DNA of 64,000 bases. Source: Lenzites betulinus (taxonomy: Eukaryota > Basidiomycota > Agaricomycetes > Polyporales > Polyporaceae). A model generated the notes under the pieces. The model saw nothing but the letters and a program-made list of their open reading frames with translations. It was not told where the DNA came from and searched no databases. Shown here one piece after another: positions 1-64,000 of the stretch; positions within the stretch are counted from its first letter, which is position 1; every line of letters begins with the position of its first letter. The stretch lies in the NCBI GenBank assembly GCA_022264855.1, contig JABYQU010000009.1, forward strand, positions 124,001 to 188,000, written 5' to 3'. Made by a program: the position numbers and the translations under genes.

Positions 1-69
1 GATACCCGTGCCTACGGCCCGAAATGGTTTTGCAATCTTTACCAGCGCAATTGCTTCGCGACCTTTGGA

Positions 70-104
70 GGGCCCGCCACCCCGCCGTGCGGGGTGGCAG
101 GCCC
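70..104. repeat. Near-perfect inverted repeat (hairpin)
   Basis: Positions 70-74 (GGGCC) pair with 100-104 (GGCCC), and 76-85 (GCCACCCCGC) pair perfectly with 89-98, around a 3-base CGT loop. Only C75/A99 is mismatched. It could be a cruciform, an RNA stem-loop or part of a repeat cut by the window edge. The sequence alone does not assign a function. Confidence 0.75.
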
Positions 105-819
105 TCGCTCCCACAACCTTGGAAATACATACCCTAAATTCCTAACCCGGGACGACGGCGAGAAGTTCAGCAATATCTTGAGAAGAATTCCAGGTCTAGA
201 ATACCTCTGCTAATTGCTAGAGAGGCGTGAACTGAGACTGTTGACACACTCACCTTAGACTCTGTTAGTCTACTCACCTTGTGTCTGTTTACATTTTCTG
301 CTCATCTGGTTCACTCACGTACCTCGGTTAGCCCCTGTACTTACCTGATTCTAGTGCTTACCTACGTGCCACGCTTAATATTGTTTGCCCTGAAGCCTCC
401 CGCGTGTCCGAAGTGCGATTCTAAGCTGTAGGCTCTATGCGAGGACTGTATGGGGTCCCCGTACCACGTCCTACATCCCGATGTCAGTGGGAAACACACT
501 GGAAGCCTGGGTGGCATTGTCAGTGGCACTTGCCAACGCCGACTTTATATGCACCCCCGGGGCCATTGATGTATTGATGTATCTAGAAAAATCGATACTG
601 AAGGCTTGGTACTGTTCTAGATATTACACCAGGTTGCACCGCTGATGACGTTGTTTGCTACGGCTACTGGGACACTTCACATGGGAGAATTATCGAGAAT
701 GTTCGATAGTGGACGTCGATGGCGACCACCAGCATCGGTCGCGAACATGGGCGCTAACCCCGCAGTGAGTGGCGTACAACTATGGTCGACTTACATACAG
801 ATTGAGGCCTGTTAACAAA

Positions 820-874
820 GTTTCAACGCGCAACGTTCAACTTTCACGTTCAAAGTTCAACGTTCAACGTCAAC
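820..874. repeat. Degenerate GTTCAAC tandem repeat
   Basis: The heptamer GTTCAAC and one-base variants recur about six times in 55 bp, some as overlapping copies such as AACGTTCAAC. It lies about 630 bp upstream of the epoxide hydrolase start. No function is implied. Confidence 0.6.
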
Positions 875-1505
875 CTCGCCTCCTCGTACCCGGCTGCTAG
901 AGATCATAATGAGCATTATAGCAGTATCACATTTTGTGTCTATATCCAAGAGTAAATTGTTCGGAAAGTAGGGTGTCGACACAAATGCTCACCACCTATG
1001 TCTGCATCGAGTTCCACCTACATATCTGTGTTCTAAATACCCAAGAACACTCATCGTACTCCTCATGTCGACCCGGAAATGCCGCGAGGAATCTTAAGAA
1101 GTAGTGTGCGGCGCGACTATCGAGCGCCTAATGGTAGCGCGGGCCTGTTGTGGAATTTACTATGTAACTGCCGGACCTCCGGCTTCAGGAATCTAGCAGC
1201 TTGATTCTAGCATCTAAAACATTGCAACGGGGTCGAGGATGGTCGAACATGGCGCACGAGCACGAGTCAACGAACACGCGGAGTTATCGGTCCCGCGTGA
1301 ATAGTCGACGTCGTAGCCGTAGACAGCAAGAAGGCGCATCTTTCTCAGACAAAGGAGGCACAATGACGTGCACGGATGATCTCGCTCGCCAGCTGCGCGC
1401 GCTCACGGGATCACGGTATGAAACGCATATATACTGGAGCGCGACGCTGATGCGCCCCATACGAGCAGCGTCGCGCTCCACCACCCTGCGATTAACCAGA
1501 ACACC

Positions 1506-3109
1506 ATGGCTGATACAGAGAACGAGAAACCATTCAAGGTGTCCGTGCCGGACGAAGACCTCGAGCAGCTGCGGCAGCGGCTCGCGCTCGCGCGGTTCCC
1601 CGACGAGCTGGACGAGGCGGAGTGGGAGTACGGCGTGCCGCTCGCGGACGTGCGCCGCCTGGCCGCGCGCTGGGCGGACGGGTTCGACTGGCGCAGCGCG
1701 GAGGCGGCGATCAACGCGCTGCCGCAGTTCACGCGCGACGTCGCGGTGGACGGGTTTGGGACGCTGAATGTGCATTATGTGCATCAGCGGAGCGCGGTCA
1801 CGGAGGACGCGATCCCGTTGCTGTTCGTTCATGGATGTGAGTGGCGTTATATATTGCGCACACGAGGGTGGACGCTAAATCTGGCGCGCAGGGCCGGGAC
1901 ATTTCCTCGAGGTGAGGAAGCTGCTGCCGCTGCTCACTGCGGGCTCGGCGGAGCAGCCGAGCTTCCATGTCGTCGCGCTGAGCTTGCCCGGGTTTGGGTT
2001 CTCAGAGGCACCGAAAAAGAAGGGATTCGCGGCGAAGCAATACGCAGAGGTGGGTGACATCGTGGGTGTCGCAAATGCGCGGCTGAGAGACGTGTGTCTA
2101 GGTAGCCAACAACCTGATGATTAACCTCGGATACACGGAATACGGTGGGTACTTGTAGAACGTGGCGGAGTAGCGAAGCACTGAACTTGTCCTGCAATAG
2201 TGGTTCAAGGGGGTGACTGGGGACATTACGTGAGTTACGCGTGCACACTTGTGTTGCTGACCGAAGTCTAAACGTTCACGTAGATCGCAGGCTATTTGGC
2301 TACGTATTATGCGCACAAGCATGTGAAGGGATGGCTGTCGAACTACACCAAGTGAGTCGCAGTGCTAGGCTGGGAGGCGAGAAGGATGTCTGATACATAT
2401 GCTCGCAGCGCGCTTCCGCCCAAGCTTTGGAATGCGCCGTTGGCGTATCTGACGCACCTGGTGACGCCGTACAGCGCGAAGGAGAAGGCGGGGTGGACCC
2501 GGTCGCAGGGCTTCCGGTTAACAGGGTCTGGATACTCACACGAGCAGGCGACGCGGCCGCAGACGCTGGGGTACAGTCTGGCGGACTCGCCGGTGGGGCT
2601 GCTGGCGTGGATCTACGAAAAGCTGGTGGAGTGGACGGATGAGTATCGGTGGAGAGACGACGAGGGTGAGTGGGCGGATCGCGGCTCGACGTCAGGGGGG
2701 AGCTGATGAGCGCAGTGCTGGAGTGGGTGTCCATCTACTGGTTCTCGCGCGCAGGGCCGGGGGCGTCAGTGCGGATCTACAAGGAGATGACGCAGGGGTT
2801 CACGCGAGCGACGACGGCGGACGTGCGGTGGACGTCCATCCCGCTCGGGTTCGCATACTTTCCCAAGGAGCTGAACAGAGTGCCGCGGAGGTGGGTGACA
2901 GACCTGGGTGTGTCATGGAGCGCGTACTGACAGAGCGCAGCTGGCTGTCGACGCTGGGGCGGATCGTGTTCGAGTCGGAGCACGAGCACGGCGGGCACTT
3001 TGCGGCGCACGAGCAGCCGGGGGAGCTGGCGGATGACATGAGGAGGATGTTTGGGAAGGGCGGGCCTGCGTTTGGGGTCGTGGCGGGGAAGAGTGGCTAC
3101 GCGGCGTAG
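1506..3109 (+). CDS. Epoxide hydrolase, microsomal type (alpha/beta hydrolase with EHN domain)
   Basis: Hydrolyses epoxides to diols through an Asp-ester intermediate. Eight exons were read by eye: 1506-1836, 1892-2049, 2102-2144, 2201-2229, 2284-2351, 2409-2665, 2716-2890 and 2941-3109. Their summed length is 1230 nt and all phases agree, giving 409 aa. The N-terminal EHN domain (about 1-100) has the family start VSVPDEDLEQLRQRL. The oxyanion-hole HGWPG (about 109-113) is created across intron 1. The nucleophile motif GGDWG (Asp about 183) comes from a 29-nt exon. The distal lid and core follow, and the catalytic His is in GGHFAAHE (about 373). Length and motif order fit the fungal soluble or microsomal-type family, so it is probably active. 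The substrate is unknown; xenobiotic or lipid epoxides are plausible. The 29- and 43-nt exons mean gene predictors may miss parts. It lies about 450 bp before the next plus-strand gene, with no shared function evident. Confidence 0.93.
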
Positions 3110-3565
3110 GTAGTAGCGTATTCTGTCGGGCGCGTACTTTATACTATCCGACGTCTTACGGCCGCGCTCTGACTGTGCACGGCGGAGCGTGCGGCGGCGG
3201 AGGACAAGGCTGCGCGTGGAGGCGACGGCAGCTTACTCGACGCCGCAGCTGTGGGCGTCTAGCGAGCGGAAGTCGGGCGCGGCACTTGGCGCCCGTCCTC
3301 GTCCGTTCCTCTCTCGACCTCGTGTGGTGCTGCTCGCTGGTCCTTATCATCTCCTGCGCCAGAACGCGCCCTTCGCTCTTTTTCTCGTCTCTCCACCACT
3401 GCGCTCGCCCGCGCTCCGACGCTGCCACAGCCCCGACGTCGAAGAACAACAATAGGAAGCCGGCTAAGCGGCGAGTACAATGAACAATGCACCCCTCCGC
3501 CGCGTGCTCACCTCCCCCTCATATAGCCCCCTCCAACACACCCTGGCCCATCCCTTCTGCCCCTC
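3110..3565. other. Intergenic region and pyrimidine-rich leader of the TRP-like gene
   Basis: About 450 bp between a stop codon and the next start. From about 3,480 to 3,565 the plus strand is strongly C/T-rich, as fungal core promoters and 5' leaders often are. No clear TATA box was seen. Open frames here are low-complexity Arg/Pro-rich and are not supported as genes. Confidence 0.5.
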
Positions 3566-5978
3566 ATGTTCTTCTCCGTCGCCCGGCTGCGACTCGCTCT
3601 TTCCTCCTTCCTTCTCCTCGCTGCCCCCCTCGTCCGCGCTCGCGACAACTCGCTTTGTACGTCCTCCTTCCGCTTACATTCGCCCGGTTTCTAATCCCCT
3701 GCGCAGTCACCTCCTCCGTCACCTATTGCGCTCCCCCAGAGTCCCTTCTCATCGAGCAGTTTGACATTGCATACTTTGCAAAGAACCAGTCCATCGTCTT
3801 CAACGTCTCTGCCGCCAGTGTCGTGCGTATCAATCACTCCACCTACCCGCTCCCTGCATTCCTCACCTTTCCACACAGGTCCCCAACACCAATGTCAACG
3901 CTAACCTCTTCCTCAACGTCTACGGCATACGCCCTATCAACGTCACCCTAGACATCTGCTCCCTCTTTGACGGCGCCCTCTGCCCTCTCCCGCTCTACAA
4001 CTTCACTGGCTCCGACTCGCTCTCCCTCCCAAAGGACTTTGACGTCGCCTCCCAGCTTCCCAATATCGCCTACTACATCCCTGACCTCGAGGCCTACGCC
4101 CAGCTCACCCTCACCGATGTCAAGACCGGCCAAGTCAGAGCCTGCGTCCAGTTCACCCTCTCCAACGGCTGGTCTACCCACCAGCTGGGCGCCGAGTGGG
4201 CCGCCGGCAGCATCGCCCTTCTCGCCCTCACTGCCGCCCTCGTCCAGTCTATTTTCGGCTTCGGTTCTCCTCTGCTCCCCGTTCGCCTCATCGATGTCGT
4301 GTCCCTCTTCCAGACCATCGCGCTCTCTGGCCTCCTTGCGCTCAACTTCCCCTCGCTCTACCGCTCGTTCGCCCTCAACTTCTCCTGGGCTCTCGGGCTA
4401 TTCGAGTCTTCCTCTACCTCGTCCATTCAGACGTCCATCAACCGCATGCGGAGCGCGACTGGCGGCCATCTGTCCGACGAGAGCGGAGATGGTGCCATTT
4501 CGTTCGTTAACCGCAAGCTCAGCCCATACAACTCTGCAAGCTATGTCGCGCCCCAGAGCCTTGTCCAAACCGCGTCCTCTCTCGCGCGCGTCAACCTCGC
4601 CGAGTTTGTGTCGTCCAACGCGTCGTTGCCCGCCTCCCTTCCCAGAACCCAAGTTTTGGTCGGTAGCGATGTCGCCACGGTCACCGAGCAGTCGTCCAAT
4701 GTGCTCGAGGCCGGGTTCCCCATCTACACCAACTCGGTCGGCATTGCAACCGCAAACGCGTTCATGACCGTCTTCTTTGTCGCGCTCATTCTCACCGCCA
4801 TCGTCCTGGGCACGCTCGCCCTCATCTACGGCGTCCTGGTCGCCCTGGAGCGCTCAGAATTCGGTAGGAGACACCCCGGGATCGCCCAGTTCCGCACCAA
4901 CTACCCGTCCTTTGCCAAGGCTTGGGCCATTCGTGGCGCACAGATGCTTTCGCTCCCCATACTCGTCTTCACCTTCTACCAGTGGACGCTGAAGGATTCG
5001 TGGCTCTCAGACCTCCTCTCCGTTATTCTGCTCATCGCGCTGATGGCCATCATCCTCCCTGCGGCGTTTTTCGCCATCCGCTCCTCCGTCCCACGCTCCA
5101 GATGGACAGACATGAAGCCGCCGGCCGCCGTTGCGCCGTTCACCGAGCCGTACCGCGAGAGCAGGACGTACTACGTCATCCCGCTACTCCTCGTCATGGT
5201 CATCAAAGCAATGGTGACCGCCTTTGCCCATGTCCACGGCATGGTCCAAGCCGTGTTTTTCGTCGTTCTGGAGGCGCTCCTGCTGGGCTGCATCATCGTC
5301 CTCAAGCCGTACCCCACTCGCCGAGCAGATGTGCTCGCTGGCTATCTTTGCATCACCCGCCTCGTCTGCAGCGGTCTCATGATCGCGTTCGCCGAAAACC
5401 TCGCGGTGCAGCCTATTCCGCGTGTGGCCATAGGTGCCGTCACCGCGGTCATCTTTTCGATCGCGTGCATAGTCCTGTTCTTCAACCTGCTCGTCAACCT
5501 CGGCCTGTGGCGCCTGGTCAAATACGTGGTGTGCTGCGGGCACCGCGGACGGCGACCTGGCGACACGGAGCTGGCGAGCACCCCTAGCGACTCTTCCATC
5601 GCCGAGAAGGGCGAGGGCCACCGCTACGATGGAGAACAGGAGAAGAAGGATACCGCCACGGTCACCACAGCACCGTCGCAGTACTTCCACCACTCCAGGC
5701 CGGGAAACCCGTCGCCGCCAAGCACAGCGATCTCCATAGAGCCGATGAGCGCGACATCGAGCACAACGCTCGGTGAAACGCTTCCGCGGAGATGGTCGTT
5801 CCAGTATTCGCGGCCGCCATCGGCGGCGACGGACTCGCCGCATTCGCCACCCTACACCACCTACCACAATTCGACAGCGTCGTCGCCTGTGTCCGCCCAA
5901 CGGCACAGCCGACATATCTCTTCGTCGCTCCCTACACCCCTAGAAGAGTATCCTACACCCGAGGCTCGCGCCTTGTAG
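3566..5978 (+). CDS. Fungal TRP-like channel / flavin-carrier (FLC/Pkd2) membrane protein
   Basis: Three exons (3566-3656, 3707-3822, 3879-5978) give 768 aa with consistent phases. The start codon opens a classical signal peptide: a short Arg-containing n-region, then a Leu/Ala core ending near residue 25 before RDNSLF. An ML-like luminal domain follows (about 27-170) with paired Cys and many Asn-Xaa-Ser/Thr sites, for example in VTYCAPPE and LCPLPLYNFTG. The rest is a polytopic TRP domain with about nine hydrophobic spans, beginning around WAAGSIALLALTAAL, and then a polar Ser/Thr/Pro-rich cytosolic tail of about 150 residues. Known relatives act in ER, Golgi or plasma membrane, in FAD or calcium homeostasis and cell-wall integrity. 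This copy's exact substrate cannot be read from sequence. It looks intact. Confidence 0.92.
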
Positions 5979-6368
5979 ATAGTGGCTCGCGGCTCGTTGC
6001 ATTTCCCCCACGTTGCATGTTACGTTACCATCTCACATCATCCTCTCCGGTGCGGGCGCACCTGCATCATCTCATCTTGCATTTCTCGCACATCGCTAGT
6101 CGTACCGTACACATAGTTGCGCACTTCCCGACATAGACCGTCTGGCAATATCACGAAATAACCTAGCAGCCATGTATACTTAGCAGCGTAGTCAATGAAG
6201 AACGCGTGTATTCAAGCAGGACTTGATGTTGCGCGCGTGCATCGGACGGAGCCGGCGCCGGCCGGGACGCGCCGACAGGCGTCTAGCTGGGTGACGAGCG
6301 GGAGGACGCCGGGTCGGACGACGACCAGCACGCTCTCCTCACCGTCCTCCTCGTTCCCGACTGCCACC
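5979..6368. other. Intergenic region and 5' leader of the OSCP gene
   Basis: About 390 bp between two plus-strand genes, presumably holding the 3' end of the TRP-like gene and the promoter of the ATP synthase gene. An in-frame ATG at 6195 precedes the assigned start, but the intervening codons are Arg/Gly/Thr-rich and unlike a presequence. No TATA box is obvious. Confidence 0.5.
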
Positions 6369-7097
6369 ATGTTGTTCGCCTCTGCCCGCGCAGCCGCGCT
6401 CTCTGCTGGTCTCGGACGCCGTGCGGCGAGCACCATCGCGTCCAAGTACTCCAGCGCCGTCTTCTCCGCCGCCCTCAAGTCCTCGCCGCAGACCCTCACC
6501 AAGGTCCAGTCCGAGCTCAACGCCATCCAGGCCGCCGTCAAGGCCACCCCCGCCCTCGACGCCTTCATCAACAACCCCACGCTTACCAACCAGGACCGCC
6601 AGGCGGGCCTCGTCGCCCTCTACGCTGCTGCTGGCAAGGAGCCCTCGGAAATCACGAAAAACCTCTTCGTCGTCCTTTCCGAAAACGGCCGTCTCGTCGA
6701 GTCCGCGGGCGTCATCGAGGGCTTCAACGAGCTCGTCGCGGGCTACAAGGGCGAGCTCAACGTTACCATCACGAGCGCCGCGCCGCTCCCGAAGGACGTG
6801 CAGACCAAGCTGGAGAGCATCCTCAAGCAGTCCCAGGCCGCGCAGCAGGCCAAGTCACTAAAGATCACGTCCAAGGTGCGCCCATTGCATTTTGTCGGCT
6901 GTCGGGGCGTTGTGGCTAACTGGTTTCTAGATCAACTCGGCCGTGCTGGGTGGTGTGGTCGTCGACTTTGGTGACAAGACGATCGATCTCAGCGTCGCGT
7001 CGCGTGTCAACAAGCTCAACGGCCTGCTTTCGCGTAAGTCGCAGCTGCGTCCTGGCTTGTACCGGCCGCTGACATGCTATGTATAGAATCTGTATGA
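6369..7097 (+). CDS. ATP5: Mitochondrial ATP synthase subunit OSCP (delta-type, subunit 5)
   Basis: This is the peripheral-stalk subunit that joins F1 to the stator in the inner mitochondrial membrane. Exons 6369-6875, 6931-7033 and 7087-7097 sum to 621 nt (206 aa). The last exon supplies only the final three residues, ending QSV. The start at 6369 has a textbook GCCACC context and opens an Ala/Arg-rich, acid-free presequence (MLFASARAAALSAGLGRR). The core follows the OSCP pattern: a helical N-domain with KYSSAVFSAAL and an AFINNPTL stretch, a VLSENGRL region, and the C-terminal signature GGVVVDFGDKTIDLSV split by intron 1. Size matches yeast and animal OSCP. The minus-strand deacetylase ends 217 bp further on, so the two are convergent neighbours. 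It appears intact and is expected to be an essential housekeeping gene. Confidence 0.95.
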
Positions 7098-7314
7098 GCG
7101 TAGCGCGTTGTGCGGTGTTGGAGCGGCTCTTAGAGAAAACTATCATATGTTCCGCTCTCTGTGGGCTGGTCAATGCATAGAAGTGGACAACAGCCTACCC
7201 GGTGCCCGCGCCGTCACCGCATGCACAACATAGCTCCGAACAGCGTGCGATTGCATAAATAGCGTGGACAGCAAGTATCGACAATGAAGTGAGAAAAGGG
7301 TAAACCACGCTATC

Positions 7315-10250
7315 CTAGACATGACCCTTCGCGTCCCCGTTGGAGTTCGCGCTCAAGGGAGAAAACTTCTGCTCGATGAAGCCCTGTATGCCTGGCATGG
7401 CCCTGATGATGAGTTTGATGGGCTTCTCCTCGTCTGTGGGTGCGGGGTGAGATGGGTATGTGCCGGCGAATCCTATGCACGCTTACCGATGCGGAAGATG
7501 CTGCCGTGCTTCTTGAGTGCCTTTGAGTCTTGGAATATGGGGTGGTTCGAAGGCACGACGACGATCGAGTTCTGTAGGGGATGGTAAGTGATGATAGCGA
7601 GTGAACTGTTCGTGTGCCCTCACCTCGAAGTACCATTGCCGAAGGGACATGGTGTTTGATGGTGTCGTGGGGATGGTATGGAGCCCCACCACCTGCACAA
7701 CCCCTTCGACGCTCTTCATGACGCTCGCAGCTGCAGCGCTGCCTTCAGTAGTTATCCGACATTAAAGGGAGCGCGACACAAACCGCGCTGCTGAATCAAG
7801 CCCATGATAGCCTTGCATCCCGGGCCGTGGCCGACGAGAACCACGCGACGTGCAGAGGTCAGTCTGACGAACAGTTGAGTGTGATAAAGGCGGAGGAGCG
7901 AAGGGGCGGACGTACTGCACGTAGTTATCCCAAAGGTACACCATCACCGCGGCCCCGTAGTCGTCCGTATGCTTGAGCTATGTGCGGTGGAAATGGGTAA
8001 GTGACGACCGCTGGAGCGATATGCAGAGCTTACCTTCGATTTTGGGAAGGGTTTGGGAAAGACGTTCACGTCTAGGACTGCGTAGCCTTTGGCTTTTGCC
8101 CAGGTGAGGAGTTCTTTCGAGCAGTCCACCTGCACAAAAGGAAGTCAGGGCGGTCGTATGCGAGGTTGATTGAACGAGTTACCAGGTATGAATGTTCTTG
8201 GCGAACGTTGCAGTACATCACTGAGTCTAGTTCTACAGAGAGGTTTCCGCTATGGTACAACGGAGTTAGAGGCCCAACGGGAGACAAAGAATATACAGAG
8301 ACCTACAATTCGTGAGCGAAAACAATGAGCGTATCGTTGTCCATGATATCGGATCTGCGCGGTAGATGAGACGATAGCAAATGAGACCGAACGCTCGGCT
8401 TGGCTTACGTGCATGCAACTTGGGTGTTGAATCGTTCTACGAGGGCTGCGCTCATGAGCGGCACCTCGAGCATTCCATGCGTCTTGAACAGGTACGCTTG
8501 TCGATGGGCCTTGAGAAGCTCTGCGCTCACATCTGGTCAATCCATGTCATACATATTGGCCGCCTGTAATTACCTGGTAGGGAAATCGCGATCTGTTCGA
8601 GCTCTGAACGTTCCATTAGTCCTCTTCAGTGTACCGCGTTGAGGGCGTGTTTCTGACCTTCCATTGGCTCACAAACTTTAGGATCCATGTTCTTCCAGTA
8701 CTTGCTCTGCTCCATCGACACTTGCCAAATTGTCTCCGTAGCTGCTTCCGATGCGGTCAGCGGTGGAAGCTGTGGCGGCATCTCGCCGAGAACCACTCGC
8801 GTCACCGCCAGGGCCGATGCCGCGATGGCGTCCAGACAGTAGCCACCCTGTACTTATGGTCAGCAGTTAGTAACGCGTTCAGTCGAAATGAAAGACCAAC
8901 CTCGAGCGCGACTACAAGCTTGCCTCCGGCGAGCGAAGACAGCATATGCGTCATGTGGGCATATCCGGCGGGAGAAACGTGACATTCCCCCAGGTCGTCT
9001 CCTTCGGCAGCGTCGAAACCTGCAGATACTGTCGCCGGCGGGGTGAGTGTAGGAACTTATACCACGATATAGAGACGAACTGATCACGAGGTCTGGCGAA
9101 AACTCCAGCGCAATTGGCATCACCACCTTCTGGAACGCCAAGATGTATTCGGCGTCCCCCATTCCCTTCTCTGGCCAGGGTATATTGACAGAGCTGCGAT
9201 GATAAATTATAGCAAAATACGGTGCGTTTGGGCTCATTGGACGCACTAGCCAAGACCGGGGCCCTCGCCACAGGAGGACATGCTGCCAAAGGGCCCGTTC
9301 GGATAGAAATTACCGCCTTCGTAACGGTGAAGAGAGATATATAGGACCGAGGGATCGTCATAGAATGCCCGCTGGGTTCCATTACCTGCGAGACCTTAGC
9401 GTTAGTTGCAACATGCCGCGAAAGATCGCACCATGATGGACATCCCTAGCGCGTGGTCAGTCGGATGGCGCGTATTCACGGCGTATACAAACGTACCAAT
9501 CCAGTATGAGGATGCGTTTCAATGCCGACCTCATCTGAACGACTTTAGCAGCGATTGAAACATTGTTGAAGAAGCAGAACCCCATGTGCTCGTCCGGTTC
9601 CGCGTGATGGCCCGGGGGACGGACAATCGCGAATGCCCTTTTCACTTCACCACGGGCAACAGCTAGGGAAGCCTCTATGACACCGCCGGCGCTCAGCTGG
9701 GCGGCATACGGCGTGTTCGGATGCACGTAGAGAGATAGATCGTTGTAATACGCCTCCGAGTCCGCTATATCTTGATCGGTCAACGCTGCATGGATAAGTA
9801 TGAAGCGCGCGTGGAAGGTTAATTAGACAGCGTTGTGAAATGAAGCAGGTGCCTTTGCCTACAGTGAAGGGCGAGAACTTTGTCCCAGAGGGCCTGGCTA
9901 TGGACCAGGAGCGCTTCCTCCCTGAGGACGCGTCGGATCGGAAGCCGTTTCATCTTCTCCAAACAACCGCTCTGGTTGAGAATGTCAAAAATTCGCGAGA
10001 TACGCTCGGGCTGCTCGCAATGTCCGTGAACGCAGCTATGTGCCATCATCTTGCTTGAATACACATAGCCGACTTGGTAGGCGCTTTCCCTAAGGGTCAG
10101 TGGCATGGAGGATGCGCGAACTCGAGGAGCTGGGGCGGCCGCCGCGTTCTTGTTGCTTGCACGCCCGGTATCGAGGGTTTCGGTGTCGACGTCCATTCTA
10201 TCTTCCGCCGGTGGAATAGAACCACTTTTCGACCCGGACGTGGATGCCAT
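7315..10250 (-). CDS. HDA1: Class II histone deacetylase (Hda1/Clr3 type) with C-terminal Arb2 domain
   Basis: Zinc-dependent lysine deacetylase; in yeasts the relatives Hda1 and Clr3 silence heterochromatin and repeats. The minus-strand start at 10250 opens a polar N-terminus, followed by GYVYSSKMM and CEQPERI. Exons read by eye are 10250-9863, 9785-9497, 9445-9432 (14 nt), 9385-9247, 9193-9081, 9028-8901 and one starting at 8847; further short exons run down to the stop at 7315. All seven junctions keep frame. Active-site features are present: [11 protein letters not shown], the zinc-binding DVHHGNGTQ assembled across the 14-nt exon, [10 protein letters not shown] and EGGYCLDA. The downstream part ([12 protein letters not shown], then a Rossmann-like segment with [10 protein letters not shown]) matches the Arb2 domain of this subclass. 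Nothing looks broken. The gene borders a large, probably silenced repeat block, but that placement may be coincidence. Confidence 0.92.
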
Positions 10251-10576
10251 GTCGTCTCAGATCGCGTGGGGGTGGATGAATAGCGAGCGGTTGGCTTGAA
10301 GTACTGCCACAAGGGCCTGCACATGCACGTCACACAGTCACAGTCACATGCTACCTTGAACACCGAAACAGGAAATGGCAACTCAGTTGGGCAAACCTGC
10401 GTTAATACATCCCTACCCCGAAAACAATCTAATCCACCTACAACAATAAAGTTTCAATATATTGGATGTCTGAATGTATACACGGTACTGATACTCATAA
10501 TGCTTAGTACTTCCTTCATTAAATTATATAATCTCTCTGTTAGAAATTTGATATCTAATAGTAGTCAAATAATCAA
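10251..10576. other. Promoter-side intergenic region of the HDA1-like gene
   Basis: About 325 bp between the deacetylase start and the foldback element. Sequence becomes A+T-rich from about 10,440. It presumably contains the deacetylase promoter, shortened by whatever inserted next to it. No other feature was seen. Confidence 0.5.
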
Positions 10577-10585
10577 CTGGCATAC
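10577..10585. repeat. Left 9-bp target-site duplication CTGGCATAC
   Basis: CTGGCATAC lies directly outside the left terminal inverted repeat and recurs at 12072-12080 directly outside the right one. A 9-bp duplication is the length usually made by Mutator-like transposases. Confidence 0.85.
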
Positions 10586-10917
10586 CAGGCTCCTACCCAC
10601 CGCCGCACTCGAGTTGAGGGGGACGGATTCGCCGGGGGGATGGGGTATAGGCTAAGTCCAGAAGCGCCAAACATTAGATATTAGCGCTGGTGTAGTATAT
10701 TAGCGCTGGTAGGATCATGTGACTCAGGCCTTTAGGATTTCCCTCTCAACTCTCCTGGACGGCTGGCTCCAAACATATACAAATAACGGAGCTCGGTGAG
10801 CAGACGCCCGCTGTTGTCCCCGTTTGGAAGGATGCGTCTCCGTCAGCGCTTGTATTTCTCGCGGTATACCAATATAATATGCCTGGCTGCATCGGTGCCG
10901 GTGAAGCTTTGGAGACT
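10586..10917 (+). repeat. Left 332-bp terminal inverted repeat
   Basis: Reverse complement of 11740-12071. It contains the tandem 13-mer TATTAGCGCTGGT twice (around 10,679-10,712) and a G-run GGGGGGATGGGG-like segment near the outer end. Transcription across both arms would give a hairpin RNA of more than 300 bp. Confidence 0.9.
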
Positions 10918-11739
10918 ACTATGCGGGATGGCACAAGTTATCGAGACGGGAGGACAGCTTTCGGGAAGCACGTATAACACCAGATAACGGCCATGGATGA
11001 GTGTGTGCTGAAGGAAGAAATTCAATAGGACGGCGCGCGGCCCCGACTCTTGCTAGTATACATCACAGCAATGCCTTTGAGGTGTTTGTTTACTAAAAGC
11101 CAGGTTCTCCGCGAGGTTCCCGGCTGGGATGGGTGCGCGCGGGCGACGATGACGTGTGTCCTATACTAGAATATCATTCCGTACATGGAATGGCACATAT
11201 GACTGGATCGGACGACTCAAAAACCCCCGCTGGTTCTCGTGCTACTATTACGGCTCCGATGGCAAGGCAAATGGGGGCACGCCTGGGCACGTACACGAAT
11301 CCGATGTTGCGCGCCCAACGCGAACGCGACGAGGAGCGTGGTAGGCCCGAGCTTCCGCTTCCTACTCCTGCAAGGGACCGGGGGAATGTTCGTTCACCTA
11401 AGTTGGAGACTCGGCGATCTCGACGATGAACTAAAAATGCGCAATGTGTCTGAGAACTTGCCGCTCCAGCCTCTCGAGTACGGGGAGTGCTGCAATGCTA
11501 CCTACAGTCACGCGTTGAATCCTAGTCTGATAACCCAGTAGAACGGTAGAATTGGCGATGAGCAAGGACGAGGGAGGGCAGCTTAGCACACGAGTACTGG
11601 TGCTAGTACTCTGACGGCGATCAGTTGTTAGAGACTTGAGATCTTGAGAGACCGCGGTGTGTTCACGAGCTCGAGGAGGAAAGCACGCTTTGTTTGACCT
11701 AATCAAGTAATTTTGAATGTTCTGTAAGTACTCCTGTAG

Positions 11740-12071
11740 AGTCTCTAAAGCTTCACCGGCACCGATGCAGCCAGGCATATTATATTGGTATACCGCGAGA
11801 AATACAAGCGCTGACGGAGACGCATCCTTCCAAACGGGGACAACAGCGGGCGTCTGCTCACCGAGCTCCGTTATTTGTATATGTTTGGAGCCAGCCGTCC
11901 AGGAGAGTTGAGAGGGAAATCCTAAAGGCCTGAGTCACATGATCCTACCAGCGCTAATATACTACACCAGCGCTAATATCTAATGTTTGGCGCTTCTGGA
12001 CTTAGCCTATACCCCATCCCCCCGGCGAATCCGTCCCCCTCAACTCGAGTGCGGCGGTGGGTAGGAGCCTG
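11740..12071 (-). repeat. Right 332-bp terminal inverted repeat
   Basis: Reverse complement of 10586-10917, ending GGGTAGGAGCCTG immediately before the second CTGGCATAC. The near-identity of the arms points to a fairly recent insertion or to ongoing gene conversion between them. Confidence 0.9.
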
Positions 12072-12080
12072 CTGGCATAC

Positions 12081-14495
12081 ACTTTCAACAGTTGACTAGT
12101 GTTCATTTTAGAAGACAAACTAAATATGCACAGAATTATTCATCAATCTGTGGATGCTTGCATTTAATAATATTTGTCTGAATGTGATATTATACTATTA
12201 GTATGTTTTATTATAACTTACTCCGATATTTATTCACTATAGCATAATACATATAGACTTCAATTGGCCAGCCTGGCCATTAACCCCAGTGAGAACAAGC
12301 AATGATGCTATGTACTGTAAGCTATTGCTTTAGATCTTACCCAATCAAATAGCTCCAATACTCCTGTAATAGATAAAGTGCCAAAAGAATAGATTATTTT
12401 CTATTAAATCTCAGGCACAGTCATTGTAATCCATTACTATCTATCAAGTATCATTATATTTAAGTGCAATACACTGTCCACCTTGCTATACATTTAATAT
12501 CCAAAATCATCTGCCCCCAACCTGCACCCCCCTGTATGCCCTGACCCATGCCCCAACCTGTGTATTAACCTGCATGCCCCACCCTGCACCCCTGCACACC
12601 CTAACCTGTGCCTCCATCTGCACTGACAGAAACAACTGCACATGGTAGCATCAATATCATTAAATGTCAAGATGGCAGGGGGACTGTACTCTTATAATGA
12701 GGTAGTAACTGGATAAGAGTCATAGTGCCCAGTTGCTGAGGTAATGGTAGGGCTGCTACACAGGGGGGTGGCACTGGCAGGGACAATGAGAGAGATGGCT
12801 ACATGGCATATGGTCTGGCTGCCACACCACTTTGGGCAGCTGCAGATATAGCCCTTCTGCATGTCCTGTTCAGAGTGCTTTATAGAGAGCATGCAGAGCC
12901 TCTCCCTCTTAGAGAGGGAGAGTGTCACAGATTCCCATGTACAGGCACTTATTTTCATGCCTAATTGTGTCTCTAATCTAATTTGTTATGACATCTAATA
13001 TAGGGTTAGGGCTACACTTTTTATATATGTTCTAGGTACTGCTGGAAGGGCCTAGATAGGGACTATTCTAGAACTAGTTGGTAAAGTACAGTATCTGATT
13101 AGCTACTCATTTTCCAGACCTGAGGTCTAGGACAGAGCCTAGCCTAGAGGATGACTCATGCACTTGCATCATTATAATGTTGTGCACTTACTCATAGCTT
13201 ACTTATAGGAGTACCAGGGGACATGTCCTGGGTCCCAGGGAGACCTCTGCACATATATATAAGGAGCCTCCTGAGGGCTTTCCCCCTCAGACTTATCCAC
13301 TTATTGCTTACACCTCTCTACTCTCATCTAACCTCTCTTCGAACCTCCCTATACTAAGTGAGTATTAATTTTCGGGTTTTTCCTTGATAGAGAGGACTCA
13401 GGAGGGGGGGATTTGCTGCATATTAGCTTACCAGAAATAGGCACACTTTGTATTACTCTAATAAGGCACATTGTCAGTGCCCACATAGATTTCAGTAAAA
13501 GGAAAGTGATTTTGGTGAAATATAGACAGCAATGCATTCAAAATAACATTGATGATAGCCAAAGTGACATTAATAACAGCTGAAATGACAAAACTGGAAT
13601 AAAGGGCACTCAACTGAGCTTCAAATGAATACAAATAGTTGTTAATAGTGGCTACACAATGGCAATATGTCACACTCTGCTACAATATTGCTTTTTGTCA
13701 CTAGGTGTCAACTGTAATTACTCATAATTATATCTCTAGCTGTTTCATAATTCTTGATATATAAAGTTTGCAAAAAGAATTATGCCTATGAAAGGAGGAC
13801 AGTACTTTTAACTGATGCATTCTATTGCACTAGCTTACTCAATTATTTTGTCTTACAATCTTACTCAAGAGAAACTTACCATTGTGTATAAGTAAGAATA
13901 AAAAGCTTACAAACCTGGCTTAAAGCTGTTATAGAGGACATAAAATATAGGTCAAATTTTATATTGCAGGCAGGTATTATGTATCTCACATATGCCACCT
14001 ACCACAATGGGTATTCTACATATATAGACCTTATCTATAGTTTTATATACAATGTTTTACTGCAGATTCCTGCAACTTCTTGATGTTTGCTAGGCCTGTC
14101 TATAGCAACCAAGCTTATAAGTAGAAAATTTGACTACATATACTGTTTTACCTCCTGTTACACCAGCTTACCATATTCTGTTATTTTATATGCTCACTAA
14201 TATAGTATATATCATTATATAAAGATATTTGAAAAAGAAAAGCTTGTAAACCCAGTTTACTGTTATCATTATGCATCAATATAAGTCAAAATCTTGTTAT
14301 TTTAACCTTGTGCTAGTTGGTATTATAATTATCTAGTAGCTGTATCTGACTTAGATACTGCACCTTTATGTATATATATAATATTGTTCTCAACACAATT
14401 ATATACTACACATTTATACTAGCCAAATGCCCTCATCTGCTCCTAGCAGCTTCCTACTCATAGGCCTTTGTTTCTCTCCACACATCAAGGTATAT
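12081..14495. other. CpG-depleted, A+T-rich gene-free region
   Basis: No recognisable gene. There are stop codons in all frames every few dozen codons, long A/T runs, and almost no CG dinucleotides: none from 13,375 to 14,563. A pyrimidine-rich run of CACCCTGCACCCC type occurs near 12,510-12,610. Around 13,200-13,350 there is an ATATATATAAGG box followed by a C/T-rich leader ending at a potential splice donor, probably the fossil promoter or LTR of an old element. The rest appears to be decayed transposon sequence. Confidence 0.7.
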
Positions 14496-15121
14496 TGTTA
14501 GAACCATACTGCTTGGGGCTAGAAGTCTGGTGTCTTAGAGTTTGATGACTAGGGTTTGGGGTTCGGAAGTCTGAGCTGGACTTTGCAACATATGGGCTGA
14601 GGACACTGCAAGACTATTAACAATATGCTGAGCAAACTTGTCAAAGTTCTCTATTTTGGACTAATGAAGTTTAGAGGTAGATGGAAGCCCAGGTAGAGAT
14701 TAGAGGGAATGAATAAAAGAAGAAAGTGCATGCAAAGAAAAGAAGCAAGAGATAAGTATGAAGTCTACAAGGACTTTAGAGTTTGGGATCAGAGGTTAGA
14801 GATTAGAGGTTATAGATCAGACATAGAGTAGGGAGACAAGGGATATCTTAACTGAGTAGCTATAAGATTCCAGGGCAAATATTTATAAGTACAGGACCTA
14901 GCAAGAACAATAACCAAAGGGTTATATAAAATTTGAAGATCAGAGTATGTACAACATTCTCAAGTCTAAGATATAAACAATAAGTATAATTGTCTATACA
15001 AGTTAAAAATGAAATATTGTGATATAGTGTGATTAGACATACAGAATTAGAGGACAGGATTCATAAAACTTTGTTCTCCATCAGGGCTTATACTTTAGAG
15101 TTTGGTGTATGAGATGTAACA
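14496..15121 (+). mobile_element. Solo LTR, TGTTAG...ATGTAACA family (copy 1)
   Basis: Begins TGTTAGAACCATACTG and ends GAGATGTAACA, so the ends form the TG...CA inverted termini of an LTR. Left flank TATAT and right flank CATAT match at 4 of 5 positions and differ by a C/T transition, as expected of an old 5-bp target duplication. The interior carries monotonous AGAGTTTGGGATCAGAGG-type repeats also present at 59.6 and 62.1 kb. No internal retrotransposon sequence adjoins it, so it is a solo LTR. It is heavily CpG-depleted. Confidence 0.7.
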
Positions 15122-15891
15122 CATATGCTAAGATAGGGCCAGCTTAAGAATGACCAGATATGTTGCAAGTAGTGATGCACATAAATTGAGCAGCTTTTTG
15201 TGCAGCTGTACTTAATGTGAGTTTATTCTTGATTAATTAAGCTCTCCCCCCTGTCCCCACTTGCAGGGCTTGCAGTGCAAACATGTCTGGCTCAGAAATT
15301 TTCATCAGTGTAAACAGAAGTAGAATATATATATCCAAATAAAATTAGTGCTTTTGCAGCAGTGGAAGGAGAAATATTATTCTATTGTAATGCCTGCCTC
15401 ATCAAGCTCCTTAAGGATTCCTTGTAGAAGCACATGGTGACCTTGATATCTCTTGCTTGCTCATGCTGCCTGCTTACCCAAAAGCCTACAACAATAGGTG
15501 TCCATAAATCAGTAAGTTTGAGTATAATAGCTATAACAATTTGCCATTACATTGTTGATCAAACCTAGTGGCAAGTACTTGGACATACTGTCTAATGGTT
15601 GCTAATAGAACAGTCTCCAATAAGAAGAGCATGTTCTTCTTGAGGTCCACTTCAGCTCCTTTCTTTGTGAATACAGGGAGCTCCTGATAACAACCCTTGG
15701 CATAGCCCAACACTGTTTGATTGGGTTGAGCTTACAATGGAACTTTGGTAGAAATATGTAGGGTACACCAAGGGTAGCCAAAACCTGTGTGGGTATGTGT
15801 GGGTTTCAACTTAGGGTGTGGGTGTGGGTCTACAGGTCATGACCCAAGTGCTGACCCATACCCGATGCAGCAGGACACCGCTGTTAGGGCG
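15122..15891. other. Repeat-block spacer, nothing recognised
   Basis: About 770 bp of A+T-rich sequence between two LTR-like units. Open frames are short and stop-ridden. CpG begins to reappear after about 15,840, suggesting a younger neighbour. No motif was assigned. Confidence 0.5.
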
Positions 15892-16705
15892 TGTGTCACA
15901 CGATAGGTCCGGAGTTCAGAATTCAAGGGTCTGGAGGGGTCCGGAGTTAGGATGGAGTCCAGACAGAGGTGCAGCACGGAGGAGAAGGACTTCAGCGAAG
16001 CTATCAGCAATGCTCTGAGACCTCCTGAAATTGTTCTTAATTTCTGAGAGAACAAGTAGTCGGAATTGGCCGAAATCTGGGCCTGACTATTCCGGAGTTC
16101 CACACCAACTAAGCACAACAAACTCCAAGACAATTAGAGCAAAACTGAGTCCAGGAGAGGAGAATGAAGAAGATGACAAGGGACAAAGTCTGAGGGAACT
16201 TGTCAAGCAAGCAAGATTAAATAAAGTCTGAAATCCGGAGTTCCGGAGCACAGAGTCTCGGAGTTACTGGATTAGGAAGGTCGGAGTTTGGGGGTCACAA
16301 TGGAGTTAGACCAAGGGAATAGATTAAGGGAGAAGCAAAGGAAGAGAGGTAATAGGATGGGTAATGTGATATCCAAACTGAGGTACTACGGCATTCCATG
16401 TATGTATATATGGGCGGAAACCTTATTGTTAAGGAAGAGAATAAGAATATAGGGAATACCAAATCCAGTGTTCAGAGATTCCGGAGTTTTAGAGTTCCAA
16501 GACAATAGAGCTTATTGTTAAAGAGCAAGGTGGTGCAAGAATGACACAACTGTAAGGGAATAAACACACCAAATTCTGGAGTTCTGGAGTTCCGGAGTGT
16601 GGGAAAGTCAGAGTTTGGAGGTCTGGATATGCAGGAACTTGGAGTACAAAGTCCAGAGCATGGGAAAACCGGAATTTGGAGCTACAGTGCACATAGAGCA
16701 TAACA
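15892..16705 (+). mobile_element. Putative LTR, second GGAGTTCCGGAG-rich family
   Basis: Starts TGTTAGGGCGTGTGTCAC and can be ended at GAGCATAACA, giving about 814 bp with TG...CA termini. The body is built of repeated GGAGTTCCGGAGT, GGAGTTTGGAGGTCTGG and similar units. Its last 140 bp are found again at 55,893-56,036. No matching 5-bp flanks were seen (ACCGC against ACATG), so the ends are provisional and it may be a truncated or composite copy. Confidence 0.5.
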
Positions 16706-18105
16706 ACATGCCTCATTAGCAACCTCTGTGTCTGTTAAGTGTGTGTTCAGTGCTGGCCCACTCCTTTTACCGCATGTCTGCAACAGACTGAAGCCTAAGA
16801 GCATGCATGCTCTGCTTTGCCTTGGGAGCAGGAGCTGTGCTGGTTTGATCAAGATGTCAGAATCTGATGCCCTCAAGGTCAAAGCTTTGGAGGAGCTTAA
16901 GGGCAACAAAGACATAGAACTCGGTGAAGGCTAGAATAAGATGAACATAGTACATAGTGACTGAACTTGTATTGTGTGATCCTCTGAAGGCCATGAACAT
17001 GTCAATGTCCTCATGACAGCGCTGTATATGTAGTCCCTCATCTGATATGTGAATTCATTGTGTATCTAGATTGCACATGGCACCCTTACCATATGTTGAG
17101 ATGATTGTGTGTGTGGAATGGAGTCAGTGAAAAGTGGCACAAATTTCACTATGCATATCCTCCATCACTTTCCCTTCCCACTTCTCTTGTCCTTATAGCA
17201 TGGAAGGCAACTTGTCAGGGAACACCATAACAACAGAAAGAAATGCAAGCACATCCAACAGCACATGAATCTCATCACTTGCACAGACAGAGTCGCAAAC
17301 CAAAATCCATTCACCAGCTAGAAATACATGATAGCCCATTAATTAAGCAAAAATATATATAGGATCACTGCAGGAACAGTCAATCCAGGCACACAGCAGT
17401 CAGGTGGTGACGTACCCGACAGCAACGACATAGCAAAAGTAAAAGGGCACCCGAGGGGCAGCACAATGGACTGGCCAGTCGAGACAACTCTCACTCGGGA
17501 ACAATGAAGGAGGCCCTAGAGGCATATCCAGTTGAATGCATGCACAACTCGAAGACACGAAAACATACCCAGTAAACCCAATAAATATCCCCACCCCAAC
17601 TAACCATTCGGAACGCATTGGCGTCACGGGCCGCCATCTAAGAAATTAGGAGTATAAGAGCTACGAGCACATGAATGGGCACGGGGACACTCACGAGATT
17701 AGCCATGACCATGGAAACTCCACCCCAGGACAAAGCTAAGGGTGTCGTCCATGTAGCAGGGCAAGGACCCGGAGAAGATGAAAATGGGCAAAGAATAGGC
17801 ACCAGTCCGCATCAGATACTTATGGAAAGCCCAGTGCTAGACATAAGCGGCCTCCCACACGGGCAGATATCCCCTAATGGGAAGCCCTCAGGGAACATTC
17901 TGAAACATTCCAGGACATTCCAAGGTCACCTGATAAAGCACAGAATTTTGAACAAATAAGTCAGATGACTGGGCTGTGTACCAGGAAACCAGGCTGCATA
18001 CTAGGATCAAGACTGCCTTGAAAAACCATACGGCACACTACAAACCAGCGCAAGGTCCATCTATGATGTACAGATTGATACAAATCACTATCGATTTGCC
18101 AAGGA
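16706..18105. other. Gene-free stretch with a CpG step at about 17.4 kb
   Basis: From 16,706 to about 17,395 the sequence is CpG-poor and unassigned. From 17,400 CpG rises sharply, marking the left edge of a younger island that continues to the 18.4-kb ORF. On the minus strand, 17,580-17,710 shows exon-like pieces with plausible GT/AG borders, but no protein family was recognised. Confidence 0.45.
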
Positions 18106-18196
18106 AAATCAATCGGACAAATTATGGGAAATCAATCGGACAAATTATGGGAAATCAATCGGACAAATTATGGGAAATCAATCCGACAAATTATGG
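18106..18196. repeat. Tandem repeat, 23-bp unit, about four copies
   Basis: The unit AATCGGACAAATTATGGG with a short AAATC lead recurs four times at 23-bp spacing. The last copy differs by one base (CCGAC). It lies about 120 bp upstream of the TATA box of the next ORF, so it may act as an upstream promoter repeat. Confidence 0.85.
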
Positions 18197-18313
18197 AAAT
18201 ACTCGGCATTGTAAAATATCATCCAAGCAAACATACGAAGGACTCACACAGCCTGGAGACCTGGAGATGGAGCAAAAAAATGCGAAGTTCACTCACAAGG
18301 GGGCCAGAAAACA

Positions 18314-18320
18314 TATAAAA
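18314..18320 (+). promoter_or_regulatory. TATA box of the 18.4-kb ORF
   Basis: TATAAAA, 71 bp upstream of the ATG at 18391. It is followed by a C/A/T-rich leader containing CAGCATCACCAAC. Consensus TATA boxes are not seen at the cellular genes of this window but recur at the transposon-associated ORFs. Confidence 0.65.
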
Positions 18321-18390
18321 GGGACCCATACAACCCCCAGTCAGCATCACCAACTCCTCTGCCCACCACGGAAACTCCTCTACTACCACC

Positions 18391-19422
18391 ATGCCTTCTC
18401 ACTCCTCTCCCATCCCTGAACCTGGTCATTCTGACAGGTTTGCTCACATCTACTCTTTTTATACTCATATTAGTCGGGACTGCATATTCCCCCACTATCC
18501 CCCAGGCTCTACCCTCCCCTCAGGCACAATCTGTGTCACCAAGGTCCCTGCTCCCTGGGACCCCAGCACCACAGTGGACTTCTTCCTCTTCAGGGACACA
18601 CAGGTCACCCAGGAAGGTGGGCCAGCCCAGCATGGCATCACAGCCCTTCTGTTTGAGCCAGACCCCTGCCCTGAGCTGCGCCCAGTCCAGCCTGACCACC
18701 CTTCTGACCAGCCCCCCAGCCAGTCCCCCAACTTCTTCCCTGGACCTATCTCATACCAGTTTGTCATCTCCAGATCTCCCTCCCTGGCAGCGCCCACACC
18801 CCCTTCCACCCCCAGGGACCTTCTCGCGGAACTGGCCCAGACCCAACCGGAGCTCACCTCGGACTATGCTGAAGAACTGGCCGCAGCCCTCAACCAGGTT
18901 GCCCTTCAGAACCAGCGTCCACCCAGCCCAGGGCCTGTTCCACCACCCCTACCTCAGACCCACACACAAGCCCCCCAGAGGAGCCCATCAACCCCGGGTA
19001 CCACATCCCCTGTAGTCTCCTCCATCAACAGCTCGGGCAGTGACCTCGCAGACTTCAAAACGGACTCAGACACTTACATACCCCGTCCCTACAACCTTCG
19101 CCCTCGCCCTGTTCGTGCCCCTGTGCCCTTCTACTTGAGGAAGACCACTCGTGGCCGGCCCATGACTCGCCTCCCTACCCCACTTCCCCGTGCCCATAAG
19201 GCGGACCTCGCCCTCCATGAGATCGAGCTCAAGGTGCTCGTCGGTCTGCTCGAGGTGCCAGCCCGCCTCTGGAGCCGCATGGAGTGCCACTTCATTAGCA
19301 CTACCACTCGGTCACTCCGCCGCACAGCTACCGGTGGCCTCGGACATGGAGAGGCAGCTACCACCTACGACTCAGACCTTAGCATGTCCGACATACATAC
19401 CGACTCTGCTACCCTTCTCTAA
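18391..19422 (+). CDS. Uncharacterised proline-rich protein (343 aa), orphan in repeat block
   Basis: Not recognised. It is a single uninterrupted frame of 343 codons with CpG-rich codon use, starting at the first ATG after a TATA box and a C-rich leader in a CACCATG context. The first 130 residues look globular, with HYPPGSTLPSGTICVTKV, VDFFLFRDTQV and a GPISYQFVISRS stretch. Residues about 130-235 are a Pro/Ser/Gln-rich linker. The C-terminal third is basic then acidic, with YNLRPRPVRAPVPFYLRKTT and an Asp/Ser-rich end. There is no signal peptide or membrane span. It has no homology I can name to gag, pol or transposase. Since the flanks are transposon sequence, it may be an accessory ORF of an element or a recently captured gene. 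An open frame this long in a block where other frames are ruined suggests it is young or constrained. Confidence 0.6.
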   Translation: MPSHSSPIPEPGHSDRFAHIYSFYTHISRDCIFPHYPPGSTLPSGTICVTKVPAPWDPSTTVDFFLFRDTQVTQEGGPAQHGITALLFEPDPCPELRPVQPDHPSDQPPSQSPNFFPGPISYQFVISRSPSLAAPTPPSTPRDLLAELAQTQPELTSDYAEELAAALNQVALQNQRPPSPGPVPPPLPQTHTQAPQRSPSTPGTTSPVVSSINSSGSDLADFKTDSDTYIPRPYNLRPRPVRAPVPFYLRKTTRGRPMTRLPTPLPRAHKADLALHEIELKVLVGLLEVPARLWSRMECHFISTTTRSLRRTATGGLGHGEAATTYDSDLSMSDIHTDSATLL

Positions 19423-20552
19423 GCCCCACCGTAACCTGCTTACCCCAAGTCTCTCACCGGACAGATCCATATCTATGGCCACCCTATCTATTCTCCAACC
19501 TATGCACTTCAAACACCTATCTATTTGCCCCGTCCGTATTTAAAACACTCCCGTACTTATTTGTCTCCCCTATGCCACATCCCTCAGATATCTTGTACAG
19601 CGCCAGACACCCCCCCCTTTTCCGTTCTGATACCCAAGAACATCTATATTATATGTTGCATGTGCATCCAAGCGGACAAGCAAGCGCATACGGGCAGACT
19701 CGAGCCAACGGGCCCGAGCCGGAACCTTGTACACGCTCCCCCACCCGACGCATGCACGCGCGCGGGCCAAAGAAGCAAGAAATAAAATAAAAACGAGAAA
19801 AGGTGTACCTTGGGCGGTGTGCGCGTGCATGCCGCCGAGCGAGACCGGAACGGAGCTTGAACTACCTCCCGGGGAACGACGAAGTGCGCCCATTGGGGCG
19901 GGAAAGACAGTCAAGGAGATAGGGCAGAAGGACGCGAATGAAAAGGGGGCAACGCCTGACAGACAACGGACGCGCGTCACCTCTGGTGCGCCCGCAAAAC
20001 CACAAGACGACGGACAGGTTTAATGGCAAGTTATTAGACCACGGGAACCTGGCAAAACGAACAAACAACGGTCGGCAAATGTGACGGCCGGCGGCACCGG
20101 CACACACAAACAAACACTCCTACCCAACGCGTTGACAACTTCATGCCTGAAGGCAGCAAAACATGACACGGGGCAAAAGGCAACAAGCGATGCGGCTGGG
20201 CTTGTCTGCTGCCATCGCCACTGTACGAAGCTGAGGAGAAGTTAGTACTTACCGGACATGGGCGGCACACCGCGGCGATCCCACTTCCCTACCCTACAAA
20301 CCCCACTAAACAAAACATCGAGTTTGGTGAGCCGAGGGCGATGAGGCAGTGAGGACGAGGGCGACGAGGCAGCGAGGGCGACCAGCAAGGACGAGGGCAA
20401 CGAGGATGGCGAGGGCGATAAGGACGAGGATGACGAGGAAGGGCACGAGGGTTATAGTAGAGCAAAATGGGACACGCCACCTACCGCAGCAGGTTTGGGT
20501 GCAGGTGCCTACCGCCACGCGCACGCACACCCCCCGATTAGGAAGTGTGCGC
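19423..20552. other. Gene-free CpG-rich spacer
   Basis: About 1.1 kb between the orphan ORF and the LTR at 20.55 kb. It includes the presumed 3' end of the ORF, a CpG-rich unassigned stretch, and a purine-rich simple repeat listed separately. Several short open frames overlap on both strands and none shows family motifs. Confidence 0.5.
20330..20455 (+). repeat. Purine-rich GAGGGCGA / GAGGACGA simple repeat
   Basis: About 125 bp of degenerate 6-mer units such as GAGGGC, GACGAG and GAGGAC, with nearly all pyrimidines restricted to single C or T positions. It is a microsatellite-like tract; open frames across it are by-products of the repeat. Confidence 0.75.
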
Positions 20553-21793
20553 TGTCACACACCAAACCAGTTTGGTACTGGAGCCTGACGGCTAGTGGTA
20601 CAGACAGTGTGTGAACCAAAGGTCATGAACACAGACATACCATCATCCCAAGCATGCACCAGCAGAAGGTTCTAGCAACCACCAGAGAAGAGCAGAACAG
20701 TACAGAACCTAGCGGAATAGTACGGAACCTAGCGGAACAGTACGGAACCCACTAGAACAGTACAGAACATTGCGGAAACCCCCGGAGACACCTGGAGTAG
20801 TCAGAGAACATCCCAGAACCATCTAGAAGATGCTAGCATCAACATAGAACAAGCAGGAATAAAGGAGTAACCACAAGAACAGACTGGAACCAGAGAGAAT
20901 GAGCCAGAACACAGCAGAACATTCTAGAAAGTATGAGAAAGACACGGAACATTCCGAGAGAAGGCGCCGGAAGCTTCTCAACATACCAAGAACTGTCTGG
21001 AAGGATCTATGGAAGTGCCTGGAAGAGTGTGGAATATTCTGGAATATTCTGGAAGGAGTAGGAAAGAGGTAGAAGGATGGAGAAAGTGCTGGGCATGGAT
21101 TCGTCAGCGTAGATTTTGCTTACATATGTATTACCAATCAGCTCCCATGCCCCTTGTCCTCAGGTATAAATACTGGGGTGAGCAAGGCAGGGAGGGAATA
21201 ACACACATTTTCTCAGCTATTTCCTCTTGCCTGCCATGCAAGCCAGCTTGCAGTGGCATAAGCAGTAGCACCAGTAGCACACTCAGCTTAGCAGTCACAT
21301 CAGCCAACTACCCACAGTCATTACCCTTAGTAGCCCACAGATTGAGCTAGATTAGTTGGGATTTGCCGTGAATCTTACGACAACTACTAGCATACGACAT
21401 TGCACGACAGAACATGGATTTGTTAGATTGGTTGGGGTTCACCGGAGCCTTACGACAACCACTAACCTCAGGAGACATAGAGACTCAGACGACCCAGAAC
21501 ACAGAAGACACATGCAAGATATTGCACGGCCACGACCACTCGCAGAATCAGGACACCCTCGCACACACCTACGACACACAGAGACACCGTTATAGTTTCT
21601 ATATCACACCATACCACACATCGCGGACTGTCATACAGGATCACAGCCAGCCCGGCTTAGTCACGAACTCGGCGAGGCCTCTGTTGGAAAAGAAGAAACC
21701 CCACACACTTTGCGGCAGAATCCGGAATCATCTATTACATTAAACCCCTCACCATCTTTATTAATCAATCGATTCCCGGATATTCATCCGACA
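20553..21793 (+). mobile_element. LTR of gypsy family A (probable solo LTR)
   Basis: Starts TGTCACACACCAAACCAG and ends GATATTCATCCGACA: TG...CA termini over 1241 bp. The first 1000 bp recur at 63,042-64,000 with high identity, and the last 70 bp are closely shared with the LTR at 27,692-28,813, so all belong to one clade. The U3 part contains short tandem units (GGAACAGTACGGAACC and variants). A TATAAAT lies at 21,165. The last 4 bases before it and the first 4 after it are both GCGC, a possible but low-complexity duplication. No gag-pol of this subfamily adjoins it, so it is probably solo. Confidence 0.75.
21165..21171 (+). promoter_or_regulatory. TATA box inside LTR family A
   Basis: TATAAAT in the context CAGGTATAAATACTGG, conserved at 63,612-63,618 and, as GGGTATAAATACC, in the LTR at 27.7-28.8 kb. 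Its conservation between divergent LTRs marks the U3/R promoter. Confidence 0.75.
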
Positions 21794-22166
21794 GCGCGCG
21801 CAAGCACGAGCAGGCCCGATCAGGCGCACTGACTAAAGTGTGTGTGTCAGCACCAAATTGGGAAGCCTTACTCAAGCACACACCAACACTATATAAGGCT
21901 AGGTAATGTATGGGACTGACGTCACTGCTCCAGCCCCGGCCCACGCACGTGACCGCTTGCGCTGCTTACCTCATATTACCAAATTGGGCAAGTGTACCCG
22001 AACGAATGTGCAAGCCCGCATATACCCAGAGAACAAAAGGCCCAACAAATCAACAATAAATATAAATAACTCAGTAATGGACCCCGGACACAGATAAAAT
22101 GACTGCAAGACCGGCGTAACCTCAGAACAATTAAATGAAAAATATTTGGATGGCCAGGAAGCTCCC

Positions 22167-22246
22167 AAAATCACGGAAAATCACAGAAATCACAGAAAAA
22201 TCACAAGAAATCACAGAAAATCACAGACAAGCACAGGAAAATACAG
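22167..22246. repeat. AAATCACAG tandem repeat
   Basis: About eight degenerate 9-10-bp units with the core AAATCACAG. It lies inside an open frame that would encode NHRK-type repeats, but its position ahead of a TATA box makes a regulatory or simple-repeat reading at least as likely. Confidence 0.75.
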
Positions 22247-22314
22247 TGCTCCTAACAACCATCAAAATAGCAGTGTGAATAGCCAAACAGTCCCAGTACA
22301 GCCTTGTAGCAAGA

Positions 22315-22324
22315 TATATATAAG
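22315..22324 (+). promoter_or_regulatory. TATA box TATATATAAG
   Basis: Lies 120 bp upstream of the ATG at 22,444 and is followed by a pyrimidine-rich leader. It is the same promoter style as at 18,314, 23,528 and 43,260. Confidence 0.55.
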
Positions 22325-22630
22325 GACCAGCACTTCAGCACAGACCTTCATACCCATTGATTCCACCATTTACCCAGCTGCTGCCATCACTTATCATCAC
22401 ATCCATCCCATTTACCAACCCGTGGCCTTATCTATCACTTATCATGAAGAACACTGTATTGGAAAGCAAATTACAAGACATAGAACGAGCAGAAAGACAG
22501 TGCTGCCGGCAGGTCGCTGGAGTACTAAGCAAACAGAGAAAGACAAAGAACACCCGTCAAGAAATCATCCAGCAAATGATCAGAAACACAAGGTCTGCAG
22601 TCTATGCACGGGATCGAGAAGCATGCCGCC

Positions 22631-22769
22631 TGTGAGAGACCGTGCCCAGACAATACCACAATCTAACAACTGGGCCAAAAGGCCACTATGCTGAAGCTAT
22701 CAGCATATTTGTCTGGATCTATATAAGCAGTTCCTATGTCACAACATGCCACTCAGCATGATCGTGACA
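22631..22769. repeat. Left LTR of the TRIM-like element
   Basis: 139 bp, identical to 22997-23135. Identical LTRs imply that insertion was recent relative to the CpG-decayed surroundings. Confidence 0.9.
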
Positions 22770-22996
22770 GTGCCTCCCCTTTTGGCACCAAGCCCTCGAA
22801 GGTGCCAGCCTGACATGTCATACTAAGGTGTGGAAACCCTAGGGCTAGCTGGCCTTCAAGAACCCAGGATTGCTTTTTATAGCAGACCCCCAAAGGTTTC
22901 CCAAGCCTCTGTAAGCCACCAGAACAGGGGCCCTGTGGTGCGGACAGAATGCAACCACCAGGGTTTGAACTGGTGACCTGGGAAGCTTCAGCATAC

Positions 22997-23135
22997 TGTG
23001 AGAGACCGTGCCCAGACAATACCACAATCTAACAACTGGGCCAAAAGGCCACTATGCTGAAGCTATCAGCATATTTGTCTGGATCTATATAAGCAGTTCC
23101 TATGTCACAACATGCCACTCAGCATGATCGTGACA
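22997..23135. repeat. Right LTR of the TRIM-like element
   Basis: 139 bp, identical to 22631-22769, directly followed by the second CCGCC. Confidence 0.9.
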
Positions 23136-23527
23136 CCGCCCGACATTCGGAACCTTGACGGGCCGCAAACGAGGGAGACAGAGCAACTAACATATGTGAT
23201 AACCAAGACATATTGTATCTATAACTGTGGGGCGGCTAGCCTAACTATGTTCACACGCCCTATCAGACACCAAGTAGTGTACATCCACCGCAATGGGAGA
23301 CCTCCGCACGGTGTCCGCACTCAGACACGTACTGGGGCCATCCATTACGATAGAGGGACACACCATGGAGAGCAACAAGGAGTAGCAAAAGACACCACTG
23401 TCATACACAAACACCTATAAGCGCGCACCACAATGGTGCGAGATCAGTGGAGATCCTCGACAATAGCCAAGGCTCCAAGAGATCTCTGATTGTCAATCCT
23501 ACTAGCAAGAAGCGCTAGCTAGCAATG

Positions 23528-23534
23528 TATATAT
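23528..23534 (+). promoter_or_regulatory. TATA box of the 23.6-kb ORF
   Basis: TATATAT, 44 bp ahead of the presumed first part of the leader and 50 bp from the ATG at 23,578. The short C-rich leader between them has no upstream ATG. Confidence 0.55.
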
Positions 23535-23577
23535 CAAGACCTCCTGCTTCCTCCCCAACATCAGATCACCGCCCCGC

Positions 23578-24084
23578 ATGACCTCCCCGACTACTGCCTC
23601 CACCGAGCTCCCCGCCTACATTGTCTTTGCGCTGGAGGAGTACAGCATGCTCCTGTACGACGGAGGGCCTGACAACTGCAACGTGTACCTCTGCTCTCAC
23701 ATCCGCCTCTTCAAACCCTTCCCTGCAGAGCAGGCAATCGGCTTTGTGGGGTATGTTGACCGCATTATCCAGTACCAGCAGGACTTCACCGTTCTCGCTG
23801 TTCTCCCGCAACACTGCCCGGGACAGCAGGTCCTCCTCACTGTCTGCTACTGCAAATTGGGGGGCATATCCGGATACCTGGCTACAATTGTTGCCAAACT
23901 CCGTGGTGTGGCCAGGTACCTCCACCCAAACAACACGCGCGCGATTCCGATTGAAGACCCGCTACCCCCTTTGAGTCCGGTGCTGCAGAGCCGTTGGTTC
24001 ATGGAGCTCCCGTCCACGATGCCCATGCTATGGGTTGGAACATCGTACGTCACCGCCAGTCACCAAAAAATACCTGCCCACTGA
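23578..24084 (+). CDS. Uncharacterised 168-aa protein upstream of gypsy pol
   Basis: Not recognised. It is an intact, CpG-rich frame beginning at the first ATG after a TATA box (start context CCGCATGAC). Composition is that of a folded globular protein, with alternating hydrophobic positions and three Cys-containing strands: FALEEYSMLLYDGG, NVYLCSHIRLF, LTVCYCKLGG and VAKLRGVARYL. There is no signal peptide, no transmembrane span, and no zinc knuckle or aspartic protease DTG motif, so it does not look like a standard gag. It lies 160 bp before the degenerate gypsy pol frame and in the same orientation, so it could be the structural ORF of that element. However, pol carries many nonsense codons and this frame none. 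That contrast suggests different ages or selection. Confidence 0.6.
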   Translation: MTSPTTASTELPAYIVFALEEYSMLLYDGGPDNCNVYLCSHIRLFKPFPAEQAIGFVGYVDRIIQYQQDFTVLAVLPQHCPGQQVLLTVCYCKLGGISGYLATIVAKLRGVARYLHPNNTRAIPIEDPLPPLSPVLQSRWFMELPSTMPMLWVGTSYVTASHQKIPAH

Positions 24085-24242
24085 AGACACCTCCAGACAA
24101 CGGAAGTAGCTATGCATGTATCCCCTGCATATATCGAATCCCTTGCATGTGAAGTCTTGTCCTGCCACGACGTTAAACTAGCAACCTGCCCGCCTACCAA
24201 CCCACCATATATCTCCCCACGTACACACCACATAGCAGCATA

Positions 24243-27200
24243 ATGCATCCGCCAGAGAGGCGACCATTGGTCTTTCTAATAATTGAAGACATGAGCGACC
24301 TGGCAGAGGACCCACTCCATCCTGAAGTCAACTCCGCAGGCGGAAGTACGGCAGAAGTTCTTGGGGCCTATAAACCAGTAGACTGACGTATCAAGCCCAT
24401 TCCCGGTGTCTTCCCAGAGGAAGCACATGTCATACGACAGATTCCCAAAGACCCTTTAAAGACACTACCCCCACTCCCGCCGCAATCACCAGACTACCAA
24501 CCCTCTTTGAAACTCACTGCTGAACAGATTGAAGAAATGAAAATCAATGACAAGGGCTACCTATGGCTGGAAGAAGAGAAACTTTTCAAACATATCTTTC
24601 AACTTAACGAGCAGGTTTTTGCATTTGAAGAATCGGACTGTGGCACCTTCCGCAAAGACTACTTCTCCCCTTACATTATTCCTACCATCCTGCACATACC
24701 CTGGGTTGAGAAGAACATACCCATTCCTCCAGGCATCCATGAACAAGTCATTGAGCTCATGAAGGGGAAACTAAATGCCGGAGTCTATGAACGATGCCAG
24801 TCATCATACCGATCCAAGTGGTGCTGCGTACTCAAGAAGAACGGGAAGCTTCGACTTGTACATGACCTACAGCCACTGAACGCCATCACAATCCATGATG
24901 CAGGCCTCCTTCCAAGTCTAGACGACTTCGTAGAACCATTTGCCGGACGACAATGCTACACAGTTCTAGACTTATTCTGGGCCTTTGACACATACAAGCT
25001 CGATCCAGTCAGCCGAGACCTGACTACCTTCCAGTCTCCGCTAGGCCTACTCCACCTGACTTCAATGCCCATGGGCTTCACCAACTCTCCGGCAGAGTTC
25101 CAAGCATGCATGACATTTGTTTTACAAGATGAAATTCCAGATGTGGCCAATGTTTTATTGATGACCTCCCAATCAAAGGACCTGCAACACAGTATCTTGA
25201 TGACACAGGACATCCAGAAACCATCAAATAGAATCCAGGAATTCACCGCTTCATTTGGGAACATGCAAACGATGTCCACCAGATTCTGCATTGAGTAGGG
25301 CAGGCAGGAATCCCCTTTTCAGGTCTCAAGGCGCAAATCTGTAGGCCCAAAGTAGTTATTGTAGGCCAGAAATGCACACCAACTGGTCGCAAGCCAGAAG
25401 ACAACAAAGTACAGAAGGTCACCAACTGGCCACCCCCACAGAATGTGAAAGAAGTTTGAGGGTTCTTAGGACTCTGCGGGACTGTCCGGATCTGGATTCA
25501 GGACTTCTCGGAGTGTGTCCGCCCTCTGAGGGAGCTCACTCTGAAAGGGGCTGAATTTGTCTGGGATGATCAAAGACAGCACGCATTTGAGGAACTGAAA
25601 GATATTGTAACCTCAGCCCCAGCACTCCGTCCCATTGACTACACCTCTACCAACCCAGTAATTCTCTTGGTAGACTCAAGCAAATATGCTGTGAGGTTTG
25701 TCATCTCCCAAATTGACAATGAAGGTCGGAGACATCCGGCCCGGTATGGGTCCTTACCAATGAATGCCACAGAGGCAAACTACAGCTAGCCAAAGTTGGA
25801 ACTGTATGGACTATACCGAGCACTTCGACAGTGGAGACTGTACCTTGTAGGAGTCAAAACCTTGCATGTGGAAGTTGACACCAAGTACATCAAGGGGATG
25901 CTTAATGAGCCGGACCTTCAGCCCAATGCCACCCTCAATCATTGGATTCAGGGGATCTTGCTCTTTGACTTCAAGCTTATACATGTCCCTGCCACTCAGC
26001 ATAAAGGACCAGATGCACTGTTGCGACGCCCGCTGGGAGAAGGAGAAGAGATAGAGGACGACAATGGGGAAGACTGGCTGGAGAACATTGCACTATACGC
26101 AGGACTCAATTATGGGGAGGTCCAAAGACAGTATGGAGGCAGACAGCCTACCCCAGTGACACAAAGCCCAGCTACATATGTCACCACGAACACCACACAG
26201 GATGCCTCCCTCCAACATATATTCCACTTTCTAGACACTCTAGAAGTTCCAGACTTCCCCACGGCTTCATCATGTGCCAAATTCCTCCGCAAATGCCAAC
26301 AATACTTTGTCAAGGATGGATAACTCTACCGAAGGCATCAACACCGCATACCCACCCATGTTATTCTAGCAGCCGAGGAAAGACTCAGAATACTAGAGGA
26401 AGCCCATGATTAGCTTGGACATAAAGGAGCAAAAGCGACCTTTGAAACAATCCGCATGCGCTTCTTCTGGCCTTTCTACTACTCAGATGTTCGACAACAT
26501 GTAAGCTCGTGCCAGGAATGTCAAGTTCGGAGCACATGCAAAGTAGAAGCCCCTCTCACTATCTCCACACCGGTAGACCTTTTCCACAAAGTCTATATGG
26601 ACATCATGTTCATGCCAAAGGCGCAAGGGTACACCTGTATTGTTGCTTGTCGTGACAATCTTTCAGGTGTTACAGAGACCAGGGCCCTATGACAGGCAAG
26701 TTCCAAAGAAGTTGCCAAGTTCTTCTAGGAGCAGATTATCTGCCGATATGGAGCTGTCCACCAGGTTGTCACAGATAATGGGTCTGAGACAAAAGGAGCC
26801 TTTGAGATTCTTGTAACAAAATACAACATACACCACATTTGGATCTTGGCATACAACTCTAAAGCCAATGGTGTGGTGGAAAGGGGACACTTCACCCTTC
26901 ATGAAGCACTCATCAAATCCTGCAAAGGAGAGATCTCCCGATGGCCCGAACTTCTGCCGCATGCACAGTTTGCTGACCGGATCACCATTTGGCGCTCCAC
27001 TGGGTTTAGCCCCTACTTTCTGCTCCATGGAGTTCACCTAGCACTACTGATGGACCTCCGTGAATCCACTTTCATGGTGCAAGGCTTTGAGCCTGGCATA
27101 TCCCACACCCAACTCCTAGCGCTGCGCATACAACAGCTAGAGTGTTGACCAGAGGACATCTCACGAGCCACAAAGGTCCTCCAGAAGACCCGCCTAGCAT

Positions 27201-27629
27201 CTAAGGAACACTTTGAAGCCCAATTTGCCTACCATCTGCAATGAACATCATTTACAGCTGGAGATCTGGTACTTGTACGGAATACTGCCGTAGAACGGGA
27301 GATGAACCAAAAGCACGAGCCTCGGTACCTGGGCCCATACCAAGTGGTCTGACAGACACGAAATGGGGCATATGTCATCAAGGAACTCAATAGGGATGTC
27401 TCTTGTGAGAGTGTGGCAGCCTTCAGACTCTTGGCCTATGACCCATCCAGAAGACACCTTGCAGAGATACAAACAGACCCGATCAGCATGATTGGTGAAG
27501 GAGCATTGCAAAGACAGGGACACCAACAGACAACGGACAACTATTGAGGCAGATCTGGACGGTGACACAGATAATGAGCCAGACGAGGGATTGGACACAG
27601 AGCCAGAGGAGTTCCCAGTCAGCCATTGA
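24243..27629 (+). pseudogene. Ty3/gypsy polyprotein (RT-RNase H-integrase), degenerate
   Basis: In order: a leader, reverse transcriptase (about 24,700-25,200) with VHDLQPLNAITI, GRQCYTVLDLFWAFD and MPMGFTNSPAEFQ, then RNase H (about 25,600-26,030) with LVDSSKYAVRF, LELYGLYRAL and HVPATQHKGPDALLRR, then integrase (about 26,400-27,150) with an HHCC finger and catalytic YMDIMF, VVTDNGSE and NGVVERGH. A one-base loss near 25,155 shifts frame just before the FIDD active-site motif. Later nonsense codons are largely TGA where the family has Arg (for example KEV-stop-GFLGLCG) or TAG where it has Gln or Trp (YS-stop-PKLELYG). The element is non-functional. No upstream LTR matching the downstream one was found, so the 5' end is lost or rearranged. 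Confidence 0.88.
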
Positions 27630-27680
27630 ACAAGAAGCCACCACCCCTGAATATCTGACGACCGAGGATGGCCGTTAAAC

Positions 27681-27691
27681 TGTGGGGCGGA
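27681..27691 (+). other. Polypurine tract-like sequence before the 3' LTR
   Basis: TGTGGGGCGGA lies directly against the TG of the downstream LTR. Its place and G-richness suit the plus-strand primer of a gypsy element read left to right, in agreement with the pol orientation. Confidence 0.5.
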
Positions 27692-27773
27692 TGTCATGCA
27701 CCAAACCTGTTTGGTACAAGAACAGTGTGTGCAGCCCAGCAAAGCCTGTTACCCTCAGCATATGCAGCCCAAT

Positions 27774-27875
27774 GTAGCCTCGCACAGGTCAGACGTAGCC
27801 TCGCACAGGTCACACGTGGCCTCGCACAGGTCATGCGTAGCCTTGCATAGGTCACACATAGCCTCGCATAGCCCC
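27774..27875 (+). repeat. Tandem repeat, 21-bp unit, about five copies, in LTR U3
   Basis: The unit GTAGCCTCGCACAGGTCACAC repeats with C-to-T type variants in the later copies (CCTTGCATAGG). Such U3 repeats often act as promoter enhancers in LTR elements. Confidence 0.85.
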
Positions 27876-28124
27876 ACACAGCCCATAACCACTCAGCAGC
27901 TGGCATACTGCTGCCATTGCACTCAGCATCATAGTCAAGCACAGCCGAGGTTGCCCACCACAGCCCCTCACAGGAATTGGGCAGCGAAAGGCTATAGCAA
28001 TAGGTTTGATAATCACGCAACTAAGGTCTCAGAGGGAGGGAGCCTGTGCAGGACACAGGATTCATCACTACATAGCCTGCCTACTCATGTATTACACACC
28101 TATTTCACTGCCTTCAGCCTTGGG

Positions 28125-28131
28125 TATAAAT
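28125..28131 (+). promoter_or_regulatory. TATA box inside LTR family B
   Basis: TATAAAT in GGGTATAAATACC, equivalent in position to 21,165 in family A. Confidence 0.7.
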
Positions 28132-28813
28132 ACCAGGCTGAGGCAGGCCAGAATGACAGCTTCTTCTTCTCAATGCCTCCCTTGCCAGCTAGTTCACCAA
28201 CTTGCAAACCAAAGCAGCTCACCACCCCTTACCCTCACCTACACATTTTCCATCACCACAGCCTTATATATATATATATTGGTCCATTCAAAGCTCCATC
28301 TGATAGAATTTTGACTAGAATAGTTGGGGTTCACTGTGAACCTTTCGACAACAGCTACTAGCCCACGGGATGACCTCAGCACGCAACACGACACACCACA
28401 GACACTGACTAGACCCACCCGGAACCTTACGATAGCCCGCAGTACCAGAAGACAAAGAGAGACACACCCGTAGCCGCACGAACACCGACCACTGTAGTAT
28501 CAGGAATACACCCACGCACAACGACATACAGCCCCGTACTCAGCCCTACTAACGCAGAGAGGGGAACCTCTGCTCCGACTTTCAGGGCCTCACACTCTAA
28601 AGCCTAGCCGCTGGCTTCTACCACACCCCATCTTAACACACTATCAGTTGTCCAAGGATATCGGCCAGCCTGGCCTAGTCATGAACTCGGCGAAGCCTCT
28701 GTTGGAAAGACAGGAAACCCCACACGCTTTGTGGTAGAATCGGGAATCCCCTCTTCACCACTCACCCCTCAAATTTTACATCAATCAATCGATTCCCAGA
28801 TATTCATCCGACG

Positions 28814-31800
28814 GGGGGATCTCCTTGCAGGGGTCACCACCACAGGTGAAAAAGCTCGCCAAGCCAAAAGAAGTTTCACCAACTGCTCATCTTTTGAAGG
28901 TAAGAGGTGTTCTGGTCCACAGCCGTCTGGTCTGATGCATCGTGTAGGCGGCGACCAGGGAGGTCTATAAGGAGGCTGTCAGCATAGAACAGGACCTGGA
29001 CTGGATGGATCACGCTGCAGCCGACACAGAAGCCATGAATGTGCCATTCTGTATGCCATTCCGGTGCTGCTCCATATGTCTTGTTCTGTTCGAACAATCA
29101 AGCCAATTATAATGGGACATTCTGTAGGTACTTATGATTACTACTCAATTGTTTTCAGAACACGACCATCAGTCAAAAGTTATGAAGACATCACAATTTG
29201 GCATTAAGCGCCCCTTCAAATCATTACTAAAATAAGATACAATGAGGAAAGTGTTTTAAATGGTATTATCTTCCACCCATAATTCTCTTATTCCCATAGT
29301 GTGTTTTCCTGCTCTCTGTTGCTGTTCACTGGCCTGTCCTCACCATTGTGGCTAATGCTGCCACTGTTGTCCTTATCCTCATTGCTGCTGATGACAATGG
29401 TCATCCTGTGGCCCTGCTTAGATGAGCTGGCTTGATCCTGGGTGATGTCTTCATCCTCCACCTCCTCCACTCACTGCGTTCAAGGACGTTGTAGTCCAGT
29501 CTTGAGATATTTGTGGTTATATAATACCTTGAAGCTATTCCATTAATTGGAGTGCGCTCGCCATTTCAGAGTTCCAATAGACTCTATTGGCTGCAATATC
29601 CAGACGTGTAAACATCTAGTCCACATCTAGACTTACATTTGCACTCCATGCCGGGCTTTCCTTAAGGTGCTCCATGTACAATGTCTATTAGAACGTAAGA
29701 ATTGGGGATCTGTTCATAACTGTGAATTTCTTGTCTACCTCAGCTCTGGGTTAGACCGTAGCTCAGACCAACTCTCTGCCTGCTAATACCTTAGAGTACT
29801 GTACTCGGTTTACTTTAAAGAGTTCGAACTGCATGGACCACAGGGCCTGTGCCCCTTGTCTCCTGCCACCATGTCAACGCTGCCTCTCCCGGGCCTCTGA
29901 GTCATCACCACACCTTTACCGTACACAGCCGCATATAAAAACATGTAGGTGGATGTAGGTGGACTGCTTTATCATAAATTGTGGCCTGCTGAAGCATAGG
30001 TACAAGAGCTTGGATTTTTGGGTGAGACTAACATATTTCTCGCATGCTCGTGATGTCTCTATTCCCACAGAGGTATATGAGCCCCTTTCAGTTTGCTGAC
30101 CGTGTCAATCCGCGTCTGACAACAACTTTTTGGATGCATATACTTACTTAAACCTGTTTTTATTTTATAGGGTTACCTCGTAGGTGTCTATATGCACCCT
30201 TCATGGCTCAGAGTGTATAGTACTGACTCAGTACTCAGTGACTGGGCTTACCGCGGGCCGGTGTCCGAGTACTACAAGCCGATGATTGGGTGGTCTTGGT
30301 GAATGCCGTCACTCAATGCTCGGGTGCGCTGCCGCAGGTGAGGTACCTATTTTCCCTGTGCACCCTTGCTGATATACACACCTTGTTAGATGGTCATAGT
30401 GGACGCGCAAGCTCAAGCTCAAGAGTGGGATGGTTCTCGAGCTCGAGGACGGCAGCTGGAGTGGGCGCTGGGTTATTTCAGATTTTGTTGCTTTTATCAA
30501 TATATTCCAATATATCTGTCTTTTCTGTCTATTTGTATTGTGAAATCTCCTGCTGCTTGGGCTGAAAATAGCTATGAGCTTATGTAGTATTCATAGGATT
30601 CACGCCTTTGAGTGCACGTACTATTTGACCTGTGTATGTTGTACCAATCAGACTCTCATGATAGCGCCGCACAGAGACTTCAAGGTGAAATGGCTTTTGT
30701 ATTCAAACCCCAACTAGGTAACTAGTTTGCGCAAACTGATGGTTACTTCACCCCCTATTTACAGGTTGTAAAACACGGTGACTGTTACCCATTGATCATT
30801 AATGGCAAGATTTCTTTTTTGAATGCAAGTTCTAAAACCACTGTCAGAACCTTGTTGGTGATAATCAAACTCACCTGCTCATCACGCAGAGCATTTACAT
30901 AGACCACAAAGACAATAATCCCTTCAACTGTGACTGCAGTTCCCGGACAAGTGTCATCTGCAACATGCCTGACACATGGGTCATACCATACAACTTGTCC
31001 AAGGGTGCAATGTATAAACACTCTTCCAGCAGTGAGACAGTCATGCTGAGGTCTATCACCTTTTTCTTTTGTCTCTTGAATATCTCCAGCGCACTGATCA
31101 CCAGCATTTTTGCACCAATGCTTATACCTTCCTGGCTCAGAGCTGGGCTACTGCTCACATAATTTGCCAGTTGATTATGCTAGGGTGTTTTGTAGCACAT
31201 ATTGCATATCCACAGCTGCGCCGAGCTGTTGAGCACCATAGACACCCATAGACCTGCATCTGGAATTCCATCTGCAGGGTGTGGCAATAACAATTCAACC
31301 CAATCACTACTAAAAGAAGCTGCCCACACTAACAAACTACAACATTCTAGAAGCTGGTTATAGCTGTGTGTGAAAGTTAGGGTTAGACAGGCACCCACCC
31401 ACAGAGGTTAGAGTGCAACTAGAGGCAGGCTAACATAATATGGGTGGTAAAACTAAGGGCTAACTATAAAATCTCTAGTGGAAGCCAAGCCTTACCCTAA
31501 AAGCATTAGATCACTTTCCATATGACACTTAATTGAGGACTGAAAAAAGATCATCTGAGTTTCAAAATATTTTCCCATAGGGACAAATTGGCATCACAGG
31601 ATTTGGCTCGATGCTCAGTATGCAAGAAACAATTTCTCTGCTCCTTATCAGTTATAGGGATACTGGGTGAGAAGACATATGTTAAGGTGCAGACTATCTT
31701 CTTAAATATGTTGATGATTGTCTGCCTTGTATTGTGCAAATTGTAGATCTTAACCATATGTGTAGCACAAACAGCAACATCAATGATCTTGCAATGCAAG

Positions 31801-32929
31801 GGCTGCAAGAAGGTGGTTATAAGTCTAAGTTGATGATGAGCCTAATGGACATACCTGATTGACAAGCCAATTTTGAGCAGCCTCATTGAATGCCTTATTA
31901 CAATAGGGAATGTTGACCATGATTTTCTTGCGAGGCTGCTCCTGAAGATGGCTATCGAGCTGGCTCTATGCCTTGCCCTCTTCTGACGAGCCTTGGTGTC
32001 CTTTAAAAGAATGGACAGGAATGTGTTTGCCTTGCATTATGGACGATAAGGCCCTGACAATTGCATGACTGTCCAGACACAACTGGCAATGCAGAAAAGG
32101 TATACTATAGTGCCTGATGGGATGCTTGGGGATGCTGTCGGACTAGGCTTTCCATTACTAAAATGACATGTTAGATAGGTGATCAATAAATGTGCAAGAC
32201 ATTCCTGCACTTGCAGTGGTTCTGCACACTGCCCTCTATATATGCCAGGTTGAAGAAATGATTCATATTCTTGCTTTTATCTTATTGTATTGTCAGCATT
32301 ACCAACTTGATATCTATCATCATGACTTTGTTTACTGATATCTTCTACTGTTTGAGTGGTGTCTTGAGCACTTCTTGTCATGAGGTTTCTTCAGCTCTGA
32401 GGCAGTGACATTTTGTAATTTGTTAAATATTGTGGTATTAGTAAATGCATAAGTTTTTTATACAGACCATTAAGAACATCAGCAATGATCAACCACTGAT
32501 ATTGATGTAGTGCTGTTAATGGATTGAACTTTGAGCAAGACCCCCATTGTCAATAATGAACTGCATGCCAAAACTGCATGCTAAACCATTATATTGAATT
32601 ACTCAAGGGGTTGAACACACCAAGGGTTGAACACACTGCACATCAGCTAGAATGTACAGGTCAGAAAATTGGTAAGCCATGAGATAAACTATGCAGTAAC
32701 CCAAACAGTAAACTATATGATACACTATACAGTAAAAAAGCAGTAAACCAATCAATAAACCACCACCCTGCATCACAAACTCATTCTATGCACTCATAGT
32801 ATACTTCATGCAGCAATTAACATACCTCACATGACCCTGTACCATGCATGAAGTTGACAGTCATGCTGATTATCTGAATGTAAGTAGACTGTTGATGAAT
32901 TTATGCATTCTCTCAATTGCTGTGAACAT
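28814..32929. other. CpG-poor repeat graveyard
   Basis: No gene supportable. CpG is scarce except for a patch at about 29,560-30,480, which has no recognisable frame. A dispersed repeat lies at 31,280-31,411. Short open frames are stop-ridden and A+T-biased. An Asp/Ser/Glu-rich minus-strand frame at 29,288-29,470 could be the fossil of an acidic linker, but its parent was not identified. Confidence 0.6.
31280..31411 (-). repeat. Dispersed repeat R1, copy 1
   Basis: Read on minus it begins CTAACCTCTGTGGGTGGGTG, then CCTGTCTAACCCTAACTTTC. It aligns for about 125 bp with 50,289-50,412 on plus, and its first 50 bp align with 53,717-53,770. It is probably the end of a transposon family. Confidence 0.7.
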
Positions 32930-33345
32930 TGTCATCTCTGGTGTTGGCAAGGATCGAATGGTGGGTGGGAATATCTTGTAGAGGATATGTACAACCAAAG
33001 AGGTGCTGCGTGGTTATGGGTGTATGGAATGTACTATATCTATGTTGGATGTATCTTGTTTCGAGCAAGATTGTCAGCTATGATATTGCATGCCAATGGT
33101 CCAAAAACATAATTCAATCCATTAGAAGTCTGCACTCCCACATCTATATTCCTGCCGAAAAAGGCTCAGTCATCTGTTATCCCAAAGTTTCACTATGGCA
33201 GTCACAGTAGGCATGTCATTCAAAGTTCTCTCTGGATTGCTGTATTGGCAGTGTATGCACAGACAGTGAGGGAATCAAGCAATGCTGGTGGTGGATTCAT
33301 CCCATTACCAACAGCATCGAGGTCAAGGGTCCTGCCATGTATGTG
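32930..33345 (+). pseudogene. KDZ-family transposase remnant
   Basis: Reading across frames, the hallmark IVSYDIACQWSKN is well preserved at about 33,070-33,110. After a spacer comes a stretch equivalent to the KDZ PKFHLPAH...GRTDGE region, here KVSLWQSQ, a stop, and TDSEGIKQCWWWIHPITNS (about 33,260-33,320). KDZ elements are large DNA transposons abundant in Agaricomycetes and often linked with TET/JBP genes. Only about 130 residues of the catalytic region survive, with frame changes and stops, and CpG is depleted. No terminal repeats or TET/JBP relic were seen nearby. Confidence 0.75.
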
Positions 33346-34029
33346 CTTACCCTTTGATGTGTCCAGTTGTTCTTATCCTGCTCCTACTCTTGTGGTTGCT
33401 GCAATGGCCTCTTCCCTGCCAGTTCCAATTGCACCCTCCACACCGCAAGGGCTTACATGTATGGCAACTATCCATCTGCATCATATTGTTCTGAGCCCAC
33501 AAATGCTCCAACAGCAATGTTTGGTTCTCCAGGAACACCTTGACACTACCCCTCTGGCATACAATCTGACTTTGACTGAGTGGCTTCATAAGCTTGATAC
33601 AGATCCGGTGCATGGCAAGAATGGCAACAATTGTACTTTAGGGCCCATTCAGCACCGAGAAACTGCCTGTTCTTCCTCCGATCCCTCGAGATGGTTCTTG
33701 TTCCATGCTGGGAAACGCGACGGGGCCTGCGGAGCCCAGGGAAAAGGACTGCGCCCATGCTTGCCTGCCACGCTCTTACTAAACACCCGCCAAACACATA
33801 TATATTAAAGTAATAATAATAGACACCATGTTGGGCTCCCCCTCATCCTGCTTGTGCACTTGCTGCTGTGCCCTCTCTCTTGTTCCTACTAGTATCACTT
33901 GCATGCATTTTTGACTGTCATGCCGGTCGACCGACACTGAGAGACACAGATAGCAATAGCATCTAGTCTATCAGTCTATCAGGGGAAGCTTGGATCTGCA
34001 AGCTCATAGATGGACATGTGAACTTGGGA
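33346..34029. other. Spacer between transposon remnants
   Basis: Nothing recognised. A short CpG-bearing patch at about 33,640-33,780 contrasts with CpG-poor flanks and may be a fragment of another insertion. Confidence 0.45.
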
Positions 34030-34245
34030 CTTGACACACTCCTCTTTACCTATGTTTTGAGTGGCATTGAGGGTTCAGCAACCGACTCTACCATCTTCCA
34101 AGGGGCACGGGAGGCTGACTTCTGGGTTCCAGTCAGGTGATGCTACCTTGCCAATGCAGGTTATGGTTCCAATAATGTGCTGCTAGTACCCTACGGTGGA
34201 GTGCACTATGATCTCGCTGAGTGGGGACATGCTGGTTCAAAGTAT
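34030..34245 (+). pseudogene. PIF-Harbinger (DDE_4) transposase fragment
   Basis: About 70 residues of the C-terminal catalytic half survive: LFTYVLSGIEGSATDSTIF, then after a TGA stop CYLANAGYGSNNVLLVPYGG and VHYDLAEWGHAG. In active relatives the second motif reads YLADAGYG; here the catalytic Asp is Asn. The N-terminal half is missing. The Myb/SANT-like frame on the opposite strand immediately downstream is the usual second gene of this superfamily, so both probably come from one element arranged tail to tail. Confidence 0.7.
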
Positions 34246-34459
34246 GTCATTTATACAGTTTGCTCACTGAAGGTCCAGCCACGAGAGAAAAATGGGAACA
34301 GGCAGATGCACGGTGCAACTACACTGCAGATTCTATGTGGAATTATTATCAGGCAGGAGGGCGAGCTTGCAAACTAGAAAGGGGGCAATGGACATCAGTG
34401 CAGTCAATTGTATTAGCATCAAGTAATTTAATTGATATATGACTGTCATAGTCAGAACA

Positions 34460-35284
34460 TAGTAAAACAGGTCAATACACTAGAACAACCTGGCGTACCC
34501 ATGCCTGACAGAGCTTGCCACTTGCCTTTGACCAGGACAAGTACAGTATGTGTCAGCAGCAGTGATGTCCCCCCGCATGACCTCGACGAGCTCCACCATA
34601 TCGTCCTCTGAGAGCTCACCCTACTCCTGCTTGGCAGCCAGCTCCACGGCAATCCGGCGTTGTTTTGGGGTTGTTTCAAGAGGAATATTGGTGGGGATCT
34701 CTGAAGCAGGAGGGGCAACAATGGTCACAAGCACCTCACTCATGTGGTTGATGGAATGAGAGAGAGCAGTCTCCCGTGGCAATTGCTGAATGGATGGTGG
34801 GAGTTGGCAATGATGAAGATCCAATCATCTCAAGGGCAGATCGTTTCTGCCCTGTAGACGGTGCTGGTGGTGGGGGAGGGGGAATATATGGCGTCAAACG
34901 GGATGTTGATGTTTGTGAGGGCCCATCCTCCTCGGACAGACTGGGAGCAGCACCGGGATCTTCCTCCAAGCCGGATGTAGGGAAATCCCAGCTTGTGAAG
35001 GGATGTAGGCATACTTGCCCTTCACCTTGTGGGGGATGATCTTGTTCACTGCTTCAAACAACGGCCACCCCTTGTGCTTGAACAGTTCAGCTTTCGGATT
35101 TTTCTGGTTCACAGTTAGCACAAGAATCAGATAGCAATCATTATGACATACCTTTGTATAGGCCTTGCAAACCGCCTCGTCCTCTAACCCAATATCCACC
35201 CCTCGCTCCTCACTCCAAGTGAACCCCGAGGTCCCATACCCGTGCTTCAGCTTGTAGCAGATTGCATGTGTCTCTTTCCAACTT
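34460..35284 (-). pseudogene. Myb/SANT-like accessory protein of a PIF-Harbinger element, broken
   Basis: On the minus strand a Myb/SANT-like DNA-binding segment reads SWKETHAICYKLKHGYGTSG, FTWSEERGVDIG and KGWPLFEAVNKIIPHKVKG, typical of the second gene in fungal Harbinger elements. A GTATGT...CAG intron interrupts it at the TK|KNPKAELF junction (about 35,155-35,105). Downstream the best-conserved part moves to another frame with a poly-Pro linker and then ends near EDDMVELVEVMRGDITAADTY, with a TAG inside, so the gene is disrupted. Its 5' end is cut at about 35,284, where the BAH-PHD-like gene region begins. In active elements this protein helps the transposase bind the terminal repeats. 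Confidence 0.65.
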
Positions 35285-35607
35285 ACCCAGCCCTCTCTGC
35301 CCCACCCGCCTTTGCCGCCCCGCCCCTCCTCAACTACCCTCTCTTCAACTTTGCATCCATACCGTCCTTCATAAACCCTTACTTCGCTCCAGGCAACCGC
35401 CTCGACCCTTCGTACCGTACGTCCACACCATTCCACTTTCCCCTCGCCACACGCCTCATATATTCACATATACTCATCTCCACTCTCCTCCCACAGCTCC
35501 CACCCCACGCGGCTCCTTCATCCCAAACCTCTTCCGCAGTGCCGTGTATGCACCTCCTCTGAGCCTCACTCTTTGCTCAGACACTGACCGTCCCCCTCAT
35601 TTCTCAG

Positions 35608-36543
35608 CTTCACCACAGATCTCGCCATCGTCTTCGTCGTCGACTACCAGCAAGACTCCCACTCCAACACCGTATGTCTCCTTCCTCCCTATTCCTATTC
35701 CCAATCTCACATCCCCTACAGGTCCTCGCTTTCGCCTACCCCTGCATGTTCACCCAGGACTTCCTCACCACCTACACCCCAGAGCAGCTCCCCTCAGGCG
35801 TCCACAACGTCCTCGTCCACAACGAGCTCCTTGTCACATACCCGCCCTCCCTCATCCCCGTCTCACACTTCACCTCCCAGATCACCGTAAACCTCATGGA
35901 CGACTCCTCCATCTCCCTCCAGCCCACAGACGGCTCCGCGCCCCTCCTCCGTCTGAACCACTTTTACCACCTCAACAAGGCCGGCCTCCACCCCGACATC
36001 CCTCACAGCCACTGGGGCACCGCCTCCGTACGTCCACTCATATCCGCGCTCCACTTGCCCTTTCTCACCACTCTCACACAGTTCTACACATCCCCCTTCT
36101 GCAACGAGACTTGCGTCCACGACAACATCTACCACCCCGCCACCGACATCGCCCGCTTCTGCTATTTCTGCAGCCAGTGGTTCCACATCACCTGTCTCTC
36201 CCCCATCCCCGTCTCCGCTGTAAACCGCCTCCTCTGCCACCAGCTCCGTTAGAGGCCCCGCAATTGGCCCAGCCCCTCCCAGGATGACCTCATCTGGTGG
36301 ACCCTCGTCAGCTGCCCCATTCAGCGCGCTTCCCTCATCGACAGCGACGGCCACCGCTACCCCTACTCCTTCGAGGCGTACTTGTATTTTATCTCCTTCC
36401 ACTTCTACAACGACTCCTCGCCCCCTCCCGCCATACACCAGTGGCTCGCCGACGTCCGCTTCCCCCCAGTACCCGTCCATATCCTCCAGTACACCCCCTA
36501 CGCCGTCCGCTACTGCTGCTCCACGTGCTTCGCATGCATCTGA
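35608..36543 (+). pseudogene. BAH domain plus PHD-like zinc finger protein, nonsense-interrupted
   Basis: Exons read by eye: 35608-35671 (FTTDLAIVFVVDYQQDS), 35722-36027 and from 36082. The middle exon has a BAH-like run: LLVTYPPSLIPVSHFTSQ, NLMDDSSISL and LRLNHFYHLN. The last has a Cys/His cluster (FCNETCVHDNIYHP, then ARFCYFCSQWFHITCL) like a PHD or related treble-clef finger. Such proteins read chromatin in the nucleus; this assignment is by motif resemblance only. The 54-bp intron at 36,028-36,081 is in frame, so a naive ORF reads through it. A TAG at 36,250 interrupts the frame, but coding-like sequence continues to a TGA at 36,543. Upstream exons (35,290-35,560) are likely but their joins are unclear. 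CpG-rich sequence implies recent arrival; the flanks are transposon remnants. Confidence 0.6.
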
Positions 36544-37689
36544 GCTGTCTCTTTCTCGCACACAGACATTGCTTCCATACATAGCTTCCCTCGTCTAGCT
36601 ATGTCCTTGTCGTATACGCGTCGCTAACATCTGCGGGTGGGGAGGTCGATGTGGCTGATCGCTTACTTGTTCCCGAGCACATACAACGTCATATAGCATT
36701 CTCTGACAGCAAATAGTGTCTTCTTGCCAACATTCACCTGGTGTGAATAAGCATTATGTCATTCGACACTAAGCTGTGGCAACTGAAGAAAGTTACTCAA
36801 TGCTGAGTATGATGTAATTGTATAACAGGCCATATTTCTACTTTCTACCAGCAACATGTTTGCTCAGACTGGCAACAAGACTGGCATTCAGTACATAGAG
36901 CTCTTCAAAAGGTACAAGACTATTCTTGGGTCAACAATGGCACTCCCACAAACACATGCAACCTTCGAGCTGTATCAAAGGGAACTTCTGGGGATCAGCA
37001 ACATCTCCAACAACATGTCTAAGACTACTATAACATTACAAAGAGACACCGGCAATGCCCTGTCAAAGGATCCCACTGACCAGAAGATAAACATGTGGGC
37101 ATGCATACCTTTGAATCAAAGCAAGGCTGATCACAGTAAGGGCAAGTGTGGTAGAGACATTGTGAAGCGTCCCTGAAGACAATTGAGCACCTGATATAGA
37201 TTGGTACCACCCCCATAATATAGATGCAAGGGTCAATCATGTATTGATCTGATGTAATCTTTAAGCCCATGCTGAGACCGAAAGGGTGTAGCATGTGGCA
37301 CATGTATTATGTCACTGCAAGCAAGGGTGTATGGGCACAGTTGCTACAGGTATGTGCTCTGTCATTCATTCAGACATGTACTGACACTAGACAAACAAGC
37401 CCCTTGCAAAGTGGCAGACACGGGGATTTGCCTTGTATAACAATATTTCTGCCTTGGTTGAGGGACGACAGGCCACGGGTGAATACACAGTCCGGATTGG
37501 TATTGGTACCCCCCGCCGTCTACGGTACGTGTCTGATACATCCCTTTGGTGCTTATCTGACATCCCACAGAGTTCAAAACCCTGTGTGAGAGATGTCGGC
37601 TTGTAGTAGAAGTTGCTCACCACGTCCGCCGGGGCTTGCAGTCGAAGTGCCAGCTTCAATAGCAGCCGTACCAACTCGCTGACCCCCCC
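36544..37689. other. CpG-poor spacer, nothing recognised
   Basis: After about 36,660 CpG drops again. Open frames at 36,856-37,176 and 37,269-37,589 show no family motif. Probably decayed repeat. Confidence 0.5.
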
Positions 37690-37697
37690 CCCCCCCC
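37683..37697. repeat. Poly-C tract (15 C)
   Basis: A run of 15 C lies inside the C-terminal part of the Harbinger remnant. It is prone to slippage and to sequencing error, so the local reading frame should not be trusted. Confidence 0.85.
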
Positions 37698-38309
37698 GAT
37701 GAAGTTGTAGGGAGTACTCGGCTGCTTCGACCATCAGGTGGGAACACCGTGTGACAACACCAAAAATGCGCTCAATGACATTGCGGGCGGAGGTGTGCTG
37801 GAGGTTGTAGAGCTCCTTATAATTTTGGGGCCTACCATAGGATGTTAGCTTAGTTCATGTAAGGTCCATGTTGCGAGCGTCTTCGAAGATCTGAGAGTCT
37901 GTTGTGTTTCCTTCCTAGCCAAGAAGGCAATGCTGAGGACATTCTGGGTGATATGCCCTTTGCAGTCACAGAAGCAGGCAAGAGCATCTACAGGGACGGA
38001 TGTGCCAACATGCATACAGTCCATTGCTCCCTGAGCTTGCTTGAGATAAGGGTAGAAGTGTAGGTTGGCGAGTATTTCAGGTGGAGTGATGTTATGTGGG
38101 GGTAAGTACATGTATTTGCGGTAGAAATGCGCCGTGATTAGGGCATCGAGAACACGGTGAAAGGCCCTATCTCTGACATGAGAATTAGCCAATGTGAAGT
38201 CGTCAAATACACACACATATGTGGTCTCTGGTGAATGCTGAAACCGCTCCCGAGCCTCCTGCTGCCCAAGGCCTGTCCGAGCAAGTCGCACAAATATCGC
38301 AGGAGACAT
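37690..38309 (-). pseudogene. PIF-Harbinger transposase with central deletion
   Basis: The minus-strand frame from 38,309 gives the N-terminal half of the catalytic region: FVRLARTGLGQQEARERFQH, ITPPEILANLHFYPY, GAMDCMHVGTSVP (first catalytic Asp) and GHITQNVLS. After a stop at 37,845 the C-terminal module follows in another frame: RPQNYKELYNLQHTSARN, then VIERIFGVVTRCSHLM and EAAEYSLQLH. The segment that should lie between (the YVLSGWEGSAADS and YLADAGYG region with the second Asp) is absent, so the enzyme is dead. It lies head-on against a Tc1-like remnant. It is a different copy from the fragment at 34.0 kb, which is plus-oriented and retains exactly the part missing here. Confidence 0.78.
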
Positions 38310-38329
38310 GACGTGTGGGCTTGATCTGC

Positions 38330-38932
38330 GAGTACCTCTTCAAGTGTTTGACAAGCACTTGGAATATGTGCTTGCAGCCGACCAGGCCCTCAATGGGACT
38401 GTGGTGCGGGGACTGTGCAGGCCCCTCCATGACTTGAATCTTGTTCTCCTTGAAGCATTGTTTGGCCTTTTTGCTTGTGCGCTTGGGGTCGCTGTCTTGC
38501 TGGAAGATGATGTTGTCAACATTGTGGTTCCAATGGTAGGAATTGCATAGTTCATCCTCAATAATCTCTATGTATAGGTCGGTATTCATCTTCCCATCAA
38601 TCCTGCATGAGTGTCCACCCCCAGAACATCAAACTTCCTCCACCGTGCTTGAGTGTCTCATCCACCAAGCAATCACTGAGCCCCTCCCCCCACTTCTTTC
38701 ACACCCAGTTCCTCCCATTTGAACCCACTCTGTTGATCTTAGTCTCATTTGACCAGATAGCCCTCCTCCAGTCCTCCACTGTCCAGTATTTATGGGCTCA
38801 AGCGAAGGCATACCACTATTCCCGATGCTTCTTCGTAAGCCGCGGCCGTTTCTTCTTTGTCACATCACACTTTAGTGCCCGATAAATGGTTTGGACAGAG
38901 AGACATCCCAAGAAGGTTTCCTTGAGGGGCAT
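38330..38932 (-). pseudogene. Tc1/mariner-like transposase (DDE_3), degenerate
   Basis: From 38,932 on minus: TIYRALKCDVTKKKRPRLTK, then WTVEDWRRAIWSNETKINR, GEGLSDCLVDETLKHGGG, NIIFQQDSDPKRTSKK and AKQCFKENKIQVMEGPAQSP. These match the cut-and-paste transposase in order. The first catalytic Asp (WSDET in relatives) is Asn, and stops interrupt the frame (for example WV-stop-KKWGEG). The C-terminus ends after VKHLKRYS where the Harbinger frame begins, so the two elements are joined with loss of sequence from both. N-terminal helix-turn-helix sequence is missing or unrecognisable. Confidence 0.8.
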
Positions 38933-41900
38933 GGCATCCCATCAGTAAACATTATATAACAGCACACTGGGGCAAAAACAACTGAGTTACTCCCTGCCAA
39001 AACACATAACTGTTTCTAGAAGATGTGGGTAGAAACACATCATAAATTTGGATGTTCAGCCTTTGCGGGAAGTGGTGTGGAATCACAATTTTCTGGAAAC
39101 AGTTTTGGGCAGCCTTACAACTGGATTGGAGGGATGACTTCTGTTAAGACCCTCACACACTGGCCACTTTCTTCCGAGCTCACCGGCAATGTGCTGACTA
39201 ATGATCAACTTGGTGATGGCCATTATAACCTGCAAAACAAGCCTAAGCATGCACATAGGCAGGGCCATATCAAGAAGCGACTGGCACCAGGAGAGGCACA
39301 ATGAGAATGTTATCAATTACTGAATATCCACCATTTTTTTAAGTCATATATACAGAAATGTAGGGAAACGTGCTATTCTCACTGAATAACTTCTCCAAGT
39401 ATGCCTATTCTTTAGTGATGTTGTGTAGCATGCTAGGCTGAAACCACTTTTTCAGGTTCCCAAAGTTGTCTTGTTTGGGAAGTCAATTGCTCACCCTTCA
39501 CATTATCATGCTAATCATACACTTAGTGATTGACATTGCAAAAGTTTATTGCAACTCCAGCTATTGTACTGCCTGCTGCCTTTTAATGCATGCTATATAC
39601 CCCTCCTACTGCCCCTAGCCTGCGCCTGTTGTAGATACGGGCTTTTATGAGTGTAGGAAGGAATAAACTGAGAGGGCTAATCCTAGGTCGACGGGTCGAT
39701 GAGTTGGATGGGTGACAGTTCCACTGAAGCTCGAAGTACGATAGTGCTGAGCTTATCGGAGTTCGAGCAACATGTATACAGAGCTAATTTTGGCTACTTA
39801 GAATGGCTTGCTGCTCACACGAGCGCTAGGGCGCTATGACTGAATTGATGGGTAAAAGAGGATTGCATTCAAGGGCTCTCAGAGCCTGTACTTTATACAC
39901 ATTGGCATATCACTGTATCAATATGTTTACATGGGACAAGATTGCTGTGGTCGTCAAGCAGAACCTTCTAGTTTGTATCAAGCTTCTGCTCAGTGAAACC
40001 AGTGTTGGTTCTTCATATCCATAACAGCACCACTGTGTGCATGCGATGTTAAGCCCATCGTAGGTGCCTTTGGCATCCTGTGACCATTTGACCTGATAGT
40101 TACCATGGACTGTTCAATATTTACCACATGGAAATTCCGAGGCATACACCGTGAAACATGCTGCTAGAATGTTCCAGCCCCACAACGGGCTTGTGCTCAG
40201 TCCTTACAATATGAGTGCTTGTAGGCAAATAAGACTTACAGCGCAGTTTAGTGCTGTGGTGGAATGATATTGTAATTGTCGGTAGGATATATGTTGGATA
40301 TACCAAGGCTCAACAGATAGAGCCTCTGCCAGTGCAGATACATCTACTAAACTCAAGCTCCTCCCTCCCTCTCACCCAGCCTGGCACTTCCATTGCTTCA
40401 TCGACTCCTCGGCAGGCCTTTGTCCTGCCTGCTCATCCTCTTCCCGAGAAAACAATCATGAAATCGACCAACATGCACCTCAATGCCATGCATGCTGTCA
40501 GGAGCAAATCATTTGGGGTGTGCCTTCCTCCCCTCAGCATCATAATGACCCCTGAGCACAGGCCCTTGAACACTTGTATCAAGACAAATGGGCAACTACC
40601 GACACTATAAAGTAGCATCTGAAATATACTTTGGCAAGGGCTAACAAGACCATGCAACAAATCTCAATGCTGCACAGCATGTGCACTTAGAAGTGACATC
40701 CAGAAGCCTCAGCTCAGATTAACCATCAACCCACCCTCTGATCCCCTGCCGAACAATGACTGCAGCTGCAGCCAATATTCCATGTGTGCACACAATCTGC
40801 TGGGAAGTATGCATGCTAACATATGGTTCAGTGATCTTCACCAAGTTGCCCCCAACAAACCAGTGCCACCATGCACCTGCCAGTGAATATGTGCAAGTCC
40901 CCATGGTGGCAGTGCACAAAGCCCCACCCCCTGTGTAAGTGGGTGGTGAGTCTATATTGAGTCTATATTGAGGCAATCCCAGTCACTTTGCACTCACTGT
41001 GCGAGCTCAATCATGCTGCATATCATGAGGAAAACAACATGACCTAACTTACATTACCATTGCACATATCATAGCACTGATCTTAGGAGTGGTTCATCGG
41101 TTCATATAAATGCACCTGAAAAAAAATTGGGATCAAGCGTGTGTGTCACTGCAGTCATGACGATGCCCTCAAACAAGCTTCACCTTTACTCTAATGCCAA
41201 CACCGGGATGACTTAAGACCCAGGCTCCACCATGTATCACCTCCGGATCTGCATTTGCAGTAGAGGGTTCTGATTGATCCTTTGCTGTGTCCATCTAGAA
41301 AAGGAGCATGATCAGCCTTATACCAGCCTCTATTCAAACCACATACCTCTTGGGCCGTGGTTATTACTTTCATCAGAAGTGCAAGCCTATGCAATGGTTT
41401 GATTGCCACCTTACCATCATTGTTTACAATCACTTTTTCTCAAGTGCTGTGCTAGGCCACCTGGGCTAGCGTACTTCCCATTGCAGGTCCATTAGATGGC
41501 TTTATTGCAACTCAAACAGACACATACTCTATCTGTTTTCAGGGATGGGCTCCTACTCATCCTTATCATACTGTGGGACTTGGAGAAGTGTAGGTTCGGA
41601 GCATTTGGCTCTGCTATGGATAGACAATGGACCAGTATACATTGGGCAGGTCCTTGTTCATCCGACACTTGGCACTCTCTAGGTTCCATATAGCAGTATA
41701 CCAAGTTTCAGCCTGGCTCCCAAGGAAAATGACATGGAACAACACTATGGCATATTGGTCTGGGTGGCATTAACAACACTGTGGAGGTGGGGCTGAAGTC
41801 CTGGCATTTTGTGATGCAAGCTTCACTCTAGACATTCTGGAGGAAATGCTGGGGCCACTGTGCACTGAGCCGATGGAAATGCTGAATATGGGGATGTGGG

Positions 41901-42630
41901 TCATGAGTGGGATGCTTAGCTGGTACAGGAAATGGGAGTTGGAGTATGGTGATAGGGACAACAAGTGGCTTTTGTGCAAGTTCTCTGCAAACAAGCTGCT
42001 CCTTGGCCTGGGTTATCAAAGGAGGCCTGGCATTTTGAGAAGTCCTGTGTGCAAATAGTGTTGCTGTGCACCCTATCTATCTGTGCCAAGTATGTGGAGG
42101 CCATAGAGGAGGTTGTTGCAGCCATCATCTTTTGCTCCTGAAGCTACATGCACACAGGTACTGCAACACCCTGGTGGGCTTGTATGCACTTGACCTTCCT
42201 CAACGGTGAGCTGCACTTGTATTCAAGTGCTTGATTGCCAACATATTGTAGTCCTGATAGCTGTCATTAGGCATGCACAAGATTGGATAATACATACGGC
42301 ATGCACAATACGCTTGATTACACAAATGGCACATAGCTTGGAGCTTGGATACCAAAAATGCATCCTAGACTCCAGACCATCTCTGGCTTGATGCAGTGGA
42401 ATGAACTGTTTGTAGTGCTTAAGTGAATTGCACACAGGACAAAGCCTGCATACAGACCGAGGCTGGCAGTCCTCATGCTCCCAATACTCCACAACATTCT
42501 CTTGTATATATCAACTTGAGGATGGAGTATGTTGAAGGGATCTACCACATCAGCAAGAACTGCATGGGGCTTGCCCACAGAAAATTTAGTCAACCTGAGT
42601 GTCTAAAGTGTGTGTATATATCTAGGAATA
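38933..42630. other. CpG-poor region, no gene recognised
   Basis: About 3.7 kb of mainly decayed repeat. A 39-bp motif at 39,346-39,384 recurs at 50,088-50,126. Between 39,680 and 39,850 CpG is locally higher, without a recognisable frame. Open frames of 60-120 codons occur on both strands but show no family signature. Confidence 0.55.
39346..39384 (+). repeat. Shared 39-bp motif, copy 1
   Basis: ATATATACAGAAATGTA, then GGGAAACGTGCTATTCTC and ACTG. It matches 50,088-50,126 at 37 of 39 positions. Preservation of ACGTG in CpG-poor surroundings suggests it is the end of a transposon family. Confidence 0.7.
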
Positions 42631-43331
42631 TTCGCTGATATCCACGCCCAATTCAGCGTGCGATCCAGTACCTTTTTGAGGTGATTGGACACGCTTCTTT
42701 CGTGAATCGGCGTCAATTCACAACAACACTCTTTCACTCCAACCAAACTACAACAGCTCGCGATCGTCTGCTTTCAATAAATCCAGTCAGCGGCCTCGCG
42801 TAGACCTTCCTTTGCCTCTCCGCATGGCCTCATGTCATACCAGACTGTACATCACAAAACCAACCTCGTCGCTATCTGTCGCACTCGTGTAGCTATGTTG
42901 CCCTTATGGGAGACTTGCAGGGCGAAAAGGTATCCGTTCCCCCACATTGACCTCTCCACACAATCCAACTTGTTATCATAATAACAGCAAGCCTGATATA
43001 CCTACAGAGCATGCGTCAGCAAGCTCGCACTCTAGTACTACACCTAACATACAAGGGGGCATCTCCACCCGCGCAAGGTATGTATGCTTTAATCCAGCTC
43101 GCTTGGGCCATCTTACTAACCCATGCATTCAGTTGCAAGGCCCGCTGACATGTTGTCTATGTGACCTCCCGCACAGACCACTCCACATGTACAATCGAGC
43201 TGGACAGGCCAGCGCTGCAAGATAAGAGGTAGGACCGTCATGTCAGAAAGCTGCACATGTATATAAGAGCCGTGTAATGCACATCCGTCTTCAGAGCACC
43301 AGCAACCCCCCTCCCCCCTCGCCTCATCACG
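42631..43331. other. 5' flank of the CACTA-like unit
   Basis: CpG content jumps at about 42,630, giving the likely left edge of the younger element. The stretch contains no gene, and no CACTA terminus was identified with confidence. A TATA box lies at its right end. Confidence 0.45.
43260..43267 (+). promoter_or_regulatory. TATA box of the Tnp2-like gene
   Basis: TATATAAG, 72 bp upstream of the ATG at 43,332, followed by a C-rich leader with CAGAGCACCAGCAACC. Confidence 0.65.
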
Positions 43332-46300
43332 ATGCAGGGTCCTGCTCTGCCTGCCTTCCCAATCCCCCCGCTTCAGCTTCAAATCACTCCAGAACCAGCC
43401 CAGACAGTCTGGCGATGCAACTGTGTTAAGTACTGCAAGGGCGTTCTGCGTCAGATCAGCAAGCGCCAGTATCACCGCCATGCAGCAGCACAAACCCATC
43501 CGGAGGACGTCCTCGCACAATTTCAGCCAATTCTACCCGCAGGTGGCCCCCAGCTTGCTCCCTTCGCCCCGGGCCCTCTCATCTTCAATCCACATGCCCG
43601 TGTGCGCGATATGCCCGTAAGTGACCGTGCCTCATAGAGGGCAAACATTAGCTGACATTGCAGCATGTCAGGATGACCCTGACATGCCGGAGCTTGTAGA
43701 TTCCGACTCGGACAACAGTGACGGTGATGAACCAGTCCGCCGTGGTCGAGCCGCCTCTCTGCCCCCTGCTCGTGCCTCTGTGTCTGTCTCCCCTGAGCGT
43801 GATGGCTCTCCGGATGCCCACAACATCTTCTACCCTCCAGGGGTTGGAGATGGCAAGGATGACGGCCCGCGCCCGCAAACCCCTCCGGCAGACCCGGAGT
43901 TTGGTTACACTGAAGAGGTCGGCACACCCCGCGAGAGCCGCCGCAAGGAGGTACGCGAGGCACATGCGTTCATTCGTAGCCTCAAGAGTGCGCGACTCGA
44001 GGACTCCGGGCTGAGCGAAGAGGCCATCGCGCGTATGCTCGCGCCTCGTCGTGACCCCGCCAGCAATGTCATTGCCCATGAGTGGGCTGGTCTGCATATG
44101 TTCTGTGCGCGAGGCGACGCCTCCGAGGAGAACTACGCGGATAATCGAGCAGCTTTCATGGAGCTAACCGACGAGCCAATTCCGACATATGAGCAGGTAA
44201 GTTATTATATTTTCAAATTTAAGGCAGCACTTTAATCAGCAAGCAGGTCAAGCGTCTTGTCTCTGACCTTACGGGAATCGACGCCATCCATACCGACATG
44301 TGCCCTAATACCTGTGTTGCGTATGTGGGACCATTTGCTGCTTATGAGCAATGTCCCTTCTGCGGCGAATCATGCTACAATGTCTGGAAGCTCGTTCAAG
44401 GCAAGCGGGTCCCGCATTGTACCTTCCAGACCTATCCCCTGGGTCCCCAGCTGCAAGCCATGTGGAGCTCCCCCAAGAATGCTGCACTCATGAAACACCA
44501 TGCTCAGGAGACCGCGCGTGTCATCGAGGCCGCCAGGCTCGAACCAGATGCAATCCCCGACTTCAATGATGTCTACTACGGTGAGGCGTACCTCAACGCC
44601 GTGCAGAACACAGACCGCGCACAGGCCATCCACGACGAGGACATGGTGTTGATGTATCTGACTGTTGGTTCTATGTGTGGGTGCTGTTCGACCTTCCACC
44701 TGACCAGCATTACAAGAAACACTTCGTGCTACCTGGCGCAGTTATCGGAGGGCCTCGGAAGCTGAAGAATGTCGACTCGTTCATATTCCCCGGCCTCTAC
44801 CACCTTGCTGCACTTCAGCGCACTGGACTCAGTATTTGGGACGCCTCCGAGGGGCGTCTTTTCACCTCTTACCTCTTCCTCCTACTGGCAACCGCCGACG
44901 GCCCCGGAATGGCGTATCTGAACGGTCTAGTCGGACACCAAGGTGCACATGGCTGCCATCTCTATTGTCCATTCCCTGGACGCAATAAGCCCGGAATGTC
45001 AATGTATTATCCCGCAGCGCGTTGCCCCCTCCCTCGAATTGCCACCGACCATGACAACCTCTCCATTTGGGCAGCTCCAGATCCTATGGCTCCCTCCACG
45101 CGTGACCGCTACGAGGCCAACCTGCGCCTCATTGAAGCGTTGACAAGCAATGCCATTTACGCCCACAACCGCCTTCAGACCGGCATCGCCAAGCCTACCA
45201 TCTTCAGTGGGCTCACTCGTACTTTGGGAGTACCTGATATCTTCGGGGCCGAACTCATGCATCTCATCACACTCAATATCACCGACCTTGTGCTTGGCCT
45301 CCTCCACGGCTCCCTCACGTGCGATGCTCCGGACAACAAGGCCGACTGGACTTGGGCAATTTTTGCAGATAAGGACGTCTGGGTTGCCCATGGCAAGCTC
45401 GTCGCAGAGGCTACGCGCTGCCTGCCCGGGTCGTTCGACCGGCCTCTGAGGAACCCCACCGAGAAAATCTCGAGTGGCTACAAGGCCTGGGAGTACCTTC
45501 TGTATGTATACGGCCTTCTACCCGGTCTACTGAGGGGGATCCAGCAGCCGCTCTACCTCCGTCACTTTTGCAAGCTTGTCTCTGCTGTCCGTACCGTTCT
45601 CCAGCGACGCCTCCCCGCCGACCAGCTTGTTGATGCTCATCGCAACTTCATCGAGTACGCCGATGGTATGGAGTTGCTCTACTACGCCCGTCGTCGTGAG
45701 CGACTGCACTTCCTCCATCAGAGTGTCCATGCCACAACCCACATTGTACCTGAAGTTGCCCGCCTTGGTCCAGGCTCCCTCTACACTCAGTGGACTCTCG
45801 AAAATTATATAGGTAACATAACACGGGAGATTAAACAGCACAGCACGCCCTACGCCAATGTTTCCAAGCGGGCGCTGCGCCGGAGCCAGGTCAACGCTCT
45901 CAAAGCGATGATTCCTGCGTTAGACAACATCCCTCCCCTACCACGCGGCTCTCAGGACCTTGGTGGCGGGTTTACGCTCCTGCATGCTCTTGATACGTCC
46001 TTGCACAGAGTGACACTTGCGGAGGCCGATGCCATCCTTTCCTTCCTTGTGCGTATCGGACACCCTCATCCCGATTGGACACCGCTTGTACGCCGCTGGG
46101 CCCGGCTCAAACTCCCTAATGGGCAGATTAAACGTACAGCCTGGAAGGAATGCCTCTTGGAGACCTGTGGACGCCTTCCCCGGCGTGCTCACATGGTAAA
46201 GGTGTGTCTCATAGTTTGACTCTCTCGGAGGCGCATATGCTAATAGGTTCTGTAGCTGATCGGGAGACCTAGCCGGTTCACGGAGGTCCAGTTCTTCTTT

Positions 46301-46618
46301 GTTCTGGAAATCGCAGGCATGACGCATGCACTGGCGATGATCGCGCCCTTTTCCGAGCCTGACCCGACAATCTTCGCTGAATCTGAGAACACAGTCATTG
46401 CGTGCACCTATCCGGGTGAGGACGCACGCCACGTTGTCGAGGTCACGGTGATTGCCTCTGTGGTCGTGATGGTTCCCCTTCCACTTACGCCAGCAGAAGC
46501 CGCCTCCCCGGATGCTCAGGCAGTGTTTGGTGGCAGGTATTTTGTGGTAGAGAAACCGGGCCTTGATGTCGCTTTCTTAGCAGGGCATGAGGAGAACTTC
46601 CAAGATGATGACAATTGA
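43332..46618 (+). pseudogene. CACTA-like transposase, Tnp2 family, with a small deletion at the active site
   Basis: The probable structure is 43332-43599, 43664-44196, 44247 onward, and 46256-46618. The N-terminus carries a Cys/His cluster typical of the family (WRCNCVKYCKGVLRQISKRQ, then YHRHA), an acidic linker, and a zinc finger (MCPNTCVAYVGPF...CPFCGESCYN). The catalytic core is long and well kept: VLPGAVIGGPRKLKNVDSFI, GLVGHQGAHGCHLYCPFPGR, FSGLTRTLGVPDIFG and EKISSGYKAWEYLLYVYGLL. At about 44,655 the frame jumps from DEDMVLMY straight to SDCWFYVWVLFDL. Relatives have about 14 residues here including SIDGAQL, which carries a catalytic Asp. A deletion of roughly 40 bp that is not a multiple of 3 fits. 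Apart from this the exons are open and CpG-rich, so inactivation is recent. An alternative is that the copy is mobilised in trans. Confidence 0.8.
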
Positions 46619-46884
46619 TTGTATGCAGTGTAATGACTCATCTGGTTTCGGAAATAGTCTCAGTGCACACAACAATGTAGTATACAAAGCTGATGATGTA
46701 GGATACAGAAGTTCCGGACCAGAATGTACTTGTATTACTGTCCCAGAACCCATCGTGCTACGGTCACGTGACATAAATGTGAGACGCGACACAACGCGAC
46801 ACGCGTCCCAAGTGCAGTATCCCGTTTGTCCAAAACGCCCATCATCCTCTTGCCCTTGCATGCATACATCAACATCATCCTTTC

Positions 46885-49316
46885 ATGGAGCCTCCCAACC
46901 TTATGCTGCATCCTATTTCATCCTCAAAGACTATGTCTAATGCTTCTACTCGCTCCAACACCGCATCTCCCTTGGGACCCTCGGATTTTTCTGCCGTACC
47001 GAACTATTTACAGCCTCCAAGATTATCAGGCCAAATCCCTGGATTCCATTCACTCCCAGACCCAGGTACCAACTTTAATCATCCCAATCAGGCCCATAGT
47101 TTCGTCCCAGAGCTCCCTGGCACTGGCAGTTATCCCATGGGGGTGCAGAGGGCTCATGCGCACGCTGCTGGATTATTGGTATGAATATTTCACCATGAGC
47201 AACCTCACCGGCTTTGCTAGCATCTAACACCAAAGCAGTCGCCATATGGAATGAATGACTGTGCATCACTGTTCTCTGTACCAACAGCGCACACAATGCA
47301 GAACGACAAATTATGCAGTCTTCAAGACCATATTTCGTATTTAGAGTAAGTATGACTACCCTTCCGCTCCCGCTCACAGTGCTGATGTTATTCTATCTCA
47401 GGGGGATGCTGCGGTATATACTTACACCAAATTCGCCCTAATCGTGCACATACTCACTCAGCAATACTAGTGCGCAACAGGCCATGCCTACAACAGCTCA
47501 GGCACCAACCGCGCATATGGGCGGCCAAGCGTATTCGCATATTTTCACACCGGAGATTGACCAGAATGGATGGCTTGTTAACAAGCTCCGCGTTCGTGAA
47601 GACTTCCCCAAGGTACGTGCAATGTAGTACTTGAGATTGACTACGTTGATGTGACTGTGAATCTTGCAGGTGCCTTACTGGAAGTGATCTGAGTGGAGGG
47701 AGGCCACTAAGACATCAACTGCCCCCGGAGACAAAAAAGGTGCCAAGGGGCCAACCTGTATGGCTGAGAACGAAAACGTAGCTTTTAAGTTCATCACAGA
47801 TGCCAACGGGAACACAATTGACGGTCAGCGTGTGCACACTATCTGCCGTCGCTTCCGTGAGTTTTGTATCTACCTCCACGGCAAAAAGTGCGCGCCGAAG
47901 ACCTGGCAGCGTGGGATCGACGCTCACACGATGGTCGAGTATCATCACTGGATGAGGACACAGTGCTTCAAGCTACAGCTCTGTGAAGGTAACTGGAAAG
48001 CTGACCGTGTTGCAATACTCGCAAACTACTCGCAATGGATTAAAAAATACGAAGCAAGACTCGAGCGTTCTGCGGCGGTGGCTAAGGCGGCTAAGAGAAA
48101 GGCCAGAAAGGGGAAGGAGAGGTCGACAGGTATGTAATACATAAGCCTTGTTGGTTGATCGCAGGGCTGATGAATGCACGTAGCTGTCATGGACGACGAA
48201 GACCGTGATTTCCAGCAAGAATCAGACGGAGCCACAATGGTGGGTGCGGTTCTTGCCAGTGCCCCCTTTCGTGTATTGCCAGTGCCCGACGCCATGCTGT
48301 CTCATGCATTGCTGGCCCCCGATGGACTCGCCTCAGCATCTGGCGCAGCTGGACCGTCCCGAACCATCTGGCGATCCACAAGCCTATCGGGCGAGGAACC
48401 AGTGCACAAGCGCCAACGCACTGAAACCGACTCGGACACGTCGCTCGAAATCACTGTGCCACCGCCCCATCTTCCCTCTCCACCATCCAGTGTGCATGCG
48501 GCCATCTCACACATTCCTCCACAACATGGCACCGATAACGCCACAATCCAAGAGTCTGTAAATGCCCCCGAGCCTTTGAAAGCTACAAATAAGGTGCGTT
48601 GTCTTGCACACTATACGGGCACACGCGGCTGAAGCTCATAAATGCACTGCCTATAGATTATGTTTCGCAGCCCATTGTACGTATGAGTCAGCAGAGTTAT
48701 ACGTCGTATTGTGACTCACGCAACTTGAATTGGGGACATGGGGAGAACATGACTTGGGCCACGGCGGCAGAGTCGACGCCCAACAGATCGACTCCGCCTA
48801 CTGCAGAGTCGATAATTTCCCTCCCACTGGATCCTCCCGCAGCAGAGTCATCATCTTCGATAGTCCCACCGACAGTCGACAGTGCTGTAGCTGCTGTTAG
48901 CACTCCAGTCACGGCGCTGGACTTACATAGCAAGAAAGCAAAGGCCCGCCCACAACCGCGTAAGGTCACCTGTTGGCCGCCACCAGATGACAAGGAGCAT
49001 GCCAAGCCAAAGTAAGTGACACCCTCATTGTGGCGGCGCGATGCTAATGGAATAAGTATAGAGATGTATGTGCACATATATGGGCCCACAACAATCCCGA
49101 GGGGACCTGCGAGGAATACAATTTGTGGTACAAGCGCACCACACCTTACCAACGTCAGGTACGTGCCTTCATTGTAATACCTCCGTAATTGGTTGACTTC
49201 TGATATACTTCTATCTGTTGCGTAAACAGATGTATGCCGCAAACGGCGGCGTCAAGGCAAAAACCGACGCCGTGACAGTACCCCTTGCAAAGATGATTGA
49301 CAAAGCTGCAGTATAA
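46885..49316 (+). pseudogene. Partner gene of the CACTA-like unit, 648 codons with one nonsense codon
   Basis: Not recognised as a named family. Eight exons join with consistent phases: 46885-47178, 47239-47345, 47462-47612, 47670-48129, 48184-48593, 48671-49011, 49062-49158 and 49230-49316 (1947 nt). The only defect seen is TGA at 47,685 in VPYWK-stop-SEW, where TGG (Trp) is likely. The N-terminus is Ser/Pro-rich. Exons 3-4 encode a folded domain with WLVNKLRVREDFPKVPYW, NENVAFKFITDANG and WQRGIDAHTMVEYHHWMRTQ, then a Lys/Arg-rich stretch (AKRKARKGK). The C-terminal half is acidic and Ser/Pro-rich, ending with a Trp-rich DVCAHIWAHNNPEGTC segment. It starts 267 bp after the transposase stop, in the same orientation. 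Two-gene CACTA elements carry a DNA-binding TnpA-like partner; that role is inferred, not shown. Confidence 0.65.
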
Positions 49317-49437
49317 GTGTTGTATGTGTATATACTCTCATGCCCGCAGCGTCTCACCCACTGATAGTGCTTATAGTCTAACTCATCGCTCGCCTCTTCT
49401 ACCTGCTGCCGCCCCACTCCCCCCTCTTGCTGTCCAC

Positions 49438-49557
49438 TTGCACGCTCTCCTGCCCGTCTTGTCGCGTTTGCACGCTCTCCTGCCCGTCTTGTCGCGCTCG
49501 CACACTCTCCTGCCCGTCTCGTCGCGCTCGCATGCTCTCCTGCCTGTTTCCGAGTCG
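49438..49557 (+). repeat. Minisatellite, 30-bp unit, four copies
   Basis: The unit TTGCACGCTCTCCTGCCCG plus TCTTGTCGCG repeats at exact 30-bp spacing, with C/T changes in copies 3 and 4 and degenerate continuations to about 49,640. It begins about 120 bp after the stop codon of the partner gene and may belong to the element's right subterminal region. Confidence 0.85.
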
Positions 49558-50288
49558 CTACTGTACTCGCACACTCTCTGCCCATCTCATTCCCCTGCTC
49601 GCATGCTCTTCTGCCCGTCTGACTGGCTCATTCATACACTCTGTTGCCCTTCTTGCTCGCTTCGCCGCCGCTGGCATTCTCGCGCCTTTGCCTCGTCATA
49701 CTCGCCTTGCCTGTCCAATCTCCACCCTGCATGCCATCAATCTTCATTGTGCCAGGCTGTCTAGACTCCCACTTTGTTCCCTTGCCCGTCCGTCTGCCGG
49801 TGTACGAGTCAAGCTACGCCAACCGGGACAGCCCCAGCGATTACGGTGAGAGGTATTGGGGCAGACGGAGTATGTCGGGGTTGCACTCGGGTTGTCCCGG
49901 GTTGCATACCAGTAGCTTGGGAATGTGTTGCATATCCCTATGTATCTGAATAGATCCTCGTGTAGCCTATACACCGAGATCCACATAGATATTGAGGGAA
50001 CATTGCGGATATTTCTCCTATTGATCTATGGGACATTTTGAGTTCTACACATTTCTCTGCATATCTGATTTGGCTGGTTCTTTCTGGATATATACAGAAA
50101 TGTACGGAAACGTGCTATTCTCGCTGGGGCTGATCATTCCAATGTTATCCTACGGCCATGCTAATAATTGAGTTAAGGGAAGATACCACACAATAGACAG
50201 GTAATCCTATAAGGTAATGATGTTCAGGAGTTACTGAGTTGGTCAGTTCAGCAATGAGATACAGGAGAGTTTGAATTATTGGGAATTT
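49558..50288. other. Right flank of the CACTA-like unit
   Basis: CpG stays high to about 49,990 and then falls, suggesting the element's right edge near 49.9-50.0 kb. No terminal repeat matching the left side was found by eye. The second copy of the 39-bp motif is at 50,088. Confidence 0.45.
50088..50126 (+). repeat. Shared 39-bp motif, copy 2
   Basis: Matches 39,346-39,384 except for G/C and A/G changes at two positions. Confidence 0.7.
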
Positions 50289-50412
50289 CTAACCTCTGTC
50301 AGTGGGCGCCTGTCTAACCCTAGCTTACATACATAACTGTGACTGGCTTATAGAACTTTGTGGTCCGTCAGTATGGGCAATGTGTTTTAGTGGGGTGGAT
50401 TGTTATTGTGAC
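50289..50412 (+). repeat. Dispersed repeat R1, copy 2
   Basis: Begins CTAACCTCTGTCAGTGGGCG then CCTGTCTAACCCTAGC, the plus-oriented counterpart of 31,280-31,411. It retains a short MGACLTL-type reading shared with copy 1. Confidence 0.7.
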
Positions 50413-50664
50413 TATAGTATATGTTTAATAATATACAGTGCTTACAATAAGCACAACTATGGTGTCATATGCCAAAGCATTGGTATAGTGTTCAGTAGAC
50501 TCTACTTATATAATAATATTATAAGTAATAACAGCTCACCAGAGATCACATTAAGATATTCACCCCAAATATATGAAGCCTAGTTCAAATAGTATCTATA
50601 TATTCTTTATATAGTTGGTCATTCAGTTTGGCCATGTATATTTGCCTGAATACTTGTTTTCCGC

Positions 50665-51440
50665 CCGAAAGGGTAAACAGTGTCGATGACGCAACTGCAC
50701 GACTTTGAACTTCGCGAAAACCCGGCCTTCAACGACATCTCGACATCGAACTTTGTCGGCAACATCTTGTCCCTTGACCACCATCATCTCCCCTGCAGCG
50801 CTCCTGGCCCAGGTCACTTATACTGCTCATTGTCTCTTTGCACAATCTCCAGTACTAACACCTCTATTCAAACTAACATCTGGCTGTACTAATATCCCAA
50901 GTACTCATATACTAACGCCGTACTGACTGCAATTGACACGCTAACATACTAACATGCTGACTATCTGCTAATTTGCTATGAAGGCTGATTCAAGCAGGCT
51001 GCAAAATGCAAATCTTACTGGTGGGTGTTATGGCCCGATGCCCAAGGTAGGTGTTAGTACATATTATCCGCATATATGCATTCTTCTGACTTGTGCACCT
51101 TCCTAGTTCATTTATACCCTATTTCTTGCCTCTACTGCTGCCCCGTAGTTGTAGGACATGTGTACTACTATATAGCACCCCTATACATGTTTTATGGCCC
51201 ATCTATTGTCGAAGCTCGTGCGAGCCCACAAAAGAAAGAGCCTGCAGTATAAACCAATCAGGAGGGCGCCCGGGGTCGATATCGCTGCTCCTACCTCAGG
51301 CGCCAGTGGAACATCTCCAGAATATATATCAAATATTTGGAAAGGGATTTACATATTCATGATATATGCGAGGCGACAATCCACGGAAAATGTAAAGCCT
51401 ATTTCTACTATTCGCCATATATTCGGCCGGAATATTTGAA
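50665..51440 (+). other. CpG-bearing island with exon-like pieces, unrecognised
   Basis: Within CpG-poor DNA, two patches keep CpG and read like exons on plus: about 50,680-50,815 (TQLHDFELRENPAFNDI and NFVGNILSLDHHHLP) and 51,194-51,330 (MAHLLSKLVRAHKRKS, then KPIRRAPGVDIAAPTSG). A third piece at 50,983-51,048 ends GPMPK followed by GTAGGT, a possible donor. They could be one decaying multi-exon gene or parts of several. No family was recognised. Confidence 0.35.
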
Positions 51441-54400
51441 CCAATGCCCAGTGGCTTAGGTCCCTTATTAGATACACTGTACTTGTGTAAAAAAGCCTAG
51501 CTAGTGCAAGTATTATAGTCATGTATGCTAGAGGGGATGATGTGAAATATATGCATATACACATATAGTACCATAGCCAGCTAACACATTGGCATAGGTT
51601 TCTGTACATCCTATACATAAGATTACATAGATAGTCTAGACATAGACACTTATAGATAGAAATTATAAATGATGTTATCCACATGATGAATAGGGGGTTT
51701 TTAGCCTTTCTTATAATATTGGTAGGTGTATTTCATTCTAGTCTACACCTAACTGAACCCTTGAAGTTGTGGTATGGTGTGGTAAATAACTGAGGAATGC
51801 AGGCCAAGGGGGCTTTTCAGCCACAACCACAGAACCCTAACCCTAAGTATACCACCCTTACAGGGACTGCATCCTGGGGTGAAAAATATGCCATCAGATA
51901 GCCCTGGTCTGTACCTATTTGATGATATATAATAGCTCATACATTGTGTAAGGAACAGAGCAGAGAGTGACATTATATTGTATTAATGTGAATAAACATA
52001 TGCAAATATACATGCCACAATAAAACTGAACAGTGTAATCACGACATGTATATTTGTACCTATTTGGCCCCAGTTTATATCACTCATAGCTCAGTAGGTG
52101 CTTTACCTATAGGTCTGAGAAAAGTACCATTAGAAAGCCATGATTGGGGGCTATCAGATGATATCTTCATGGGGTGAAATGAATACATACTGTGGTCACA
52201 GTAGCTATGATTATTGTCTATAAGTAACATGGGGTCACAGACTGTAACAACCCATGGCCTGTTAGTATATGGTGTGTTTGTCTGCTGTATATGGGTGTAT
52301 GAAATGGTATACAATAATAATAATCCCGCCAGTCAAATACATTATAGGCGATTCTGATAAAAGCAATTCCAACTGCTGGATATACCAAAATCATAAGCTT
52401 TTCCTAAACTATAATTCTGCTATGGGTAAATAAGCATTCACAATGGCAAAAAGAGATGTTGTGATACACTAAGACATAGAATATGTTTTTAACCTCTAAC
52501 AATATCCTCACCTTCAGCAATCATATTTACCAGTAATGGACCACTTCCCACAAGTAATTTCGCTGTGCTAATAACTTGTTGAAATATTTTACTTTGGCCA
52601 ATTGTTTCTTCCCATACAGACATTGTAGCTCACCATTGTTTGAAGAGCAGTTGGGTAAGCTGTTACACAGTGATAGATGGTGAATCCCCAAAGACAAGCT
52701 GTTCATGCAAGGCTCAAGCTCCCCTCATTGGTGTGCTTGCAAAATTCCTGGCTTTCAAGTCATGTGACTAAGCTCGAGCTTGTTACCGCTGTATCACACT
52801 CTGGAGACAAACAGTTTAATTACACCAGTATCTGATTATGGATAAGGAAAGCAATAAAGTATAGTGCTAGCAGTCGGCATTGTTGTCCTCAGCTTCATGA
52901 GCAGAAAGCTGACTGTCAACACTTGTGTACCTTACAACCAACACAATACTGTAAATTTGCTGCAGAGAGCACATGAGGGACTAGAGGAGTGCAGCTGGAG
53001 TGCTCAAAGAATATGTGGATGTAAATGTTCACCAGGTTCTGCTTTATGTTCCTAATAATGTCAGGGTGGGCAGCCATAGTGAGAGGCACAGCTGTACAAA
53101 TGTTCACAGGGAAGAGCAACCATTAGATAAGCACACACTACATAGCTTCCGGAGTGCAGACACAAGCTTGTAAGATGAATGCAGCCAAACCTACCAGTGT
53201 GCTTGGGAGGGAGTGCAGCTGATAAGGATTATATTGCACAAACATGCAGTCCAGAAGCTCTTTGCAATCTGCCTCATTGATATCCAGGCACAGTAGGACC
53301 AATACACAATCAAGGGCAAAAAGGTTTGTAGTGAAAGCTAAGCTCATACATTTCCCAAATGATAAAGGGACATGGATTGGTATCCACCACTGATAAATGG
53401 TATTCAAACCACTTGATGCACATATATGGGTTGTGTGGGGTATAGTCATTGATATTGAGCACAGCTCCAAAAATTTCCAAATACCATGAAGACACTTGGC
53501 ATGCTACATAGTTGCTGCAGAGGCTTCATTCTCTGATATTGCTGGCATCTCCTCATTGAGGAAGTCTTGCCACCATTGTGTTGCAACATGGGTGGGCCTG
53601 CTTCTTTACAATTGATGAGGAACAAAGAAATCATTTCATTAGAAACTTTAGGGTTAGTGCTTAGTTCCCCTGCCATGCTATGCTAGTGACTTTGTAGCCT
53701 CAGTGTAGTCCCAAGCTAAACCCCCCTAGTGGGTGCTTGTCTAACCCTAGCTCACACAGTGCTTCACTTAGGCAGCTACATCTCTGCCACATAGGCACAT
53801 TGATTATTCTACACTACACCAGCTAGCTATATTCTTTTACAACTTATTAATACCCATGTATAAGCCACTTTAGTGTACTTACAGCACATACTCAGAGAGC
53901 TTATTTTACCAATGTAGTGGCTTGAAAATGCATGCTGATGGTTAATAGAACTACAAGAAGAAGTAATAGAAGGCCATACACCTCTCTGTAAAAGTATCAG
54001 AAGAGATGTGTAACAAGCAAGCAGGCTCTACTAGCATGTGGCTATTTTACCACTGTCTATAAGGCAAATAAATGCATATGGAATGGCCAGTGTTTAGGGG
54101 AGTATATCAGATGCCTTTCTGACCACTACCATTGAATAGAGCTGGGCTCCAGCTTCCTGGTGATATATATTATGTGCAAAATGGCCAAAGCCCTGCTCTG
54201 AAAAATGCTGAGCAGTGTTTTTGGCCATTCTGTGATTATTTCCAAGTCCCATGGGGGCCTGTAATGCTTGCCAGCTCAGTGTGCATGACCTGTGCCTGAG
54301 GGACTTGATAGAATTAAGCTCAGAGCCCATAAGCAGGGCTCAAAAAGATGGCAAAACTGGTATATTGAGCTCAATAATAGTCCGATTACTATGGACATAG

Positions 54401-55892
54401 TACCATTAGGTATGCATGAATGAGCACAATCTGTGCATATATGATACATCATATATTGATAAGCTTTCAAGGAAGAAAACACAGTTTTACCGCTTTTTTA
54501 ATGTACTAGCTACTATAATTTGCTATTTATGACATGAAATTTGCTTCTTTCACTACAAAACCACTGCCATTGCATTCCCGTCAGCCATAGCTTTCTAATG
54601 GTATATAGTAGTCCATACATTGTGCAACAAATGGCTCATACACATGGGATACATGTCTGTATTTGGGCTAGATCTTATCTCAGAACAAACATGTACATAC
54701 AGATTGGCACGCCAACACTGGTTCGCATTGGCATGCCTATCAGTATGTTACTATTTGCACCAGATCTAGTGCAGACTCTATTTTGCCCAAATCTTGACCG
54801 AATTGGATGATTGTGATATCAACAGGAAGCTACAGTCTAGGTCATCATCAAATGGCTGTATTAGTACTCATAAGTGACAGAGTCACCTAAAGTGACCTAT
54901 GTCACCACTAGCCACTGGCTACTGACCTTGTGACATATTTTTCTTACCAACTACCCAGGTATTATATGCTGTTAGGATCAGATTGACTAGCTCTTCCTGA
55001 TGAAACTAGTATTAGTATTTGTTTGGAGGCAGAAATTGCATAATAAGCAGAGCAAGCATTGGTTATACTGCTTGACCTTTTGGTCATTCATAGAGCCAAA
55101 ACATGCTTAAATGTCTGTATTAATGCTAGGGTAGTACAAATGCAGATGTGATGTGTCATTAAAATCACTATTGCTCACCATTTCTCCTATTTTAATATCA
55201 AATGATAGTTTCTAATCAATACACAATGATACTGTGATATGCACAGATATAGTACTGCAGCTTCACATTTTGGTAATGTACTCAGATAGGTTCAAAGGCT
55301 TTGTTATGCTAAAATACTATAAAACATTTATATAACTGGTAGAATATTTAATTGAAGATCCTCCTCCCTGGACTGTTTAAATTCAAGAGTCAGTAAACAC
55401 TGAGGCTAACTAGTGAGGTAATCATAAGGACAGCACTATAATAAGGGATGGGTAATAACAAGGATGATATGCCAGTATAGATAATACAGTACAATCAGTA
55501 TCAGAGTATATATGCATAGTATGCAGCACCAGCCCTTATCAATCATATCTGCCGGCAGCGGCCCTCTTGAGCAAGTCCATTGCTTGAGAGGTACAGTCAT
55601 GTGGGTTGCACATGGAGCCAGGTGGAAAAATACCAGTATATGTGCTCAGGGGACAAATAGCTGAGCAAGAGAGCAGGGTCTGGGATCCAATAGCCCCAGA
55701 TTTCTGCTGCAGGTCTCTAAGATTGGGAGTGATCTGTGAACAACATGGCATTCTTCCATGGTTCAAGTTGTATCAGCATTCACTTGTGGGTGACATTAAC
55801 AACCTTGTTCGGGCCACAAGAATCGCTCAGATGCACACAATTATCTAGAAACTAAGCAAAGCAAAAATGATACAATTATAAGAGAATATACA
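51441..55892. other. CpG-poor repeat graveyard
   Basis: No supportable gene. A partial copy of repeat R1 lies at 53,717-53,770. Minus-strand frames at 53,138-53,676 overlap in two registers and could be the fossil of a transposase, but no diagnostic motif is legible. Long runs lack CG dinucleotides. Confidence 0.6.
53717..53770 (+). repeat. Dispersed repeat R1, copy 3 (partial)
   Basis: CTAAACCCCCCTAGTGGGTG followed by CTTGTCTAACCCTAGC aligns with the first 50 bp of the other two copies and then diverges. Confidence 0.55.
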
Positions 55893-56036
55893 TATGAAAT
55901 TCCGGAATTTTAGAGTTTTGGAGCATGGGAAAGTCAAAGTTTGGAGGTCTAGAAGTACAGGAATTCAGAGTACAAAGTCTGGAGCACAGAAAACCCAGAG
56001 TTCAAAGCTACAGTGCACACAGAGCATAATAGTCTT
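55893..56036 (+). mobile_element. LTR fragment, GGAGTTCCGGAG-rich family
   Basis: Aligns over about 140 bp with the 3' end of the unit at 15,892-16,705. Shared runs include GGAAAGTCA, TTTGGAGGTCT and GCTACAGTGCACA. It is a truncated, CpG-depleted copy. Confidence 0.65.
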
Positions 56037-56534
56037 GTTATGCCACAGCTTATACATATCTTGGCTCTTGCCTAGAGGAATTCCTGGCAACACCTTTCAT
56101 ACAGTGGGGTTAATTTGCCAAAACCATTAGCAAACATGTGGCCAAGTCATACAAATCTCCTTAATACAGTACCAAAAATGTGCAAAAGATATATTAATCA
56201 CCATGATGCTCAATGCCAGAGTCTAACCACCACGTTTCAGGATGTCCTGAACTAGTTCAATAAACACAAGAACCACTTGCCAGATTTCTCAATAAAGCTG
56301 ACAAGAAAATCTGCAAAAAAGCCCTCACTACTAGGTACAATGCAAGTATATGCTGGTTCCATGTCTGCACTATGGGCTAAGGAACACCACAATATAGTGC
56401 AGGCAGAGCTTGGTGATGGCCTCACAGGTGACAGGCCAAAACTCATAGCTGTTATATTCACTTGATTGTCACAAGAGGAGCAATAAAAGTGGTGTCATCA
56501 AGCTAATAAAGAAAAGGAGTCAAAGGAGTCTGAC

Positions 56535-56831
56535 TGTAAGGAGCGCGTACTATGCGCTCCTACATGGTCTATTAGTTGTGCAAAATGCACAACTAATATA
56601 TACGGTATCAGACAATATGTACACATGCGCATATTAGCGCGCGGATAGCCGCATGTATGTAATAACACTGTGTACGGTGTCCCGAGTATTCGGAACTCGG
56701 GTGCCTGGTGGAGGGCAAGTCCTTACCACCCTCCACCATCCCTACAAGTACGCCGAGCCCAAATACAAGCCCAGACCAGAGTACTCCAGGGATAGGAGCC
56801 CAGTAAGGCCCCCACCCCATCATTTCTTACA
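56535..56831 (+). mobile_element. Solo LTR with 5-bp duplication CTGAC and five stem-loops
   Basis: Starts TGTAAG and ends CTTACA over 297 bp. CTGAC is present at 56530-56534 and again at 56832-56836, so both ends are certain. It keeps CpG in a CpG-poor setting, implying recent insertion. Five perfect stem-loops occur in series: 56539-56546/56554-56561, 56571-56581/56587-56597 (11 bp), 56623-56629/56650-56656, 56681-56687/56695-56701 and 56707-56715/56729-56737 (9 bp). No retrotransposon interior adjoins, so LTR-LTR recombination has removed it. The parent family is unknown and shares nothing with the other LTRs here. Confidence 0.88.
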
Positions 56832-56836
56832 CTGAC

Positions 56837-59637
56837 CCAGATCAGTGCTTTGTATAAGTGTGTCTCACAATTTCTGTTCTATAACATGTTTACTGTTATC
56901 TTAGAAATTAAGAAGGCATCTGAGACCTTATCGGAAATACACTTCAAGGGCTTATTGGTTTCAGTATGAAAACCATTGGGATGGCCATGTTCTATATCAA
57001 GTATGGCATACATAACAGGTGTTGTGGAGACAACCAGGCCCCTATATGTTTTCTCTGTTTTTCCTTATTATTCTGGACTCAGTACAGGCATTCTACAATA
57101 GAGGGCCATCATGCAACTAGTCATCTGACCCCTACCTACAGACTGAGCTTGTATGCACAAAGACCACCCTCACATTTGTACATGTTTGGTGTCTCCCCAG
57201 TAGTATATTAGACCCCTATGTGGTGACCCTAGCCCCTATCTTGACCTCTTGGTCTTTGGGCTAGATAAGCTGACATTGCACTCCCTTACGATCATAAATA
57301 TTAATCTTGGTCTTTGGGCTAGATTTGTCATAAAAGTCTAAGTCTGGCATTGTGAGACTTTGTGTCCACCACCCTCAAGTCAGATTGCTTTAGTCCTTTA
57401 GAGTGTAGGCAGTTTCCTATTGTGTTAAGTCTAGCTCCATGACAACAGGGACTGCAAGATCCAAAATTCTAAGCGGGCAGTGCACATTGTATATTGCTAT
57501 GTCTGCTGATTATGTCTTTATATAGGTTTACTTTTGGTGACATAGGAGTTCAAGAGTGGTGTATCAACAAGCAAACAAGACCATTGGAATCACTTCTCTG
57601 ACAGTGCACTATGTAAGTGTCATAGGCCTCATCTTCATATGTATATTAACTTCCCTCCCCACCTCAGTACTAAAACCCCAGCTGCACAACATCAGGCTTA
57701 AGTGCAATGTAAAAGGGCACCTGCTTATGCCAAACTGGGATGACAAATGCAATTGCCTACAAGTGGCAGATATTATTTATGCATACTTCACTGTCACATA
57801 AAGTATGTACATGTATTGCACCCTATATCTTACACACTGACTCTATGCAGTGTTTGCAAATAAAGGCCACTCTTATAAACTACTTGACTATGCTGATGTC
57901 AAGATGCATCCAGAGCAGTGCCTTTCTCCCACCTGGCAAGCAATAATTCTGGTAAAGCTAGTGTAGCTGAAGATGAGAGACTTAGCTTGCCTACATGACC
58001 TTGTTTATACTGCCCAAGTGTAAGCTGCATTGGTATGTGGCTTCACTAAAGTCAGACATGGGACAAAACAGGACTAGGCTTTGTTGTCTCAGAGTAAGCT
58101 GGGGGGCAGTACAAGTGGGACACAATAAGCGCTAACCTTCATTGTCTTAGAGTAAGCTAGACAGCAAAGATGTGGGAATCTGGAATATATAGTAATAAGG
58201 CAGAACAAACAGAGCACAATGTTTGTATGGTGAAATAGAATACTCATATTGTGAAGGGGTGATGTGGCATTGGGATTGTGAAGGGGGGGGATTGTGAAGG
58301 AGGTGAGGAGAAGGACCAAACATGGATGAAGTATAGAATGGACCAATGAGAGGGCAAATAGGCTAGCACAGTGCTGTAACCCTGAAATGGGGTTTACACA
58401 AAGATGGCAATAAGCCCTTCATATTCAAACTTAGTCCTGGATGACTGCCTTTCCAACCCTCCCATTACTCCCTACTATGTTACAGCTTTTGCTTTGCCAG
58501 CACAAGCCTAACAAAACTCAATATCATGTGGCAGAGACTCCTCCTGTGCAGTTTCAGTGCTTGTTGGGCAAGGCAGTGCTTCCTCTATACCCTCCATACT
58601 GGAAAGGCAAGTAGTAAACTTGACTGCACTTTGTAAACTAACACCCCCTTTCTGAATTGGCAATCTGAACACTATGGAAGAAAACAATTGTAAGGGCAAG
58701 CATGAGGGCAAAGAAGGCAAAGTGGAGCATGAGGGCAAAGATGACAAAAATAAGAACAAGGAACCACAGTAGGAGGATGAGGATGAGGAAGAAAACAAAA
58801 AGCAGAAGAGCAAGGGCAATAACCAAGGCAAGGAGCCAGAGAAAATGACCAAGACCTTGACTAAGAGCAAGAGCAAGGACAAGAACAAGAATGAGCAGGC
58901 CAAAAGCATAGTGGCTGATAAGAGCAAATGACCCTGGTTGTCTAAGGGGAGCCATACACCAGCCAAGAGACCTTATATCATTCCCTCTTTGGGCACCACA
59001 GAGAGATGCAAGCTGGCTGAAAGATATGTTATATTCCTCCCCAATATGAACTCTGTGACTAGCTTAGTTACTTCTAGAGAGAGTGAAGAATAGCACTTTG
59101 TTTTTGAATTGGCCACTCCAGAGCAACAATCTGGTGCCTGGTGCTATGCCCACAAATGGGTTGTCTTAGCAGACTTTACTTTTTGCTTGTGCTTGTCTTG
59201 TGCTAAAGTCTGGATTCTGATGGCCTCTGATAAAAACTATTGGGGTATTCTACTGGCATATATTCTGTTCTTGCTGAGGGAGTCTACCTTAGAGTGAGAA
59301 ACTTATGCTGACTACACACATGATCTTCTGAAGGACTTACTTAGGCACTGAGTTTCCATTATGGGAACAAATGAAGCTGGGGAAACCTTTCAACCACATG
59401 TGACAATTATTAATAATGATATATGCAAGCACCATGTGCTGTACACTATATTTTTGGATAACCTTCTCCTCTTATGCTTATATAATGTCTGGCAGGCTTG
59501 GTGCAATGCTTTGACCTCTACTTAGCCTTAATTTCAAAGGGGAGAGACTATGATGATAATGCACAAAAACATCTTGCAAGACTATGCATGCAGATGTAAG
59601 CAATTTGAACAATAACAAGGTGCAGATTGTTATAACT
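56837..59637. other. CpG-poor region, no gene recognised
   Basis: About 2.8 kb with short, stop-ridden frames. It includes the purine-rich tract at 58,680-58,930. The text around 59,100-59,300 is open for 62 codons but shows no motif. Confidence 0.55.
58680..58930 (+). repeat. Purine-rich AAG/GAG tract, Lys/Glu-coding
   Basis: About 250 bp of GGCAAG, AAGAAC, GAGGAT and AGCAAG units. On plus it would encode a Lys/Glu/Asn-rich low-complexity protein with one TAG inside; on minus it gives a Leu/Phe/Ser-rich frame. It could be the fossil of a charged linker. No intact gene is implied. Confidence 0.6.
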
Positions 59638-60000
59638 ATGCCACTTAGGGCCAGAAGTCCAGCATGCATGAAGTCCAGAGTCTGAGGTCTAGGGTTCTAA
59701 GTCTGAGCTGGACTTAGCAATGCATAGGCTGTGGGTACTGTGAGGCTATTAGCAACATACTGAGTAAACTTACAAAAACCTCTATATTTTGGACTAGCAG
59801 AGTGTGGAGATGGACAGAAGTCTGGGTAGAGGTTAGAGGAAACAGAGGGAAGAAGTATGCAAAGAAAAGAAGCAAGAGATAAGTATAAAGTCCAGATGGA
59901 CTTCAGAGTTTGGGGTTGGAGATTAGAGGTCAGAGGTTGGAAATTAGACAAAAAGTAGAGAAATAAGGGATGGTTTGGATTATAACAAGATATCTGACCT
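59638..60000 (+). mobile_element. LTR fragment, TGTTAG...ATGTAACA family (copy 2)
   Basis: Aligns from its TGTTATAACTATGCC start with 14,496 and 62,146. It shares GAGCTGGACTT, AAGAAAAGAAGCAAGAGATAA and related runs in the same order, then fades after about 60,000. It is a truncated and CpG-depleted copy. Confidence 0.65.
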
Positions 60001-61684
60001 AGACATTGCAAACACCTATATCATAGAACATTTTCATTCTTATAGATTATATATTGAATTTATAAGCTTGATAGTCACCTAAGTTCCACACTACAAAACT
60101 ATAAGTGATGCCCATTTTTCTATTAAGTGCTTATTGTATATTCTTGATAACTTTCTCATATGTGCTAAAACCTACTAACCATAATATACAATGTCATCAG
60201 TGGTGATCTAGATTAGTGCCAGGCCAAAGCTTATTTTTAACAAATACATGGCCCAATACATATAAAGTTAGTGATCATATTGCTACTACTTCACTTAATG
60301 GCATTTAGAATGCAGGATGTGATCTCCCTATAACTCTTATGGTAGTGTTAGAGAATCCTGCTCACAGGTTAGGGTTAGTCCTCTATCTCTGCCTTCTCTT
60401 GTTGGCCCAATGTTGGACTCAAAACATAATTTCTACTTGCCCAAATTTGTCAAAATGTGCTAAGGTAGGCCCAGCACAGACTTAGTTATACCATTGATGC
60501 AAAATTTATTACAAAGGGCTTACTATAAAAAGTTGAATATAAACCCAATACCTATCATGTAAAAGCTTATCTATGAGGTTGTGCACAATATATGGTTTGT
60601 CAGTCTTATGGATCCACCCCTGCTATTATCAAGCTTAAACAAAAGTGTATCAATTTTTCCATGTTAGTTAGAGTCAGTTGTCAAGCTTTAATAAATGTGC
60701 AATAAGGGCATAGTCATCTAGTAAATGCATGTATTAATTTTAAGCTTAGTCTAGTCACTTAAAGTTCTTAGTGGTGTGTGCTAAAGCAGGGTATTTGGGA
60801 TACACCTATAGCTTTGGGAAGTGCCAGTAGGAATGTCACACATAAACCAGGCTTAGACAGGGAGAATGTGGGTTAGTACAGTGCAGAAACTCCCAGATAT
60901 TGCAACTGCATGCTTCACTTCATAGATGCTTATTGCAATAGTCTCACTGGCACTCAAGCTGTCTAGGCCAAAGAGTTATTCTAGCCATAGGACTCTCCAT
61001 CACAACATTCTTTCCTAGTTTAATGACACACACCCTAAGCTCACTAAGGCCTCCAATAATACTTCCCCTCTCTAATTGCTTAATTTGAAAGCTTATAACT
61101 CCTGTCTCTCACATATATCTACCATCATTTCTACTATATATTCTAATATTTTATAGCACTTCTCAATATACAGTATAGCTCTTTAATGCTCTCATGTTGA
61201 TAATACATGTTTCGGCACCTCAATAAGCCTGTGAGCATGTGTATGGTTACTATTTTACATGCCTATTATAATGTAGTCAAGTCTTTGCTGGGCCTACCTT
61301 ACTGACTCTTTAATCTCTTACAGCATAATTATATAACATGTGATATAATTATTGAAGCATAATAAGGAGAGTATGTGGAACCTCTAGCACTACCATATTG
61401 ATAATGCTCGCATACAAAACTTTTGAGTGCCACTGTACATCACACTAGGGGGAATACCCCATTTGTTTCATTAAAACCATAGCAAGAACATGGTGGGAAA
61501 TTGAGAAGTCATAACATGTTCTAATCTCCAAATATACTGGATAAACATATAGCATATTGCACTGGTGTTTGTGCCATGTTTCTGTAGAGACTATCATATT
61601 AATTTGAGTGGCATCCTTGGCATGTTTTTGATGAGGGCATGGCCAAAGAACATAGTGTCAAAGGTTGCTATATTTCGGGCATGT
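60001..61684. other. CpG-poor region, no gene recognised
   Basis: About 1.7 kb of A+T-rich sequence with no frame above about 60 codons and no motif. Decayed repeat is the most likely content. Confidence 0.6.
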
Positions 61685-62145
61685 TGTTACATCCCATGCT
61701 TTGACCCTAAAGTACAAACTCTGTTCTCAATTCCTGAACTCCAAATCCCAACTCCAAACTCTATATGTCCAATTTAAAATCACCATATCATGTTATCCTA
61801 TGTTTCATCAGTAAATACAATAACATTTATTGTTTTTGTCTTAGACTTTGGAATTTCATACATATATACTTCAAGTTCTGAATTTCACATCTATTTCTCT
61901 TTATTGTTATTGCTAGACAATAGGTTCTGTACTTATAGATACATACCCTGGAATGTCCTAGCTACTCAGTTCAGATATCCCGTTGTAATCTGAACTTTCT
62001 TGTTTCCCTACCTCTTATCCAACCTCCAACCTCCAACCTCCAATCTCTAACCTCTGAGCCCAAACTCTGAAGTCCATTCGGACTTTGTACTTCCCTCTAG
62101 CTTCTTTTCTCTGTGTGCACTTCTTCTCCCCACTTTTCTTCCCGA
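61685..62145 (-). mobile_element. Partial LTR, TGTTAG...ATGTAACA family (copy 3, minus)
   Basis: Read on minus, its end GCATGGGATGTAACA sits at 61,685 and the match runs back to about 62,141, where the plus-oriented copy 4 starts. The 5' part of this LTR (about 230 bp) is missing. Confidence 0.65.
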
Positions 62146-62698
62146 TGTTAGGACTGTGCTGCCCAGAGGACAGAAGTCCGGTGTGCTCAGAGTATGGTGT
62201 CCGAAGTCCAGGGGTGAAGTCCAAAGTCCAGAATGGAAGTTCAAGGTCTGGGATAGAGTTCCGAGCTGGACTTAGCAGCACACAGGCTGAGGACACTGTG
62301 AGGCTATTAGCAACACACTGAGCAAACTTGCCAGAGGTCCTCTATTTCGGACTAGGTAGAATTTAGAGGTGGATATGAAGTCCGGGTAGAAGTCGGGGGG
62401 AGAAGTGGGGAGAAGAAGTATGCACAGAGAAAAGAAGCTAGAGAGAAGTATAAAGTCCAGGTGGACTTTGGAGTTTGGGTTCAGAGGTTTTGGAATCTGG
62501 AGTACATACAGAGTTCCAAAGTCTGAGACAAGAACAATAAGTTGTTATTGTATATACAGGTGAAACATGGAATGGTGTGCTATGACAAAATTGGACATAT
62601 GGGATTCAGAGTTGGGATTTGGGATACAGAGGTCAGAGTTCGGATATAGAGATCAGAGACAGGGTTCTGACTTTGGAGTTAGAGCATGGGATGTAACA
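62146..62698 (+). mobile_element. LTR, TGTTAG...ATGTAACA family (copy 4)
   Basis: Complete from TGTTAGGACTGTGCTG to GGGATGTAACA (553 bp) and less decayed than copies 1 and 2, with several CGs retained. Flanks (CCCGA, CTTAT) do not match, which is expected if the left junction with copy 3 is a rearrangement. Confidence 0.72.
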
Positions 62699-63041
62699 CT
62701 TATACTGTTTTAATCCAGGCACAAAGTAGCTTGTTTCAATGGGACTGTATAGTAGTATATGGGGATATATGTTTTACAAGGTACTATACAAATACTATAG
62801 AGCTTACTATATACTATGTAAAGCAAGATCCCAGTATATCATCTATTCAAATACTTGTATTAGTCCTAGATCTATACCAATACACACAAATGTAGTCCTA
62901 CATATAGAGTACAACTAGTAAGCAGAATGAAGTTAATAGGTGCAGGGGGAGGGGGGATGGGCTGAGGGGGGAGGGTACCCTGGTACCTAGAGGGATACTT
63001 ACTATATTGGGAGACATTGGGGCGGGAGAGTGCACACACGC
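62699..63041. other. Spacer between LTRs
   Basis: About 340 bp, A+T-rich at left and G-rich near 62,940-63,030 (runs of GGGGGAGGGGGG type). No gene. The G-rich patch lies just ahead of the next LTR but on present evidence cannot be called a polypurine tract. Confidence 0.5.
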
Positions 63042-64000
63042 TGTCATGCACCAAACCAGTTTGGTACTTGAGCCTGTTGGCTAGTGGTACAGACAGTGTG
63101 TGAACCAAGGGTCATGAATATAGACATACCATTATCCCAAGCATGCACCAGAAGGTTCTAGCAACCACCAGAGAATAGCAAAACACTATGGAACCTAGTG
63201 GAATAGTACAGAATGTTGTGGAACAGTACGGAACCCACCAGAACAGCACGGAACATTCCGGAAATGCCTGGAGCAGTCAGAGAACATCCCAGAACCATCC
63301 AGAAAACTCTAGCATGAACACAGAACAAACAAGAATGAAGGAGTAACCACAAGAACAGACTGGAACCAGAGAGAATAAGCCAGAACATGGAAGAACATTC
63401 CAAGAGAAGGTGCCAGAAGCTTCTCAACATACCAAGAACTGTCTGGAAGGATCTATGGAAGTCCGTGTAAGAATACAGAATATTCTGGAATATTCTAGAA
63501 GGAGCAGGAAAGAGCTAGAATGATGGAGAAAGTGCTGGACATGGATTCATCAGTGCAGATTCTGCTTACATATGTATTACCAATCAGCTCCCATGCCCCT
63601 TGTCCTCAGGTATAAATACTGGGGTGAGCAAGGCAGGGAGGGAATAACACACATTTTCTCAGCTATTTCCTCTTGCCTGCCATGCAAGCCAGCTTGCAGT
63701 GGCATAAGCAGTAGCACCAGTAGCACACTCAGCTTAGCAGTCACATCAGCCAACTACCCACAGTCATTACCCTTAGTAGCCCACAGATTGAGCTAGATTA
63801 ATTGGGATTTGCCGTGAATCTTACGACAACTACTAGCATACGACATTGCACGACAGAACACGGATTTGTTAGATTGGTTGGGGTTCACCGGAGCCTTACA
63901 ACAACCACTAACCTCAGGAGACATAGAGACTCAGACAACCCAGAACACAGAAGACACATGCAAGATATCGCACGGCCACGACCACTCGCAGAATCAGGAC
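63042..64000 (+). mobile_element. LTR of gypsy family A, second copy, cut by the window end
   Basis: TGTCATGCACCAAACCAG onward aligns with 20,553-21,554 with few differences and several small indels in the GGAACAGTACGGAACC-type repeats. The promoter TATAAAT is at 63,612-63,618. It runs off the window, so whether a full element follows is unknown. Confidence 0.8.

Follow-up and report, generated by a model that had tools for sequence, protein, structure and literature searches.

TRIMs are miniature LTR elements, defined by a length under 1 kb and terminal direct repeats of 100-250 bp, and they have been described with primer-binding sites (PBSs) for tRNA (PMC6934838). A self-primed TRIM is discussed there only as a possibility. 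Most PBSs of the fungal Helenus TRIMs complement the anticodon loops of tRNAs (PMC10886601). In Tf1, the RNA anneals to the PBS through its first 11 nt and is cleaved by RNase H after nt 11 (PMC7175516), and pretzel side duplexes are a further feature of this element (PMC10085805). Our literature searches, which covered titles and the starts of abstracts, with most subscription papers falling outside, returned no description of a self-primed TRIM; they also returned nothing on LTR retrotransposons of Lenzites and no apparently related literature on TRIMs in Polyporales. Here we describe an element of Lenzites betulinus that is TRIM-sized and probably self-primed.

The element lies in the window, that is, the whole stretch of 64 kb that was analysed (contig C98:124001-188000 of an assembly of 37.4 Mb in 108 contigs). 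Comparison of its two LTRs (LTR1, 22631-22769; LTR2, 22997-23135) showed identity at 139/139 positions, with both starting TGTGAG and finishing GTGACA when read on the forward strand. The LTRs enclose an interior of 227 bp (22770-22996), giving a total of 505 bp, and are flanked by a target-site duplication, CCGCC, to which no strand is assigned and whose left and right copies occupy 22626-22630 and 23136-23140. The earlier note on this DNA had claimed this same arrangement of a 139-bp pair with TG...CA ends, a 227-bp interior and a CCGCC duplication, and all of it was confirmed at the exact coordinates. A perfect repeat of 139 bp is far beyond chance; among the ungapped direct repeats reported in 12000-40000, none is longer than the LTR pair together with its duplication, and the runner-up measures 66 nt and is 82% identical. 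The interior, also described in that note as non-coding, proved so as far as tested, since Pfam matched nothing at E<=1 in the sole frame of at least 80 aa across it (90 aa, starting with GTG on the minus strand). The overall size and the 139-bp repeats fall within the range given for TRIMs, and the element further resembles them in its lack of recognisable coding capacity, its target-site duplication and a polypurine tract before the 3' LTR. The TRIM-like anatomy is established, a tRNA PBS excepted.

The sequence that received the element is itself repetitive, with 631 bp on the left and 665 bp on the right belonging to repeats. When the window flanks are joined without the insert, they align gap-free to three empty copies of this target repeat, all located on contigs other than the element's: C80 and C57 (92% each) and C55 (86%). 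Each empty site keeps one 5-bp site, which is CCGCC in C80 and C57 and CTGCC in C55. Because the paralogous flanks are contiguous and contain a single 5-bp site, the locus represents a true insertion and not a segmental duplication. Insertion and the LTR-element nature of the insert are thereby established. In C80 and C57 the frame across the insertion site runs open for 258 codons, and in C55 for 111, which bears out the earlier description of a once-open reading frame; that this frame was coding, however, is unproven, because Pfam recognises nothing in the window frames covering it and the peptide predicted from it appears to be of low complexity. A further copy of the target repeat, on C19, contains a 2.4-kb insert (G000:C19:234000-236440) about 10 bp or less from the position that corresponds to the TRIM site. 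Its inverted arms of 646 bp are 88% alike and an 8-bp repeat, GCCCGACC, flanks it, which makes the insert DNA-transposon-like; it was considered as a same-site insertion of the present element and rejected, as the long inverted arms and 8-bp flank repeat differ and no LTR pair was seen. In the window, 21637-21792 and 28655-28812 form an 80% direct repeat, 7 kb apart, that brackets degenerate reverse transcriptase/RNase H frames; these are probably the LTR remnants of an old gypsy element that received the TRIM. The window also holds a 514-aa frame with a match to Transposase_21 (tnp2 family) at 44675-46219 and a TRP-channel frame at 4299-5978 whose product shares 99% identity with a Lenzites betulinus protein.

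The LTR occurs at five places in the assembly, namely the element pair and one copy each on C55 (99%), C34 (96%) and C80 (87%). The outcome that the earlier note would have taken as a sign of local duplication, in which all LTR copies lie in the same flanks, is absent: the three further copies reside on three other contigs, and, beyond the LTR, their junctions have no more than about 7 bp in common with the element locus. Other repeats are common to these loci and the element locus, at unrelated positions. The C55 LTR, which differs at 2/139 positions, has GGGGG on each side, and the C80 LTR has TGGTG on both sides in element orientation, provided that the LTR is taken 2 nt shorter; no target duplication was seen in the flanks of the C34 LTR. 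At C34:117004-117046, the likeness to the element continues a few bases beyond the LTR end toward the PBS, and this copy may be a truncated element and not a solo LTR. In element orientation, the three recognisable duplications are G-rich (GGCGG at 22626-22630, GGGGG at C55:173389 and TGGTG at C80:61846; n=3). For two of the three further LTR copies, those on C55 and C80, a copy of the target repeat is found no more than about 20 kb away (C55:156031-173527 and C80:53070-61980); the immediate flanks of these LTRs nonetheless differ.

In its apparent orientation the element is read from the minus strand, with LTR2 as the 5' LTR and LTR1 as the 3' LTR. In this orientation, a polypurine tract of 11 purines, AAAAGGGGAGG (22773-22783, minus), is located 3 nt from the downstream LTR. 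An 11-purine run was present within 18 nt of 98/18226 random points, and no purine run longer than 6 was found in the interior in plus orientation. The TATA motifs count against the minus reading: the plus strand has a perfect TATATAAG (0 mismatches), whereas the TATA-like TATATAGA of the minus strand (23084-23091) has 1 mismatch to the consensus TATAWAWR. In addition, the plus-orientation start of the interior has a 9-nt complement in the LTR (5/2000 shuffles). The plus-strand orientation, which was considered for its perfect TATA and this complement, was rejected because it offers no purine tract and because the complement is located upstream of the plus TATA.

Read on the minus strand, the interior contains at nt 2-13 a perfect complement to nt 72-83 of the LTR. 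This 12-nt complement was equalled by 0/2000 dinucleotide shuffles of the LTR and by 1/3000 random window sites. The interior partner, TATGCTGAAGCT (22984-22995, minus), is 1 nt from the 5' LTR and constitutes the proposed self-primed PBS, while the LTR partner, AGCTTCAGCATA (23053-23064, minus), is the proposed self-primer and starts 27 nt downstream of the first base of TATATAGA. Transcription is expected to start about 27 nt past a TATA box; the predicted RNA 5' end is 23064 on the minus strand, and its sequence is complementary to the PBS. The duplex of primer and PBS has an energy of -18.2 kcal/mol, with 0/1000 shuffles as good. In the minimum-energy fold of the RNA from the predicted 5' end (z -2.33; 3/200 shuffles fold equally well), nt 1-12 are paired with the PBS. 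Side duplexes of the Tf1 pretzel type were no better than shuffles in three tests (398, 260 and 493 of 1000), and the primer-to-PBS signature was found nowhere else in the 37.4 Mb (control, 0). Of the priming modes considered, self-priming has the best support, although it is inferred from this single full-length copy. In the three other LTR copies, a 55-nt LTR core comprising the primer and an A-box-like motif shows 4/165 differences versus 26/252 elsewhere (Fisher p 0.0017), or versus 22/248 (p 0.007) without four terminal C80 positions that are possibly flank, in a comparison whose core was picked by eye after inspection of the alignment and whose LTR copies share history. One of the four core changes, at position 82 in C80, falls inside the primer.

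We favour, as the likely explanation, a non-autonomous, TRIM-sized LTR retrotransposon that sits in an old repeat, is transcribed on the minus strand and would prime itself, with reverse transcriptase and RNase H acting in trans. Minus-strand transcription would start about 27 nt after the TATA-like box, and nt 1-12 of the RNA would anneal to the 12-nt site in the interior next to the 5' LTR. A self-priming chromovirus of the Tf1/sushi type is the most likely source of the reverse transcriptase and RNase H, which would act in trans. RNase H would cut the RNA after about nt 12, and the resulting fragment would serve as the primer, with the 11-purine tract as the predicted start of plus-strand synthesis. 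The partner's integrase would subsequently insert the copy and give rise to the 5-bp duplication. Finally, LTR-LTR recombination could eliminate elements and leave solo LTRs behind.

An ordinary tRNA-primed TRIM, in either orientation, would have its PBS match a tRNA 3' end or, as in Helenus, an anticodon half, and the self-complement would then be due to chance or be a by-product of an LTR palindrome. The published TRIM and Helenus PBSs introduced above follow this pattern (PMC6934838; PMC10886601), the LTR itself holds a palindrome of the same motif within a 22-mer, and the perfect TATA is on the plus strand. However, 24 distinct tRNAs with 14 anticodon labels, other isotypes being outside the set, yielded no primer site; these tRNAs came from 30 of 65 listed matches, for which the best 63 of 759 candidates were scored. 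Among them, complementarity to tRNA 3' ends reached at best 11/18 (minus) and 10/18 (plus), and the best complement scores were matched by 174/500 (minus) and 400/500 (plus) shuffles. The self-complement, by contrast, is positioned exactly where a PBS belongs and at the TATA spacing, and tRNA priming is on balance rather unlikely. A captured tRNA gene or a tRNA 3'-end PBS was rejected on the poor 3'-end match with the 24 tRNAs and on database results, as Rfam gave no match up to E=1 in 22400-23400 and ARAGORN detected no tRNA anywhere in the 64-kb window. Transcription by pol III would be compatible with the self-primed explanation: the element would be a tRNA-like relative of Helenus/TRIMp3, also self-priming, with its promoter split over the LTR/interior junction. 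The A-box-like TGGCCCAGTTGT in the 5' LTR (23032-23043, minus; 1 mismatch to TRGCNNAGTNGG) and the B-box-like AGTTCAAACCC in the interior (22961-22971, minus; 1 mismatch to GGTTCRANNCC) are 72 nt apart and form the sole such pair on both strands of the 64-kb window, at <=1 mismatch each and a distance of 25-100 nt, with consensus sequences and windows chosen after inspection. The ordered two-piece similarity to tRNA-Ile has a score of 26, which was reached by 0/599 and 0/4000 random window 130-mers and by 1/2000 shuffles; backward-read tRNAs give 17. Moreover, the A-like box follows the predicted RNA start at a distance of 21 nt, and each LTR has a single TTTT, 18 nt after that start; pol III termination at this TTTT would give the transcript a terminal repeat of ~22 nt. 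On the other hand, the halves are weaker singly (10/300 shuffles for the LTR, 1/300 for interior 1-70 and 37/300 for the whole interior), the Rfam and ARAGORN results are negative, the TTTT of the 5' LTR would require read-through, and the B-like box is outside the LTR, unlike in Helenus. The A- and B-box halves that straddle the LTR/interior junction bear a weak likeness to tRNA, and pol III transcription is a speculative reading that we regard as improbable. Its most specific form, in which pol III starts the RNA of a self-primed TRIM at the self-primer and stops at the TTTT of the 3' LTR, is slightly less probable still. If true, one tRNA-derived module would define where the RNA begins, its terminal repeat and the primer for reverse transcription, and the element would represent a minimal self-primed retroelement, natural in origin, 505 bp long and free of any borrowed tRNA.

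The element could also be an internally deleted relic of a full-length LTR element rather than a member of an independently mobile family. There are four LTR loci in all and no second interior copy was found in the assembly, and this explanation can do without a surviving full-length relative if that relative was lost. Both edges, however, retain intact PBS- and polypurine-tract-like sites; the empty sites document an insertion here and are compatible with a 505-bp insertion or with the later deletion of a longer form. We consider such an origin unlikely. A local segmental duplication of the 139-bp sequence, which the finding of just one two-LTR copy in the assembly might suggest, is refuted by the paralogous empty sites together with the 5-bp duplication, and the dispersed LTR copies with differing immediate flanks also speak against it; this alternative was rejected on the empty sites, and its probability is negligible.

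Mobility in trans, as suggested in the earlier note, is plausible. The genome-wide search put forward in the earlier note showed that the LTR is dispersed but yielded no full-length relative sharing the LTR or the primer-binding region. Specifically, the LTR matched only the five known places at E<=10, the interior matched only itself at E<=0.001, and the LTR end joined to the PBS recovered only the element itself and the known LTR copies. With <=3 mismatches, a 20-mer spanning the LTR/PBS junction was found in the element and at three places with 3 mismatches (backward control, 0; chance estimate, about 2). One of these, G000:C31:442790-442809, keeps a 13-nt core, AGTATGCTGAAGC, and could be a chance match or a distant PBS junction. 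In sum, no autonomous partner sharing the LTR, interior or primer/PBS was found in the assembly; because these searches pass over very common words and assign scores to the top candidates alone, a partner may have escaped them. Ty3 elements with a chromodomain and long open frames are frequent in this genome. The best 150 of 168 candidates in the reverse-transcriptase search were scored and matched, and 52 chromodomains were among the matches listed. In 22 pairs, a reverse transcriptase and a chromodomain lie on the same contig within 3.2 kb, with a frame of equal reported length, and these chromodomain-paired reverse transcriptases are possible helpers. The identity of the LTRs had also been read as a sign of youth. 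The identity itself stands, yet it argues weakly for a young age because only 139 bp are compared: zero differences correspond to a 95% upper bound of about 10 My at 1.05e-9 substitutions per site per year (PMC5689174).

If the element is a self-primed TRIM, the entire cis-acting machinery of self-priming would fit into about 500 bp and be open to parasitism in trans, and the self-priming reading predicts that the autonomous lineage that mobilises it consists of self-priming chromoviruses. The element is like other TRIMs in its 505 bp, 139-bp terminal repeats, lack of recognisable coding, 5-bp duplication, purine tract and solo LTRs, and differs from them in that its PBS complements its own LTR, with no tRNA-complementary PBS among the 24 tRNAs. 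It is reminiscent of the self-primed Tf1/sushi chromoviruses (Tf1 and Tj1; Tcn1 is proposed), in that a PBS beside the 5' LTR complements the predicted RNA 5' end; the pairing segment is the first 11 nt in Tf1 (PMC7175516) and would be 12 nt here. It departs from this group in having no genes, chromovirus gag-pol included, and in side duplexes that are not above chance. With Helenus/TRIMp3, as set out in the portions of PMC10886601 used, it has in common the TRIM size, the 5-bp duplication in a basidiomycete, an LTR motif resembling box A and solo LTRs. Both boxes lie within the Helenus LTR, whereas the A-like box is in the LTR and the B-like box in the interior here. According to the same portions of that study, by Kojima, the tRNA-like LTR sequence and the PBS of Helenus show no complementarity, whereas the LTR and PBS of the present element are complementary. 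The TRIMs of Boletales, found in three of five genomes in the Coniophora olivacea study (PMC5689174), are likened by description only, with structure and priming absent from the parts of that article used; they resemble the element described here in being basidiomycete and non-coding.
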